Shown in pieces: positions 1 through 64,000 of a stretch of DNA of 64,000 bases. Position 1 is the first letter of the stretch, and the number at the start of each line of letters is the position of its first letter. This DNA is from Sphingobacteriales bacterium (GTDB lineage: Bacteria > Bacteroidota > Bacteroidia > Sphingobacteriales > Sphingobacteriaceae), in assembly GCA_026390835.1 (NCBI GenBank), contig JAPLFD010000007.1, forward strand, positions 1-64,000, read 5' to 3'. Both the position numbers and the translations under genes were made by a program. Under the pieces are notes generated by a model. It did no database searches. It saw nothing but the letters and a program-made list of their open reading frames with translations, and was not told the DNA's origin.

Positions 1-190
1 CTACTTTTTTACGGGCCCAGTCTGTTTTTCGCAAAAATTTCAGGCTCGATTTTAAACTCGGGTTAGCATGAAAACAATTAATCCGAACCAATTCGTCTAA
101 TTCTTCCCAAGTATAGGTCATGAGCAAGTAGCGCAAAATGTACTCCAGGGTTTTTCCATGTAGCGGATTATTTTTTTGTGTTACTTCCAT
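1..190 (-). CDS. VF530-family (DUF2132) small DNA-binding protein, partial (C-terminus off left edge)
   Basis: Reverse-strand reading from ATG at 190 gives [63 protein letters not shown], matching the VF530 pattern (LHG-TLE..., [19 protein letters not shown]). Confidence 0.85.
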
Positions 191-191
191 C

Positions 192-1109
192 TTATTCTTC
201 CGCTGAAATAGCCCAGGTTAAAATTATACGGTCGTCGCCCACCGAAATTAATTCGTTGTTAAAAGTGCTCCAAGCCAATTTATTTACCGAGTGGCTGTGA
301 CTATCAAACTCTTTTTCGCGACTAATGGTTTTAAGCAACTTAAACGTTTCTGCATCCCAAATTTTAATGCTTTTATCGCGACTAGCCGTTGCAAAATAGT
401 CTCCATTGGGGCTATATTCAATGTCGTAAATGGCAAATAAATGCGCCGAAATGTTTTCTTTTAAGGCTAAATTACTCAAATCCCATACTTTTAATTGTGC
501 ATCTCTGCTTCCCGAAAGTAAATAGCGTCCGCAAGGTGAAAACGCTAGTGAGGTAATGGGTAGGGTGTGCCCTTCTAATACACAAGCCAAACTATAATCT
601 TGGGTATGGTAGAGGTAGATGTGGTGGTCTTTGCAGCCGGCGGCCATGTACATTTCGTTAGGGCTGGTGCTAAGGCAGCGCACGGTGTGGCTCCCTACTT
701 GTATGTGTTGTTTTTGGGTGAAGGTTTCCAAATCCCAAATGCTGATACTTCCATCTTCGGAGGCTGCAGCAAGCTCTTTCCGATTAGTTAATGAAGTGAT
801 ATCAAAAATAGGCTGTTGGTGAAAGGCCATTTGGTGTGTAATCTCTTGGCTGATGAAGTTGAAAACACTGAGTTTGCCACTACGCTCACCAGAAACCAGC
901 ACCGGTGCTACTGTAGGGCAATGCAGGGCATAAACCGATTGTTCTACGGGGAACATCACTTTTACCAAATCGTGCGTTTTTAGGCTCCATTCCACCACGC
1001 CCTTGTCATTTCCGGCAGTAAAAAAGATATGCGCTTTCTGCGAATTCACCACCGTGTAAATGGGTTCTCGGTGGCCCGCCAGCTTGGCGCTTTGTTGTAC
1101 CTGTATCAT
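192..1109 (-). CDS. WD40 repeat protein
   Basis: 305 aa with repeated GH...(I/L)xxxxFSP...L(L/A)SGSRDxxxKVWD motifs. Confidence 0.92.
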
Positions 1110-1187
1110 GTATACAAAACTATTCTTTTTTTGCGTATACCAATTTCGTAAAACCAGCTAAAAAAATTCTTTTTTCATATTTTTTCG

Positions 1188-1195
1188 TACTTTTG
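1188..1195 (+). promoter_or_regulatory. Putative Bacteroidota -7 element TACTTTTG upstream of pyrC
   Basis: Matches TAnnTTTG; no clear -33 TTG at the right spacing. Confidence 0.35.
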
Positions 1196-1353
1196 GGTTT
1201 AATGAGAGGCCTCCAGTTTTTCGTATCGCTACTGAATCTACACCAGTTTGTCGATTATTGCACTCATTCCCTCGTTTTCATCCTAATAATCAGTCCATTA
1301 CATATGTTTCGAGCACATTCGTATTTGCTTGTTCCGAGAAACCCCATTGCCCT

Positions 1354-2619
1354 ATGAAAAAAGTATTGATACAATCGGCAACACTTATAGATAGTCAGTT
1401 AAAAAGCTATCCAAATACCGATGTATTGGTGGTAAATGGAAAAATAGCTGCTATTGGCAAGGACTTAACCGTGCCAGCCGATGCGGAAATAATAGAAGCC
1501 GATGGTAGTATTTTAGCTCCCGGTTTTTGCGATTTAAATGTAAATGCCGGAGAACCCGGTTTTGAAACCAAAGAAGATTTACACAGCTTAGCTCGGGCCG
1601 CCTTTGCAGGAGGCATTACCGCACTAGCTTTACAACCCAATACCAATCCGCCTCTACACTCTAAGGCTCAAATATCATACATCTGCTCTACTGCGGCAGA
1701 TTTACCAGTGGCCATTTATCCATTGGGTACCATAAGCCACGAACGTAAAGGTGAGGCCTTGGCCGAACTTTTTGATATGTACCAAGCCGGAGCCTTGGCT
1801 TTTACCGATGGCGATAAGCCTTTGGCCCATGCTGGAGTAATGAGCAGAGCGCTTTTGTACACCAAAGGCTTTGGCGCCCGTATTTTTTCGTATGCCGAAG
1901 ATGCCAGCGTAGCAGCCCATGCTATGATAAACGAAGGTGTTGTAAGTACTTATTTAGGTTTAAAAGGAAATCCGGCCCTGGCAGAAGAATTAATGATTTC
2001 ACGAGATATTGAATTAGCGGCCTATAATCAAAGCCCGATTCATTTTAGTACCATATCATCAGCTAAAAGTGTGCAACTCATTCGCGAAGCCAAAGCAAAA
2101 GGCATAGCCGTAACCTGCGATGTGGCTGCCCATCACTTGATACTTACCGAAGAAGCTTTATTGGGTTTTGACTCAAACTATAAAGTAAAACCACCCTTGC
2201 GTACCGAAGAGGACAGAAATGCACTTTTAGCCGGCTTAGCCGACGATACCATTGATGCAGTGGTATCGCAACATACCCCTCACGAAATTGAATTTAAAGC
2301 GCTCGAGTTTGGTTTGGCTGCTTATGGAATTATAGGCCTACAAACGCTATTGCCTCTAGTACTTAAAGCGGGTTTAACCACCCGAGATATCATTAAAAAA
2401 TTAGCCCTAGAACCACGAAAAATTTTAGGCTTAGCCCTCCCAAAAATTGCCGAAGGCGAAGCTGCGGATTTGGCTTTGTTCGATCCGAAAGCACCTTGGG
2501 TGTTTGATGAACAAACAAATGTCTCTAAATCAGCAAATAGTCCGTTTATGGGGCACGAATTTACAGGCCAAGTACGTTGGGCTTGTGCCAACAATCAGTA
2601 TTACACCTCAAAAAACTAA
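1354..2619 (+). CDS. pyrC: Dihydroorotase
   Basis: MKKVLIQSATLID..., amidohydrolase motifs (GFCDLNVNAGEPGFETKED, DAVVSQHTPHE). ATG at 1354 is preferred over the tracked TTG at 1258. Confidence 0.9.
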   Translation: MKKVLIQSATLIDSQLKSYPNTDVLVVNGKIAAIGKDLTVPADAEIIEADGSILAPGFCDLNVNAGEPGFETKEDLHSLARAAFAGGITALALQPNTNPPLHSKAQISYICSTAADLPVAIYPLGTISHERKGEALAELFDMYQAGALAFTDGDKPLAHAGVMSRALLYTKGFGARIFSYAEDASVAAHAMINEGVVSTYLGLKGNPALAEELMISRDIELAAYNQSPIHFSTISSAKSVQLIREAKAKGIAVTCDVAAHHLILTEEALLGFDSNYKVKPPLRTEEDRNALLAGLADDTIDAVVSQHTPHEIEFKALEFGLAAYGIIGLQTLLPLVLKAGLTTRDIIKKLALEPRKILGLALPKIAEGEAADLALFDPKAPWVFDEQTNVSKSANSPFMGHEFTGQVRWACANNQYYTSKN

Positions 2620-2621
2620 GC

Positions 2622-3296
2622 ATGCAAAAAGCTATACAAGCCGCCTTGGGCGCATTTTTATCTTCCTTTACAAAAACATCGGGTATAGATACCACGGGCA
2701 TTTTATCTGAACTTTCTTCGGCTTTCGAATCTAATCCAGATTTTATGGCTAAGGTAGCAGCAGTAGATAAAGTAATTGATGAGCAACCGAAATTAGAGGA
2801 ATTGAGAGAGTATATCATCGATTTATTGTTCATCCATTTCTTCACCGATGATGTAAATAAATTGGAAGAAGATTATTTGGATTCGCCGGAATGGGAAGCT
2901 ATTGAAGAAGAAACCTTAGATAGGGGCACTGAACTGCTCAACGTATTGTTATACCTAAAAGAGTGCCATGACGAAGATATTGAGCCAGAATTGAGTGATT
3001 TTTTGAAAGAATTTTTATTGGTAGATGAAGACGAGTTTCAGGATGAACACCGCATTTACGAGTCTGTAATTGCCAACCAAATTTTATTGGAAAGTTCAGC
3101 AGCAGAAATAGCTAAGGTGGCCAATGGCTTGGCAGAAGATGACGAAATAAAAGAGTTGTTTTACGCCATACTGTGTTTCTTCCGAAATCCATACCCATCG
3201 GTAGCGGAACAAGAGGAAGTATTGGCAGCTAGCGCCCAACCCGAAACCGACCTTGCCGTTTATCAACTTTTACTTAACTTTAATAAACCAATTTAA
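2622..3296 (+). CDS. Hypothetical acidic protein
   Basis: ORF from MQKAIQAALGAFLSSF (ATG 2622), 3 nt after the pyrC stop; family not recognised. Confidence 0.7.
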   Translation: MQKAIQAALGAFLSSFTKTSGIDTTGILSELSSAFESNPDFMAKVAAVDKVIDEQPKLEELREYIIDLLFIHFFTDDVNKLEEDYLDSPEWEAIEEETLDRGTELLNVLLYLKECHDEDIEPELSDFLKEFLLVDEDEFQDEHRIYESVIANQILLESSAAEIAKVANGLAEDDEIKELFYAILCFFRNPYPSVAEQEEVLAASAQPETDLAVYQLLLNFNKPI

Positions 3297-3301
3297 TTAC
3301 T

Positions 3302-3856
3302 ATGGAATCAAATTCTAACCAATTAGCCATTAATAACGGATTGTTTATCGGTGGTATCTCTATAATTTTAGGCATAGTGGTGTACTATGTTGCACCACAA
3401 TTATTGGCTTCTTTCGGTTTCGGCATTTTAATAGCTTTAATTTCTTTGGGTTTATACATTTTCTTTACACTCGATTTAAGAAAAAAAGTAGGGGGCTTTT
3501 GGTCCTTTCGCGAAGCCTTAAAAGGCATCTTTTTGATGTCATTTATTGCCGCTTTAATAAACATTTCGGTCAATTTTGTGTTCTATAAATTTATTGAGCC
3601 AGGTGCTTATGATAAGGTTTCGGAGATTTTGACTCAAAACTTAAGTGCTAATTATGAAAAATTAGGAATGGATCAGGCCGCTATTGATCAAGCCATTCCG
3701 ATGGTTTTAGAAAAAATGAAAACACAATTCGATCCAAGTTTTACCGATTTAATGAAAAGCTTAGGTGGAAGCATATTATTTGGATTTGTGATGTCGCTTA
3801 TTTTTGCGGCCATTTTCAAAAAAGAACAACCTATTTTTACCTCTACCGAAGAATAA
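3302..3856 (+). CDS. DUF4199-like membrane protein
   Basis: Multi-TM ORF with FRE(A)LKGIF pattern and C-terminal TM; gene order pyrC/DUF4199/glycosyltransferase is typical of Bacteroidota. Confidence 0.75.
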   Translation: MESNSNQLAINNGLFIGGISIILGIVVYYVAPQLLASFGFGILIALISLGLYIFFTLDLRKKVGGFWSFREALKGIFLMSFIAALINISVNFVFYKFIEPGAYDKVSEILTQNLSANYEKLGMDQAAIDQAIPMVLEKMKTQFDPSFTDLMKSLGGSILFGFVMSLIFAAIFKKEQPIFTSTEE

Positions 3857-3928
3857 TTAAAAAGCCGTTTAAAGCGTGCAAATTTTATCGATATTTTGAT
3901 GAAATTTGCACGTTTGTATTTCACACCT

Positions 3929-4879
3929 ATGGATATATCGCTAGTCATACCCTTATACAACGAAGCAGAATCGCTGCCCGAATTGTGCGCCTGGATTAAA
4001 CGTGTGCTTGATGCACAAGGGTATTCCTACGAAATTATTTTGGTAGATGATGGTAGTAATGACAATTCTTGGGCTGTTATTCAATCCTTAAAGAACGATA
4101 TTCCTGAAATTTCTGGTATCCGTTTCCGCAGAAATTACGGTAAATCAGCGGCTTTAAATGTGGGCTTTGAAGCTGCACAAGGCGATGTGGTAATTACCAT
4201 GGATGCAGATTTGCAAGATAGCCCCGATGAAATTCCGGTACTTTTTCAACGCATTAAAGAAGAAAATCTCGATGTCATATCCGGCTGGAAAAAGAAACGC
4301 TACGATCCGCTTACTAAAACCATTCCTACCAAATTGTTCAATGCCGTTACCCGAAAAATGTCGGGCATACACAACCTCCACGATTTTAACTGCGGTTTAA
4401 AAGCCTATAAAAACGAGGTAGTAAAAAGCATTGAAGTATACGGAGAAATGCACCGCTACATTCCAGTTTTAGCCAAATGGGCTGGGTTTACGCAAATTGC
4501 CGAGCAAGTGGTAGAACATCGTGCTCGTAAATACGGCACCACCAAATTTGGATTTAGTCGCTTTGTAAACGGATTTTTAGATTTACTTTCCATCTTTTTT
4601 GTAGGCAAATTTGCCAAACGCCCCATGCACTTTTTTGGTACCATGGGTATGCTCAGTTTCTTAGGTGGTTTAGCCATTACTATCTGGCTCATTGTAGATA
4701 AATTAACAGATATTTCTAAAGGCCTAGCTTACCGCAATGTAACCGATCAGCCTCTGTTTTATATTGCCTTGGTGGCTATTATTGTAGGATTTCAGCTGTT
4801 TTTAACTGGCTTTATTGCCGAGCTGGTATCTCGTAATGCTCCAGAACGCAACCATTATCACATAGGCGATAAGGTATAA
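3929..4879 (+). CDS. Glycosyltransferase family 2 (DPM1/GtrB-like)
   Basis: MDISLVIPLYNEAESLPEL..., DADLQDSPDEIP, two C-terminal TM helices. Confidence 0.92.
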   Translation: MDISLVIPLYNEAESLPELCAWIKRVLDAQGYSYEIILVDDGSNDNSWAVIQSLKNDIPEISGIRFRRNYGKSAALNVGFEAAQGDVVITMDADLQDSPDEIPVLFQRIKEENLDVISGWKKKRYDPLTKTIPTKLFNAVTRKMSGIHNLHDFNCGLKAYKNEVVKSIEVYGEMHRYIPVLAKWAGFTQIAEQVVEHRARKYGTTKFGFSRFVNGFLDLLSIFFVGKFAKRPMHFFGTMGMLSFLGGLAITIWLIVDKLTDISKGLAYRNVTDQPLFYIALVAIIVGFQLFLTGFIAELVSRNAPERNHYHIGDKV

Positions 4880-4891
4880 AAATACATCGCC

Positions 4892-5860
4892 ATGTTTTTC
4901 TCCATCATCATTCCGCTATTCAACCGTCCGCAAGAAATTGACGAATTGTTGCATACCCTTACCCAACAAGATTATACAAATTTTGAGGTACTTGTAGTAG
5001 AAGACGGCTCTACGATCGATGCTCGTAGCTTGGTAGAAAGCTACCAATACACCCTCAACATCCGCTACTTTGTAAAAGAAAACGAAGGCCAAGGCTTTAC
5101 CAGAAATTTTGCGTTTAAACAAGCTAAAGGCGATTATTTTGTAATGTTCGATTCCGATTGCCTCATTCCAAAGGATTATTTAGCTACTGTAAAAGCACAC
5201 TTAGAACGTAATTGGCTCGATGCCTATGGTGGCCCCGATGCTGCCCATAGCTCTTTTACGCCTACCCAAAAAGCCATCAGTTACGCCATGACTTCTGTTT
5301 TTACCACAGGTGGCATTAGAGGAAATAAAAACCACGTGGGCCAGTTTCATCCACGCAGTTTTAATATGGGTATATCTCGGGCCGTTTGGGAAAAAACAGG
5401 TGGTTTTATTCTTACCCGTTTAGGAGAGGATATAGAATTTAGCATCCGTATCCAATCGCTTGGTTTTAAAATTGGCTTAATTCCCGAGGCCGAAGTTTTT
5501 CATAAACGCCGCACCAATTTTGCGCAATTCTATAAACAATTGCATTTTTTTGGACGTGCACGTATCAATATTTACAAACACTTTCCGGCAGAACTCAAAT
5601 TGCTACACTTTTTCCCGAGTACTTTTGTGCTTTTTTTAGTGGCAAGTGCTGTACTCAATCTGGTTCAAAGCCCTTTGGCAACATGGTGCAATGTAGTATT
5701 GGCCTTGTATGTATTGTTAATATTTTTTCATTCTTGGGCCAAAAATAAGTCGGCAAAAGTCGCATTTTTGAGTATTATTGCAGTGTTTGTACAACTCAAC
5801 GCTTATGGCCTTGGGTTTATGCAAGATTTTTGGAAACGAATCGTACTAAAACAACCATAA
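4892..5860 (+). CDS. Glycosyltransferase family 2
   Basis: FSIIIPLFNRPQEIDELL, VEDGS, FDSDC motifs; C-terminal TM segments. Confidence 0.9.
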   Translation: MFFSIIIPLFNRPQEIDELLHTLTQQDYTNFEVLVVEDGSTIDARSLVESYQYTLNIRYFVKENEGQGFTRNFAFKQAKGDYFVMFDSDCLIPKDYLATVKAHLERNWLDAYGGPDAAHSSFTPTQKAISYAMTSVFTTGGIRGNKNHVGQFHPRSFNMGISRAVWEKTGGFILTRLGEDIEFSIRIQSLGFKIGLIPEAEVFHKRRTNFAQFYKQLHFFGRARINIYKHFPAELKLLHFFPSTFVLFLVASAVLNLVQSPLATWCNVVLALYVLLIFFHSWAKNKSAKVAFLSIIAVFVQLNAYGLGFMQDFWKRIVLKQP

Positions 5861-5864
5861 ATTA

Positions 5865-6388
5865 ATGAATACCTCTTTCTCTATAAGCGAAACGTTAAGC
5901 ACGGCTTGGGCCATAGCTAAAAAAAATGCATGGATTGTAATGGGCTTTACTGCTGTGCAATTTGTAGTGATGTTTGTGTTTACCACCATCATAGCCCTTT
6001 TCTTAAACGAAACCAGTACTACTGGTGCCTTGGTGCAAAATGTCATTATTCAGTTAGCCGATACCTTTATTGCGTGCTCATCACCATTCCTATTTTTTAC
6101 ATGAGCCTTCGTTTGTTCTTTGTATTGTGTTTCATTGTCGATCAAGAATCGGGTTCAACCGAAGCTATTAGCCAAAGTTGGACCATTACCAAAGGGAACT
6201 TCTGGGCTTTATTCTCCCTGTTTTTAGTCATTTTAGGCATCAATATTTTAGGAGCATTGGCGCTATTTGTTGGCCTTTTGTTTACTATCCCATTTTCTAG
6301 TTTAATTCTGATGGTAGCGTACCGCCAGATGGTAAATAACTATACAGACGAAGAAGAAATTCTGATTGAAGGTTCAGATAAAAACTAA
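5865..6388 (+). pseudogene. Multi-TM membrane protein gene with an internal frameshift (two overlapping frames)
   Basis: 5865..6104 encodes the N-terminal half and stops at TGA; the -1 frame continues as ...VLITIPIFYMSLRLFFVLCFIVDQESG... to 6388. Confidence 0.75.
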
Positions 6389-6390
6389 GT

Positions 6391-7893
6391 ATGGGACTAA
6401 AGTCGGCACTAAGTAAGCCCTTTGCGGCCTGGGTGAACCGGCAAGTACTCCGCTGGAAAAACAACCCCATTGCAGCGCAAGATAAGGTGTTTTTTGCCTT
6501 GCTTAATAAGGCTAAATTAACCGCTTTTGGGCAAGATCATGGTTTTGAAACCATTCAAACCTATCAAGATTTTAAGAAAAGCGTTCCCATTAGAGATTAC
6601 GAGCAATTACGTCCTTATATCGAGAGGGTAGCAGCCGGCGAAGCCAATGTATTATGGCCTGGAAAGCCTCTGTACTTTGCCAAAACATCGGGTACTACTT
6701 CTGGTGTAAAATATATCCCTATTTCTAAAGAATCTATGCCCGAGCATATTAAGGCCGCTCGAAATGCGCTTTTGGGTTATATTCACGAATCTGGTGATAC
6801 CTCATTTGTCAACGGAAAAATGATTTTCCTGCAAGGAAGTCCGGTTTTGGAAAAAAAAACGGGAATAGATACCGGCCGCCTTTCGGGTATTGTAGCCCAC
6901 CACGTGCCGGCTTATCTTCAAAAAAACCGCTTACCCTCCTATGAAACCAATTGTATTGATGATTGGGAAACAAAAGTAGACGCCATTGTGGCCGAAACCA
7001 TTCATCAAGATATGCGCCTAATTTCGGGCATACCCCCTTGGGTACAAATGTATTTCGATAAGCTTTCTCAGGTTTCGGGTGGTAAAAAAGTAAAAGACAT
7101 TTTCAAAAATTTCAGCTTATTTGTTTACGGAGGCGTAAACTTTGAACCCTATCGGGCTAAACTAGAAGAAGTCATTGGTAAAAAAGTGGCTAGCATAGAA
7201 ACATATCCCGCATCGGAAGGCTTTATTGCCTACCAAGATTCCCAAGCAGATAAGGGCTTGCTATTGCTGGTAGCTGCCGGCATCTTTTTTGAATTTATTC
7301 CGGTTACCGAATATTTCAATGAAAATCCTACCCGACTGAGCCTAGCTGATGTAGCCCTCGATACCAATTATGCCCTAATACTCAATACTTCAGCAGGTTT
7401 GTGGGGCTACAGTATTGGCGATACCGTAAAATTTGTATCCAAACAGCCTTACAAAATTATGGTTACGGGTCGTATCAAACATTTTATATCTGCCTTTGGC
7501 GAACATGTTATTGCCGAAGAGGTGGAAGCAGCCTTGTTAGAGGTGGCAGCTAAACAAGCAGTGCAGATTACTGAGTTTACGGTGGCTCCGCAAGTTATCC
7601 CACCAGAAGGCGGCTTGCCTTACCACGAGTGGTTTATAGAATTTGTACAGCCCCCTAAAGAACTGGACGCTTTTGCAGCAGCATTAGATGAAGCGATGCG
7701 GCAAAAAAACAGCTATTATCTCGATTTGATAGCCGGTAAAATTTTGCAACCTTTACACATTCGCTTGGTGCAAAAAAATGGATTCATTGAATTCATGCGT
7801 ACGCAAGGCAAACTAGGCGGCCAAAATAAGGTTCCACGTTTAGCCAACGATAGAGCATTAGCCGATGTATTAAACAAGTCCCTTAAAAACTGA
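6391..7893 (+). CDS. GH3 auxin-responsive promoter family protein (acyl-adenylate/amido-synthetase fold)
   Basis: FAKTSGTTSGVKYIPIS, YPASEGF, GDTVKFVS, TGRIKHFISAFGEHV motifs of the GH3 family. Confidence 0.9.
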   Translation: MGLKSALSKPFAAWVNRQVLRWKNNPIAAQDKVFFALLNKAKLTAFGQDHGFETIQTYQDFKKSVPIRDYEQLRPYIERVAAGEANVLWPGKPLYFAKTSGTTSGVKYIPISKESMPEHIKAARNALLGYIHESGDTSFVNGKMIFLQGSPVLEKKTGIDTGRLSGIVAHHVPAYLQKNRLPSYETNCIDDWETKVDAIVAETIHQDMRLISGIPPWVQMYFDKLSQVSGGKKVKDIFKNFSLFVYGGVNFEPYRAKLEEVIGKKVASIETYPASEGFIAYQDSQADKGLLLLVAAGIFFEFIPVTEYFNENPTRLSLADVALDTNYALILNTSAGLWGYSIGDTVKFVSKQPYKIMVTGRIKHFISAFGEHVIAEEVEAALLEVAAKQAVQITEFTVAPQVIPPEGGLPYHEWFIEFVQPPKELDAFAAALDEAMRQKNSYYLDLIAGKILQPLHIRLVQKNGFIEFMRTQGKLGGQNKVPRLANDRALADVLNKSLKN

Positions 7894-7897
7894 AAAA

Positions 7898-9052
7898 TTG
7901 ACTAGCAAAACCATAGCCATTATAGGTTCCACCGGAAGTATAGGTACGCAAGCCCTAGAGGTAGTGCGCCAAAACGCTCAGCGGTTTTCGGTGGCTTTGC
8001 TAAGTGCGCAGCAAAATGTGGATTTATTAGCTGCTCAAGCCTTAGAATTTAATCCCAAACAAGTAATTATTGGCGATGAACGTAAACTTTCGGAACTAAA
8101 AGCACGCTTATCAGGTACCACGATTCAAGTATCTGCAGGGGCAACAGCTTTAGTAGAAGCGGTTACACTGCCTGAGATAGATTTGGTGCTTACCGCTTTG
8201 GTAGGCTTTGCCGGCTTAGAACCTACGCTTGCCGCTATTACCGCTGGCAAAGATATTGCCTTAGCCAACAAAGAAACCTTGGTGGTTGCCGGTGATTTGG
8301 TTACTCGATTAGCTAAACAGCATGGCGTGCAAATTTTACCTGTTGATTCGGAACATTCGGCTATTTTTCAATGCTTGGTAGGAGAGCAACAGCCCATAGA
8401 AAAACTAATTTTAACGGCTTCGGGCGGACCTTTTAGAGGAAAAGATGCTTCATTTTTGGCATCCGTAATACCCGAGCAAGCCTTAAAACATCCCAATTGG
8501 GTAATGGGTGCCAAAATTACTATAGATTCGGCTTCGTTGATGAATAAAGGTCTCGAAGTAATTGAAGCCAAATGGTTATTTGATGTAGCACCCGAACAAA
8601 TCGAAGTAGTGGTGCATCCACAATCTATTGTACACTCTTTGGTGCAATTTACCGATGGTTCTATAAAAGCACAGTTGGGTTTACCCGATATGAAATTGCC
8701 TATTCAATATGCTTTGGGCTATCCGGAGCGCATCGCCAATACCTTTAAACGCTTTAATTTTGCTGATTACCCAACGTTAAACTTTGAACAAGCCGATACG
8801 AATACCTTTAGAAATTTAGGCTTGGCTTATGATGCCATTGCCCGTGGAGGAAACGTGCCTTGTATATTAAATGCAGCAAACGAAGTGGTGGTGGCTGCTT
8901 TTTTAGCTAAACGCATTGGCTTTTTACAAATGAGCGATGTACTTGCTACCTGCATGGACAAAATAGCCTATATTCCATCACCTACTTTAAACGATTATTT
9001 ACAAACCGATACCGAAGCCAGACAATTGGCGGAGCGCTTGGTAACTAATTAA
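7898..9052 (+). CDS. dxr: 1-deoxy-D-xylulose-5-phosphate reductoisomerase (TTG start)
   Basis: IAIIGSTGSIGTQALEV; LPVDSEHSAIFQCL; HPNWxMGxKITIDSASLMNKGLEVIEA. Confidence 0.96.
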   Translation: MTSKTIAIIGSTGSIGTQALEVVRQNAQRFSVALLSAQQNVDLLAAQALEFNPKQVIIGDERKLSELKARLSGTTIQVSAGATALVEAVTLPEIDLVLTALVGFAGLEPTLAAITAGKDIALANKETLVVAGDLVTRLAKQHGVQILPVDSEHSAIFQCLVGEQQPIEKLILTASGGPFRGKDASFLASVIPEQALKHPNWVMGAKITIDSASLMNKGLEVIEAKWLFDVAPEQIEVVVHPQSIVHSLVQFTDGSIKAQLGLPDMKLPIQYALGYPERIANTFKRFNFADYPTLNFEQADTNTFRNLGLAYDAIARGGNVPCILNAANEVVVAAFLAKRIGFLQMSDVLATCMDKIAYIPSPTLNDYLQTDTEARQLAERLVTN

Positions 9053-9088
9053 ACATTTACACATCTAAATAAAAACACTACACACTAT

Positions 9089-10414
9089 ATGGACGGATTA
9101 ATTATGGCAGGCCAACTGCTACTCGGACTTTCAATTTTAGTTATTTTACACGAATTAGGCCATTTTTTAACTGCCAGAGCCTTTGGTATTAAGGTTGAAA
9201 AATTCTATTTATTCTTCGATGCTTGGGGTGTAAAACTCCTTCATTTCAATTACAAAGGCTGCGAATACGGCATTGGTTGGTTGCCTTTAGGCGGCTATGT
9301 AAAAATTGCGGGCATGATTGATGAGTCGATGGATACCGAACAATTAGCCGGTCCGCCACAAGAATGGGAATTTCGATCAAAACCAGCTTGGCAACGCTTA
9401 ATAGTAATGTTGGGTGGCGTAACGGTAAACATTGTGTTGGGTATTTTTATTTTTTGGATGCTTACGCTGAAATATGGCGAAACCTATATCCCTAATGATA
9501 AATTACCTTTTGGAATAGCTCCAGGAAGCGTAGGCCGTACCATCGGTTTACAAGCCGGCGATAGAATTGTAGCTGTAAACGGAAAACCAATTGTTCGTTT
9601 CGAAGAAGTGAGTAGCTCCAAAGTATTGTTGGGCAATAGCCAACTAACCATCCTGAGAAATGGCGTAGAACAGCAAATTCAGGTACCTGGAAATATTTTA
9701 AACCAAGTGGCCGATGAGGGCATTGCCGAATTTATTGAACCACGTTTTGCACTTCAGCCCATAAAAGAAGTTGCCCTGGGTAGCCCTGCCGAGAAAGCTG
9801 GCATGAAAGCTGGCGACGTTATTGTACAAGTAAATGGAAAAGCCTTAACCTACATTGATCAATTTCAGCAAGAGCTGAAGTTGGTAAAAAACAAAAAGGT
9901 AACACTAAGTTTAGTTCGCGGGGTAGATACGCTTCAGGTGAAGCCACTCGTAGCTGCAGATGCCACCTTAGGTATTAGATTTTCCCCTAGCGGATTGCCC
10001 ACAGAAACAAAAAAATATGGTTTTGTTCAAGCCCTACCTATTGGAGCTAGCAAAGCTTGGGGTTCTTTTGCCGATAATGCTAAAGGAATAGGAAAAGTAC
10101 TTACCGGCCAGATAAAAGCCAATAAAGCGTTTACGGGCCCTATTGGTATTGCCACTATGTTTGGCAGTACGGTAAATTGGGCTAAATTTTGGAGTTTAGT
10201 AGGCTTATTGTCTATGGCCCTAGCCTTAATGAATTTGTTGCCCATACCGGCGCTAGATGGCGGTCATGCTGTTTTTTTAGTGATAGAAATGATTAAGGGC
10301 AAACCCTTAAGCGATAAATTTATGGAGCGTGCTCAATTGGTTGGTTTTGTAATTTTAATGGCACTTATGGTTTTGGTATTTAGTAACGATATTTTTAAGT
10401 ATATCCTTAAATAG
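9089..10414 (+). CDS. rseP: RIP metalloprotease (site-2 protease) with PDZ domains
   Basis: HELGHF zinc motif, two PDZ-like segments, NLLPIPALDGGHAVF. Confidence 0.94.
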   Translation: MDGLIMAGQLLLGLSILVILHELGHFLTARAFGIKVEKFYLFFDAWGVKLLHFNYKGCEYGIGWLPLGGYVKIAGMIDESMDTEQLAGPPQEWEFRSKPAWQRLIVMLGGVTVNIVLGIFIFWMLTLKYGETYIPNDKLPFGIAPGSVGRTIGLQAGDRIVAVNGKPIVRFEEVSSSKVLLGNSQLTILRNGVEQQIQVPGNILNQVADEGIAEFIEPRFALQPIKEVALGSPAEKAGMKAGDVIVQVNGKALTYIDQFQQELKLVKNKKVTLSLVRGVDTLQVKPLVAADATLGIRFSPSGLPTETKKYGFVQALPIGASKAWGSFADNAKGIGKVLTGQIKANKAFTGPIGIATMFGSTVNWAKFWSLVGLLSMALALMNLLPIPALDGGHAVFLVIEMIKGKPLSDKFMERAQLVGFVILMALMVLVFSNDIFKYILK

Positions 10415-10425
10415 TACGGCTAGCT

Positions 10426-10956
10426 ATGAATTATTTCGAGTGGTTTAGCTTACCCATTTCTTTTAACCCCGATCAAGCGGTGGTAAAAAGGAAATTTTAT
10501 GAGCTAAGTAAAAAATACCACCCCGATTTTTACATCAACCAGCCCGTAGAAAAGCAAGAAGAAATTTTAGAACACGCTACCCTCACCAATAAGGCTTACC
10601 AAACACTTTCCAAGCCCGAGTTGTGTATGCCATATGTTTTAACGCTGAAAGGTTTATTACAAGAAGGCGAACAAGTGCAGCTCCCTACAGATTTTTTGCT
10701 AGAAATGATGGAGATTAACGAAACCTTAATGGAGTTGGAGTTCGAGGCTGATGCCCATAAGCTGACAGCATTAGAAGCCGAAATAGGACAGTATGAAGCA
10801 GCCTTGGCTAAAGAATTTGAGCACCATGCTCAAGATTTCGACGCAAAATCGGGTATACATCAAGATGAGGCTTTAGAAAAAATTAAAGACGCTTATTTCC
10901 GACAAAAATATGTGTTGCGAATTCGCGATAGTTTAAATAGATTTGCGTCCCGCTGA
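10426..10956 (+). CDS. hscB: Fe-S cluster assembly co-chaperone HscB
   Basis: J-domain KYHPDFY plus C-terminal HscB helical domain (DFLLEMMEINE). Confidence 0.9.
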   Translation: MNYFEWFSLPISFNPDQAVVKRKFYELSKKYHPDFYINQPVEKQEEILEHATLTNKAYQTLSKPELCMPYVLTLKGLLQEGEQVQLPTDFLLEMMEINETLMELEFEADAHKLTALEAEIGQYEAALAKEFEHHAQDFDAKSGIHQDEALEKIKDAYFRQKYVLRIRDSLNRFASR

Positions 10957-10964
10957 AAAGCAAT

Positions 10965-11044
10965 GCCCAGCTGGCGGAATTGGTAGACGCGTCGGTCTCA
11001 AACACCGATGGGAAACCGTGCCGGTTCGACTCCGGCGCTGGGTA
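10965..11044 (+). tRNA. tRNA-Leu(CAA)
   Basis: Acceptor GCCCAGC/GCTGGGT, anticodon stem-loop TCGGT-CTCAAAC-ACCGA, T-arm GCCGGTTCGACTCCGGC, extended variable arm; CCA not encoded. Confidence 0.92.
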
Positions 11045-11054
11045 CATGGATAGA

Positions 11055-11086
11055 AGAGCTAACCCCAAAGGTTGGCTCTTTTTTTT
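11055..11086 (+). terminator. Rho-independent terminator after tRNA-Leu(CAA)
   Basis: AGAGCTAACC-cccaaa-GGTTGGCTCT hairpin followed by T-run. Confidence 0.85.
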
Positions 11087-11165
11087 ATGCCATAAAATCA
11101 TAATTTGGTACAAGATTTATTGAAATAAGTATGACCAAATGGGTTACATTCAACTTTCTAACTAT

Positions 11166-11173
11166 TATATTTG
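11166..11173 (+). promoter_or_regulatory. Putative -7 element TATATTTG upstream of 7TM-AraC regulator
   Basis: TAnnTTTG match 50 bp upstream of the ATG. Confidence 0.4.
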
Positions 11174-11222
11174 ATATGCTTCGTGCAAACCGAACATTAA
11201 CCGACCATTATACAGAGATTAA

Positions 11223-12380
11223 ATGACTCATCTGCTGCCTGCTTTTTATTTCGGATTATTTTTGGTGGGTCTGTTAATAGGCTTGGCGCTTATATTAAGA
11301 AATAGACATTCCCTAGCCTATACCTATTTCGGCATCTACAATCTCATTACAGCATGGGGTTTCTTTGTATCTTTTATGTTGGTGAGTGGCTTAATTATGC
11401 AATTCCCTTCTTTTTTTAGAACTGCAGCGCCGCTGCATTATCTTTGGGGGCCACTTTGTTATTTGTTTGTACGCAATTTACTCAGCTCCAATAATCGCTT
11501 TTACAAAACAGATATCCTCCATTTTTTGCCATTTATGCTCCATTTCGTCGAGCTGTTACCCTTCTATTTAACTGCTCGAGAATATAAAATTCAGGTATTA
11601 AGTGGGATGTTTTCAAGTGGCGATCGCTTTGGAATTTCCGAAGGTCTGCTTAGTTCGTATTGGCATAGTATTTTAAAATTCAGCCAAATGCTAATCTATA
11701 ACATCTTGCAGTGGCGCCTTTTGTATTTATTTAATACCACTCAAAATAAGTTGTTTAAAGAAAATAATCGGTTGATAATTAATTGGGTTACGTTTGTTAA
11801 TTTCACCGGCACGGTAATGATTCTCTCAGCCCAATGGCATCGAATCATGATGTCTGGACCTGTACTTTTCGGGATTGGCATTACAGATATTTTATTCTAC
11901 ATGTATTATTTGGGCATTTGGTATTACATGCTTGTTAAAACAGAGCTTTTAAGCGGTATTAAGCTAAATCACGTAGTGCCGGTTCATGATGGACTTGTTC
12001 TAGATGACTCAAGTACATTGATTTCTAAGAGGGTCCAGGGATATGAAGAGCTAATTATAAAAATGGAAACCCAAATGCAAGTGCATCAATCTTTTTTAGA
12101 TGAAAATTTTAATATTGCTTTGTTAGCTAAGCAAATATATTCCCCAGAGTATAAAATATCTAAGGCTATTAAATTCAAATACGGCATCCATTTCCCCGAA
12201 TATATAAACCGTTACCGCATTGATTATATTGACTATCATTTTACTCAAAATCCCGAATGGAAAAAGTATACGATTGATGGAATGGCTGCAAGTGCGGGCT
12301 TTAATTCAAGAAATGCTTTTTATTCAGCATTTAAAAAAATAAAAGGCACTACGCCAACTATCTTTTTTAAACGTTCTTAA
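11223..12380 (+). CDS. AraC-family transcriptional regulator with N-terminal seven-TM-like membrane domain
   Basis: N-terminal multi-TM; C-terminal HTH_18-like segment (INRYRIDYIDYH...TIDGMAASAGFNSRNAFYSAFKKIKGTTPTIFFK). Confidence 0.85.
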   Translation: MTHLLPAFYFGLFLVGLLIGLALILRNRHSLAYTYFGIYNLITAWGFFVSFMLVSGLIMQFPSFFRTAAPLHYLWGPLCYLFVRNLLSSNNRFYKTDILHFLPFMLHFVELLPFYLTAREYKIQVLSGMFSSGDRFGISEGLLSSYWHSILKFSQMLIYNILQWRLLYLFNTTQNKLFKENNRLIINWVTFVNFTGTVMILSAQWHRIMMSGPVLFGIGITDILFYMYYLGIWYYMLVKTELLSGIKLNHVVPVHDGLVLDDSSTLISKRVQGYEELIIKMETQMQVHQSFLDENFNIALLAKQIYSPEYKISKAIKFKYGIHFPEYINRYRIDYIDYHFTQNPEWKKYTIDGMAASAGFNSRNAFYSAFKKIKGTTPTIFFKRS

Positions 12381-12464
12381 ATTAGGTATCTTTTAAATTA
12401 TGACAATGGTATTATAGCTGTTTAAACATCTATTAATATTTTTGCAATTCACTTTAGAAACATC

Positions 12465-13097
12465 ATGAGCAACTACATAGAACAATTAAACTGGCGTTAT
12501 GCCACTAAGCGTATGAACAATACGCCCATCGCCGAAGATAAATTAGCCAGAATTGTAGACGCCATTCATTTAGCGCCAACTTCTTTGGGTTTGCAACCCT
12601 TTAACCTTTTGGTTATTAAAGATGCCGAAACTCGTGCCCAAATTGCTCCAGCAATTTACAATCAACCACAAGTTAAAGAAGGTGCAGCCGTATTGGTATT
12701 TGCTTTTTGGGCAAGTGCCGGCGAAGCCGAAGTGGATGCCTACATGAACCAAATTGCACAAGAACGTGGCGTTGCTCTAGAAACTTTGGCCGATTTTAGA
12801 GCTATGGTTTCAGGTGCAGTGCAAAGCAAATCTCCAGCTGAGTTACATGCTTGGTTCGCTAGCCAAACCTACATTGCCTTAGGCTTTGGTTTAGTGGCTG
12901 CCGCCATTGAAGGGGTAGATAGTACGCCAATGGAAGGCTTTAATCCTGCTGCTTTAGATGAAGCATTGGGTTTAGGAGCAAAAGGACTTAAAAGTTCGGT
13001 AGTTTTGGTATTGGGTAACCGCGATGAAGCAACCGATTATTTAGTGCATGCTAAAAAAGTACGTCGTCCGAAAGCGGAATTTGTAGAATACATTTAA
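12465..13097 (+). CDS. Nitroreductase family NAD(P)H-dependent oxidoreductase
   Basis: NWRYATKRMN, APTSLGLQPFNLLVI, KSSVVLVLGNRDEATDYL. Confidence 0.9.
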   Translation: MSNYIEQLNWRYATKRMNNTPIAEDKLARIVDAIHLAPTSLGLQPFNLLVIKDAETRAQIAPAIYNQPQVKEGAAVLVFAFWASAGEAEVDAYMNQIAQERGVALETLADFRAMVSGAVQSKSPAELHAWFASQTYIALGFGLVAAAIEGVDSTPMEGFNPAALDEALGLGAKGLKSSVVLVLGNRDEATDYLVHAKKVRRPKAEFVEYI

Positions 13098-13123
13098 GTT
13101 AGGTTTATACGGTTTGTTTAACA

Positions 13124-13153
13124 ACTCCTGGGTTTTGGCTCAGGAGTTTTTTT
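13124..13153 (+). terminator. Rho-independent terminator
   Basis: AACTCCTG-ggttttggct-CAGGAGTT followed by T-run. Confidence 0.85.
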
Positions 13154-13211
13154 ATTCGTTTAAACCGGCCATTATCTGTAATTTGGTAAAATGTTTAAAC
13201 ATCAATTGTTC

Positions 13212-15272
13212 ATGAAAAAATTAGTGTTATTTCTGTTCTTGGCAAGCAGTGTCGGTCTAAGTATAGCCCAAGAAATTAATCCCAAAAACATTCAAATTGC
13301 CCGCGATAAATGGGGCGTGCCGCATATTTTTGGCAAAACCGATGCCGAAGTGGCTTATGGTTTGGCTTGGGCACATTCCGAAGATGATTTTGCCACCATA
13401 CAAACTTCCTATTTGGCCGGAAAAGGCATGTTGGGTTTGTTGAAAGGAAAACAAGGCGCACAAATTGATTATGTGGTGCAACTTTTTAGAGCTAAAGAAC
13501 TGGTAGAATCTAGGTACGAAAAAGACATCAGTCCACAATATAAGGCGGTACTATTGGGCTATGCTCAAGGTTTTAATGCCTACGCCAAAGCCCATAAAAA
13601 AGACGTATTGGTTGCCGATTTGTTTCCGGTAACACCAAAAGACATGTTAGCATTCTCGGTTTTGCAGTTAGCCATAAGCTCTGGTGCCGACCAAGCCTTA
13701 AAAGCAATTTTTGATGGTAAGGTAGCCACCCTCGATTTTCTAAAACCTGGCGGATCGAATGCCTTTGCCTTTAATTCGGCCAAAACCATAGATGGAAGTG
13801 TGTATTTGGCCATAAATGCGCATCAGCCTTTAGAAGGTCCAGTAGCTTTTTACGAAGCACAGTTGTGTAGTGAAGAAGGTTGGAATATTTTAGGAGCGCT
13901 ATTTCCGGGTGCCCCCAGTATTTTACATGGCGTAAACGAAAATTTAGGTTGGGCACATACTGTAAATTACCCCGATAAATTAGATACCTATCAATTAGAA
14001 ATAAATCCTCAAAACCCTAAACAATATAAGTTTGATGGGCAATGGGTAAATTTAGAAGAGAAGAAAATTCCCCTAAAAATTAAACTAGGCGGACTGGTGC
14101 CCATTACGGTTCAAAAAGATGCGTATTGGAGTAAATATGGCCCTACGGTTATTTCTAAAAAAGGCACCTTTAGTATTCGTACCGGCGCTTTAGACGAAAT
14201 TAGAGGCCTAGAACAGTGGTACAACATGAACAAGGCTACCAATTTTACCGAGTTTAATAAAGCGCTACAAATGGTTGCCATACCGGGGTATAACATCGTG
14301 TATGCTGATAAACGAGACACCATTTTTTACATCAGCAATGGCAAATTACCGCTTCGCGATTCTAACTATGCTTGGAAAGGAACCTTGCCGGGAAATACTT
14401 CTAAAACATTGTGGACCGAATATCACAAATTAAGCGACTTGCCCCAAGTGTTAAAACCAGCGGCCGGTTATGTGTTTAATGCCAATCACAGTCCCTATAA
14501 TTCTACCGCCCCAGCAGAGAATATTTCGGTAAAAAATTACGACAAAACCATGGGCTATGAAACTTGGGAAAATAACCGTAGTGTACGCTTTATGGAGCAG
14601 GTAGCAGCCAAAGATAAATTTACCTTTGAGGAATTTAAACGCATCAAATTCGATCATCAATTGCCGCAAAAATTGGCTTTTTTTACCAATATAGATAGTC
14701 TATTTATGCTAGAGGAGGCTAACAATCCGGATATAGCCGATGTGCTAAAAATTCTAAAAACATGGAACCGCCAGACCGATACCACTAGCGTTGGCGCCAG
14801 TATCTTTATTCATACCTATTACTATCTAGAAAAAATATTGAAACAAAAAGGTATTGTTTATGGCGTATTAACAAGTGCTACAGCAAGGGCTGCATTACTA
14901 GAAACCAAAAACTATTTCAACAAATATTACAGCTCAGTAAATGTGCCATTGGGTAATTACCAGCGCTTAATTCGTGGTACCGTAAGTATGGCTGTAGGCG
15001 GCATGCCCGATGTATTGGCGGCCACTCACGCAGAACCCTATAAAAATGGGCAAATAAAAGATATACAAGGCGATGCTTATATTGAATTGGTTCGTTTTAC
15101 CAAAGATGGTCCAGAGATAGAGAGTGTGAATTGCTATGGCGCTTCGGCCGATCCGAAAAGCCCGCATTATACCGATCAAATGCCTCTATTTGTGAAACAG
15201 CAAACCAAAAAAATGACCTTGAATAAAACCGAGGTGTTGCGCACCGCCGAACGTATTTATCATCCGCAGTAA
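13212..15272 (+). CDS. Penicillin acylase family protein (acyl-homoserine-lactone/aculeacin acylase-like)
   Basis: Signal peptide; RDKWGVPHIFGKTDAEVAYGLAWAHSEDDF; GGSNAFAF autocatalytic Ser region; GVNENLGWAHTVNYPD. Confidence 0.9.
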   Translation: MKKLVLFLFLASSVGLSIAQEINPKNIQIARDKWGVPHIFGKTDAEVAYGLAWAHSEDDFATIQTSYLAGKGMLGLLKGKQGAQIDYVVQLFRAKELVESRYEKDISPQYKAVLLGYAQGFNAYAKAHKKDVLVADLFPVTPKDMLAFSVLQLAISSGADQALKAIFDGKVATLDFLKPGGSNAFAFNSAKTIDGSVYLAINAHQPLEGPVAFYEAQLCSEEGWNILGALFPGAPSILHGVNENLGWAHTVNYPDKLDTYQLEINPQNPKQYKFDGQWVNLEEKKIPLKIKLGGLVPITVQKDAYWSKYGPTVISKKGTFSIRTGALDEIRGLEQWYNMNKATNFTEFNKALQMVAIPGYNIVYADKRDTIFYISNGKLPLRDSNYAWKGTLPGNTSKTLWTEYHKLSDLPQVLKPAAGYVFNANHSPYNSTAPAENISVKNYDKTMGYETWENNRSVRFMEQVAAKDKFTFEEFKRIKFDHQLPQKLAFFTNIDSLFMLEEANNPDIADVLKILKTWNRQTDTTSVGASIFIHTYYYLEKILKQKGIVYGVLTSATARAALLETKNYFNKYYSSVNVPLGNYQRLIRGTVSMAVGGMPDVLAATHAEPYKNGQIKDIQGDAYIELVRFTKDGPEIESVNCYGASADPKSPHYTDQMPLFVKQQTKKMTLNKTEVLRTAERIYHPQ

Positions 15273-15291
15273 AATATTCCCTTTTTTCATT

Positions 15292-15320
15292 TTGTAATCA
15301 CTTAAAAAAGCGTAATTTTG
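15292..15320 (+). promoter_or_regulatory. Bacteroidota-type promoter for tRNA-Leu(TAG)
   Basis: TTG (15292) - 18 nt - TAATTTTG (15313..15320), about 22 nt upstream of the tRNA 5' end. Confidence 0.6.
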
Positions 15321-15342
15321 CAGTCCAAATAATCCTAAAAAT

Positions 15343-15427
15343 GCGGATGTGGCGTAATTGGTAGCCGCACCAGACTTAGGATCTGGCGCTTCACGGCGTG
15401 GGGGTTCGAGTCCCTTCATCCGCACCA
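15343..15427 (+). tRNA. tRNA-Leu(TAG), CCA encoded
   Basis: Acceptor GCGGATG/CATCCGC-ACCA; anticodon arm CCAGA-CTTAGGA-TCTGG; long variable arm; T-arm GGGGGTTCGAGTCCC. Confidence 0.95.
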
Positions 15428-15456
15428 AATCCCCCCACTAAATCGGGGGGATTTTT
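15428..15456 (+). terminator. Rho-independent terminator after tRNA-Leu(TAG)
   Basis: AATCCCCCC-actaaatc-GGGGGGATTTTT. Confidence 0.88.
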
Positions 15457-15483
15457 GTATCAACTTAAACAAAAGGTTTAAAA

Positions 15484-16833
15484 ATGAATATCACTCAGGA
15501 AAAAATCGATCAACTAAACGCAGTAATTAAAGTCAAAATTTCGCCTGCCGATTACCTAGAACGGGTAGAGAAAGCTATTAAAGAACAAGCCAAAAAAGCT
15601 AAAATACCTGGATTTCGTCCGGGTATGGTGCCTGCAGCCCACATTAAAAAAATGTATGGCAAAAGTATTTTAGTCGATGAGATTAATACCTTGTTGAGCG
15701 ATTCGGTAAATACTTACCTTACAAATAATAAAGTGGAAGTATTGGGTCAGCCATTGCCTAAAATGGACGATACCAAAGAGCCAAACTGGGATTTTAACGA
15801 CGAGTTTGAGTTCGAATACGAATTGGGTTTAGCGCCTGAATTTGCATTAAGCTTTTCGGCAAAAGATAAATTGCCCCACTATAAAATTAAAGTGGATAAA
15901 GAAACCTTGGCTTCACGCTCCAAAAACCTGCGTAAAAGTTATGGTAAAATGAGCAACCCCGAGGCTGCTGCCGATGAGGACGTATTGTTTGGAGAATTGC
16001 TACAATTAGCCAAAGACGGATCGCCGTACGAAGGCGGTTTTGGTAACGACAAAGCATCTATTCGTTTAGATTTAGTAGCCGATTCAAAAATTAAAAAGTC
16101 ACTTATAGGCCTAAAAAAAGGTGCGGTAGTAACGTTAGATTTGAATAAAGCCTTTGAAGGTGATGCTACTCAACTGGCAAAATTATTAAATGTAGAAGAA
16201 GAAGCGGTAAACGGCTTAAAATCTGATTTTCAGTTCACCGTTAAAAATATCAATCGTTTAGAAGAAGCCGATTTAAATCAAGAGTTTTTTGATAAGTTAT
16301 TCGGCCCAGACACCATTAAAACCGAAAAAGAATTTGAGGCCAAAATTACCGAAGAGTTAGAAAGCATGATGCAGCAAAATGCAGAGCAACGCTTACAAAA
16401 CGATTTATACAAATTCGGAACTGATAAAGTTAAATTCAATTTACCTGATGCCTTTTTAAAGCGGTGGTTAATAGCTACCAACGAAAACCTATCGGCAGCA
16501 GAAATTGAGGCCGATTATGCCAATTTCGCTCAAAATTTAAAATGGACCTTAATTGAAAACAAAATTATTAAGGACAATGCCATTGAAATTAAATACGAAG
16601 ATGTTTTTAAAACAGCAAAAGCCCGTTTAGATGGCCAGTTTCGTATGTATAGCCCACAAGCACTGCCTGAAGAGCAGTTAGCCGAATACACGGTACAGTT
16701 TTTGCAGAACAAAGAAAACGCCAACCGAATTTTTGATGAGGTAAAGGCAGTAAAAGTGTTTGATTATTTAAAATCTGTAGTTACCTTAGATACCAAGGAA
16801 ATTGCTTACAACAAGTTCTTAGAACTTGCCTAA
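15484..16833 (+). CDS. tig: Trigger factor
   Basis: AKKAKIPGFRPGMVPAAHIKKMYGKSILVDEIN; directly upstream of clpP-clpX. Confidence 0.95.
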   Translation: MNITQEKIDQLNAVIKVKISPADYLERVEKAIKEQAKKAKIPGFRPGMVPAAHIKKMYGKSILVDEINTLLSDSVNTYLTNNKVEVLGQPLPKMDDTKEPNWDFNDEFEFEYELGLAPEFALSFSAKDKLPHYKIKVDKETLASRSKNLRKSYGKMSNPEAAADEDVLFGELLQLAKDGSPYEGGFGNDKASIRLDLVADSKIKKSLIGLKKGAVVTLDLNKAFEGDATQLAKLLNVEEEAVNGLKSDFQFTVKNINRLEEADLNQEFFDKLFGPDTIKTEKEFEAKITEELESMMQQNAEQRLQNDLYKFGTDKVKFNLPDAFLKRWLIATNENLSAAEIEADYANFAQNLKWTLIENKIIKDNAIEIKYEDVFKTAKARLDGQFRMYSPQALPEEQLAEYTVQFLQNKENANRIFDEVKAVKVFDYLKSVVTLDTKEIAYNKFLELA

Positions 16834-16843
16834 CTCTACACCT

Positions 16844-17545
16844 ATGAATATAGATAAAAATGAATTTCGCAAATATGCGGTAAAACACCACCGCATTGGC
16901 AGTCAACACGTAGATAGCTTTATGGCTCGAGTAGAGCAAAGTGCTATCCCGATGTCAATGACACCCTATATTATCGAAGAGCGCCAATTAAATGTGGCCC
17001 AAATGGATGTATTTTCTCGATTAATGATGGACCGCATCATTTTTTTAGGCGATGCCATATACGATAATATTGCCAATATTATTCAAGCTCAGTTACTGTT
17101 TTTGCAATCAACAGACGCCAAACGTGATATTCAAATTTATATCAATTCGCCAGGCGGTTCGGTATATGCCGGTTTAGGCATTTACGATACGATGCAATAC
17201 ATTAGCCCCGATGTGGCTACCATTTGTACCGGTATGGCAGCATCTATGGCAGCGGTATTGTTGTGTGCTGGTGCCGATGGCAAGCGTGCGGCCTTGCAAC
17301 ATTCCCGAGTAATGATACACCAACCCCTGGGAGGTGTTCAAGGTCAGGCCTCTGATATTGAAATTACCGCTCGTGAAATCTTAAAATTGAAAAAAGAATT
17401 GTACGAAATTATTGCCAAACACTCGGGTGCTCCTTACGAGAAAGTGCACGATGCTTCCGACCGCGATTATTGGATGATTGCCCAAGAAGCCAAAGAATTT
17501 GGTATGATTGATGAAGTATTAGCAGGCAGCCCTGCAACAAAGTAA
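16844..17545 (+). CDS. clpP: ATP-dependent Clp protease proteolytic subunit
   Basis: [49 protein letters not shown]. Start likely MNIDKNEF (16844); tracked ORF opens at 16826. Confidence 0.96.
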
Positions 17546-17546
17546 C

Positions 17547-18788
17547 ATGAGTAAACAGCATTCAAAAGATATTATCTGCTCTTTTTGTGGCTCCAGTAAG
17601 CAAGATACCCTCATGCTTATTGCCGGCCTCGATGCACATATCTGCGATAAATGCGTTACCCAAGCTAGTCAAATCGTATCCGAAGAATCGGTAGTACGTA
17701 CCAAAAAATCGGCACAATCGGCCATTAACTTATTAAAACCGATAGAAATTAAGCAACATCTGGACCAATACGTAATTGGCCAAGATGAAGCCAAAAAAGT
17801 GCTAGCTGTAGCGGTATACAACCATTACAAACGCTTAAACCAAAAGGTAACTGCCGATGAGGTGGAGATTGAAAAATCGAATATCATGATGGTGGGCGAA
17901 ACCGGTACCGGAAAAACCTTGTTGGCTAAAACCATTGCCAAAACCTTACACGTACCTTTTTGCATTTGCGATGCTACTGTTTTAACCGAAGCCGGTTATG
18001 TAGGCGAAGATGTAGAAAGTATTTTAACCCGATTGTTGCAAGCCGCCGATTACGATGTAGCCGCCGCCGAACGGGGCATTGTATACATTGATGAGGTAGA
18101 TAAAATTGCTCGTAAAAGCGACAATCCATCTATCACCAGAGATGTATCGGGTGAAGGGGTGCAGCAAGCACTCTTAAAAATATTAGAAGGAACCATTGTA
18201 AACGTTCCACCACAAGGCGGACGCAAACACCCGGATCAGAAAATGATTCCAGTGAATACCAATAATATCTTATTTATTTGCGGCGGTGCTTTTGATGGCA
18301 TTGAAAAAAAAATCGCCAATCGCTTACGTACCCAAACAGTGGGCTATAAAGTAGAAAAAGAAAACAACGAAGTAGATAAAGAAAATCTCTACAAATACCT
18401 TAGTCCGCAAGATTTAAAAGCCTTTGGCTTGATACCCGAACTAATTGGTCGTGTGCCGGTGCTTACGCATTTAAACCCGCTAGATAAAGCCACCTTACGA
18501 AGCATTTTAAGTGAGCCTAAAAACTCATTAGTAAAACAGTATCAAAAACTATTTGAATACGAAGGCGTAGCACTCACATTTGAGCCCGAAGTATTGGCGT
18601 TTATTGTAGATAAAGCCATGGAATTTAAACTGGGAGCTCGTGGGCTCCGCTCCATCTGCGAAGCCATTATGATGGATGCCATGTTTGAAATACCATCAGG
18701 CAAACCACTCAAAAGTTTAACCATTAGTTTGGAGTATGCCTTAGCTAAATTTGAAAAATCAGATTTAAGAAAATTAAAAGTTGCCTAA
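17547..18788 (+). CDS. clpX: ATP-dependent Clp protease ATP-binding subunit ClpX
   Basis: N-terminal zinc finger [10 protein letters not shown]...CDKC; Walker [20 protein letters not shown]. Confidence 0.97.
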
Positions 18789-18792
18789 TATG

Positions 18793-18816
18793 AACCCCGA
18801 ACATTCGGGGTTTTTT
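18793..18816 (+). terminator. Rho-independent terminator after clpX
   Basis: AACCCCGAA-cat-TTCGGGGTT plus T-run. Confidence 0.88.
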
Positions 18817-18838
18817 GTATAAACTAAAATTATACGCT

Positions 18839-19654
18839 ATGAAAAACGAAAAGTCCACTGAAACCCCTATTAAAAAAGGGTTAAAAAGTAAAGAAGAGAT
18901 TGTAAAAAATTGGCTTCCGAGATATACCGGAAGAGAATTGCACGAGTTTACAGATTATATCTTGTTAACCAATTTTTCCAAATATTTAACCTTGTTTTCG
19001 CAGTGGAACGACAATGCACCCATTATGGGCCTAGATAAGCCCATGCAAAGCGTATCTGCCAATGGAATTACGCTCATTAACTTTGGTATGGGTAGTGCCA
19101 TGGCAGCCACCATGATGGATTTATTAAGCGCTATCAATCCAAAGGCTGTGTTGTTTCTGGGTAAATGCGGTGGCTTAAAGAAAAAGAACGCCTTGGGTGA
19201 TTTAATTCTACCTATTGCAGCCATTCGAGGTGAAGGAACATCAAACGATTATTTCCCTGCTGAGGTGCCGGCCTTACCTTCTTTTGCTTTACAGAAAGCT
19301 ATTTCCACTACCATTAGAGATCATGCCTTAGACTATTGGACCGGAACTGTGTACACCACAAACCGCAGGGTATGGGAGCACGATAAAGAATTTAAAAAGC
19401 ACTTGCAAACCATTAGAGCCATGGCCGTAGATATGGAAACGGCTACTATTTTCATTACCGGTTTTGCCAACGAAATTCCTACTGGGGCTTTGTTATTGGT
19501 ATCCGATCAGCCTATGGTACCCGAAGGTGTAAAAACTGCAGAGAGTGATTCAAACGTAACCGCACATTATGTAGAAGATCATTTAAATGTAGGAATCAAT
19601 TCGTTGAAACAACTCATTAATGGTGGCTTAACGGTAAAACACTTGAAATTCTAA
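18839..19654 (+). CDS. AMP nucleosidase
   Basis: Nucleoside-phosphorylase-fold motifs (NFGMGSAMAATMMDLLSAINPKAVLFLGKCGGL; AVDMETATIF). Confidence 0.88.
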   Translation: MKNEKSTETPIKKGLKSKEEIVKNWLPRYTGRELHEFTDYILLTNFSKYLTLFSQWNDNAPIMGLDKPMQSVSANGITLINFGMGSAMAATMMDLLSAINPKAVLFLGKCGGLKKKNALGDLILPIAAIRGEGTSNDYFPAEVPALPSFALQKAISTTIRDHALDYWTGTVYTTNRRVWEHDKEFKKHLQTIRAMAVDMETATIFITGFANEIPTGALLLVSDQPMVPEGVKTAESDSNVTAHYVEDHLNVGINSLKQLINGGLTVKHLKF

Positions 19655-19660
19655 ACGTGT

Positions 19661-20641
19661 ATGTGGTATAAAAACATCCTAGAAACTATTGGAAATACAC
19701 CCCTGGTTCAATTAAACAGCATTGTAAAAGGAGTTTCGGCTACAGTATTGGCTAAAATAGAAACTACCAATCCGGGTAATTCTATAAAAGACCGCATGGC
19801 CTTAAAAATGATAGAAGATGCGGAACGTTCCGGACTTTTAAAACCGGGCGGAACCATTATTGAAGGTACTTCGGGCAATACCGGAATGGGTTTGGCCATT
19901 GCAGCGGTGGTAAAGGGCTACAAATGTATTTTTACCACTACCGATAAGCAATCGAAAGAAAAAGTAGATGCCTTGCGTGCCTTTGGTGCCGAGGTAATTG
20001 TATGCCCCACCAATGTAGAACCCGAAGATCCACGTTCGTATTACTCGGTTTCTAGCCGTTTAGAGCGGGAAGTGCCCAATTCGTGGAAGCCCAACCAATA
20101 CGATAATTTATCTAACACTCAAGCGCATTACGAGCAAACTGGCCCCGAAATCTGGGAACAAACTGAAGGTAAAATTACCCACCTAGTAGTGGGCGTAGGT
20201 ACTGGCGGCACCATTTCGGGTACCGCTAAATATTTAAAAGAGAAAAATCCGGCTATTAAAGTTTGGGGTATTGATACCTATGGCTCGGTATTTAAAAAGT
20301 ATAAAGAAACCGGTGAGTTTGATAAAAACGAAATCTATCCCTATGTAACCGAAGGTATTGGCGAAGACTTTTTGCCTGCCAATGTTGATTTCAGTTTGAT
20401 AGATCGTTTTGAGAAAGTAACCGATAAAGACGCCGCCCTCATGACCCGTGAAATTGCCCGTAAAGAAGGCATTTTTGCCGGAAATTCTGCAGGTTCGGCA
20501 GTAGCAGGCTTATTGCAACTCAAAGGCGAACTTAAAGCTAGCGATGTGGTGGTGATTATTTTTCATGACCACGGTACTCGTTATTTGGGCAAAATGTACA
20601 ACGACGATTGGTTACGTGCCCAAGGCTATTTGAAAGATTAA
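19661..20641 (+). CDS. PLP-dependent cysteine synthase family protein
   Basis: IGNTPLVQLN; NPGNSIKDRMA; GTSGNTGMGLA; GVGTGGTISGTAKYLKE. Confidence 0.93.
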   Translation: MWYKNILETIGNTPLVQLNSIVKGVSATVLAKIETTNPGNSIKDRMALKMIEDAERSGLLKPGGTIIEGTSGNTGMGLAIAAVVKGYKCIFTTTDKQSKEKVDALRAFGAEVIVCPTNVEPEDPRSYYSVSSRLEREVPNSWKPNQYDNLSNTQAHYEQTGPEIWEQTEGKITHLVVGVGTGGTISGTAKYLKEKNPAIKVWGIDTYGSVFKKYKETGEFDKNEIYPYVTEGIGEDFLPANVDFSLIDRFEKVTDKDAALMTREIARKEGIFAGNSAGSAVAGLLQLKGELKASDVVVIIFHDHGTRYLGKMYNDDWLRAQGYLKD

Positions 20642-20868
20642 TAACCAGACTTGCGTTTAGTTTTCAATGTTTGGAAGTGCCGAATTAAAAGCAAAATTAG
20701 TGCAGCAATACAGCATAGAAAAGATAATCCAAACCCCAAAAAATAAGGAATCATTCCACTCATTTCATCGAAAATACGATTTCCATCGGGAGTGAAAGCA
20801 CCCCAATAGCCAAATAAGCCACAAATTACAGTGAATAGAAATAAAATTTTAGCACTTTTAAGAAGCAT
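20638..20868 (-). CDS. Small two-TM membrane protein
   Basis: 76 aa with two hydrophobic helices and a basic tail; convergent 4-nt overlap with the cysteine synthase gene. Confidence 0.6.
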   Translation of the reverse strand: MLLKSAKILFLFTVICGLFGYWGAFTPDGNRIFDEMSGMIPYFLGFGLSFLCCIAALILLLIRHFQTLKTKRKSGY

Positions 20869-20913
20869 ATACTCTTAATAATGCTTTTTTATCAATTTTA
20901 GTATGGAGTAAAA

Positions 20914-22239
20914 TTAGTGCGAAGGTTTTTCGGCGCTGATGCGTTTAATGTTGGCTCCTAAGGCCAATAAACGTTCGTCAATATTTTGGTAGCCACGCTC
21001 AATTTGTTCAATGTTGTGAATAACGGAGGTGCCTTCGGCAGATAATGCCGCAATTAATAAAGAAACTCCAGCACGAATATCCGGAGAAGTCATTTCCAAG
21101 CCTTTCAATTTCACTTTGCGGTCTAAGCCAATTACGGTAGCACGGTGCGGATCGCAGAGAATAATTTGTGCGCCCATATCAATCAATTTATCAACAAAGA
21201 ATAAACGGCTTTCAAACATTTTTTGATGAATGAGCACGGTTCCTTTTGCTTGCGTGGCAACTACTAATATTATACTCAATAAATCGGGTGTAAAACCTGG
21301 CCACGGCGCATCTGCAATGGTCATAATAGAACCATCAATAAAGCTTTCTATTTCGTAATGTTTTTGAGCAGGGATGAATAAATCATCACCACGACGCTCT
21401 AGTTGAATACCTAATCGGCGAAAAATCTCTGGAATAATCCCCAATTCTTCAAAATGCACATCTTTAATGGTAATTTCCGATTGAGTCATGGCAGCTAAGC
21501 CAATGAACGAGCCAATTTCAATCATATCGGGTAACATGCGGTGTTCCGTTCCACCCAGTTTAGTTACGCCTTCAATGGTTAATAAATTAGAACCAATACC
21601 CGAAATTTTAGCACCCATGCGGTTAAGCATTTTGCATAATTGCTGTAAGTAGGGTTCGCAGGCTGCATTGTATAGGGTGGTGGTGCCTTTGGCCAATACC
21701 GCTGCCATTAGCACGTTTGCTGTACCGGTTACCGACGCCTCATCTAATAAAATATACGTACCTTTTAAATTGGTGGCATCTACCGTAAAAAAGTTGGTTT
21801 TTGCATCGTAATCAAAATGGGCACCTAATTTCTCAAATCCCAAAAAGTGCGTATCTAATCTACGGCGTCCAATTTTGTCGCCACCTGGTTTCGGAATAGC
21901 TGCTTTACCAAATCGAGCCAATAATGGCCCCACAATCATAATAGAACCTCTTAAACTACCGCCTTTTGTTCTGAAAGTTGCCGATTGGAAGAAATCTAAA
22001 TCAATATTTTTAGCCTCAAAGGTATAGGTATCTTTGTTAATGCGCTCAATTGCTACACCCAAATCACCCAACAACTCAATGAGTTTATTTACATCTTTAA
22101 TATCGGGAATGTTGCTAATAGTTACTTTTTTTTCGGTGAGTAAAACTGCCGAAATAATTTGTAAAGCTTCGTTTTTTGCACCTTGAGGAGTAATTTCGCC
22201 CTTTAATGGTTTACCTCCAATAATTTCAAATGCGTTCAT
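20914..22239 (-). CDS. murA: UDP-N-acetylglucosamine 1-carboxyvinyltransferase
   Basis: MNAFEIIGGKPLKGEITPQGAKNEALQIISA; DIRAGVSLLIAAL. Confidence 0.96.
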   Translation of the reverse strand: MNAFEIIGGKPLKGEITPQGAKNEALQIISAVLLTEKKVTISNIPDIKDVNKLIELLGDLGVAIERINKDTYTFEAKNIDLDFFQSATFRTKGGSLRGSIMIVGPLLARFGKAAIPKPGGDKIGRRRLDTHFLGFEKLGAHFDYDAKTNFFTVDATNLKGTYILLDEASVTGTANVLMAAVLAKGTTTLYNAACEPYLQQLCKMLNRMGAKISGIGSNLLTIEGVTKLGGTEHRMLPDMIEIGSFIGLAAMTQSEITIKDVHFEELGIIPEIFRRLGIQLERRGDDLFIPAQKHYEIESFIDGSIMTIADAPWPGFTPDLLSIILVVATQAKGTVLIHQKMFESRLFFVDKLIDMGAQIILCDPHRATVIGLDRKVKLKGLEMTSPDIRAGVSLLIAALSAEGTSVIHNIEQIERGYQNIDERLLALGANIKRISAEKPSH

Positions 22240-22273
22240 ATTTACTTAGAAAATGAGGATTGGGTAAATGAGA

Positions 22274-22933
22274 TTAATAACGTTTAGCGCCATTATTGCT
22301 GCGTTGGCGGTTATTACTATTGTTTTTATTGTTAGAGCGGCCTTTATTATGCTGATTTCTAGGTCGAACGGGTGCCGCCTGACGGTACTCTACTTTATTT
22401 AAGTTTACGTTTTCGTTTAGCTGCAATTCGCCGCCAGAAAATTCTTTCAAATCTTTAATAATAGTTTCGTCCGATACATTGTCTTTATTCCAAGTTACAT
22501 AAGCCATTTTCATGAAGTTGGCAATAGCCTCTACCAATTGTTGCTTACGTTCCGGGTCGGCCATCTCTTTAGCACGACTAATCATAATTTCTACCGTTTT
22601 ACCATAATGCTTATACCGAATGCGTTGTTGCGGATAATTGAGTGGCTTAGGTTTAAAATGAATAGCTTCTGGCGATGGTTTGGGGTATGGAGAATCCACA
22701 TCAATCTTAAAATCAGAAATGATGTGTAAATGATCCCATAATTTATGTTTAAAATCAGCCACATCCCGTAAATGCGGATTTAGAAATCCCATCAAATCAA
22801 TAACCACTTGTGCATACTGGTTGCGTTCTTCCTTGGTAGGCAAATCGCAGATAAAGCCCACCATATTCTGCACATTACGTCCATATTCTGAAAGGATTAA
22901 TTTTTTCCGGGTGCTGTTGTAATCAAATGTCAT
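22274..22933 (-). CDS. DUF4290 domain-containing protein
   Basis: MTFDYNSTRKKLILSEYGRNVQNMV; low-complexity Asn/Arg tail; located upstream of murA as in other Bacteroidota. Confidence 0.88.
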   Translation of the reverse strand: MTFDYNSTRKKLILSEYGRNVQNMVGFICDLPTKEERNQYAQVVIDLMGFLNPHLRDVADFKHKLWDHLHIISDFKIDVDSPYPKPSPEAIHFKPKPLNYPQQRIRYKHYGKTVEIMISRAKEMADPERKQQLVEAIANFMKMAYVTWNKDNVSDETIIKDLKEFSGGELQLNENVNLNKVEYRQAAPVRPRNQHNKGRSNNKNNSNNRQRSNNGAKRY

Positions 22934-23060
22934 ATGTGTAACTATTCCGTATGCTACGGAGTTTTTAATGCTTGTAAATATACGCTAAAATATCATCTCT
23001 TGCATTTCTTATTCAATGATTTTTATGTAAAAAGGAGCCGGATACATACCTAAAAAGACT

Positions 23061-23150
23061 TCATACAAGTACTTTACGCCATTGGTCTACCAATCTATAC
23101 CACTCATCTTCTAAATAAGGCAAATCATCAATTCGGCTCTTATCAATATA
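23061..23150 (-). pseudogene. Possible 3' remnant of a decayed gene
   Basis: Minus-strand reading YIDKSRIDDLPYLEDEWYRLVDQWRKVLV* looks protein-like, with an upstream in-frame stop and no start codon. Confidence 0.35.
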
Positions 23151-23224
23151 TCAAATACTTCTTTATGTTAGTTATATAGAGGTAATAATTAATTTTCGAT
23201 CACCCCTAAAACATCAGATGTAGG

Positions 23225-24973
23225 ATGAATAATGTATACCTAGCAAAAAAACTGTTTTTTGCATTTCTATTGATGAGTTTGAGCACTACAATTTTAGCTC
23301 AAGTTCCTCAACAACTAAATTATCAAGGAGCGCTTAGAGATATTAAAGGCTTCCCAGTGGGGAATAGGACCATTTCTCTTCGTTTGAGTATTCAGGACAA
23401 CTTAAATCAGAACGCATTGGTGATATACAATGAGGTTAGACAGGTTACTACCAATGCCGTAGGCTTGTATAGTTTGGCCATTGGCAGCCCTGGAGCTAGC
23501 CAAGTTAGTGGAAATTTCAGTCAATTAAATTGGGCCAATGGCACTAAAGCGTTAAAAGTAGAAATAGATGCCGATGGTGGTTCCAATTTTAGTTTGGCAG
23601 GTATTACCCCACTCTTAAGTGTTCCTTATGCCCTATATGCAAAATATGCCGAAAATGCTCCGGCAGGTGCTCAAGGTCCTATTGGATTAACTGGGCCAGC
23701 TGGTCCGCAAGGCCCCATTGGTTTAACCGGTCCTGAAGGAACAACAGGTGCGGCTGGTGCTACAGGTCCGCAAGGCCCTGCCGGTACTATAGGTAATCTT
23801 ACGGATGGACATATTCTAGTGGGCGATGCGAATAATGTTCCTCATGATGTAGCTATGTTTGGGGATGCAGGTATAAATAGCCTTGGCCAACTCCTAATTA
23901 ACAGTGGTGCTGTTACACTTATGAAGATGGCACAAGGACCACCAGATCAAATATATGTTACGAATAATCTTGGAAAAGCGGCTTTAACCTCATTTAATAC
24001 ATTAGGTTGGAGTTTAACGGGTAATACCGGAACGGTAGATGGCACTAATTTTATAGGAAATATTGATAATCAACCCCTTAATTTTAGGATTAATAATTTA
24101 CCAGCAGGGCGTATTACCAATGATGCTCGGGGGGAAACCACTTTAGGTTATAAGGCCAACAGCACCACTCCGAATTTATTTTACAATACTTCTATAGGCT
24201 ATCAGGCGGGCCTTTCTTTAGGCAATGCTAGTAATAGAAACACCCTTATTGGAGCCAATGCAGGTTTTGCTATTGGTAATAATTCTACTCGTAATATGGC
24301 GATTGGAGAATTGGCCTTGCCAAGTTTAACAATTGGGAATAATAATATGGCCATGGGACAAAGTGCTGGTAATCTTGTTTCGAGTGGAGACTTCAATTTA
24401 TTTATGGGTGCTGGTACCGGTTTAACTGCTCCAGGCCTTGCCACTAGTTTAGTACTTATCGGCAATGCAGCTAGTGCCGACCCTGGCCTTCGTAATGCCA
24501 TTGCCATCGGCGATGGAGCCTCGGTAACCACAAATAATAGTATGGTGTTGGGAGGAGTGGACGCAAACGCTGTAAATGTGGGAATTGGCGTAAAAGAGCC
24601 CCTAGCTAAATTACATGTATTAGATGGCCATATTCGGGTCGATCAAACTAAGCCACCTAGTGTTATACTTTCTATTTCTAATGGACTTAGTTCGGTGGGC
24701 GTTGGAGCCAATTCAAGTGATACCCGAGGAGAAATTGATTTTGGAGGTACTACAAATACTTTTGGCGGAGCCTATGGTTCTGTAGTTTTTACCTACAATA
24801 TTTTGGCAGTAGGTAATGCTAAGCCAGTAGTGATGATTACTCCTGGAAATGCTGCAGCTGCAGCCTGCGATTATTATGTATCGAATGCTACTACAAGTGG
24901 ATTTCATCTGAATTTTAGAGCCAAAATAGCCAATGTATCCAGCCCGGTGTTCTATTACATGACCATGGATTAA
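23225..24973 (+). CDS. Secreted collagen-like repeat protein with adhesin-head/tail-fibre-like region
   Basis: Signal peptide; 14 Gly-X-Y triplets (about 23666..23791); repeated NxxIGxxA... head-like region and [18 protein letters not shown]. Confidence 0.85.
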
Positions 24974-25518
24974 TGCATAGTGTTATGAGTATAAGAAAAT
25001 TAGTTTTAGCTATGGTATTGGTGTTGGGTGCTTTTTTCGGCAGAGCGCAATCAATTGTAAATGCATCAGGGCTAAGTACAACGCTTAGTGGGTTAATTGT
25101 GGATTATAGTGTGGGTGAGTTAACGGCAACACAAACCTTTACAGTTCCAACTAATATGCTTACTCAGGGAGTATTGCAACCCTTTACCTCATTTATTACT
25201 CCCCTCAATATTGATATTCAGCTAGATGTATCACCCAATGGCGATGGGCAAGGGCACGATGTGTTTACGGTTGATGGTATTGGGAATTACCCTAATAACC
25301 GTATGCGCATTTTCGATCGTTGGGGTAGTCTCATTTTTGAAATAACTGGCTATAACAATACCGATCGTGCCTTTGATGGGAAAGCAAATACCGGCTTGCT
25401 TATTGATAACAAAGAAGCTGCCGATGGCACCTATTATTATGTGTTGGAGGTTTATAATGCACCCACACCGCCTGCTACACGGGTTTATAACGGATTTTTG
25501 ATAATTAAACGTAAGTAA
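24973..25518 (+). CDS. Type IX secretion type-B sorting domain protein (gliding motility-associated C-terminal domain)
   Basis: Signal peptide; SPNGDGxxHDVF...NNRMRIFDRWGSLIFE...ADGTYYYVLEV...GFLIIKRK. Confidence 0.88.
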   Translation: MHSVMSIRKLVLAMVLVLGAFFGRAQSIVNASGLSTTLSGLIVDYSVGELTATQTFTVPTNMLTQGVLQPFTSFITPLNIDIQLDVSPNGDGQGHDVFTVDGIGNYPNNRMRIFDRWGSLIFEITGYNNTDRAFDGKANTGLLIDNKEAADGTYYYVLEVYNAPTPPATRVYNGFLIIKRK

Positions 25519-26297
25519 TGTTTGTGAAAAAAGTGATACTGCTAGCCATCTATTTAGTACTCCCTATGGTTGTGATGGCTCAATTACGTGTGCAGCGGTC
25601 TATTTCTACGCAATATCAGTTCAATGGTTTAGCCATTAATCCTGCATTTTCTGCTGGCGAAAACCAGGGTAGAATAACCGCCTTATCACGCCACCAATGG
25701 GTGGGCTTTGATGGTGCGCCTCAAACCCAAACAATTAGTGGATTTATTGCCTTGGCCAACGAGAAAACCTCCGTTGGTGCTACTTTTGTAAACGATAAAT
25801 TGGGAGTTGAAAGTGAGCAAGCCCTATTTTTAAGCTTGGCCCAAAAAGTAAGGGTATCAGAGAAAGGCTTTTTTGCTGCCGGCTTTCCCTATCTGGTGAA
25901 ATTTGATGTGGGTGCATCTAACAGTAGCACCTCTATTAAACCGCTACGTTCCGATTATTTTTTAACGAGTAGTTATCGCTTTAGATTAAACGACTATATT
26001 TTGCTTAAACCTTCCACACTGCTAAAATATACACCAGGCATTCCCATCCAAATTGATGCAAATTTGAATGCTTATTTTGATCAACAAGGCTTGTGGATAG
26101 GGCTTGGATACCGCTCAAATACCGCTATTATGGCTATGTTTCAGGTAAAATTAACCGATCGCATTCAGCTTGGTTACTCACACGATTTTGCAACCAATCT
26201 TACACTCAAACATCAATTAGGCACTCATGAAGTGATGTTGAATTATCGATTCGGCACCCGTAAAAAATCCTACAATGCGGCTGATTTCAGATTCTAA
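25518..26297 (+). CDS. PorP/SprF family type IX secretion membrane protein
   Basis: QYQFNGLAINPAFSAGE... RHQWVGFDGAPQTQTISG...; LGYSHDFATN near the C-terminus. Confidence 0.92.
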   Translation: MFVKKVILLAIYLVLPMVVMAQLRVQRSISTQYQFNGLAINPAFSAGENQGRITALSRHQWVGFDGAPQTQTISGFIALANEKTSVGATFVNDKLGVESEQALFLSLAQKVRVSEKGFFAAGFPYLVKFDVGASNSSTSIKPLRSDYFLTSSYRFRLNDYILLKPSTLLKYTPGIPIQIDANLNAYFDQQGLWIGLGYRSNTAIMAMFQVKLTDRIQLGYSHDFATNLTLKHQLGTHEVMLNYRFGTRKKSYNAADFRF

Positions 26298-26692
26298 TGA
26301 TGTTAAATAAACCCAAAATTCTTTTTCTTGACGATGATTATTTGCTGTTAAGAGCAGTTGAGTTGATAACACGGTCAATCAGCTATGAGTTTTATCTTTG
26401 TAATTCGGTAAAAGAAGCACGTTTATTGCTCCGCAGTACAGATTTCCAGGTTATTTTTTCTGATTACCATATGCCCGAATGTAACGGAGTAGATTTTTTG
26501 AAAGAATCTAGTTTTTTTAGTCCCAAAGCAATTCGAATATTGGTTTCGGCAAGTTTGAGCGATGAGTTGGGTTTAGCTGCATTAAAGAACGGGCAGGTAC
26601 ACAATTATTTTAAAAAACCCTTTGGCAAAGCCGAGTTCTACGATATTATTGAGCAGGCCCTGGCCAAGTACAAAGAAGATCTTAGCCAATAA
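26297..26692 (+). CDS. Stand-alone response-regulator receiver domain protein
   Basis: ILFLDDD, phospho-acceptor FSDYHMPECNG, KKPF; no output domain. Confidence 0.9.
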   Translation: MMLNKPKILFLDDDYLLLRAVELITRSISYEFYLCNSVKEARLLLRSTDFQVIFSDYHMPECNGVDFLKESSFFSPKAIRILVSASLSDELGLAALKNGQVHNYFKKPFGKAEFYDIIEQALAKYKEDLSQ

Positions 26693-28958
26693 TTCTCAGT
26701 TTTGCGAATTTTAAAAGCAATTGCTTTTGCCCCAATTCTTTAAAAAAAATGGTGGCCTTCATGTCAGGCTTGGTACCTTCCATGTGCACCACTTTTCCGA
26801 ATCCAAAACGCTCGTGTTCTACTTCCATGCCTACTTGCAAACCGCTGGTGTCCGAAGGGCTAAAGCCTTCGCTAGGCACGTGTGCCTTGGGTAAAATAGA
26901 TTTTGTTTTAAAGCTAGGTGTTGTTGCTGGCTTAGGCTTAGAGAAACTATCTTTTTGCTTCCAATTATTCCGCTCATCATCAAAAAATGATGCTTGGTTT
27001 GGTTTTTGAGCAACTTTAAAATCTAAATCTAAGTATTGTGGCGCAATTTCTTCGATAAAACGACTTGGTTCGCAATTGGTTAAGCTGCCCCAACGGTACC
27101 TCGAGGTGGCATAGCTTAAGGTTAGTTTTTTTTCTGCTCGGGTAACGGCCACATAAAAAAGCCGGCGCTCTTCTTCTAAATCTGTTCTAGAATTTAACGA
27201 CAATTGCGAAGGGAAAAGGTTTTCCTCCAATCCAACCACATAAACCTGACTAAATTCTAAACCTTTTGCCGAGTGAATGGTCATGAGCGAAACGGTATCA
27301 GCATTGGGGTCTTTATCCTTATCATCATTTGTTAATAGCGCAATATCTTGCATAAAAACGTCAAGGCCCCGTTCTTCAATATCTTCTCTTTCGCTAAACT
27401 CTTTTATTCCATTTAAAAGTTCCTGAATATTCTCATACCTACTTAATCCTTCTACCGATTTATCTTCATAAAGCTCTTTGAGTAGGGTACTGTGTTGCGC
27501 AATATGGAGGGCAGTATCGTATGCTGTATTGCTTTTTGCCAGTGCCTGAAAACTCTGGATTAACAGCGCAAAATTAGCAATAGGAGTAGCACTGCGGCCA
27601 TCTAAATACGTGGCAGCATTCGTTATAATTTCCCAAAGTGTTTTCTGATGCTGATCGGCCGCAACAATAATACGCTCTATGCTGGTTTCACCAATACCTC
27701 TTCGGGGGTAATTGATTACCCGTTTTAGAGCCTCCTCATCATTGGGGTTAAATGTTAAACGGAAATAGGCAATGAGGTCTTTTATCTCTTTACGTTGGTA
27801 AAAGGATTGTCCACCGTATATTTTGTAGGGAATTCCTAATTTCCGAAGCGCTTCTTCCATCGCTCTTGATTGCGCATTGGTGCGGTATAGGATGGCAAAT
27901 TTTCTGTAGTTAAGACCCTCTGAGGCATGTGTTTGTGCAATATTTTCGGCAATAATTTTTCCTTCCTCGTTATCGCTAAAGGCTCTCAGAAGTTTTATTT
28001 TTTCTCCCTGCTCTTTTTCTGAAAATACCGTTTTTTGAAGTTGATTTTTATTGTTAGCAATCACACTATTTGCTACTTCAACAATATTTTGGGTAGAGCG
28101 GTAGTTTTGCTCCAGCTTAAAAACATTTAAATCCGGGTAATCTTTTTCAAAATTTAGGATGTTTTGAATATTGGCCCCTCTAAATGCGTAAATGCTCTGT
28201 GCATCATCGCCTACTACACAAATATTTTCGGTAATGGCCGCTAATTTTTTTACAATGAGGTATTGGGAAAAGTTGGTATCCTGATACTCGTCAACCATGA
28301 TGTATTTAAACCTATTTTGGTATTTATACAACACATCTGGGTGTTCTTTTAGCAACACATTGGTTTTAAAAAGCAAATCATCAAAGTCCATGGCGCCAGC
28401 CTTAAAACAACGTTGCGTATAGGCCTGGTATATTTCTCCCAATTGTCCTCTTCCGCTTGCCCGGTCTTCGGTTTGTATGTGTTCGCTTTGTACATATTCT
28501 ACAGAAGAAATGAGGTTGTTTTTGGCGTTTGAAATGCGATTGTATACGAAGTTTGCATTGTACAGTTTATCGTCGAGCTGTAATTCTTTAAGAATGCTAC
28601 GGATTAAACTTTTGCTATCGTCTGTATCGTAAATAGTAAAATTCGTTGGGTAGCCTATTTTATCGGCTTCAACACGTAAAATTTTAGCAAAAACAGCATG
28701 AAAAGTGCCCATCCAGCAATTTTTAGCTTCGGGGCCAACAACCTTAAATATGCGTTCTTGCATGCTTTTGGCCGCCTTATTCGTAAAAGTGAGTACGAGT
28801 ATGTTAAATGGATCTACTCCTTTTGTAATTAAATGCGCCACCCGGTAGGTAATTACTCTAGTTTTCCCAGATCCGGCACCAGCAACAATCATTACAGGTC
28901 CTTCGGTTTGCTCTACAGCTGCTTTTTGTGAGGGGTTGAGTCCGTTTAAATAATCCAA
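26682..28958 (-). CDS. UvrD/PcrA-type ATP-dependent DNA helicase
   Basis: LNPSQKAAVEQTEGPVMIVAGAGSGKTRVITYR; VDEYQDTN; SLMTIHSAKGLEF; C-terminal Tudor-like GxxVEHERFGxGKV. Confidence 0.96.
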   Translation of the reverse strand: MDYLNGLNPSQKAAVEQTEGPVMIVAGAGSGKTRVITYRVAHLITKGVDPFNILVLTFTNKAAKSMQERIFKVVGPEAKNCWMGTFHAVFAKILRVEADKIGYPTNFTIYDTDDSKSLIRSILKELQLDDKLYNANFVYNRISNAKNNLISSVEYVQSEHIQTEDRASGRGQLGEIYQAYTQRCFKAGAMDFDDLLFKTNVLLKEHPDVLYKYQNRFKYIMVDEYQDTNFSQYLIVKKLAAITENICVVGDDAQSIYAFRGANIQNILNFEKDYPDLNVFKLEQNYRSTQNIVEVANSVIANNKNQLQKTVFSEKEQGEKIKLLRAFSDNEEGKIIAENIAQTHASEGLNYRKFAILYRTNAQSRAMEEALRKLGIPYKIYGGQSFYQRKEIKDLIAYFRLTFNPNDEEALKRVINYPRRGIGETSIERIIVAADQHQKTLWEIITNAATYLDGRSATPIANFALLIQSFQALAKSNTAYDTALHIAQHSTLLKELYEDKSVEGLSRYENIQELLNGIKEFSEREDIEERGLDVFMQDIALLTNDDKDKDPNADTVSLMTIHSAKGLEFSQVYVVGLEENLFPSQLSLNSRTDLEEERRLFYVAVTRAEKKLTLSYATSRYRWGSLTNCEPSRFIEEIAPQYLDLDFKVAQKPNQASFFDDERNNWKQKDSFSKPKPATTPSFKTKSILPKAHVPSEGFSPSDTSGLQVGMEVEHERFGFGKVVHMEGTKPDMKATIFFKELGQKQLLLKFAKLRIIG

Positions 28959-29036
28959 AATTGTTTAGGTTTATGAAGCGCTAAATTAGGAAACGAGCCC
29001 CATAATAGATAGGAATGTGCAAAAGTTTACACCTAC

Positions 29037-30506
29037 TCAATCATCATAAAATGATTTGGCCTTGGGGTTAGCCAATAAGTCGTTAATTCGTTTAATTTTT
29101 ATTTCTAGGACTTCTACACAAATTTTTAAATTTTTTACCAACTCTTTATGTGAGATCATTTTTTCATCATCAAGCTCAATGATGGCTTTTAACGTACTTA
29201 TAGGCCCGCGTACATCGTGAGGCAGGTGTATGCTGAGTTCGTGTAATTTTAAGGCATTAATCTTATCGAGCTTAGATTTTTCATTGGCTAAACCCTTTAA
29301 ATGTTTATTTATAACCAGTAACTGATTTTTTTGCGAATGAATTTCCTCATTCAAATAGAGAAGTTCTTCGTTATCTCTATTTTTTTGCCGTACACTTCTA
29401 ACTAATAAAAAAAGTAAAAAAAGAAGTAATGCCGTAATTATGAGCGAAAAAACGAGAATGATATTTTTCTTTTCTTGCTTCACCCTATACAATTCGTTTT
29501 TCCGAATCAGTTCATTTTTGTGCGATTGATCTACAATTAAATCGATTTTTGCAGTTTCATTTTTTCGGAAATTCACACTGTCTTGTTTGTATACGAGTTG
29601 CAGAAAATGTAGTGCATTGCCGTAATTTTTGCGTTTAGTTTCCAATTCATAACAAGTGTGATTAAAATCATTGACCATCTTCTCATCGTTGGTTTCATTG
29701 GCTAGGCGCATGCCTTCCATGAGGTATTTTTCTGCTGCAGGGTAATTTTTCTTTGCAATATATATGCTTGCTAAACTCAGGTTTATGCTAGCTATAGATT
29801 CGCTCAGGTCCTCTTCTTTAGCCAATTTATATGCTTTAACTAAAAAATTTTCAGCCTGATCAAACATGCTCCGGTCTAAAAAAATCTTCCCGCAATTTTG
29901 TAAACTATGTACAATGCCGGTTTTGTCGCCCACTGCCGAAAACATTTTTTCTGCTTTAATGTACTCATCTAATGCTTGTTCGTGGCGTTTTGTTCTAACA
30001 TTAATGTTGCCCATATTTAAATAGATGTTTGCCAACATTCCTGTATCTCTTAAAGGTAAAGCCAGTTTAAGCGCTCGATTGAAATATACCGAAGCTTTTG
30101 TGTAATCTGTTTGAGAATACAGACCACCTATATTGTTTAATACTTTTGCTTGCCCAGCTTTGTTTTTGGTTGCTACAAAAAGCTGTAGTGACTTTAAGTA
30201 GTAGCTGATGCTTTTTTCTGTTTCAAACAAATAATAGGTTGCTAAGCCCATCATGCGGTAGGCTTCGGCTTCTCCTTTGGTATAATGCAGTTGTTTTGCC
30301 AAGGCCAATGCTTGTTCTGCCCCTACGAGACTCAGTTTTGAATTCTTTAACCTATTGGTAAAGGCACGTTTGTTTAGTGTATCTACCACGCTGCTATCTG
30401 CAGGATTGGTAGTGATTTGAATGGCATGGGCATGAGGTAGTCCAACACCCCATATTACGCAAAAGATAGCTGCTATCTGTACTGCGGATTTAATTTTTTG
30501 CATCAT
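29037..30506 (-). CDS. TPR-repeat membrane protein with C-terminal HisKA-like segment, no HATPase domain
   Basis: TPR repeats, one TM (NIILVFSLIITALLLFLLFLLV), H-box-like IHLPHDVRGPISTLKAII; the ORF ends before N/G boxes. Confidence 0.85.
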   Translation of the reverse strand: MMQKIKSAVQIAAIFCVIWGVGLPHAHAIQITTNPADSSVVDTLNKRAFTNRLKNSKLSLVGAEQALALAKQLHYTKGEAEAYRMMGLATYYLFETEKSISYYLKSLQLFVATKNKAGQAKVLNNIGGLYSQTDYTKASVYFNRALKLALPLRDTGMLANIYLNMGNINVRTKRHEQALDEYIKAEKMFSAVGDKTGIVHSLQNCGKIFLDRSMFDQAENFLVKAYKLAKEEDLSESIASINLSLASIYIAKKNYPAAEKYLMEGMRLANETNDEKMVNDFNHTCYELETKRKNYGNALHFLQLVYKQDSVNFRKNETAKIDLIVDQSHKNELIRKNELYRVKQEKKNIILVFSLIITALLLFLLFLLVRSVRQKNRDNEELLYLNEEIHSQKNQLLVINKHLKGLANEKSKLDKINALKLHELSIHLPHDVRGPISTLKAIIELDDEKMISHKELVKNLKICVEVLEIKIKRINDLLANPKAKSFYDD

Positions 30507-30519
30507 TTTGAAAAAATAT

Positions 30520-30743
30520 TTATTCTATGAATAAATTAATTATCTACTTACAACAATTATAAGAAATATTTTCATCATTATTTCATCAAATAATAATTTA
30601 ATTCTTTTTAATAAAAATTATTTAGCTGATAATCAAATCATTATAACTATTAGGTAATAAAATTAACTAGTTATAGTTATTATTCTATATATTTGATAAT
30701 AATATAACTAATAATTAAAAACTTACTCTAAAATTAAATTCTC
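30520..30743. promoter_or_regulatory. Very AT-rich divergent intergenic region with -7-like TATATTTG (30688..30695) and ATAACTAT/ATAGTTAT motifs
   Basis: ATAACTAT 30643..30650, ATAGTTAT 30673..30680, ATAACTAA 30704..30711, palindrome AACTAGTT 30665..30672. Confidence 0.4.
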
Positions 30744-30890
30744 ATGAAAAAAATCTTACTTTCTCTAATGGTTCTAGGATTCATTGGAATGGTTTCCTGC
30801 AAAAAAGACAACAGTGTGCAACCCACAAAATCGAACAACTCCACCTTAACCAATGGGGGTGACAAGCGTGATTTGGGTATGGGTGATTAA
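30744..30890 (+). CDS. Small lipoprotein (48 aa), below the cutoff of the ORF track
   Basis: MKKILLSLMVLGFIGMVSCKKDNSVQPTKSNNSTLTNGGDKRDLGMGD*; lipobox-like GMVSC then KKDN; followed by a terminator. Confidence 0.65.
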   Translation: MKKILLSLMVLGFIGMVSCKKDNSVQPTKSNNSTLTNGGDKRDLGMGD

Positions 30891-30915
30891 TACCTCTACC
30901 TATTTCATTGATGCG

Positions 30916-30947
30916 AAAACGAGGGTAATGTATTATCCTCGTTTTTT
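30916..30947 (+). terminator. Rho-independent terminator after small lipoprotein gene
   Basis: AAAACGAGG-gtaatgtattat-CCTCGTTTT plus T-run. Confidence 0.75.
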
Positions 30948-31019
30948 ATTTGTTCAAAGCGCTAGCTAGCAGCTACATTCTACCGAGCTATTTAATATAT
31001 TTGTGCTAAACAATAGCTT

Positions 31020-32390
31020 ATGCAAACTATAAAGAACTACGTAGCCCAGAATAAACAACGTTTTTTAGACGAATTATTCGAATTATTGCGCTTCCCATCT
31101 GTTAGTGCAGACCCTGCGTATAAAACAGAAGTATTAAAAACCGCCGACTTTGTGGCCCAAAAGCTTACAGATGCCGGTGCCGATAAGGTAGAAGTTTGCC
31201 CCACTGCGGGTTACCCCATTGTGTATGGCGAAAAAATAATAGATCCTGCTAAACCTACCGTATTGGTATATGGCCATTACGATGTGCAACCTGCCGATCC
31301 CTTGGAATTGTGGCATACACCACCCTTTGAACCTACCCTTCGTGATGAAAAAATTTATGCACGTGGGGCTTGCGATGATAAAGGACAATTTTACATGCAT
31401 GTAAAAGCATTTGAACTGATGATGCAAACGGATACCCTTCCCTGCAATATTAAGTTCATGATAGAAGGTGAAGAAGAGGTAGGTTCTAATAATTTAGGTC
31501 TATTTGTAGAAGCCAATAAACAGAAGTTGAAATCGGATGTGGTACTCATTTCCGATACCTCTATGTTGAGTATGGAAAACCCATCATTGGAAACTGGATT
31601 GAGAGGTTTATCTTATTTAGAAGTGGAGGTGGTAGGCCCTAATCGCGATTTGCATTCGGGGGTATACGGTGGTGCTGTAGCCAACCCGGCTACTATTTTG
31701 TGCCAACTCATTGCCTCTTTACACGATGAGCACAATCACATCACCATACCTGGCTTTTACGACGATGTTTTGCCCTTAAGCGAAGCCGATAGAGCAGCCT
31801 TAAATAAGGCACCATTTGATTTAGAGGACTATAAAAAAGACCTTGGTGTAAACGACGTGTGGGGCGAAAAAGGCTATACCACGTTAGAACGTACCGGTAC
31901 CCGACCAACGCTAGAAGTAAATGGTATTTGGGGTGGATACACCGGCGAAGGCGCCAAAACCGTTTTGCCTTCTAAAGCTTCCGCAAAAATTTCGATGCGT
32001 TTGGTGCCAAACCAACAATCTGATAAAATAACACAATTATTTACTGAGCATTTCCAAAAAATTGCACCGTCTTACGTAAAGGTTAAAGTGAGTGCTCACC
32101 ACGGTGGCGAACCAGTAGTAACCCCAACCGATAGCGTGGCCTACCGTGCGGCACAAAAAGCCATTAGTGAATCCTTTGGTAAGGAACCAATTCCTACTCG
32201 TGGTGGAGGCAGTATTCCCATTGTGGCTTTGTTTGAAAAAGAATTGGGCATTAAAACCGTATTGATGGGTTTTGGTTTAGATAGCGATAACCTGCATTCA
32301 CCCAACGAAAAATACGATTTGGCCAATTATTACAAAGGCATTGAAACCATACCCTTGTTTCATAAATATTTTGCTGAACTGAGTAAATAA
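31020..32390 (+). CDS. M20-family dipeptidase
   Basis: [46 protein letters not shown]. Confidence 0.93.
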
Positions 32391-32392
32391 GT

Positions 32393-34396
32393 ATGCCCAA
32401 TTCGCTTATTCACCAAACATCGCCGTATTTATTACAGCATGCTCACAATCCGGTTAATTGGTACCCTTGGGGAGCGGATGCTCTGGCCAAAGCTAAGGCG
32501 GAAAATAAACTCATTTTAGTAAGCATAGGTTATTCTGCCTGCCATTGGTGCCATGTAATGGAGCACGAAAGTTTTGAAGATGAGGCCGTAGCCAACATCA
32601 TGAACGAACATTTTGTGTGCATTAAAATTGACCGAGAGGAGCGCCCAGATATTGATCAAATTTACATGTTGGCTGTGCAACTCATGACCGGCTCTGGTGG
32701 TTGGCCTTTAAATTGTATCTGCTTGCCCGATCAAAGACCTATTTACGGTGGCACCTATTTCAAAAAAGAAGATTGGAAAAAGCTCTTAGTCAATTTGGCT
32801 TCCTTTTGGGCTGAAAAGCCTAGCGAAGCCGTAGCCTATGCCGTTAAATTGACCGAAGGCATCCGTGAAAGCGAAAAAATAGCTTTTTTATCGGAGCAGA
32901 GAACCTATACTCAAGAAGATCTCAATGAAATTTATGAACCCTGGGCCAGTCAATTCGATTGGACCGAAGGAGGGTATACCCGGGCACCTAAATTTCCGCT
33001 ACCCAGCAATTGGGTTTTTATGCTTCGTTACGCCAAGCTTATGGGCACCGAACAAGCCGATGCCATAACACATTTCACCTTACAAAAAATGGCTTATGGT
33101 GGCATTTACGATCAATTAGGAGGAGGCTTTGCCCGCTATTCGGTAGATGCCGAATGGCATGTGCCGCATTTTGAGAAAATGCTGTACGACAATGCCCAAT
33201 TGGTGAGTTTATATGCCGAAGCCTATCAGCAAGAACCTGTAGAACTTTACCGACAGGTGGTTTACGAAACCATGGATTGGTTAGCTACAGAAATGAGCGA
33301 TTCTTCTGGTGGATTTTACTCGGCCTTAGATGCCGATAGCGAAGGCGTGGAAGGAAAGTTTTACACCTTTACCAAAGCAGAAATTGATATGCTTTTAGGC
33401 GACGAATCGCCCTTGTTTTGTGCCTATTATAACCTTACGGAAGAAGGCAATTGGGCCGAAGAGTACACGAATATTTTGTGCCGAAAACAATCGGATGCAA
33501 GCATAGCTAAGTTATTTAATCTAAGTGTGGAAGAACTTCATTCACGCTTAGAAAAAGCCAAGAAAAAAGTATTCGGGTATCGCGAAAAACGCATTCGTCC
33601 GGGATTAGATGATAAAATTTTAACCGCATGGAATGGCTTAGCTTTAAAGGCATTAACCGATGCCTACCGGGTATTTGATGAAGAGCGATTTTTACAAATG
33701 GCCCTCAAAAATGTTCATTTTCTATTAAAAAATATGCGGGCTAGCGATGGTGCTTTATACCGCAACTTTAAAGCAGGAAAAGCCAGCATTACCGCCTTTT
33801 TAGACGATTATGCTTTGCTCATAGAAGCACTAATTGCCTTGTATGAAACTACGTTTGATGAGCAGTGGTTGAATCAAGCTAAAGACTTAACCGACCATGT
33901 GGTGGCTCACTTTTACGATGAAGCCAGCGGTATGTTTTTCTATACTTCCGATACCGGCGAAACCTTAATTGCCCGCAAACACGAAATTATGGACAACGTC
34001 ATTCCAAGTGCGAATTCGGTAATGGCCCATAATTTGGCAAAACTTGGTAAGCTCTATCAAAATAAGGTGTATGTTGCGCTTTCGGCACAGATGTTACGCA
34101 ATGTGCATCCACAAATAAAAAATTATGGCTCTGCGTATTCAAATTGGGCTAACCTCTTACTAAACGAGGTTTTTGGCGTGTATGAGCTAGCCATTACGGG
34201 GCCCGATAGTTTGCAAAAGCGTCAAGAAATTGACAAATTTCACATTCCTAATAAAATTTTATTGGGCGGAAGCAAAGGAAGTTTACCTTTGTTGCAGGAT
34301 AAGTGGGGCACACAAACCAGAATTTTTGTTTGTCACAACCACACTTGTCAACTTCCGGTAACGGCGGTTGCCGAAGCCTTAACATACATTCATTAA
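32393..34396 (+). CDS. Thioredoxin domain-containing protein (DUF255/YyaL, SSP411 family)
   Basis: [52 protein letters not shown]. Confidence 0.94.
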
Positions 34397-34431
34397 CCAC
34401 CGAGACCTGTTGGTCTCCCAATTTTTTAAAA

Positions 34432-34929
34432 ATGACGATTAAACCAAACAGCGTAGTTGCCCTTACCTACGAATTGCACACCACCGAAAACGGCGAAAAA
34501 GTATTTGTAGAAAAAGCTACAGAAGAAAACCCACTTGTATTTTTATATGGTGTGGGCATGATGCTTCCAAAATTTGAAGAATATTTAAACGGATTAGCAG
34601 CCGGAGCCACTTATGGTTTCGAACTTTCTGCTGCCGACGGCTATGGCGAAAAAGATCCTTCGGCTGTTACCGAATTGCCATTGGATATGTTTGGCGATAT
34701 GGAAAAACCAGCAGTAGGCGCTATTTTGCCTTTGCAAGATAACCAAGGTCATCAATTTAGAGCTGTAGTTACCGCTATTAGCGAAACTGTGGTTACGGTT
34801 GATTTAAATCATCCGATGGCGGGTAAAGACTTACATTTTACAGGCACTATAATTTCCGTAAGAGAAGCTACTGCCGATGAATTAGCTCATGGTCATGCAC
34901 ATGGTATTGATGGCCAGGCAGGTCACTAA
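34432..34929 (+). CDS. FKBP-type peptidyl-prolyl isomerase, SlyD-like
   Basis: VVALTYELHT...GVGMMLPKFEEYLNGLAAG; NHPMAGKDLHFTGTI. Confidence 0.92.
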   Translation: MTIKPNSVVALTYELHTTENGEKVFVEKATEENPLVFLYGVGMMLPKFEEYLNGLAAGATYGFELSAADGYGEKDPSAVTELPLDMFGDMEKPAVGAILPLQDNQGHQFRAVVTAISETVVTVDLNHPMAGKDLHFTGTIISVREATADELAHGHAHGIDGQAGH

Positions 34930-34948
34930 TAAGTTAGTATTCCCTAAC

Positions 34949-34979
34949 AAAAAAGCCCCGAGGTTTCTCGGGGCTTTTT

Positions 34980-34981
<2 letters not shown>
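34949..34981. terminator. Bidirectional Rho-independent terminator
   Basis: AAAAAGCCCCGAG-gttt-CTCGGGGCTTTTTT between convergent genes. Confidence 0.88.
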
Positions 34982-36629
<1,648 letters not shown>

Positions 36630-36668
36630 TTACGCATTTTATTCGCTTATAATACACGTTTCTTAAAA

Positions 36669-36839
36669 CTAGCTGACTAAAAAATTGTTCACTTTTATGC
36701 GGTATAAGGTTTTTGTTTTCCATTTGCCGCTTGCAGAGATTATGCGAATGGTATAGAGCGACTCATTTTCGTTCTGTAATTTCCGCTGAACGCTGGATTT
36801 ACTTAATGCGCTTGGTTTAAAAGTAAGGGTTATGGCTGA
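36669..36839 (-). pseudogene. Possible decayed gene remnant
   Basis: Open minus-strand frame SAITLTFKPSALSKSSVQRKLQNENESLYTIRIISASGKWKTKTLYRIKVNNFLVS* with no start codon. Confidence 0.35.
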
Positions 36840-36883
36840 CTAGAAATGCCAAAGTGGTAAATTAGATTGTAAAGCGCATGCTT

Positions 36884-37798
36884 TTATTTTCTCTTTTTAG
36901 GTTCAATGGGTGTAGGGTTGGTTATTCTAGTGTCGAGCCAATCTTTTAATCTTCGGGTAAGAGCCGTTCGTTTGTTGCTAAAGGTAATATCCGTATCCCA
37001 AATTTCATATTCTAATTTTTCGCCTTTTTCCAGGGGGATTAGGTAGTCGTTTGATTCGTGTTCATCGACTACTAAAATGGGTTTAGTGCTACTTTTTATT
37101 ATTTTTTCTAGATTATAACGTTCTACATTGGTTAGCATTTCTTTTAAAAAATAGTCGGGATTGATATTGAGCATGCCTAAGGTAGAAAGGTATTCTTTCA
37201 TACTACTTAGGTTAGCGGTACCCGAAGGGCTATTGATAATTCGATGGGGATTGAAAAGTGATAAGGTAGCAATTCCTTTTATCCGTGGATCATTTATTCC
37301 GGCGATAAGGGCAATAGCGCCACCCGTATTATGGCCAAAAAGAGCAATTTTTGATGTATCTATGCGTAGTCGTTCCGCATTTTCTTCGGCGGTTAAGTAG
37401 TCAATTACCGCTTTGGTATCGGCAATATTATTCTCGAAAGTAAAATTCCCTTTACTACCCCAGCTTCCTCTAAAATCGAAATAAACCACGTTATAGCCAC
37501 CGGTTTTGCGTAGGTTTTGGGCAATATCCAAATTACGCTCGTTACCGGGGTTGCCATGTAAAAACACCAAAGTGGGGTGTGGACCCGGGCCGTTTGCCAA
37601 ATATTCTAACCCATAAATTTTTACACCACCCGAAGGCATTTGCAGTTCTTCCATGCCTGCCGGAAAATCGGGGTCTTGTTCAAAATCTTTCACCAAATAG
37701 GCATCTGAAGTTTTAATGGTGGTTTTATTTTTTTGTTGACAAGCCATGCCGAGGCTAGCCAACATCAGGCCTGTAATATAGATAGTTAACTTCTTCAT
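36884..37798 (-). CDS. Alpha/beta hydrolase lipoprotein
   Basis: MKKLTIYITGLMLASLGMACQQK lipobox; LVFLHGNPGNERN; FGHNTGGAIAL; FDFRGSWGSKG. Confidence 0.85.
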   Translation of the reverse strand: MKKLTIYITGLMLASLGMACQQKNKTTIKTSDAYLVKDFEQDPDFPAGMEELQMPSGGVKIYGLEYLANGPGPHPTLVFLHGNPGNERNLDIAQNLRKTGGYNVVYFDFRGSWGSKGNFTFENNIADTKAVIDYLTAEENAERLRIDTSKIALFGHNTGGAIALIAGINDPRIKGIATLSLFNPHRIINSPSGTANLSSMKEYLSTLGMLNINPDYFLKEMLTNVERYNLEKIIKSSTKPILVVDEHESNDYLIPLEKGEKLEYEIWDTDITFSNKRTALTRRLKDWLDTRITNPTPIEPKKRK

Positions 37799-37827
37799 TT
37801 TTGAGACTTAGCTTGTTTCAATATACA

Positions 37828-40422
37828 TTATTTTAAGTTGGTAAACACAAACTGATTGTTTTTTAGATCCAATTTTATGCTACTGTCTTTATCCACCTTA
37901 CCCGCTAAAATATCTTTCGATAATTCGTTCAAAATACGTTTCTGAATGACTCTTTTTAACGGACGGGCTCCAAACTGAGGGTCGTAACCCAATTGAGCCA
38001 ACCAATCGAGTGCTTCATCCGAGGCCACCATTTTAATGCCCATTTCATCGAGGGTATCTTGAACTTGTTTGAATTGGAATTTCACAATGTCTTTCAGTTC
38101 TTCCCGGTTTAGTGGGGTAAACATAATTAACTCGTCTATTCGGTTTAAAAACTCGGGGCGAATGGTTTGTTTGAGCAATTCAAATAATTCGCTTTTGGTT
38201 TTGGCTACCACCGCATCGTGATTTTTTTTGTCGAGGGTGGCGAAATTGTCTTGTATCAGGTACGAACCAATGTTCGAGGTCATGATGATGATGGTGTTTT
38301 TGAAATTCACCAAGCGACCTTTATTATCGGTTAAGCGCCCATCGTCTAACACTTGCAATAAGATGTTAAACACATCTGGGTGTGCTTTTTCAATCTCATC
38401 GAGCAAAATAACAGAATAAGGTTTACGGCGAACGGCTTCGGTTAATTGGCCACCTTCATCGTAACCCACATATCCGGGAGGCGCACCAATGAGGCGACTT
38501 ACCGCATGACGTTCTTGGTATTCGCTCATATCAATGCGTACCATGGAGTGTTCGTCGTTGAATAAAAACTCGGCCAATGCTTTTGCCAATTCGGTTTTAC
38601 CTACGCCGGTGGTACCTAAAAAGATGAACGAACCAATTGGTTTTCGTTTATCCTGTAACCCCGCTCTCGATCTACGAATGGCATCAGAAATGGCTTCAAT
38701 GGCTTCGTGCTGGCCAGCTACCCGTTTGTGTAACTCTGCCTCCAAATGCAATAGTTTTTCGCGTTCGCTCTGAATCATTTTGGTAACCGGAATGCCGGTC
38801 CAACGGCTTACTACACCCGCAATATCGTCGGCAGTAACTTCTTCTTTAAGCATGCGACTGTCTTTTTGGGTGGTTTCCAATTCTTTTTTCAAACGATTGA
38901 CCTCGTCTTGTGCTTCTTTGGTTTTACCATAGCGCAATTCGGCTACCTTTCCATAATCGCCGGCACGTTCGGCTTGCTCGGCCTCTAGCTTGTAGTGTTC
39001 AATGGCCTCAATATTGGTGTTAATGCCATCTACCAAGTTTTTTTCGCCTTGCCAACGTGCTTTTACCGAATCTCTGTCAGAGGAAAGATTGGCAATTTCT
39101 TCGCTCAATTCTTTCACCTTTTTGTCGTTATTTTCACGCTTAATGGCTTCACGCTCAATTTCTAACTGCATAATTTTGCGTTCCAATTCGTCAACCGCTT
39201 CGGGTACCGAATCCATTTCTAAACGCAATTTTGCTGCAGCCTCATCCATTAAATCGATGGCTTTATCGGGTAAAAAACGATCAGAAATATAGCGTTGCGA
39301 TAATTCAACGGCGGCAATAATGGCCTCGTCTTTTATGCGCACTTTATGGTGGGTTTCGTAACGTTCTTTAAGCCCACGCAAAATGGAAATAGCATCTTGT
39401 GTATCGGGTTCATCTACCTGAACTTTCTGAAAACGACGTTCTAAGGCCTTATCTTTTTCAATGTATTTTTGATATTCGTTGAGGGTAGTGGCCCCAATGG
39501 CACGCAATTCGCCACGGGCTAAGGCAGGCTTTAAAATATTGGCCGCATCCATGGCGCCTTCGCCACCACCTGCACCTACCAAGGTGTGAATCTCATCAAT
39601 AAACAAAATGATTTCCCCATCACTTTGGGTAACTTCTTTAATAACGGCTTTTAAGCGTTCTTCAAATTCGCCTTTGTATTTGGCACCGGCTACCAAGGAA
39701 CCCATATCTAAAGAATATACCGTTTTAGATTTCAGATTTTCCGGAACATCGCTTTTGATAATTCGGAAAGCAATGCCTTCGGCGATGGCGGTTTTACCCA
39801 CTCCAGGTTCGCCAATTAAAATGGGGTTGTTTTTGGTTCGTCTAGATAAAATCTGAATCACTCGGCGAATTTCGTCGTCGCGGCCAATAACCGGATCTAA
39901 TTTCCCCGATTCGGCGTATTCATTCAAATTACGAGCATATTTATTGAGTGCATTGTAGGTGGCTTCGGCATTTTGGTCGCTTACCCGGCTGTTTCCACGC
40001 AGTTCTACAATGGCTTTTTTTAAATCTTTTTCGTTTACCCCACTGTCTTTTAAAAAGCCAGAAACTTTATCTCCGGCAGCCAAAATGCCTAACAAGAGGT
40101 GTTCTACCGAAACAAATTCGTCTTTAAACTCTTTCAAATAGCTCTGCGCTTTTTGGATGGTACTATTGGTAGAACTAGCTAAATACACCTCACTTCCGCT
40201 AACTTTTGGAAAGGTTGTAATGAGTTCATCCAATTGGTTATCCAGTCGGTTTATGTTTACGTTTAGCTTTTTTAAGAGATAGTGAATTACGTTTTCATCT
40301 ACCAAAAGGAGTCCCTTTAATAGATGTGCATTTTCAATAGCTTGTTGCTGGTTGCCGCTGGCTATTTCCGAAGCTTTTTGAATAGCTTCTTGTGCTTTGA
40401 TGGTAAAATTGTTGAAATTCAT
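37828..40422 (-). CDS. clpB: ATP-dependent chaperone ClpB
   Basis: [17 protein letters not shown]; two AAA+ modules ([27 protein letters not shown]); middle coiled-coil domain. Confidence 0.96.
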
Positions 40423-40560
40423 AGTACACCAAGGTGCACAAAATTAAAGCCAAAGTGTAGAAGGGCTACTAATCGGAAGTTTTGGCGTTGAAATTAAAAA
40501 ATAGCAGACGAAATGGCTGTTTTTGAGGGAATTAACCTGCAATAATTTCCGAACAAACGC

Positions 40561-40962
40561 TTAAGAAAATAGTTCTTTTAACTTGGCTGTTTGATGATCG
40601 GCTAGTTGTTGCAATGGGCCGCTGGCCAACATTTTCAACATCATATTTAATTCTGCAGAAATGGTGTGCGTAGCTTCGCTTGTACCGTTCCCCAAATCTT
40701 TTAGTTCCCATTTCAACTCCAAATCAAAGGGAGCTTCTGCCGATGGAATGGCCACAATTACTTCATTGGGAATGCGGCTACTCACTTTTATAGCCAATTT
40801 TGCCATGTTTTGTATGGTAAATGCAGCCTCATCGGTAGTTGACGACCAGTTGTAAATATTCTCGGGCATTAATTGTTGGTGATTGTTCAAATCGGCCAAA
40901 AAGGTATACACGTCGGCAATGGATTTATTTAGTGTAACAGTGCTGTTAATGCTTGTATTCAT
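40561..40962 (-). CDS. SRPBCC (START-like) family protein
   Basis: 133 aa, TVTLNKSIADVYTFLADLNNHQQLMPENI typical of SRPBCC/polyketide-cyclase fold. Confidence 0.8.
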   Translation of the reverse strand: MNTSINSTVTLNKSIADVYTFLADLNNHQQLMPENIYNWSSTTDEAAFTIQNMAKLAIKVSSRIPNEVIVAIPSAEAPFDLELKWELKDLGNGTSEATHTISAELNMMLKMLASGPLQQLADHQTAKLKELFS

Positions 40963-40972
40963 GCTTATTAAT

Positions 40973-41614
40973 TTATTTCCCCCAAGTTTCGGGTTTTATG
41001 CGCCAATCTTCCAATAGTTTCAGGTCTTCGGGCTTTATCATTTGGTGTTCGGCGGCATAGCTAATAAGCGCCGAGTAATTAGATAAGGTAAAGTAAGGGC
41101 ATTTGGCTTCTTTAAAGCTTTCATCAGCTTTTTCAAAACCATAGGTAAAAATGGCGGCAAGCCCAGCCACTACGCAGCCGGCATCTCGTAAAGCATGCAC
41201 GGCTTGTAAGCTACTTTTTCCGGTAGAAATCAAATCTTCAATAACCACTACCCGTTGCCCTTTTACTACTTCTCCTTCAATTAAGCTGCCAGTACCGTGC
41301 TCTTTTGCTTTAGCTCGTACATAAATAAAAGGCAAGCCTAATTCTTGGGCAACTAAAACGCCTTGTGGAATTCCAGCAGTAGCCACACCGGCAATACAAT
41401 CTACCGTGCCAAATTGATCTTGAATAAGGACGGTTAATTTCTGACGGATATAGGTTCTGATACCAGGATGTGATAAGGTAATGCGGTTATCGCAGTAAAT
41501 GGGAGATTTCCAACCAGAGGCCCAGGTAAACGGATTACTAGGTTGTAATTTTATTGCTTTTATTTGTAAAAGGGATTCTGCAATTTTCTGCTCTATTTCT
41601 AACTGGTTTACCAT
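40973..41614 (-). CDS. pyrE: Orotate phosphoribosyltransferase
   Basis: FTWASGWKSPIYCDNR; PRPP motif VVVIEDLISTGKSS. Confidence 0.96.
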   Translation of the reverse strand: MVNQLEIEQKIAESLLQIKAIKLQPSNPFTWASGWKSPIYCDNRITLSHPGIRTYIRQKLTVLIQDQFGTVDCIAGVATAGIPQGVLVAQELGLPFIYVRAKAKEHGTGSLIEGEVVKGQRVVVIEDLISTGKSSLQAVHALRDAGCVVAGLAAIFTYGFEKADESFKEAKCPYFTLSNYSALISYAAEHQMIKPEDLKLLEDWRIKPETWGK

Positions 41615-41621
41615 AGCACAA

Positions 41622-42224
41622 ATGTATAGAATTTATCTGAACGAAGTAAGACTGATTGTTGCCAAAGAGCTGCCTTCAGGACTTGAGAACTATCAAGTAC
41701 TTGAAGAAAAGGGATTTAGCTTACCTGATTTTTTTCAAGAAAAATGCTCGGGAAGCCTTCCGCAGACCTATATGTTGGTGGTAGCAAATGCCACAACTTT
41801 CTTCAAAAAAGCAAGGCAGCAATTTAAATACATTGAAGCCGCCGGCGGCTTGGTGTACAACAATGAAGGTGCTTGTTTATTTATTTATCGAAGAGATAAA
41901 TGGGATTTACCCAAAGGTAAAATAGATTCCGGTGAGTTACCCATTGAGGCTGCAAAACGAGAAGTTGAGGAGGAGTGTGGGGTAGTGGTAATGGAGGTAA
42001 ATGAATTACTGGCCGAAACCTATCACCTGTATAGCTTGAAGAAAAAGGTGGTGTTTAAAAAAACCTATTGGTATGCCATGGCCGTTAGCGGAAAGCCCGA
42101 CTTAATTCCGCAGGCGGAAGAAGATATTACGGAAGCATGCTGGCTTTCGAAAAATCAATTGGACGAAGTACAATCAAATAGCTATCCGCTTATTTTAGAT
42201 TTGATAAACGAGCAATTTAAATAA
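41622..42224 (+). CDS. NUDIX hydrolase
   Basis: Nudix box GKIDSGELPIEAAKREVEEECGV; start MYRIYLNEV. Confidence 0.93.
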   Translation: MYRIYLNEVRLIVAKELPSGLENYQVLEEKGFSLPDFFQEKCSGSLPQTYMLVVANATTFFKKARQQFKYIEAAGGLVYNNEGACLFIYRRDKWDLPKGKIDSGELPIEAAKREVEEECGVVVMEVNELLAETYHLYSLKKKVVFKKTYWYAMAVSGKPDLIPQAEEDITEACWLSKNQLDEVQSNSYPLILDLINEQFK

Positions 42225-42678
42225 ACTCCAAAACTTCTTTGGGTACAAATTGGCTGATATCGCCTTTGTTGCGCAAAATATCACGCACAATGCTAGAGCT
42301 GATAGATGAATAACCCGGTTTACTCACTATAAAAATACTTTCAATTTCGGGTACCAAGGCATGGTTCATTTGGGCAATGGCCTTTTCGTATTCAAAATCA
42401 GATACGGTACGAATGCCCCGAATCATGTAGTTGGCGCCTATTTCCTTGCAGAAATCAACGGTTAAGCCACTATAGGTTTGAATTTCTACCTTGGGTTCGT
42501 TAGCAAAAACCGCCTCTAGCATTTTTTTACGAGCCTCAATGGGCAATAAAGCCTGCTTGGTGCTATTAATGCCAATACCAATAACCACCTTATCGAACAA
42601 CGAGATAGAACGTTTCAAAATATCTACATGTGCTTTGGTTACCGGATCAAAAGAGCCTGGAAAAAGTGCGATTTTCAT
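42217..42678 (-). CDS. coaD: Phosphopantetheine adenylyltransferase
   Basis: ALFPGSFDPVTKAHVDIL; GIRTVSDFEYE; SSSIVRDI. Confidence 0.97.
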   Translation of the reverse strand: MKIALFPGSFDPVTKAHVDILKRSISLFDKVVIGIGINSTKQALLPIEARKKMLEAVFANEPKVEIQTYSGLTVDFCKEIGANYMIRGIRTVSDFEYEKAIAQMNHALVPEIESIFIVSKPGYSSISSSIVRDILRNKGDISQFVPKEVLEFI

Positions 42679-42694
42679 ACTACTAAATTGAGGT

Positions 42695-43249
42695 TTATTT
42701 ATCAGATTCTAAAACGGATGGCGGCGTAAAAAAACTGAAGGAAGAAGAACCGTATACCCGTTGTTCTATAAAAAACGGATGACTCAGCTTTTTCATACTA
42801 GGATGCTCTACAATCAAGTAGCCGCCCGGTTTTACCAAGTTGCGTTCAAATACTTTTTCAGCAATCTGATTGATTTGAGGCAAATCGTAAGGCGGATCGG
42901 CAAAAATAAGGTCGAAGGGTTCCGTTTCTAATGCCAAGAACTTAAATACATCGGCTTGGTAGGTTTTAATTTGCTCCAATTGATGCTTTTGTGCCGTGCT
43001 TTTTAAAAAGTGCACACAATTGCGGTCGCGATCTACCGAAATTACCTCGGGTACCATTCGCGAAGCAAATTCTAAACTGATATTGCCAGTGCCCGAAAAT
43101 AAGTCGAGTACCCGAATGGCATCAAAATCAAACTGATTATATAAAATATTAAATAAGGCCTCTTTGGCCATATCGGTAGTGGGGCGTACCGGTAAATTTG
43201 GAGGAGCTTGCAGGCGCAAACCCTTTAGTTTGCCGCCAATTATTCGCAT
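42695..43249 (-). CDS. rsmD: 16S rRNA (guanine-N2)-methyltransferase RsmD
   Basis: MRIIGGKLKG; VRPTTDMAKEALFNIL; DLFSGTGNISLE; FADPPYDL. Confidence 0.95.
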   Translation of the reverse strand: MRIIGGKLKGLRLQAPPNLPVRPTTDMAKEALFNILYNQFDFDAIRVLDLFSGTGNISLEFASRMVPEVISVDRDRNCVHFLKSTAQKHQLEQIKTYQADVFKFLALETEPFDLIFADPPYDLPQINQIAEKVFERNLVKPGGYLIVEHPSMKKLSHPFFIEQRVYGSSSFSFFTPPSVLESDK

Positions 43250-44058
43250 AGGCTTAAGGCTGTAAGCAAGTAATACTGCTCGGCTGCCAAGCTAGAAAAA
43301 GTTTCTGAAACACGAATAAAAGCGGTCTTATCTGCTTTTTTCTGCGTGTTGCTGTATTTGCTTAAGCGTTCTAGCCAAGCGTTTTGCTCCACTCCAGATA
43401 AAATCCATTCCGTTTGCTCGGTATCTAGCTTCAAGGTGTCTAACAACTGCAATAAAAAGTAATTAAACTCATCGGGCGTACGTGCCGGAAAGCTGTTATG
43501 GAATTGAAATTTATCTTCTTTTAAAAACGTAGCATCAAAACTATCGGCATTAAAGTTCAAGGCGATAGAAGCGCCTTCTTCTTTCTTGTAGAATTTGCAG
43601 TCTGCCTCAATAAGCGGACTAGAGGCATGGTAAAAATGGGGTTGATGTACGCCTTGGTGTACAGCAGCCAACACGGTTTTTTCTACCGCAAAAACCACCA
43701 CACATTTGGCCGCCTTAATTACTTGTGTAAGCACATCCTCGTCTTCGTTAGCCTGTATAAACTTGCCATAAGACGCTAAATGTGCTGTTTCAAATAAATC
43801 TTCGGGAATGTAGGTGAATTTACTGGTATGCACAGCCACTTTTACTTTGCGGTAGTAGAAACTAGCCAGCACATCTTCTTTGGCAAAGGCGGCAAAATCG
43901 GCTGTTTGGCCTACAATTTTTAATTGATCTTGACCAATATCCAATACGGCATAATGGAGCGTATTGGGCAAAAGCTCTAGCAACAAATCGCATTTACCCG
44001 AGTGTTGCGTTTGAAACGAAGGATCTTGAATTCTGGTGGTTTGCATCATCTGCAACAA
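43240..44058 (-). CDS. DUF3822 family protein
   Basis: Bacteroidota protein encoded directly upstream of rsmD, overlapping start. Confidence 0.75.
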   Translation of the reverse strand: MLQMMQTTRIQDPSFQTQHSGKCDLLLELLPNTLHYAVLDIGQDQLKIVGQTADFAAFAKEDVLASFYYRKVKVAVHTSKFTYIPEDLFETAHLASYGKFIQANEDEDVLTQVIKAAKCVVVFAVEKTVLAAVHQGVHQPHFYHASSPLIEADCKFYKKEEGASIALNFNADSFDATFLKEDKFQFHNSFPARTPDEFNYFLLQLLDTLKLDTEQTEWILSGVEQNAWLERLSKYSNTQKKADKTAFIRVSETFSSLAAEQYYLLTALSLCE

Positions 44059-44111
44059 ATGTAAAATTTTTTTAGCATGAGAACATCAAAGCAATTGCGC
44101 ATTTTTGACAC

Positions 44112-45524
44112 ATGAGTAGCTTTCTCACCCTAATGCGCCAAGAATTGGGCAATATTCCTACTGCACAGCAGGAAGAAGCCTTTGTATTGTTGGAGCGATT
44201 TATTCATGCTCCCGAAGAAAAAGCCTGTTTGGTGCTAAAAGGCTATGCCGGTACGGGTAAAACCACACTCATTAGTGCCTTAGTGAATGTATTACCCAAA
44301 TTTAATTTTAAATCGGTGTTGTTGGCACCTACGGGCAGGGCTGCCAAAGTAATGAGCAGCTATTCTTCTAAAAAAGCCAGCACCATTCACAGGCGCATTT
44401 ACCGTAAAAAATCTGCTATTAGCCCCGATATGCAGTTTAGCTTGGGGCAAAATACCTTAGCCAATACCATTTTTGTAGTCGATGAAGCTTCCATGATTTC
44501 CGATGATTCTACCGATTATAGCCGATCTGGTTTGCTCGAAGATTTAATCCGCTTTGTGTACGATACACATCCCTGCAAACTCATTTTAGTGGGCGATACC
44601 GCTCAGCTTCCGCCCGTAGGTTCTACCGAAAGCCCTGCTTTAGATGCAAATTATTTAAAAGATAAATACGATTTAAGCGTCTATCAAACCGAACTCACCG
44701 AAGTGGTGCGCCAAGAAAAAAGCTCGGGTATTTTGTACCATGCCACCCAATTGCGTGAACACATTAGGCAAGAAAAAGCTCAAGTGCCCGTACTTTCTGC
44801 CAAAGGCTATTCCGATTTGTTTCACATGACCGGCGAACGCCTCATTGAAGGCCTCTCGTATGCTTACGATAAATTTGGAATAGAAAATACCCTGGTGATT
44901 TGCCGCTCCAATAAGGGGGCTAACAATTACAACCAAAACATCCGCAACCGTATTTTGTATAGAGAAGAAGAACTCAGCGGAGGCGATTACATCATGGTGG
45001 TGCGCAACAACTATTTCTGGCTAGCCGACGAAGAGAAAAAAGGCAATTTTATTGCCAATGGCGATATTGCCAAAATTCGGAAAGTAAAATCCATTTCCGA
45101 GCAATTTGGCTTCCGCTTTGCCGATGTGGTCTTAGAGTTTTTAGACTATCCGGATGAAGAACCGCTTAGCTGTAAAGTGATGCTGGATACGCTGTATGCC
45201 GAAACGCCAAATCTTTCCTACACCGATAATAAACGCCTTTACGAAGCCGTATCTGCAGATTATGCGCACATTACCAGCAAAGCGCAGCGCCTGAAAGCCA
45301 TTAAAGAAGACCCCTATTTTAATGCGCTGCAAGTAAAATTTGCCTATGCCGTAACTTGCCATAAAGCCCAAGGTGGACAATGGGATGCCGTGTTTATAGA
45401 CCAAGGCTACCTCACCGAAGAACTCATAAATACCGAGTTTTTACGCTGGCTCTATACCGCTATTACCCGCAGTACCACCGAATTGTTTTTGGTGAATTTT
45501 GCGAAGCAGTTTACGGGGGAGTGA
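44112..45524 (+). CDS. RecD-like superfamily 1 ATP-dependent DNA helicase
   Basis: LKGYAGTGKTTLISAL; APTGRAAKVMS; VDEASMISD; VGDTAQLPPVGS; TCHKAQGGQWDAVFID. Confidence 0.94.
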   Translation: MSSFLTLMRQELGNIPTAQQEEAFVLLERFIHAPEEKACLVLKGYAGTGKTTLISALVNVLPKFNFKSVLLAPTGRAAKVMSSYSSKKASTIHRRIYRKKSAISPDMQFSLGQNTLANTIFVVDEASMISDDSTDYSRSGLLEDLIRFVYDTHPCKLILVGDTAQLPPVGSTESPALDANYLKDKYDLSVYQTELTEVVRQEKSSGILYHATQLREHIRQEKAQVPVLSAKGYSDLFHMTGERLIEGLSYAYDKFGIENTLVICRSNKGANNYNQNIRNRILYREEELSGGDYIMVVRNNYFWLADEEKKGNFIANGDIAKIRKVKSISEQFGFRFADVVLEFLDYPDEEPLSCKVMLDTLYAETPNLSYTDNKRLYEAVSADYAHITSKAQRLKAIKEDPYFNALQVKFAYAVTCHKAQGGQWDAVFIDQGYLTEELINTEFLRWLYTAITRSTTELFLVNFAKQFTGE

Positions 45525-45529
45525 GGAGA

Positions 45530-45647
45530 TTAACGTTTTCAGGGCTTTGCGAAAAAGCGGATTTAGAAGCACAAATGTTTATTAGAATTCCGAATGTTCA
45601 AATTTAGCACTCAACCTGCTTTTTCGCAAAACCCTTGTTAGTGGCAG
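45530..45647 (-). repeat. attC-like imperfect palindrome downstream of the esterase gene
   Basis: On the minus strand: TGCCACTAACAAGGGTTTTGCGAAAAAGCAGG ... CCGCTTTTTCGCAAAGCCCTGAAAACGTTAA; near-complementary 19-20 bp arms flanking about 55 nt. Confidence 0.5.
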
Positions 45648-45655
45648 TTAATTTT

Positions 45656-46507
45656 TTATTGTCGTTTAAATCGTTTAAAAAAGGTCCAAATTACTTCACA
45701 AGCATTCATATCTTGACTTGTCTTTCCAATAATGGCTTCATTCAAATATTGATAACCTTGTGGCCAAGTATGTCCACCATTTAAAATTACATAACTTACT
45801 ACTTCACTTCCGTTTGTAGAATTTGAATATACTCTTTGTTTTATTGTTGTGCCATCGTTTGCAATGTCTGGCAAGTCAGTTATTGTTGGTGTAGTATTAC
45901 AACCATTAATGGTTATCCATTTGTCAATTGCTTGAAAATGCGATATCGCAGTTCCTTTGCAATTCGGTGCAATGGTAGTTGCTTCAATTGATGCAGCATC
46001 CACTGCAATAGCTGCAATACGATTACTTAATTCACAACCCAAACGAGAAGACATGAATCCGCCATTAGATATTCCTGTAGCATAAATTTTAGTGCCGTCT
46101 ACCGAATAATTGTTAATCATATAATCACACATTTGATTGAAAAAACTAACATCATTAATTCCTAATTGATTTGGGGTTGTTGGTCGTCCATCATTCCAAT
46201 TATTTTGTATCCCTGCAGGATAAACCAAAACCACTTTGTCTCTATCAGCAATAGTTTTGAAATTAGCAATGTTTATCATTCCCTCGGGCGTTCCACTTCC
46301 ACCATGAATGGCAAATATCAAAGGCATTTTACCTGCATTATTGTAACCTGTTGGAAGATACACTATAAAACTTCTTGCATTACCGTCAACAGTTAGGTTT
46401 ACTGTTTTTTGCTCACTTGGTTTGTCAGCAATCGTTGTTGAATTGTCACCTTTGTTACACGAAATAAGTGTAATCAGAATTGTTATAAGTAAAATTACTT
46501 GTCTCAT
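45656..46507 (-). CDS. PHB depolymerase/feruloyl-esterase-like lipoprotein
   Basis: ITLISCNKGD lipobox; IFAIHGGSGTPEGM; GISNGGFMSSRLGCEL; GGHTWPQG. Confidence 0.88.
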   Translation of the reverse strand: MRQVILLITILITLISCNKGDNSTTIADKPSEQKTVNLTVDGNARSFIVYLPTGYNNAGKMPLIFAIHGGSGTPEGMINIANFKTIADRDKVVLVYPAGIQNNWNDGRPTTPNQLGINDVSFFNQMCDYMINNYSVDGTKIYATGISNGGFMSSRLGCELSNRIAAIAVDAASIEATTIAPNCKGTAISHFQAIDKWITINGCNTTPTITDLPDIANDGTTIKQRVYSNSTNGSEVVSYVILNGGHTWPQGYQYLNEAIIGKTSQDMNACEVIWTFFKRFKRQ

Positions 46508-46558
46508 TTTTATTTTAATTTATCTCGTTTAGACGTTTTACGTGTCGTTTGGTTTAAT

Positions 46559-46664
46559 TGCCACTAACTAGTCTATAACCTCAACAAAAACCCATGGAGT
46601 ATACAATTCAAATATAGCCGTATTACCTCAACACGTCAATCACCAAACAAAAACGTTGTAGACT
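46559..46664 (-). repeat. Degenerate boundary repeat upstream of the esterase gene
   Basis: TTGCCACTAAC (46559..46569), an inverted copy of the GTTAGTGGCA box at 45637..45646, plus AGTCTATAAC (46571..46580)/GTTGTAGACT (46655..46664) inverted repeat. Confidence 0.4.
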
Positions 46665-46685
46665 CAAACTGTCAAAACAATACGC

Positions 46686-46937
46686 CGCATACGCTCAATA
46701 ACATGGTGCATACATACTTAAGCACGCCGCATACGCACTTCACCACGGCGCAGCAGCTCACCTCCACGGCGCAGCCGCACCTTACCATGGCGCAGTCGCA
46801 CTTTACCATGGCGCAGTCGCAATCTACCACGGCGCAGCCGCACTTTACCACGCCGCAGTCGCACTTTACCACGGCGCAGTCGCACCTTACCATGGCGCAG
46901 CCGCACCTCACCACGGCGCAGTCGTGCCATACCCTAG
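46686..46937. repeat. Tandem array of about 12 degenerate 21-bp units
   Basis: Core units read CGCAG(C/T)CGCAC(C/T)T(C/T)ACCA(C/T)GG, e.g. 46770..46790, 46791..46811, 46854..46874. Confidence 0.92.
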
Positions 46938-46939
46938 AT

Positions 46940-46962
46940 CCTTCGACAAGCTCAGGATGACA
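46940..46962 (+). repeat. REP-like half-palindrome CCTTCGACAAGCTCAGGATGACA
   Basis: Same family as repeats at 61941..61995 and 62032..62086 in this window. Confidence 0.85.
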
Positions 46963-46983
46963 ACAAGAAAAGGAAATAGCTAG

Positions 46984-47040
46984 GGCCCGGCAGAACGGCG
47001 GGCCAGCGTAAAGGCCTGTGGGCAGAAGCATCGTTCTGCC
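46984..47040 (+). repeat. 57-bp dispersed palindromic element, copy A
   Basis: GGCCCGGCAGAACGGCGGGCCAGCGTAAAGGCCTGTGGGCAGAAGCATCGTTCTGCC; terminal GCAGAACG/CGTTCTGC inverted repeats; inverted copy at 61861..61916. Confidence 0.9.
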
Positions 47041-47085
47041 TTGAGTTTCAAAAACGGTAAATTTTAGAAAACTTACCCGTTCGAA

Positions 47086-47928
47086 CTATTTTTTTTGTGC
47101 TTCAGCAATCAACTGCTGGTTCAACACTACGTAATCCTGATTTTTCTCTGCTTCGGCTAAGTCAGTGGAACGCTTTGCAGATTCTATGGCTTCAGCTTTC
47201 AAACCCATTTTCAGTTGTATTTTAGCCTTCAAATGTTCCATCCAATAGGCTTTCGGGTTAGCAGAGGTAGCTTCCTGAATCCATCCATAGGCCTTATTGA
47301 GGTCTTTGTTCGTATCAAAATAATAGTTGGCCGCTTGATAAAAAGGTTTAGAGGCACCTTGCATGGCTGCATCAATACCCGCCATTATTTTAGCATCCAC
47401 ATCGGTGGTAATTTTAACCGGCACCAACGTTTTGTCCCAAATTAACTGCATTTCGCAGCTGTTGGCCATCACCTTTTCAAAGCCAATGCTAAAACTCTCT
47501 ACAGGCGTATTCAAGGCTACAGGTTTTACCTGTACTCTCAATAAATCATCAGACTCTTGGTAGCCCATGGCTCCCCAAAGTTTGGTATTTTTGCTTATAA
47601 TGATCGTCCACAAATCTTTACCAGGAATGCTGTACAAGGCATATTCTCCCGCAGGAACCAATTTACCTTCCAACATCACATCATCACCAAAAGTAAGCTT
47701 GCTGGGAGCGTTGGCACCTGTGCGCCATACCTGTCCGAAGGGAGTTTGGGTTCCGAATATTTTGCGGCCTTTCACATTTGGCCTAGAGTAGGTAAGCTTA
47801 ATGCTGCTCAATCCAAAATCTTGTTGAACAGATTGCGTAGTACTAGCTGCTGGTAAGCGAAGTGCTTGTGCATTCGCTATGCCGGCCATGCTGATGAGGC
47901 CGATAAATAAGATGATGATTTTTTTCAT
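47086..47928 (-). CDS. DUF2911 domain-containing secreted protein
   Basis: Signal peptide; LRLPAASTTQSVQQDFGLSSIKLTYSRPNVKGRKIFG; VWRTGANAPSKLTF. Confidence 0.9.
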   Translation of the reverse strand: MKKIIILFIGLISMAGIANAQALRLPAASTTQSVQQDFGLSSIKLTYSRPNVKGRKIFGTQTPFGQVWRTGANAPSKLTFGDDVMLEGKLVPAGEYALYSIPGKDLWTIIISKNTKLWGAMGYQESDDLLRVQVKPVALNTPVESFSIGFEKVMANSCEMQLIWDKTLVPVKITTDVDAKIMAGIDAAMQGASKPFYQAANYYFDTNKDLNKAYGWIQEATSANPKAYWMEHLKAKIQLKMGLKAEAIESAKRSTDLAEAEKNQDYVVLNQQLIAEAQKK

Positions 47929-47954
47929 GGGGATGTTTTTTACAAATATAGGGG

Positions 47955-48494
47955 CTAATTCTTTTGTTCTCGATTATTTTTTTGAGTATTCACCACCTGT
48001 TCGTGATGGTGTTTAACGTGATAGACGGTAAAGTAGAGCATTTCACGAATGCTTGTTTTGCCAATAAGTGGGTGCGGTAGAATATGATTGTCTAAATCGT
48101 CTTCGCTTAGTTTTGCAACCTTTTCAGTTAAGGAGGCTATTAGTTTCGCCAAATCCTTACTCAGTTTTTGTTTTTGATTTACGGTAACGCTTTTTGGAAT
48201 GTACGGGCTACCTGCTTTTCCTCCCTTTTGCAGTACGTTTTGATAAGCCTTAACCAACTCTTCATAAGTTCTTTTTTCCCTGGGTTTCCCGAACAATAAC
48301 CTCAAGATAAATGTAGGCAACAGCAAGGCCAAATTTACGGGCCGCACCGATAAACAAATGTGTTGCAGTTGCTGCCCAGCCGTCCATTTGGCATGATGGC
48401 TGACCAAAAACTCTTCATCAGTTAGGCTATTTATGTATTCAATAAATGCTTGATGATGGTTCTGTAGTTGTTCTATTAATTCTTGGCGTTTCAT
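47955..48494 (-). CDS. DinB family protein
   Basis: MKRQELIEQLQNHHQAFIEYINSLTDEEF...; WTAGQQLQHICLS; YHVKHHHEQV. Confidence 0.85.
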   Translation of the reverse strand: MKRQELIEQLQNHHQAFIEYINSLTDEEFLVSHHAKWTAGQQLQHICLSVRPVNLALLLPTFILRLLFGKPREKRTYEELVKAYQNVLQKGGKAGSPYIPKSVTVNQKQKLSKDLAKLIASLTEKVAKLSEDDLDNHILPHPLIGKTSIREMLYFTVYHVKHHHEQVVNTQKNNREQKN

Positions 48495-48507
48495 TTCTTG
48501 GTATCTT

Positions 48508-49107
48508 TTATTTACTCCACCCCACATTTTTTTTCCAGTGCTCAATTTCCTGCCTTCTCTTTTCAAAGTCTTTCGGTGGAGTTTGATTTTCTTCTTTTGC
48601 TTGGTTTCTCAGTACTTCTGTTTGTTCTTCAAGTGTGTTAAGTCCAATAGATTTTCTTCTTTCATTTACTTTGCTTAAGTCGTCGAATAAATTAGGGCTT
48701 AATTCTCCGTTTTCGTCCCAATCAAATTGTGTTCCGTACAATTGTGGTTTCTCCTCAAATGCGGCTATTCGGTCGTTCAAATATGCTAAATTTTTCGGGT
48801 CTGCTTCATTTTCACTAACGGCTATTTCCAATAGCTCTACACACTTCTTCATAAATGTAGGTTGTCCGATAGCATGTTGTATGACCAACCATGCCGCTTC
48901 GTTGGCTTCTATACCAACCTTATCTATTGTCGGGTAACCAATGGTGTCTACTATGCCGTTTAGAATTTCAGCATTTTTAGTATGCAACTCCATCATTTCT
49001 TCGTTATACCCTTCGCCTAGTAGTCCACTCTGCACAAGTTTGTCTCTCAAAGTCAAATCCGCATTTTTCAATTCAATAATTCGTTCAGCAATGCTTTTAT
49101 GCTTCAT
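48508..49107 (-). CDS. DUF6624-like protein
   Basis: IGYPTIDKVGIEANEAAWLVIQHAIGQPTFMKKCVELL...NLAYLNDRIAAFEEKPQLYGTQFDWDENGE. Confidence 0.72.
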   Translation of the reverse strand: MKHKSIAERIIELKNADLTLRDKLVQSGLLGEGYNEEMMELHTKNAEILNGIVDTIGYPTIDKVGIEANEAAWLVIQHAIGQPTFMKKCVELLEIAVSENEADPKNLAYLNDRIAAFEEKPQLYGTQFDWDENGELSPNLFDDLSKVNERRKSIGLNTLEEQTEVLRNQAKEENQTPPKDFEKRRQEIEHWKKNVGWSK

Positions 49108-49304
49108 TTTTTGGTCTTATTTTATTCCGATGATTAACCTACTAAAATAGTCACACCCATATATCCTCAAAAACAGAATGTATGATGGACTATCTAAAGC
49201 CAATATAGCAGTATACACACCCTTTATCAACCTAAACTAATAAATTCACAGAGCCTTTCCAAAATCACATTTTAAACTTAAATTAGAGGCTCAATTATAC
49301 ACAC

Positions 49305-51161
49305 ATGAAAATTACAAAAACCAACCTAATTTGCCTGTTACTGCTACTAACAAGTTCGGCTGTAGCTCAAATGTCTGCTTTAGAGCGTATAGAACCTGCC
49401 AATTGGTGGGTAGGTATGAAAAACACCAAACTCCAGCTCATTGTACACGGCAACCAAATAGCAAGCCGAAACGTTCGCATCACCTATCCTGGAGTAACAC
49501 TTTTAAAAACAAATAAAGTAGAAAACCCCAATTACCTCTTTCTTGATGTAGAAATTTCGCCAGCCACCCAGCCAGGAATATTTCCTATCCGTTTTGAGAA
49601 AAAAGGAGACAAAGCTATTGTTTCCAATTACGAGCTAAAGGCCCGCAATGTAAAGCAGGTAAAAGCCCAAGGCGTAACTACCAAAGATTTGATGTACCTC
49701 ATTATGCCCGATCGTTTTGCCAACGGCGATAAAACAAACGATATCGTAAAAGGCATGACCGAAACGACACTAAATAGAGATTCTATGTACCACCGTCATG
49801 GCGGCGATATTCAGGGTATCATCAACAACCTGGACTATTTACGAGATCTAGGCGTAACCGCCCTATGGATAAACCCATTGCTAACCAACGATCAGCCTAA
49901 AACTTCGTATCACGGTTATGCCAATACCGAGAACTACCGCATTGACCCCCGTTACGGCACCAACGAACTCTATAAAAAACTCATCGACGAAATGCACAAA
50001 CGAGGCATGAAAATGGTGAAAGATTTGGTGCACAACCACTTAGGTAGCAGACATTGGACGGTGTTGGATTTACCTTCGAAAGATTGGTTAAACCAATGGC
50101 CAACCTTCACCCGCACCACCTACCGCGAACAAACCCACTTCGATCCCTATGCTTCGGCAGCAGATAAAAAACAAATGGTAAAAGGCTGGTTCGATTTCCA
50201 CATGCCCGATCCCAATCAGCAAAACCCATACGTGCGCAATTACATTACACAAAGTCACATTTGGTGGGTAGAATATGCCGGGGTGGATGCTTTCCGTCTA
50301 GATACCTATGCCTACAACGATTTAGATTATATGGCCGAGTGGGCCAAAGCCATTAAAGCAGAATATCCAAATCTAAACTCCTTTGGCGAAACTTGGGTAC
50401 AAGGAGTACCAAGCCAAACCTATTTTACCGAAGGCAATGTAGTTAACCAAGGATTTGATAGCGGCCTCGATGGCGTAACTGATTTTCAAGCCTTATGGGG
50501 CATAAATGAAGCCCTTAATGGAAAATTCGGTTGGACCGATGGCGTTGTGCGTTTGTACAATACCCTTGCTTACGATTACCAATATAAAGACGCCACCAAA
50601 AATGTAGTCTTTTTAGATAACCATGATCTAAATCGCTTCTACTCAGTAGTAAACGAAGATTTTTCGAAATACAAATCTGGCATCGCTTGGGTGCTAACCA
50701 CCCGAGGCATTCCGCAGTTTTATTACGGAAACGAAATTTTAATGACCGGCACCACCACACCTGATGGCAAAGTGCGCCTAGATTTTAAAGGTGGCTGGCC
50801 AGAAGACAAGGTGAATAAATTTACTGCCGCCGGTCGTACCGAAAAAGAAAACGAAGCTTTTAATTATGTACGCAAATTGGCCAACTACCGCAAAAACAAC
50901 GAGGTGTTGCAAACCGGTAAAATGATGCAATTTGTGCCTCAAGATGGTGTATACGTATACTTCCGCTACAATGCCGATAACACCGTGATGATGCTGATGA
51001 ACGGCGAAGAAAAAGAAGTAACCGTATCTACGGCTCGTTTTGCAGAACGCACCAGCGGTTTTACACAAGCGGTGAATGTAGCTACCGATGAGGTACTAGC
51101 GGATCTGAGCCAAATCAAAATACCGGCAAAAACAACTTTAGTATTGGAGCTTAAAAAATAA
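49305..51161 (+). CDS. Glycoside hydrolase family 13 (cyclomaltodextrinase/neopullulanase-like)
   Basis: Signal peptide; MPDRFANGD; MKMVKDLVHNHLGS; DAFRLDTYAY; FLDNHDLNRF. Confidence 0.93.
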   Translation: MKITKTNLICLLLLLTSSAVAQMSALERIEPANWWVGMKNTKLQLIVHGNQIASRNVRITYPGVTLLKTNKVENPNYLFLDVEISPATQPGIFPIRFEKKGDKAIVSNYELKARNVKQVKAQGVTTKDLMYLIMPDRFANGDKTNDIVKGMTETTLNRDSMYHRHGGDIQGIINNLDYLRDLGVTALWINPLLTNDQPKTSYHGYANTENYRIDPRYGTNELYKKLIDEMHKRGMKMVKDLVHNHLGSRHWTVLDLPSKDWLNQWPTFTRTTYREQTHFDPYASAADKKQMVKGWFDFHMPDPNQQNPYVRNYITQSHIWWVEYAGVDAFRLDTYAYNDLDYMAEWAKAIKAEYPNLNSFGETWVQGVPSQTYFTEGNVVNQGFDSGLDGVTDFQALWGINEALNGKFGWTDGVVRLYNTLAYDYQYKDATKNVVFLDNHDLNRFYSVVNEDFSKYKSGIAWVLTTRGIPQFYYGNEILMTGTTTPDGKVRLDFKGGWPEDKVNKFTAAGRTEKENEAFNYVRKLANYRKNNEVLQTGKMMQFVPQDGVYVYFRYNADNTVMMLMNGEEKEVTVSTARFAERTSGFTQAVNVATDEVLADLSQIKIPAKTTLVLELKK

Positions 51162-51162
51162 T

Positions 51163-51813
51163 ATGGCCAATATAAAAGCCCTTATTTTCGATTTAGACGG
51201 CGTAATCGTAGATACCGCCATTTACCATTACAAAGCTTGGAAACGCCTGGCCAATCACCTTGGCTTCGATTTTACCGAAGAAGAGAATGAAAAGCTGAAA
51301 GGCGTCAGCCGAGTGCGTTCCTTAGAATTAATTTTAGAATGGGGAGGAGTTACTAAATCGGCAGAAGAGCAAAAACACTTAGCCGATTTAAAAAACTCGT
51401 GGTATGTAGACATGATTCAAGAAATGCAGCCCGACGAAATTTTGCCCGGCGCCAAAGAATTTTTGGAAGCAGCCCGAGCAGCCGGCTTAAAAACCGCACT
51501 AGGCTCTGCCAGTAAAAATTCTGAAACCATTTTGCAAAAAGTAGGGCTTACCCACTTATTCGATGTGATAATTGATGGTAATAAAGTGAGCGCCTCTAAA
51601 CCAGATCCGGAAGTATTTTTAAAAGGAGCCGAAGCCCTAGGCATAGCCCCAAAAAATTGCTTGGTATTTGAAGATGCCTTGGCTGGCGTGCAAGCAGCCC
51701 TAGCCGGCGGAATGAAAGTAATAGGCATTGGTACCGCCCAAAATTTGCCCGGAGCAAACGTGGTGGTAGCCGGCTTACACGAAGTAAGTATTGAATTAGT
51801 ACAAACAGTATAA
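51163..51813 (+). CDS. pgmB: Beta-phosphoglucomutase
   Basis: HAD motif FDLDGVIVDTAIYHYKAWKRLA; LGSASKN; FEDALAGVQAA. Confidence 0.94.
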   Translation: MANIKALIFDLDGVIVDTAIYHYKAWKRLANHLGFDFTEEENEKLKGVSRVRSLELILEWGGVTKSAEEQKHLADLKNSWYVDMIQEMQPDEILPGAKEFLEAARAAGLKTALGSASKNSETILQKVGLTHLFDVIIDGNKVSASKPDPEVFLKGAEALGIAPKNCLVFEDALAGVQAALAGGMKVIGIGTAQNLPGANVVVAGLHEVSIELVQTV

Positions 51814-51848
51814 CAAAGAACAAGCCCTTGAGGCTTGGTGAATAAAGC

Positions 51849-54170
51849 ATGAAGAAGTATATCAAAATAGACGAGTGGAATATTATTGAAGAAGGATTCG
51901 ATCCGCACTTAAACAAAATTTCGGAAAGTATTTTCAGTTTGGGCAATGGCCGTATGGGTCAACGTGCCAATTTCGAAGAAACCTATTCGGGCGAAACCTT
52001 GCCCGGAAATTATGTGGCCGGAGTATATTATCCCGATAAAACTCGTGTGGGTTGGTGGAAAAATGGCTATCCAGAATCATTCGCTAAAGTGCTTAATGCT
52101 GCCAATTGGATTGGTATAGAAATTAAAATTGATTACGAAACCCTCGATTTAGACAACTGCAAAGTCACCGATTTTAAACGAGTGCTGAACATGAAAGAAG
52201 GCTACCTAGAACGTAGCTTCACTGCAGAATTAAAAAGCGGTAAAAAACTAAAAGTTAAGGCTACCCGTTTTTGCAGCATTGTAGACGACGAAGCTGGAGC
52301 CATTCGCTACAGCCTTACTCCGTTAAATTTCGATTCGGCGGTAACCATTACTCCATTTATAGATGGTGATGTGAAAAACCAAGACGCCAACTACGACGAG
52401 AAATTTTGGGATGAAGTACACAAGGAAACCCATCACGGCAGTGCTTACTTAAATCTAAGAACCAAAAAAACGGGTTTTCACGTGTGTACCGGAATGAAAT
52501 TTGCTATTGAACAAAACGGCAAAATTGTAGAATTCTCATCGGTACCTGTAGAACGAGAAAAATACGTGGCCAACAAAGTAACCTTATCGGTAAAAGAGAA
52601 ACAAGAAACCGTTATTTACAAGTATGCCGTAAACTTATCGTCAGAAAACCACGATAAAGAACTTTTGGTACACGAAACCAAAAAAGTAATTGAGCACATT
52701 AGCCAAAAAGGCTTTGCCCTCATGCTCAAAGAACAAGCGCAAGCCTGGGCTGCCAAATGGGTAGAGAGTGATATTGTGATTGAAGGCGATGCCTCGGCAC
52801 AACAAGGCATTCGTTTCAATATTTTCCAATTAAATCAAACCTATACCGGCGAAGATGCCCGCTTAAACATTGGTCCGAAAGGCTTTACCGGCGAAAAATA
52901 TGGCGGTTCTACCTATTGGGATACCGAGGCTTATTGTGTGCCTTTCTATCTAGCTACTGCCGATGAACAAGTGACTAAAAACCTCTTAATTTATCGCTAC
53001 AAACAATTAGATAAAGCCATTGAGAACGCAAAAAAACTAGGATTTAAAAACGGTGCCGCCCTATACCCCATGGTAACCATGAACGGCGAAGAATGCCATA
53101 ACGAATGGGAAATTACCTTCGAAGAAATTCACCGTAACGGCGCCATTGCTTTTGCTATTTACAATTACATCCGTTATACCGGCGATGCCCAGTATCTGAA
53201 TGACTATGGTTTGGAGGTTTTGGTAGCCATTGCCCGTTTCTGGTCACAACGTGTAAATTGGAGTGCCGATAAATCGCAGTACGTAATGCTTGGCGTAACC
53301 GGCCCCAACGAATACGAAAATAACGTAAACAACAACTGGTATACCAGCACCATAGCCACCTGGTGTATGGAATATGCTTTAGAAGCCTTAGCCACTGTAA
53401 AAGCCAGCGACGCTGCGAAATATGCTGCTATTGTGAAGAAAATTCGTTTTAAAGAAGCCGAAGAATCGGAGCAATGGCAACACATTATTGATAACATGTA
53501 CTACCCGGTTGATGAAAGATTGGGTGTGTTTTTACAGCAAGATGGATACTTAGACAAAGAACTTATTTTGGTAAAAGATTTGCCGGCAGAAGATCGTCCG
53601 TTAAACCAAAAATGGAGCTGGGACCGCATTTTGCGTTCGTGCTACATTAAACAAGCCGATGTATTGCAAGGCTTATATTTCCTAGAAGATCGTTACGATT
53701 TAGAAACAATCCGTCGCAATTTCGATTTTTACGAACCACTTACCGTACACGAAAGCTCTTTATCGCCTTGTGTGCACGCTATTTTGGCTGCTAAATTGGG
53801 CGATGAAACTCGTGCCTACGAATTTTACTTGCGTACCGCCCGTTTAGATTTAGACGATTACAACAACGATACCGAAGACGGTTGCCATACCACCTCCATG
53901 GCAGGTACCTGGATGAGTGTGGTTGAAGGTTTTGGCGGTATGCGTGTGCGTGATAATCAATTGCAATTCCACCCATTCTTGCCTGGTAAATGGGCATCTT
54001 TCTCCTTTAAAGTAGGATTTAGAGGCTCTTTACTCAATGTAAAAGTGAGCAAAGAAGGCGTACAAATTATCAATCAGTCTGATAAAGCGCTTTCGGTAAA
54101 CGTATTTGATAAACACTACGACTTAGCGGGTAATGCCCAATTGATAGTAGAACATGCCCTTGCAAACTAA
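51849..54170 (+). CDS. Glycoside hydrolase family 65 (maltose phosphorylase-like)
   Basis: FSLGNGRMGQRANFEE; GGSTYWDTEAYCVPFYL; GVTGPNEYENNVNNNWYTS; adjacent to pgmB. Confidence 0.93.
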   Translation: MKKYIKIDEWNIIEEGFDPHLNKISESIFSLGNGRMGQRANFEETYSGETLPGNYVAGVYYPDKTRVGWWKNGYPESFAKVLNAANWIGIEIKIDYETLDLDNCKVTDFKRVLNMKEGYLERSFTAELKSGKKLKVKATRFCSIVDDEAGAIRYSLTPLNFDSAVTITPFIDGDVKNQDANYDEKFWDEVHKETHHGSAYLNLRTKKTGFHVCTGMKFAIEQNGKIVEFSSVPVEREKYVANKVTLSVKEKQETVIYKYAVNLSSENHDKELLVHETKKVIEHISQKGFALMLKEQAQAWAAKWVESDIVIEGDASAQQGIRFNIFQLNQTYTGEDARLNIGPKGFTGEKYGGSTYWDTEAYCVPFYLATADEQVTKNLLIYRYKQLDKAIENAKKLGFKNGAALYPMVTMNGEECHNEWEITFEEIHRNGAIAFAIYNYIRYTGDAQYLNDYGLEVLVAIARFWSQRVNWSADKSQYVMLGVTGPNEYENNVNNNWYTSTIATWCMEYALEALATVKASDAAKYAAIVKKIRFKEAEESEQWQHIIDNMYYPVDERLGVFLQQDGYLDKELILVKDLPAEDRPLNQKWSWDRILRSCYIKQADVLQGLYFLEDRYDLETIRRNFDFYEPLTVHESSLSPCVHAILAAKLGDETRAYEFYLRTARLDLDDYNNDTEDGCHTTSMAGTWMSVVEGFGGMRVRDNQLQFHPFLPGKWASFSFKVGFRGSLLNVKVSKEGVQIINQSDKALSVNVFDKHYDLAGNAQLIVEHALAN

Positions 54171-54870
54171 AATAGCTGTTGTTGCCGGTGCCTCTCGGGG
54201 CATAGGCAGAGCCATTGCCACACAGCTTGCTGCGGCAGGTGCTCAGGTGATTTTATTAGCTAGAAACCAAAGCGACTTAAACGAAGCGCTTGCCGAAATT
54301 ACCCAAGAAGGTGGTTTGGCTGCCGCTTTTGGGTTAGATATTAGCGACGAACAAGCTGTGAAATCGGTTTTCCAGCAAATCACTCAGCAGTACAAACGCA
54401 TCGATATCTTGGTGAACAACGCCGGTATTGGAGAGTTTTACCCGGTAAGTGAAACCTCGGCTAGCTTTTGGGATGAGGTGATGAATACCAACGTAAAAGG
54501 TACGTTTTTGTGTAGCAAAGAAGCGGTTATTCAAATGCAAAGGCAGGGGAGTGGACATATTGTAAGCATTGCTTCCGATGTAGCTAAACGCACTTTTGCC
54601 AACGGTGCTTTGTATTGTTCTAGCAAATATGCGCAAGATGCCTTTTCATCCGCCTTGCGCAAAGAAGTACGAAAAGACGGCATTAAAGTGAGTGTAGTTT
54701 ACCCCGGTTTGGTAGATACCTATTTCAATAATAGCCAACCTGGAAACCCTGAAAATGCCACAAATTTAAAACCTGAGGATATTGCTGCTTCAGTACTCCA
54801 CATTCTAGCGGCACCTAAACATGTAGTTATAGATGAATTAATGATTCATCCCATTTCACAAGATTATTAG
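54154..54870 (+). CDS. SDR family oxidoreductase
   Basis: AGASRGIGRAIA; NNAGIGEF; YCSSKYAQDAF catalytic Tyr/Lys. Confidence 0.92.
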   Translation: MPLQTKIAVVAGASRGIGRAIATQLAAAGAQVILLARNQSDLNEALAEITQEGGLAAAFGLDISDEQAVKSVFQQITQQYKRIDILVNNAGIGEFYPVSETSASFWDEVMNTNVKGTFLCSKEAVIQMQRQGSGHIVSIASDVAKRTFANGALYCSSKYAQDAFSSALRKEVRKDGIKVSVVYPGLVDTYFNNSQPGNPENATNLKPEDIAASVLHILAAPKHVVIDELMIHPISQDY

Positions 54871-54877
54871 TCTAAAA

Positions 54878-56608
54878 ATGAAAAAAAGCACCCTATTCCT
54901 ATCCCTTTTAGCATTTAGCTTAACCGCTAAAGCCCAAGTAAACGAAGCTATAAGCAACCATAAATTGGTTATTTATCAATTGTTACCCCGATATTTTGGC
55001 AATACCAATGCCACCAATAAACTTTATGGTTCTAAAGAAGAAAATGGCGTAGGTAAATTCAACGATATTACGCCAAAGGCCTTGCAAGAACTCAAAAAAC
55101 TAGGCATTAACTACGTGTGGTATACCGGAGTGGTAGAACACGCCACCATGACCGATTATACGGCCTACGGCATCAAGCAAGACGATCCCGATATAGTGAA
55201 AGGCAAAGCCGGCTCACCTTATGCCATTAAAGATTATTACGATGTAGACCCCGATTTAGCGGTAGACGTAAAAAATCGGATGGAAGAATACCAGAACCTG
55301 ATAAATCGTACCCATTCCGAAGGCTTGAAAATGATCATGGATTTTATCCCCAATCACGTAGCCCGCACTTACCAATCGGATGCCAAACCAGCTGGAGTGA
55401 TAGATTTTGGTGCCCAAGACGATAAAACAAAGGCTTACAGTCCGCAGAACGATTATTATTACATCCCCGGAAAAAACTTTATAGTACCTGCCGGAACAGA
55501 TGCTGGAGGTGCGCAATTTAGCCATCCGCTAAAAGATGGAAAATTTGATGAAAACCCAGCTAAAGTAACCGGAAATAATGTTTTCTCAGAAAAACCAAGC
55601 ATCGACGATTGGTACGAAACCATGAAATTGAATTATGGCTACGATTTGCAAAACGGTAAAAATTATTTAGATCCTGTGCCACCCGTATGGATCAAAATGA
55701 GAGATATTTTGGTGTTCTGGGCGAATAAAGGAGTTGATGGTTTCCGTTGCGATGTGGCTGAGTTTGTACCCGTAGAATTTTGGCATTGGGTAATTCCGGA
55801 AGTGCGTAAAATTAATCCGAATATGGTGTTTATTGCCGAGGCCTACGATCCGAGCAAATACGCAAACTATGTAAGCTACGGTGGTTTCAATTATATGTAC
55901 GATAAAGTGGGTTTATACGATGCCTTAAAGCCTTTAATTAAAAACGAGCCCAATGCTACCGTAGCCGATATTCGCAAAGTTGTACAATCGCAAGAGGGTG
56001 GCCTTTCTAACCACATGTTACGCTTTTTAGAAAACCACGATGAAGAACGCCTAGCCTCAAAAGGCTTTGCGCAACAACCAGAGTTTGCCAAAGCAGCTAT
56101 GGTAGTTTCCGCAACTTTGGGTAGTGGTCCAGTAATGATTTACTCGGGCCAAGAAGTAGGAGAGCAGGGCGCCGGTATAGAAGGCTTTGGCGACGATGAT
56201 AACCGCAGCACCATTTTCGATTATTGGGGCCAGCCTCAGCACCAGCAATGGCTTAACGGCGGTAAATTTGATGGAGGAGGTTTAACAGCTGCACAGAAAA
56301 ATTTAAGAACCTTCTATCAGCAGCTATTAATGTTGGTTCAATCGAACAAAGCCATACAATCGGGTACATTTACGGACGTATCTGCAGAGTTAGGCCTAGG
56401 AAACACCACAATGGCGTATGTTCGTTCTACCGATTCCGAACGGGTTTTGGTTTTAGCCAATTTCAATCGGGCCCAAATTGTGAATATTGCGGCTAAAACG
56501 CTTCAGAAAATTACCAAACAAGCCAAGCTAAAAAATCTACTTACAACTAAACCTCAGCCTGCATCGGTAAAACTTTTGCCCAACCAAGCCTTGATTCTCA
56601 GTTTTTAA
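54878..56608 (+). CDS. Alpha-amylase family GH13 protein
   Basis: Signal peptide; MDFIPNHVAR; GFRCDVAEFV; FIAEAYDPS; FLENHDEERLAS. Confidence 0.92.
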   Translation: MKKSTLFLSLLAFSLTAKAQVNEAISNHKLVIYQLLPRYFGNTNATNKLYGSKEENGVGKFNDITPKALQELKKLGINYVWYTGVVEHATMTDYTAYGIKQDDPDIVKGKAGSPYAIKDYYDVDPDLAVDVKNRMEEYQNLINRTHSEGLKMIMDFIPNHVARTYQSDAKPAGVIDFGAQDDKTKAYSPQNDYYYIPGKNFIVPAGTDAGGAQFSHPLKDGKFDENPAKVTGNNVFSEKPSIDDWYETMKLNYGYDLQNGKNYLDPVPPVWIKMRDILVFWANKGVDGFRCDVAEFVPVEFWHWVIPEVRKINPNMVFIAEAYDPSKYANYVSYGGFNYMYDKVGLYDALKPLIKNEPNATVADIRKVVQSQEGGLSNHMLRFLENHDEERLASKGFAQQPEFAKAAMVVSATLGSGPVMIYSGQEVGEQGAGIEGFGDDDNRSTIFDYWGQPQHQQWLNGGKFDGGGLTAAQKNLRTFYQQLLMLVQSNKAIQSGTFTDVSAELGLGNTTMAYVRSTDSERVLVLANFNRAQIVNIAAKTLQKITKQAKLKNLLTTKPQPASVKLLPNQALILSF

Positions 56609-56665
56609 TGTAAATTTATAAAGCCTTTATACTAACCATATAATTTATAAACCTCAATACTAGTT

Positions 56666-58057
56666 ATGACTGCAACACAAAAACCAAAATTATCTTTTTG
56701 GCAAATTTGGAACATGAGTTTCGGATTTTTAGGCATCCAATTCGGATTTGCCTTACAAGGTGGATTCATGTCCCGTATTTTTCAAACCCTAGGCGCTAGC
56801 CAAGATAGTATTCCTGCACTTTGGATTGCAGCACCCTTAACCGGCTTGCTTGTACAACCTATTATTGGTTACATGAGCGATAGAACCTGGAGCCCAAGAT
56901 GGGGGAGACGTAAGCCCTTCTTTTTTATTGGAGCCATACTAAGCACCATTGTTTTATTTTTCATGCCACATTCACCCGTGTTGTGGGTAGCAGCAGGTTG
57001 CCTTTGGATATTAGATGCCTCCATAAATATAACCATGGAGCCTTTTAGGGCCTTAGTGGCCGATAAATTACCAGATTCGCAGCGCTCTTATGGTTTTGTA
57101 ATGCAAACGCTTATTATTGGTATTGGCACCTGGGTAGCCAGTAACTTACCCTGGTTGGTAACCCAAATGGGCGTGTCAAATGAAGCACAACCCGGATTAA
57201 TCCCGCTTTCTGTAAAAATAGCTTTTGCCATTGGCGGTGTAGTATTCTTGGCCTCGGTTTTATATACCATTTTCACCACAACGGAATATCCACCCGAAGA
57301 TTTGGATGCATTTAAAAAAGAAAATGAAGCCAATAAGGGATTTTTTAAAGGATTCAATGAAATTATTTCAAGTATTGGTGCAATGCCAAAAACCATGAAA
57401 TTATTAGGTATAATCCAATTTTTTAGTTGGTTCGCCTTTTTTGCCATGTGGAGTTTAGCTACCCCAGCCTTAACAACACACGTTTTTCATTCACCAGCCC
57501 CCGTAGAATCTACGTTTAATATGGCCGATGAAAACTCAAAAGCATTATTTATGGTTGCAAGCAAGGCTTACAACGATGCAGCCGATTTAGTAGGATCTTA
57601 TATGGGCATGTACGGATTATCCTCTATGGCATTCGCTCTCTTATTAACACTTTATGCCGCTAAACGCAGTATTAATAGAAAATATATTCACATGCTTAGC
57701 TTAATTGCCGGTGGTCTTGGTTTTATTTCGATGTATTATATTCAAGAACCTTCACAATTAATGTATTCCTTCATTTTAATAGGAATTTCTTGGGGTAGTA
57801 TCCTTTCCATGCCATATGCCATGTTGTCTAGCGCTATAAACCCCAATAAAATGGGCGTGTATATGGGTATCTTCAATATGTTTATCGTAATCCCTCAAAT
57901 TATTGCGGCAACCGGCGGCTTAAACTATTTATATCATATTATTTTTGGAGCCGATGTAATCAACGCCATGCTATTAGCCGGCTCCTCATTAATAGTGGCT
58001 GGATTGGCTAATTTTTTAATCACCGATAAAAACGTAATTACACAAACCGAATCCTAG
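56666..58057 (+). CDS. MFS transporter, SLC45-like (maltose/sucrose-type)
   Basis: NMSFGFLGIQFGFALQGGFMSRIFQTLGA; GYMSDRTWSPRWGRRKPFF. Confidence 0.92.
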   Translation: MTATQKPKLSFWQIWNMSFGFLGIQFGFALQGGFMSRIFQTLGASQDSIPALWIAAPLTGLLVQPIIGYMSDRTWSPRWGRRKPFFFIGAILSTIVLFFMPHSPVLWVAAGCLWILDASINITMEPFRALVADKLPDSQRSYGFVMQTLIIGIGTWVASNLPWLVTQMGVSNEAQPGLIPLSVKIAFAIGGVVFLASVLYTIFTTTEYPPEDLDAFKKENEANKGFFKGFNEIISSIGAMPKTMKLLGIIQFFSWFAFFAMWSLATPALTTHVFHSPAPVESTFNMADENSKALFMVASKAYNDAADLVGSYMGMYGLSSMAFALLLTLYAAKRSINRKYIHMLSLIAGGLGFISMYYIQEPSQLMYSFILIGISWGSILSMPYAMLSSAINPNKMGVYMGIFNMFIVIPQIIAATGGLNYLYHIIFGADVINAMLLAGSSLIVAGLANFLITDKNVITQTES

Positions 58058-58076
58058 TAATTTTAAAACACACACC

Positions 58077-59108
58077 ATGAAAAAAGGAATTCTTTACATC
58101 AGTATCTTACTAAGCGTATTAATCTCAGCATGTACCAATTCTTCTAACCCTACACTACAAAGTTATTTTGCACCCATAGATAGCGGTGTGCAAAGTGGAG
58201 GTGTAAAAATGGTTGAAATTAATACCCCAGCAGGAAAATTTAAAGTATGGACCAAGCGAATAGGCAATAACCCCCGAATTAAGGTATTACTCTTGCATGG
58301 CGGTCCCGCCATGACCCACGAATACATGGAGTGTTTCGAAAGCTTTTTCCCACAACAAGGATTTGAATTGATAGAATACGATCAGTTGGGATCATATTAC
58401 AGCGACCAACCAAAAGATAGCGTATTGTGGACCATCCCTCGTTTTGTAGATGAAGTAGAGCAAGTGCGTGTGGCCCTAAACTTAACCAAAGATAATTTTT
58501 ACGTATTGGGCAATTCATGGGGTGGTATTTTAGCCATGGAATATGCCTTAAAATATCAACAAAATATAAAGGGCTTAATTATTTCTAACATGGTTTCTAG
58601 TGCTCCCGAGTACGGAAAATATGCCGAGGAGGTTTTAGGTAAACAAATGAAACCCGAAGTGCTGGCAGAAATTAAACAAATTGAAGCCAGAAAAGATTTT
58701 GCCAATCCACGTTATATGGAATTGCTCATACCGAACTTTTACAAAGAACACATTTGCCGTTTAGCCGAATGGCCCGATGCACTTAACCGTACATTCAAAC
58801 ATGCCAATAGCGATGTGTATGTGCGTATGCAAGGCCCAAGCGAATTTGGTATTAGTGGCCTATTGGCCAATTGGGACATTACCAATAGACTGCCCGAAAT
58901 TTCCGTGCCTACCTTAATGGTTGGTGCCAAATACGATACCATGGACCCCAAAGCCATGGAAAAACAAAGTAAATTGGTTCAAAATGGAGCCTATTTAGAT
59001 TGCCCCAACGGCAGCCACCTAGCCATGTGGGACGATCAGCAAGTGTATATGAATGGCGTAATCAACTTTATCAAACAAGTAGACCAAGGAAGTTTCAATA
59101 AAAAATAA
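58077..59108 (+). CDS. Proline iminopeptidase-family alpha/beta hydrolase lipoprotein
   Basis: Lipobox LISAC; LLLHGGPAMTHEYMECFE; YDQLGSYYSDQP; LGNSWGGILAMEYA. Confidence 0.9.
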   Translation: MKKGILYISILLSVLISACTNSSNPTLQSYFAPIDSGVQSGGVKMVEINTPAGKFKVWTKRIGNNPRIKVLLLHGGPAMTHEYMECFESFFPQQGFELIEYDQLGSYYSDQPKDSVLWTIPRFVDEVEQVRVALNLTKDNFYVLGNSWGGILAMEYALKYQQNIKGLIISNMVSSAPEYGKYAEEVLGKQMKPEVLAEIKQIEARKDFANPRYMELLIPNFYKEHICRLAEWPDALNRTFKHANSDVYVRMQGPSEFGISGLLANWDITNRLPEISVPTLMVGAKYDTMDPKAMEKQSKLVQNGAYLDCPNGSHLAMWDDQQVYMNGVINFIKQVDQGSFNKK

Positions 59109-59115
59109 AAACAAT

Positions 59116-61737
59116 ATGAAATTACATGTACTTGCCTATACCTTTTGCATAGGCCTATTGCTTGCTGGCTCAGCCTGTAAAAAAAGCCCTTCGGGTGCTG
59201 GAGGTGAACCCACTCCAGTTTCACCAGTGCCAACCACCGATGTAGGTTTACTAACCGTAAGCCCTGCTTTCCCGGTAGACAATGCTCCGGTAACCTTAAC
59301 CTTCGATGCCACTAAAGGCAATGCAGCATTAAATGGTTTTGCAGGTGATGTGTATATGCACATTGGCGTACTTACCGATCAGAGTACAGGCCCAACCAAT
59401 TGGAAATACGTAAAAGTAAATTCATTTACCACTCCCGATGCTTCCGTAAAAATGAATGCAATAGGAGGAGGGAAGTACCAATATACCCTAACACCCCGTA
59501 CATTTTTTGGCGTACCTGCCGGCGAAAAAATCTTACAAATTGCCGTATTGTTTAGAAGTGCCGATGGCGCTGTGGTAGGCAGAAATTCGGATGGAACGGA
59601 TATTTTTACGCCTATCTACGAATCTGCACCGCTACAAGTAAAATTCGCATCACCCGAATTTGAACCCATGTTTGTACCCAAACCAGTTGTGGGTGTTTTG
59701 GCAGTAGGCGGCACGGTGCAAGTGAAAGCACTTTCTAGCCGTAGCGCAAACCTAACGCTTAGTTTAAATGGAGTATCTTTTGCTACAGCCACCGCAGCTA
59801 CCAGTGTAACCGGTACAGCAACTATCACCGTAAATGGCATACAACAAGTTAAAATTTCTGCTGTAGAAAATGGAGTAACCGTTGAGCGAACTTTTGAGTT
59901 TATTATAAATGGCACGCCAACTATAGAAGCCTTACCTGCCGCAGCTACAAAAGATGGCGTAAATATCATCAATAACGGTACTTCGGCTATTTTTAATTTT
60001 ACCGCTCCTAATAAGGGTTCCGTATATCTTATTGGCGATTTTAACAATTGGGCACTCAGCAATAACTATGCCCTTAAACGTACCCCCGATGGCACACGTT
60101 GGTGGATTCAAATAGATAACCTAAGCCCACAAACCGAATATGCCTACCAATATTTTGTGGATGGTAACTTGCGTATTCCAGATCCCTATACCGAGAAAAT
60201 TTTAGATCCTTCTAATGATGCTTATGTATCGGCTTCGGTCTATCCGAATTTAAAAGCCTATCCGGCAGGCAAAACAACGGGCTTGGTTTCCACTTTTATA
60301 CCTAGCCCAACTGCTTACAACTGGCAAATAAATAACTTTAGCCGGCCAGCAAAAACCGATTTGGTAATTTACGAAATGCATATCCGCGATTTTGTAACCG
60401 AGCACAGTTATGCCGCTGCAGTTGCTAAATTAACCTACTTAAAAAACTTGGGCATTAACGCCATAGAACTAATGCCCGTAAACGAGTTTGAGGGCAACAA
60501 CAGCTGGGGTTACAATACTTCCTTCTATTTTGCTGCCGATAAATATTACGGTACCAAACAAGCCTTGCAAAATTTTATAGACGAATGCCATAAAAAAGGC
60601 ATCGCCGTTATTATAGATATGGTGCTCAACCATTCCTTTGGCCAATCGCCTATGGTACAATTGTACTGGGATTCGGCCAATAACCGCCCAGCAGCAAACA
60701 ACCCCTGGTTTAATATACAAGATAAGCACCCCTATGGTGTAGGCTACGATTTTAACCACGGTAGTGCCGATACCAAGTATTTTTCGAAAAAGGTGATGAA
60801 ATTTTGGTTAGAAGAATATAAAGTAGACGGTTTCCGTTTCGATTTATCAAAAGGCTTTACCCAAAACTTTACCAACGATGTAAACGCCTGGGGCCAATAC
60901 GACGCCTCTAGGATAGCCATATGGAAAGATTACAATGCCTATATCAAAACGGTAGATCCGAATGCATACGTGATTTTGGAGCACTTTGCAGCCGATAATG
61001 AGGAGAAAGAATTGGCAGCCGATGGCATGATGCTTTGGAACAATGTTACGGGGCCTTTTAAAGAAGCCAGTATGGGTTATCTTGCAAACTCTAATTTCGG
61101 CCGCATTTTATTCGATCAGCACAGCGGATTCCTCAGCAGCCAACAAGATAAATTAATAGGCTACATGGAAAGCCACGATGAAGAACGTGCCATGTATAAA
61201 AATTTGACCTTTGGTAACCAAACAGGTACCTACAATATAAAAAATGATTTAAGCACCTCCTTAGCCCGCCAAGAAATGACTATGGCCTTTATGCTCTGCG
61301 CACCCGGACCTAAAATGATTTGGCAATTTGGCGAATTGGGCTACGATATAAGTATCGACCAAAATGGCCGAACAGGAGAAAAACCCATCCTGTGGAATTA
61401 TTTCAACGATGCATCAAGAAAAGCCCTCTATGATGCCTTGGCTAAAATTATCAAACTACGCATAGCACAACCAGTATTCCAAACTACTAATTTCAATAGC
61501 GGTTTCGCTACTGCAGATGGGATAAAATACCTCCGCTTATTTGGTAGCGGCGGGGCCAACGTAGTGGTTGTAGGTAATTTCAATGTAACGCCTCAAACGG
61601 CAAACTTTTCTTTCCCGGCAAACGGCACGTGGTACGATTTTATGAACCCAGGACAAACAGAAAGCATTTCAGGTAATTATGCCAAAGTACTTGCACCTGG
61701 CGAATACCACATTTACACAACCGTAAACTATAACTAA
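59116..61737 (+). CDS. GH13 alpha-amylase lipoprotein with N-terminal accessory and CBM48-like domains
   Basis: Lipobox AGSACKK; VYLIGDFNNW; VIIDMVLNHSF; DGFRFDLSKGF; YMESHDEERAMY. Confidence 0.92.
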   Translation: MKLHVLAYTFCIGLLLAGSACKKSPSGAGGEPTPVSPVPTTDVGLLTVSPAFPVDNAPVTLTFDATKGNAALNGFAGDVYMHIGVLTDQSTGPTNWKYVKVNSFTTPDASVKMNAIGGGKYQYTLTPRTFFGVPAGEKILQIAVLFRSADGAVVGRNSDGTDIFTPIYESAPLQVKFASPEFEPMFVPKPVVGVLAVGGTVQVKALSSRSANLTLSLNGVSFATATAATSVTGTATITVNGIQQVKISAVENGVTVERTFEFIINGTPTIEALPAAATKDGVNIINNGTSAIFNFTAPNKGSVYLIGDFNNWALSNNYALKRTPDGTRWWIQIDNLSPQTEYAYQYFVDGNLRIPDPYTEKILDPSNDAYVSASVYPNLKAYPAGKTTGLVSTFIPSPTAYNWQINNFSRPAKTDLVIYEMHIRDFVTEHSYAAAVAKLTYLKNLGINAIELMPVNEFEGNNSWGYNTSFYFAADKYYGTKQALQNFIDECHKKGIAVIIDMVLNHSFGQSPMVQLYWDSANNRPAANNPWFNIQDKHPYGVGYDFNHGSADTKYFSKKVMKFWLEEYKVDGFRFDLSKGFTQNFTNDVNAWGQYDASRIAIWKDYNAYIKTVDPNAYVILEHFAADNEEKELAADGMMLWNNVTGPFKEASMGYLANSNFGRILFDQHSGFLSSQQDKLIGYMESHDEERAMYKNLTFGNQTGTYNIKNDLSTSLARQEMTMAFMLCAPGPKMIWQFGELGYDISIDQNGRTGEKPILWNYFNDASRKALYDALAKIIKLRIAQPVFQTTNFNSGFATADGIKYLRLFGSGGANVVVVGNFNVTPQTANFSFPANGTWYDFMNPGQTESISGNYAKVLAPGEYHIYTTVNYN

Positions 61738-61753
61738 TAGCTATTCTCTAACT

Positions 61754-61792
61754 CAACAAAGCCTTTCCTCCATACGGGGAAAGGCTTTGTTG
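61754..61792. terminator. Strong 15-bp hairpin terminator
   Basis: CAACAAAGCCTTTCC-tccatacgg-GGAAAGGCTTTGTTG. Confidence 0.85.
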
Positions 61793-61860
61793 TTTAAAAA
61801 TATTTTTAACGTGTTTGTTTTACCTTTTTGCTTGATCAAAAAGGGTTGAAAATACTCAAT

Positions 61861-61916
61861 GCAGAACGATGCTTCTGCGCTCAGGCCTTTACGCTGGCCC
61901 GCCGTTCTGCCGGGCC
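61861..61916 (-). repeat. 57-bp dispersed palindromic element, copy B (inverted relative to copy A)
   Basis: Reverse complement reads GGCCCGGCAGAACGGCGGGCCAGCGTAAAGGCCTGAGCGCAGAAGCATCGTTCTGC. Confidence 0.9.
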
Positions 61917-61940
61917 GTGGCTTTGTTATTGCTTGCCTTT

Positions 61941-61995
61941 TGTCACCCTGAGCTTGTCGAAGGTTATTGGCTGCTTCGACAGGCTCAGCATGACA
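61941..61995. repeat. REP-like hairpin
   Basis: TGTCACCCTGAGCTTGTCGAAGG-ttattgg-CTGCTTCGACAGGCTCAGCATGACA, imperfect inverted repeat. Confidence 0.9.
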
Positions 61996-62031
61996 TTCCT
62001 GCTTTTTTAAGTGTAATATAGTGCCTTCTAC

Positions 62032-62086
62032 TTTCACCCTAAGCTTGTCGGAGGTTATTAGCTGCTTCGACAGGCTCAGCATGACA
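62032..62086. repeat. REP-like hairpin, second copy
   Basis: TTTCACCCTAAGCTTGTCGGAGG-ttattag-CTGCTTCGACAGGCTCAGCATGACA, direct repeat of the hairpin at 61941..61995 with 91-bp periodicity. Confidence 0.9.
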
Positions 62087-62181
62087 AACAGCATGGCTAT
62101 CAATAGGGTATAGTGATTGTATTCAGCCCGTTATTTTCGGAACCAATTTACATAGGAGCGGAACACTCGTAGAATGGGCAC

Positions 62182-62216
62182 AAAAAAACCGCCCCAATTT
62201 CTCGGGACGGTTTTTA
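62182..62216 (-). terminator. Terminator for the sus operon
   Basis: AAAAACCGCCCC-aatttct-CGGGACGGTTTTT hairpin with one mismatch. Confidence 0.75.
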
Positions 62217-62232
62217 AAATACATACTAAGTC

Positions 62233-63360
62233 TTACAGTTTAGTTAAGGTATACTTTAACTTACCGTAGTTTCTTAAATCCATTACAATTTTATAGTTAC
62301 CTGCAACAGTAACAGGAATGTTATTTCCACCTAAGCGATCTAAAACACCATCAGCATTTCCATCACCTAAATCTAAGTCATTCCAAGCATCATTCGGTCT
62401 GAATTTTAACCCACCAGCTCTAAGGGCTAGAGTAAGTTCTAAGGTTCCTGTTACCGGGTTATACACCAAGTCGGTATCAGCACCCCAGCCAGTTGGCGTA
62501 GCATCACCAATAACTCCCCAAGCTCTTGGGCTAGCTTTGTAGGTATCGGTATTGTCATCAAACTCTACCAAATAATAACCTGCGCCTAGAATTTGGGCAT
62601 TAGCAGAACCACCTACAGTACCGGTATTTACACCACTAGCATCTACACCGGTGTTTACACCACCTAAATCACCAGACCAAGACGGTACCGGTACGAATTT
62701 AAATTCGTTTACCGCAGATGGGAAATACATAAAACCTCTGTATACTTTATTGTCAAAAAGGCTCATAATTTGAGGCGCAGTTGCTGGATTCCAGCCGTAA
62801 TCACCTGCTGGGTTTGAATAAAATCCTTTAACAACAACACCACCAACAGTTGGATCGGCTTGGTGCGCACCAGCTACATACCAAGTAGGATACACGATGA
62901 TGATTTCATACGGTGTAATGGCTACGGTTTTTACATTAGAATAAACAGGAGCGATAGCCGTGTTTACCACTGCTTTCACTCTAAATTCTACGTTGGTAGA
63001 AACACCGTATTGGTAACCGGAAATATTTAACAAGGTGTTAAGTTGCTCCACGGTATATCCAAGCGTTAATTTACCGGCATCAATGTCTACATCTTTTGGT
63101 GTAGCAAAGCTAGTGCCTGCTTTGGCAATTTGAACGGTATACTTCACAGCAGATTTAAAGCCATAATCTGCGGCTGTCCACGTAAAGGTAACTGCAGCAT
63201 TGGCTTTGTTGGCCTCTGTTAAAACCAGTGTGGTAGCTGATGAGCTCAATACAGGTGCCTTTGCATTGGCAATGGTAGTTAAGGTCTCATCTTTTTTACA
63301 TCCCCATAGCGCTACGCTAAAGAATGTAAGTACGAGTAATTTATTGACTATTGTTTTCAT
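62233..63360 (-). CDS. susE: SusE/SusF-family outer-membrane starch-binding lipoprotein
   Basis: ALWGCKKDETLT lipobox; SusE-like beta domains (TWYVAGAHQAD...; WGVIGDATPTGWGADTDLVYNP). Confidence 0.88.
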   Translation of the reverse strand: MKTIVNKLLVLTFFSVALWGCKKDETLTTIANAKAPVLSSSATTLVLTEANKANAAVTFTWTAADYGFKSAVKYTVQIAKAGTSFATPKDVDIDAGKLTLGYTVEQLNTLLNISGYQYGVSTNVEFRVKAVVNTAIAPVYSNVKTVAITPYEIIIVYPTWYVAGAHQADPTVGGVVVKGFYSNPAGDYGWNPATAPQIMSLFDNKVYRGFMYFPSAVNEFKFVPVPSWSGDLGGVNTGVDASGVNTGTVGGSANAQILGAGYYLVEFDDNTDTYKASPRAWGVIGDATPTGWGADTDLVYNPVTGTLELTLALRAGGLKFRPNDAWNDLDLGDGNADGVLDRLGGNNIPVTVAGNYKIVMDLRNYGKLKYTLTKL

Positions 63361-63411
63361 ATAAACGTTGTTTAACCGGAGGATTTAAGCCCTCCGGTAT
63401 TATTACAATTA

Positions 63412-64000
63412 TTAGTTAGGGTTTTGGGTTAAGTTAGGGTTTGCTACCAACTCGTCTGACGGAATTGGGAATACATTTCTCCAGCTTTCCACTGCTTTAC
63501 CTGGCTTAATATCACCTTTCCATGGCCATAAGTAAGTAGCATCGGTAAATTTACCAAAACGAATTAAATCCGTTCTGCGGTGACCTTCCCAATACAACTC
63601 ACGAGCACGTTCGTCTAAGATGAACGGTAAGGTTAAATCAGCCTGAACAATTGATGCAGCTACTGCACGTGTACGTAACGTGTTGATGTACGTAACAGCT
63701 GTGGTTAAGTTACCACCAGATCCACCACGTAAGGCAGCTTCGGCATAAATTAAGTATTGTTCGCCTAAACGGAATAGTGGAAAATCGATATCCATCCAGG
63801 TTAGATTTGATCCTGCAGTACCATCTGATTTAATGTTTTTAAATTTAGTTACACCATAGCCATCAGTAAAGGTTCCAATCTCATTAATTTCTATAGATTG
63901 ACCTGCTGTATGGAACTGAGAACGTTGATCTAAAGTACCTGTAACATCAGGGAATAAGTTAGGCAGGTTTTTGGTTGTACGTAAACCACCCCAACCACCA
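63412..64000 (-). CDS. susD: RagB/SusD family nutrient uptake outer membrane protein, partial (5' end off right edge)
   Basis: FPLFRLGEQYLIYAEAALRGG; FILDERARELYWEGHRRTDLIRFGKF; NPNLTQNPN. Frame stays open to 64000 (GGWGGLRTTKNLPNLFPD...). Confidence 0.93.
   Translation of the reverse strand, partial: GGWGGLRTTKNLPNLFPDVTGTLDQRSQFHTAGQSIEINEIGTFTDGYGVTKFKNIKSDGTAGSNLTWMDIDFPLFRLGEQYLIYAEAALRGGSGGNLTTAVTYINTLRTRAVAASIVQADLTLPFILDERARELYWEGHRRTDLIRFGKFTDATYLWPWKGDIKPGKAVESWRNVFPIPSDELVANPNLTQNPN

Follow-up and report, generated by a model that had tools for sequence, protein, structure and literature searches.

An integrated gene cassette behind a putative orphan attI-like site, apparently part of an integron-like system of Bacteroidota

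Results

Organisation of the esterase locus

The analysed stretch of 64,000 nucleotides (the window) contains, between a gene encoding a RecD/UvrD-like helicase and a DUF2911 gene, a unit with the features collected in Table 1. The protein encoded in the unit has a lipoprotein-like signal and gave weak alpha/beta-hydrolase matches, with BAAT_C above the cut-off and Esterase just under it. A homologue of this esterase was found in the genome G002, where the similarity covers only the ORF and neither the hairpin nor the flank; the G002 contig is broken where the similarity stops.

Table 1. Features of the esterase locus, in positions of the window.
Feature	Position	Strand	Remarks
Integrated gene cassette	45534..46567	minus	1,034 bp; boxes read off the sequence; R'/R'' rule across the family
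Cassette crossover points G|TT	between 46568/46567 and 45534/45533	minus	
Cassette gene, putative lipoprotein alpha/beta-hydrolase (esterase-like)	45656..46507	minus	283 aa
attC-like site	45523..45647	minus	R1 covariance model
R''-type box TGCCACTAAC	45637..45646	minus	
attC-like stem, 5' arm	45610..45635	minus	
attC-like stem, 3' arm	45541..45566	minus	
3' junction GTTAATC	45528..45534	minus	directly 3' of the RecD/UvrD-like helicase stop codon
Cassette-start (R'-type) box G|TTAGTGGCA	46559..46568	minus	inverse of the R'' box
attI-like core GGTTATAGACTAG|TT	46566..46580	minus	comparable motif next to array-heading integrases (3' side)
Constant 5' flank (attI-like block)	46568..46676	minus	recurs at G000:C16, G003:C1:721496-721608 and G001:C54
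Promoter-like TTGACG-17-TATATT, Pc-like	46611..46639	minus	consensus match; points into the cassette
21-bp tandem repeats	46708..46924	no strand	upstream of the attI-like block
Insertion relative to G003	45525..47080	no strand	closest relative compared

The preliminary description had placed an imperfect palindrome 3' of the minus-strand esterase gene, and its arms and boxes were found where it had put them. The stem arms of 26 nt are 85% complementary, and the palindrome folds better than shuffled sequences on either strand, the bottom strand that had been proposed for folding included (z -2.9 and -2.8). The extrahelical base ascribed to it is absent from the stem, which has a symmetric mismatch instead (T.G on the top strand, CxA on the bottom strand). 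The scan against Rfam matched no family, and the terminator scan made no call at the palindrome. The R1 covariance model, built from nine aligned sites of which the window site is itself one, scores this site at 110.6 bits (E 1.9e-24).

Upstream of the gene, GTTAGTGGCA is the exact inverse of TGCCACTAAC over 10 nt, as had been reported, and the two boxes lie inside an 18-nt inverted repeat (89%) with arms 902 nt apart. Exactly two copies of TGCCACTAAC are present in the 64 kb, both at the cassette, where 0.11 would be expected; at least two copies occurred in 1 of 100 shuffled sequences. The 5' end of the unit is G|TTAGTGGCA and its 3' end TGCCACTAAC-stem-loop-stem-G|TTAATC, so that the start is complementary to the unit's own R'' box with the crossover at G|TT. 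When the circular form is joined on paper, it reads TGCCACTAAC-stem-loop-stem-ACG|TTAGTGGCA, in which the two boxes pair perfectly, as in an integron cassette. The hairpin stands 3' of the gene and in its orientation, and its structure is kept by covariation. The second inverted repeat described earlier, AGTCTATAAC/GTTGTAGACT, was also confirmed; its place is the constant 5' flank and not the cassette itself.

The attI-like landing site

The cassette is preceded by a constant block of about 110 bp that comprises a promoter-like sequence and TATAGACTAG|TT; TATATTTG in the promoter-like element fits the Bacteroidota TAnnTTTG box. The same flank is found at a second locus of the own genome (G000) and in two related species, G003 and G001. 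These three occurrences represent one chromosomal locus, between MarC/GreA-like genes and an rRNA methyltransferase gene, at which three different genes stand behind the same block, and the identity of the flanks ends at the TAG before the crossover. In other Bacteroidota, the integrases that head arrays are directly followed on their 3' side by a comparable motif, and for this reason the flank is called attI-like. Within the window the score of the GGTTATAGACTAG|TT motif ranks 6 of 127,972 positions, which is good but not unique. By sequence only, a putative attI with a promoter-like sequence is located beside the first cassette, as in an integron platform.

The preliminary description had suggested a comparison of relatives between the helicase and DUF2911 genes. 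In G003, whose helicase protein is 96% identical, there is no insert, and the DUF2911 gene comes almost immediately after the helicase stop codon. A terminator conserved in place in relatives, considered earlier as another explanation of the palindrome, is not found in G003, which has neither the palindrome nor the gene at this locus. No base-exact empty site for the window cassette was found, since the whole 1.5-kb insert is missing in G003. As the block recurs elsewhere and G003 lacks the insert, the window locus is a second attI-like platform, one that G003 does not have at this position. The cassette had been described as lone or relic; a single site is indeed present, but on the 5' side the cassette adjoins an attI-like site that includes a promoter-like sequence.

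About ten tandem repeats of the CACGGCGCAGTCGCACTTTAC type lie directly upstream of the attI-like block, and the block is likewise preceded by a similar array of 21-bp repeats at G000:C16 and in G003, not in G001. At the second platform of the own genome (L107, G000:C16:5373-5512), a lipoprotein-like gene stands behind the attI-like block; the right part of its attC is common with G003, while the left arm and the gene differ. At a third site of the own genome, at the contig end of G000:C6 (L110:179-1638), TATATGCTTG precedes the cassette start G|TTATGCGT. The site further comprises a Crp-like gene, a gene for a small secreted protein, the end box ACGCATAAC and an attC-like hairpin whose left arm is damaged.

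Distribution and covariation of the attC-like family

When 100 relatives were first searched with the cassette, palindromes were obtained at unrelated genomic positions. The unprompted consensus fold of the nine seed sites with RNAalifold gave an 18-bp stem with compensatory changes at 7 of 18 pairs. R1 sites were detected in 75 of the 100 relatives, the largest number in a single genome being 30. In a sample of 297 genomes from across Bacteroidota, 132 had sites at E up to 1e-6; the genomes compared are related and the counts among them are not independent. Many of the sites form same-strand arrays with a spacing of about 0.2-4 kb.

Among 60 pairs of neighbouring sites, 57 have a cassette start that is complementary to the cassette's own end box, a match being defined as at least five of six variable positions complementary, while shuffling of the partners gave a mean of 5.9 and a maximum of 16 (10,000 shuffles). 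In an alignment of 96 sites, fitted to the R1 model and including a few mirror matches, the stem is 93.6% paired and two-sided changes occur at 17 of 18 pairs; the covariation is 0.70 compared with 0.16 for shuffled and 0.05-0.09 for slid alignments. The hairpins have a conserved loop, GTGCTAAATT..GAACATTTGTGC. By their topology the R1 sites are integron-type cassettes, and the attC-like family is, as judged from its occurrence in the sampled genomes, phylum-wide in Bacteroidota.

The sites could also be explained as a MITE- or REP-like dispersed palindrome, or as a terminator adjoining an unrelated gene, with which their dispersal, repetition and position 3' of genes agree. We regard this as barely credible, as it is contradicted by the complementarity of R' and R'' boxes across a whole gene, by the attI-like junctions and the genes swapped at one platform, as well as by the lack of a terminator call. 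The cassette reading of the preliminary description is, in turn, strongly supported by the R'/R'' test, the covariation, the swapped genes and the absence of the unit in a close relative.

Sites L195 and L125, of about 175-205 nt, are far longer than the others and have the same stem. At G042:C1:1936420-1945281, an array lies beside a stop-ridden integrase remnant and appears to be a decaying platform.

Hairpins without extrahelical bases

In IntI-type attC sites, one side of the folded bottom strand carries two extrahelical bases (PMC3053210), and these are docked by the I2 helix of IntI (PMC7790495, PMC3053210). Most sites here depart from this arrangement: the folded bottom strand has no bulged base in 61 of 80 sites, the count taking in the outer 16 pairs of the stem and not the pairing of R boxes and spacer. 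One symmetric mismatch was found in 50 of 75 sites, CxA being the commonest. The same procedure applied to three class 1 attCs that fold as expected, with the misfolded dfrA17 left out, gave two bulged bases for aadA5, two for estX and three for dfrA14. The R1 search of the aadA5, estX and dfrA14 class 1 integrons found no match.

Integrases of the window genus and its relatives

The absence of an integrase, noted earlier for the window, extends to the own genome (87.6% complete), in which a genome-wide search found no IntI at the cut-off, in cis or elsewhere, and only XerC and XerD. Likewise, no integrase of the array type described below was found in the genomes of the window genus searched, of which the best is 99% complete, and XerC and XerD were again the only such recombinases; therefore the platform would be a relic or served in trans. 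A canonical IntI above the cut-off was detected in one of the 100 relatives, G033, which carries two genuine IntI genes with the I2 insert (G033:C1:2095261 and 2766556), and no R1 site was found within about 1.5 kb of either.

An ordinary CALIN or SALIN of the IntI type, in which a canonical I2-bearing integrase, now gone, had inserted the cassette, would account for the R''-stem-loop-stem-R' layout, which is that of integron cassettes, and draws on the true IntIs of G033. IntI is, moreover, able to insert cassettes off-target. Against this explanation stand the single relative with an IntI compared with the 75 with R1 sites, the distance of the R1 sites from both G033 IntI genes, the mostly bulge-free stems compared with the two to three bulged bases of class 1 attCs, and the array-adjacent integrases without I2, and we consider it improbable. 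The preliminary description had proposed a SALIN/CALIN-like type; as this attC family is mostly bulge-free and the integrases heading its arrays elsewhere lack I2, the locus would by definition probably fall outside the IntI-type SALIN/CALIN. A CALIN comprises two or more attC in a span of 4 kb and no integrase, and the window locus, which has one attC-like site, is none. A SALIN is a single IntI-type attC site lacking an integron integrase; with its single site and no integrase the window locus is a possible SALIN, although this site lacks the extrahelical bases of an IntI-type attC.

Integrases heading the arrays

In other genomes, tyrosine recombinases are located at the ends of the arrays. 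Four approaches agree that the IntI-specific I2 insert is absent from them: alignment with true IntIs, in which the insert is missing; the TIGR02249 model, which matched in two pieces with 184-207 bits (cut-off 265); alignment with the solved IntI4 structure (2a3v), where they have 20 residues and IntI4 has 63; and an AlphaFold model (pLDDT 81) without an extra helix at the I2 position, whose best matches among solved structures are XerA and IntI4. In the phylogenetic tree, the IntIs form one clade (100/100), and the array integrases are placed outside it, in at least three lineages and not as one clean clade. Hence they neither reach the 265 bits of TIGR02249 nor belong to the IntI clade, both of which would be expected of an IntI. 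With the model NF040815, a XerA-like "site-specific tyrosine recombinase/integron integrase", they score 190-232 bits (cut-off 220). In the CC-licensed PMC literature searched, neither I2-less integrases, nor NF040815 or TpnF, are described as heading attC-type arrays; an earlier description elsewhere is possible, and the NCBI name is generic.

The A4 profile, made from array integrases, scores these mostly at 340 bits or more and IntI and Xer at 200 or less. An array-type integrase was present in 46 of 100 genomes, and R1 sites were found in 45 of these 46 compared with 30 of the 54 genomes without it (p 3e-7); at least five R1 sites were found in 35 of 46 and 9 of 54, respectively. Among the matches listed, 21 have an integrase and an array no more than 10 kb apart; in 20 of them the direction of the array leads away from the integrase, and 10 of the 21 pairs are co-oriented and 11 divergent. 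For 18 of the 19 platforms, the start of the first cassette has a box that agrees with the cassette's own R'' at 9-10 of 10 positions; this start box is mostly located 35-320 nt past the integrase and often at ..TATANACNAG|TT. In a separate sample of GTDB genomes, arrays were found downstream of array-type integrases in cultured strains, e.g., Flavobacterium enshiense, F. aciduliphilum, Algoriphagus ornithinivorans and Winogradskyella ursingii, and the integrase loci from outside Bacteroidota in this sample had no R1 site.

The host XerC/XerD pair might instead move the cassettes, as it does for Xer-exploiting mobile elements, all the more as XerC and XerD are the sole such recombinases of the genus and a bulge-free stem resembles a double-stranded site. 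This explanation is made very improbable by the linkage of the arrays to another integrase family, whose members have an attI-like junction next to them.

On a plasmid of Chryseobacterium sp. SNU WT5 (L301), an array-type integrase is followed by four R1 sites, and the array contains an IS110 element and a group II intron. As this platform is plasmid-borne, such platforms can be mobile.

Discussion

Relation to known integrons

We interpret the locus, with a probability of roughly 0.8, as a single integrated cassette that belongs to an integron-like system of Bacteroidota and occupies an orphan attI-like site downstream of a Pc-like promoter. This reading is based on the cassette topology, the covarying hairpin family and the attI-like flank with swapped genes, all of which are apparent at the level of sequence. 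The locus is built like an integron, yet judged by the definitions of the IntI type it falls outside it; it is apparently an orphan attI with a cassette of an integron system whose integrases lack I2.

The family shares with IntI-type cassettes an imperfect hairpin 3' of the gene, AAC...GTT boxes, a start complementary to the end box, the crossover G|TT and arrays of one orientation, but it differs in its stem, which mostly has no extrahelical bases and usually one symmetric mismatch, in its conserved loop and in the absence of an IntI nearby. In common with CALIN and SALIN, an attC-like site accompanies a gene without an integrase in the neighbourhood; unlike them, the window cassette stands in an attI-like block with promoter-like sequence, and relatives carry complete platforms headed by non-IntI integrases. 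Xer-exploiting elements of the CTXphi type likewise have a folded single-strand site without extrahelical bases and a recombinase without I2 (PMC4792948), whereas the Bacteroidota system has a dedicated integrase, an attI-like site and multi-cassette arrays.

According to the proposed mechanism, the cassette circle would fold as a single strand on the TGCCACTAAC-stem hairpin, and a tyrosine recombinase would join it to the attI at CTAG|TT. The recombinase would be an integrase without the I2 insert, as indicated by the platforms elsewhere in the phylum, and at the window locus it would have been lost or be supplied in trans. The promoter of the attI block would then drive transcription of the cassette gene. 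Mechanistically, an integrase without I2 and a hairpin without extrahelical bases would form a coherent pair.

The I2 helix has been described as necessary for cassette capture and as present in no other protein (PMC7790495), and the joint origin of this helix and the attC sites has been called a chicken-egg paradox (PMC4792948). Hairpin-cassette arrays headed by I2-less integrases would provide a natural test of the first view, and with recombinases that lack the helix held to define integron integrases the question of integron origin would become testable. For Bacteroidetes, In0 elements had been reported earlier, and IntegronFinder 2 gave one complete integron, in Salinibacter (PMC9024848). 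We are inclined, with some reserve, to a broader reading in which Bacteroidota possess phylum-wide integrons run by I2-less tyrosine recombinases on hairpins without extrahelical bases, as a living alternative to or pre-IntI intermediate of the known type, with the window locus as an integrase-less outpost and tet(X3) together with TpnF as a platform fragment. If this is true, the cassette arrays of Bacteroidota have so far been largely uncounted.

The tpnF-tet(X3) unit

TpnF is the tyrosine recombinase encoded upstream of tet(X3) on Acinetobacter plasmids, e.g., at L299:6028-8226 of A. indicus pXG01-X3. It is 49% identical to the integrase of G030 and groups with array-heading integrases, in the tree with that of Aquiflexum (100/97). 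Directly 3' of tet(X3) lies GGCTACTAACAAGCAGTTTTGCAATAGTGGGGCAGAAGTGCAAAATTGAAC...GTGCTTCTATCAACTTTTGT, which corresponds to the 5' part of a family attC with the 3' side cut off (R1 19.4 bits, E 0.012). The start box of the unit does not match its end box, and the attC link is therefore only suggestive; the tpnF-tet(X3) unit may be a piece of a cassette platform from Bacteroidota, and the broader reading, if true, suggests a source of this resistance unit.
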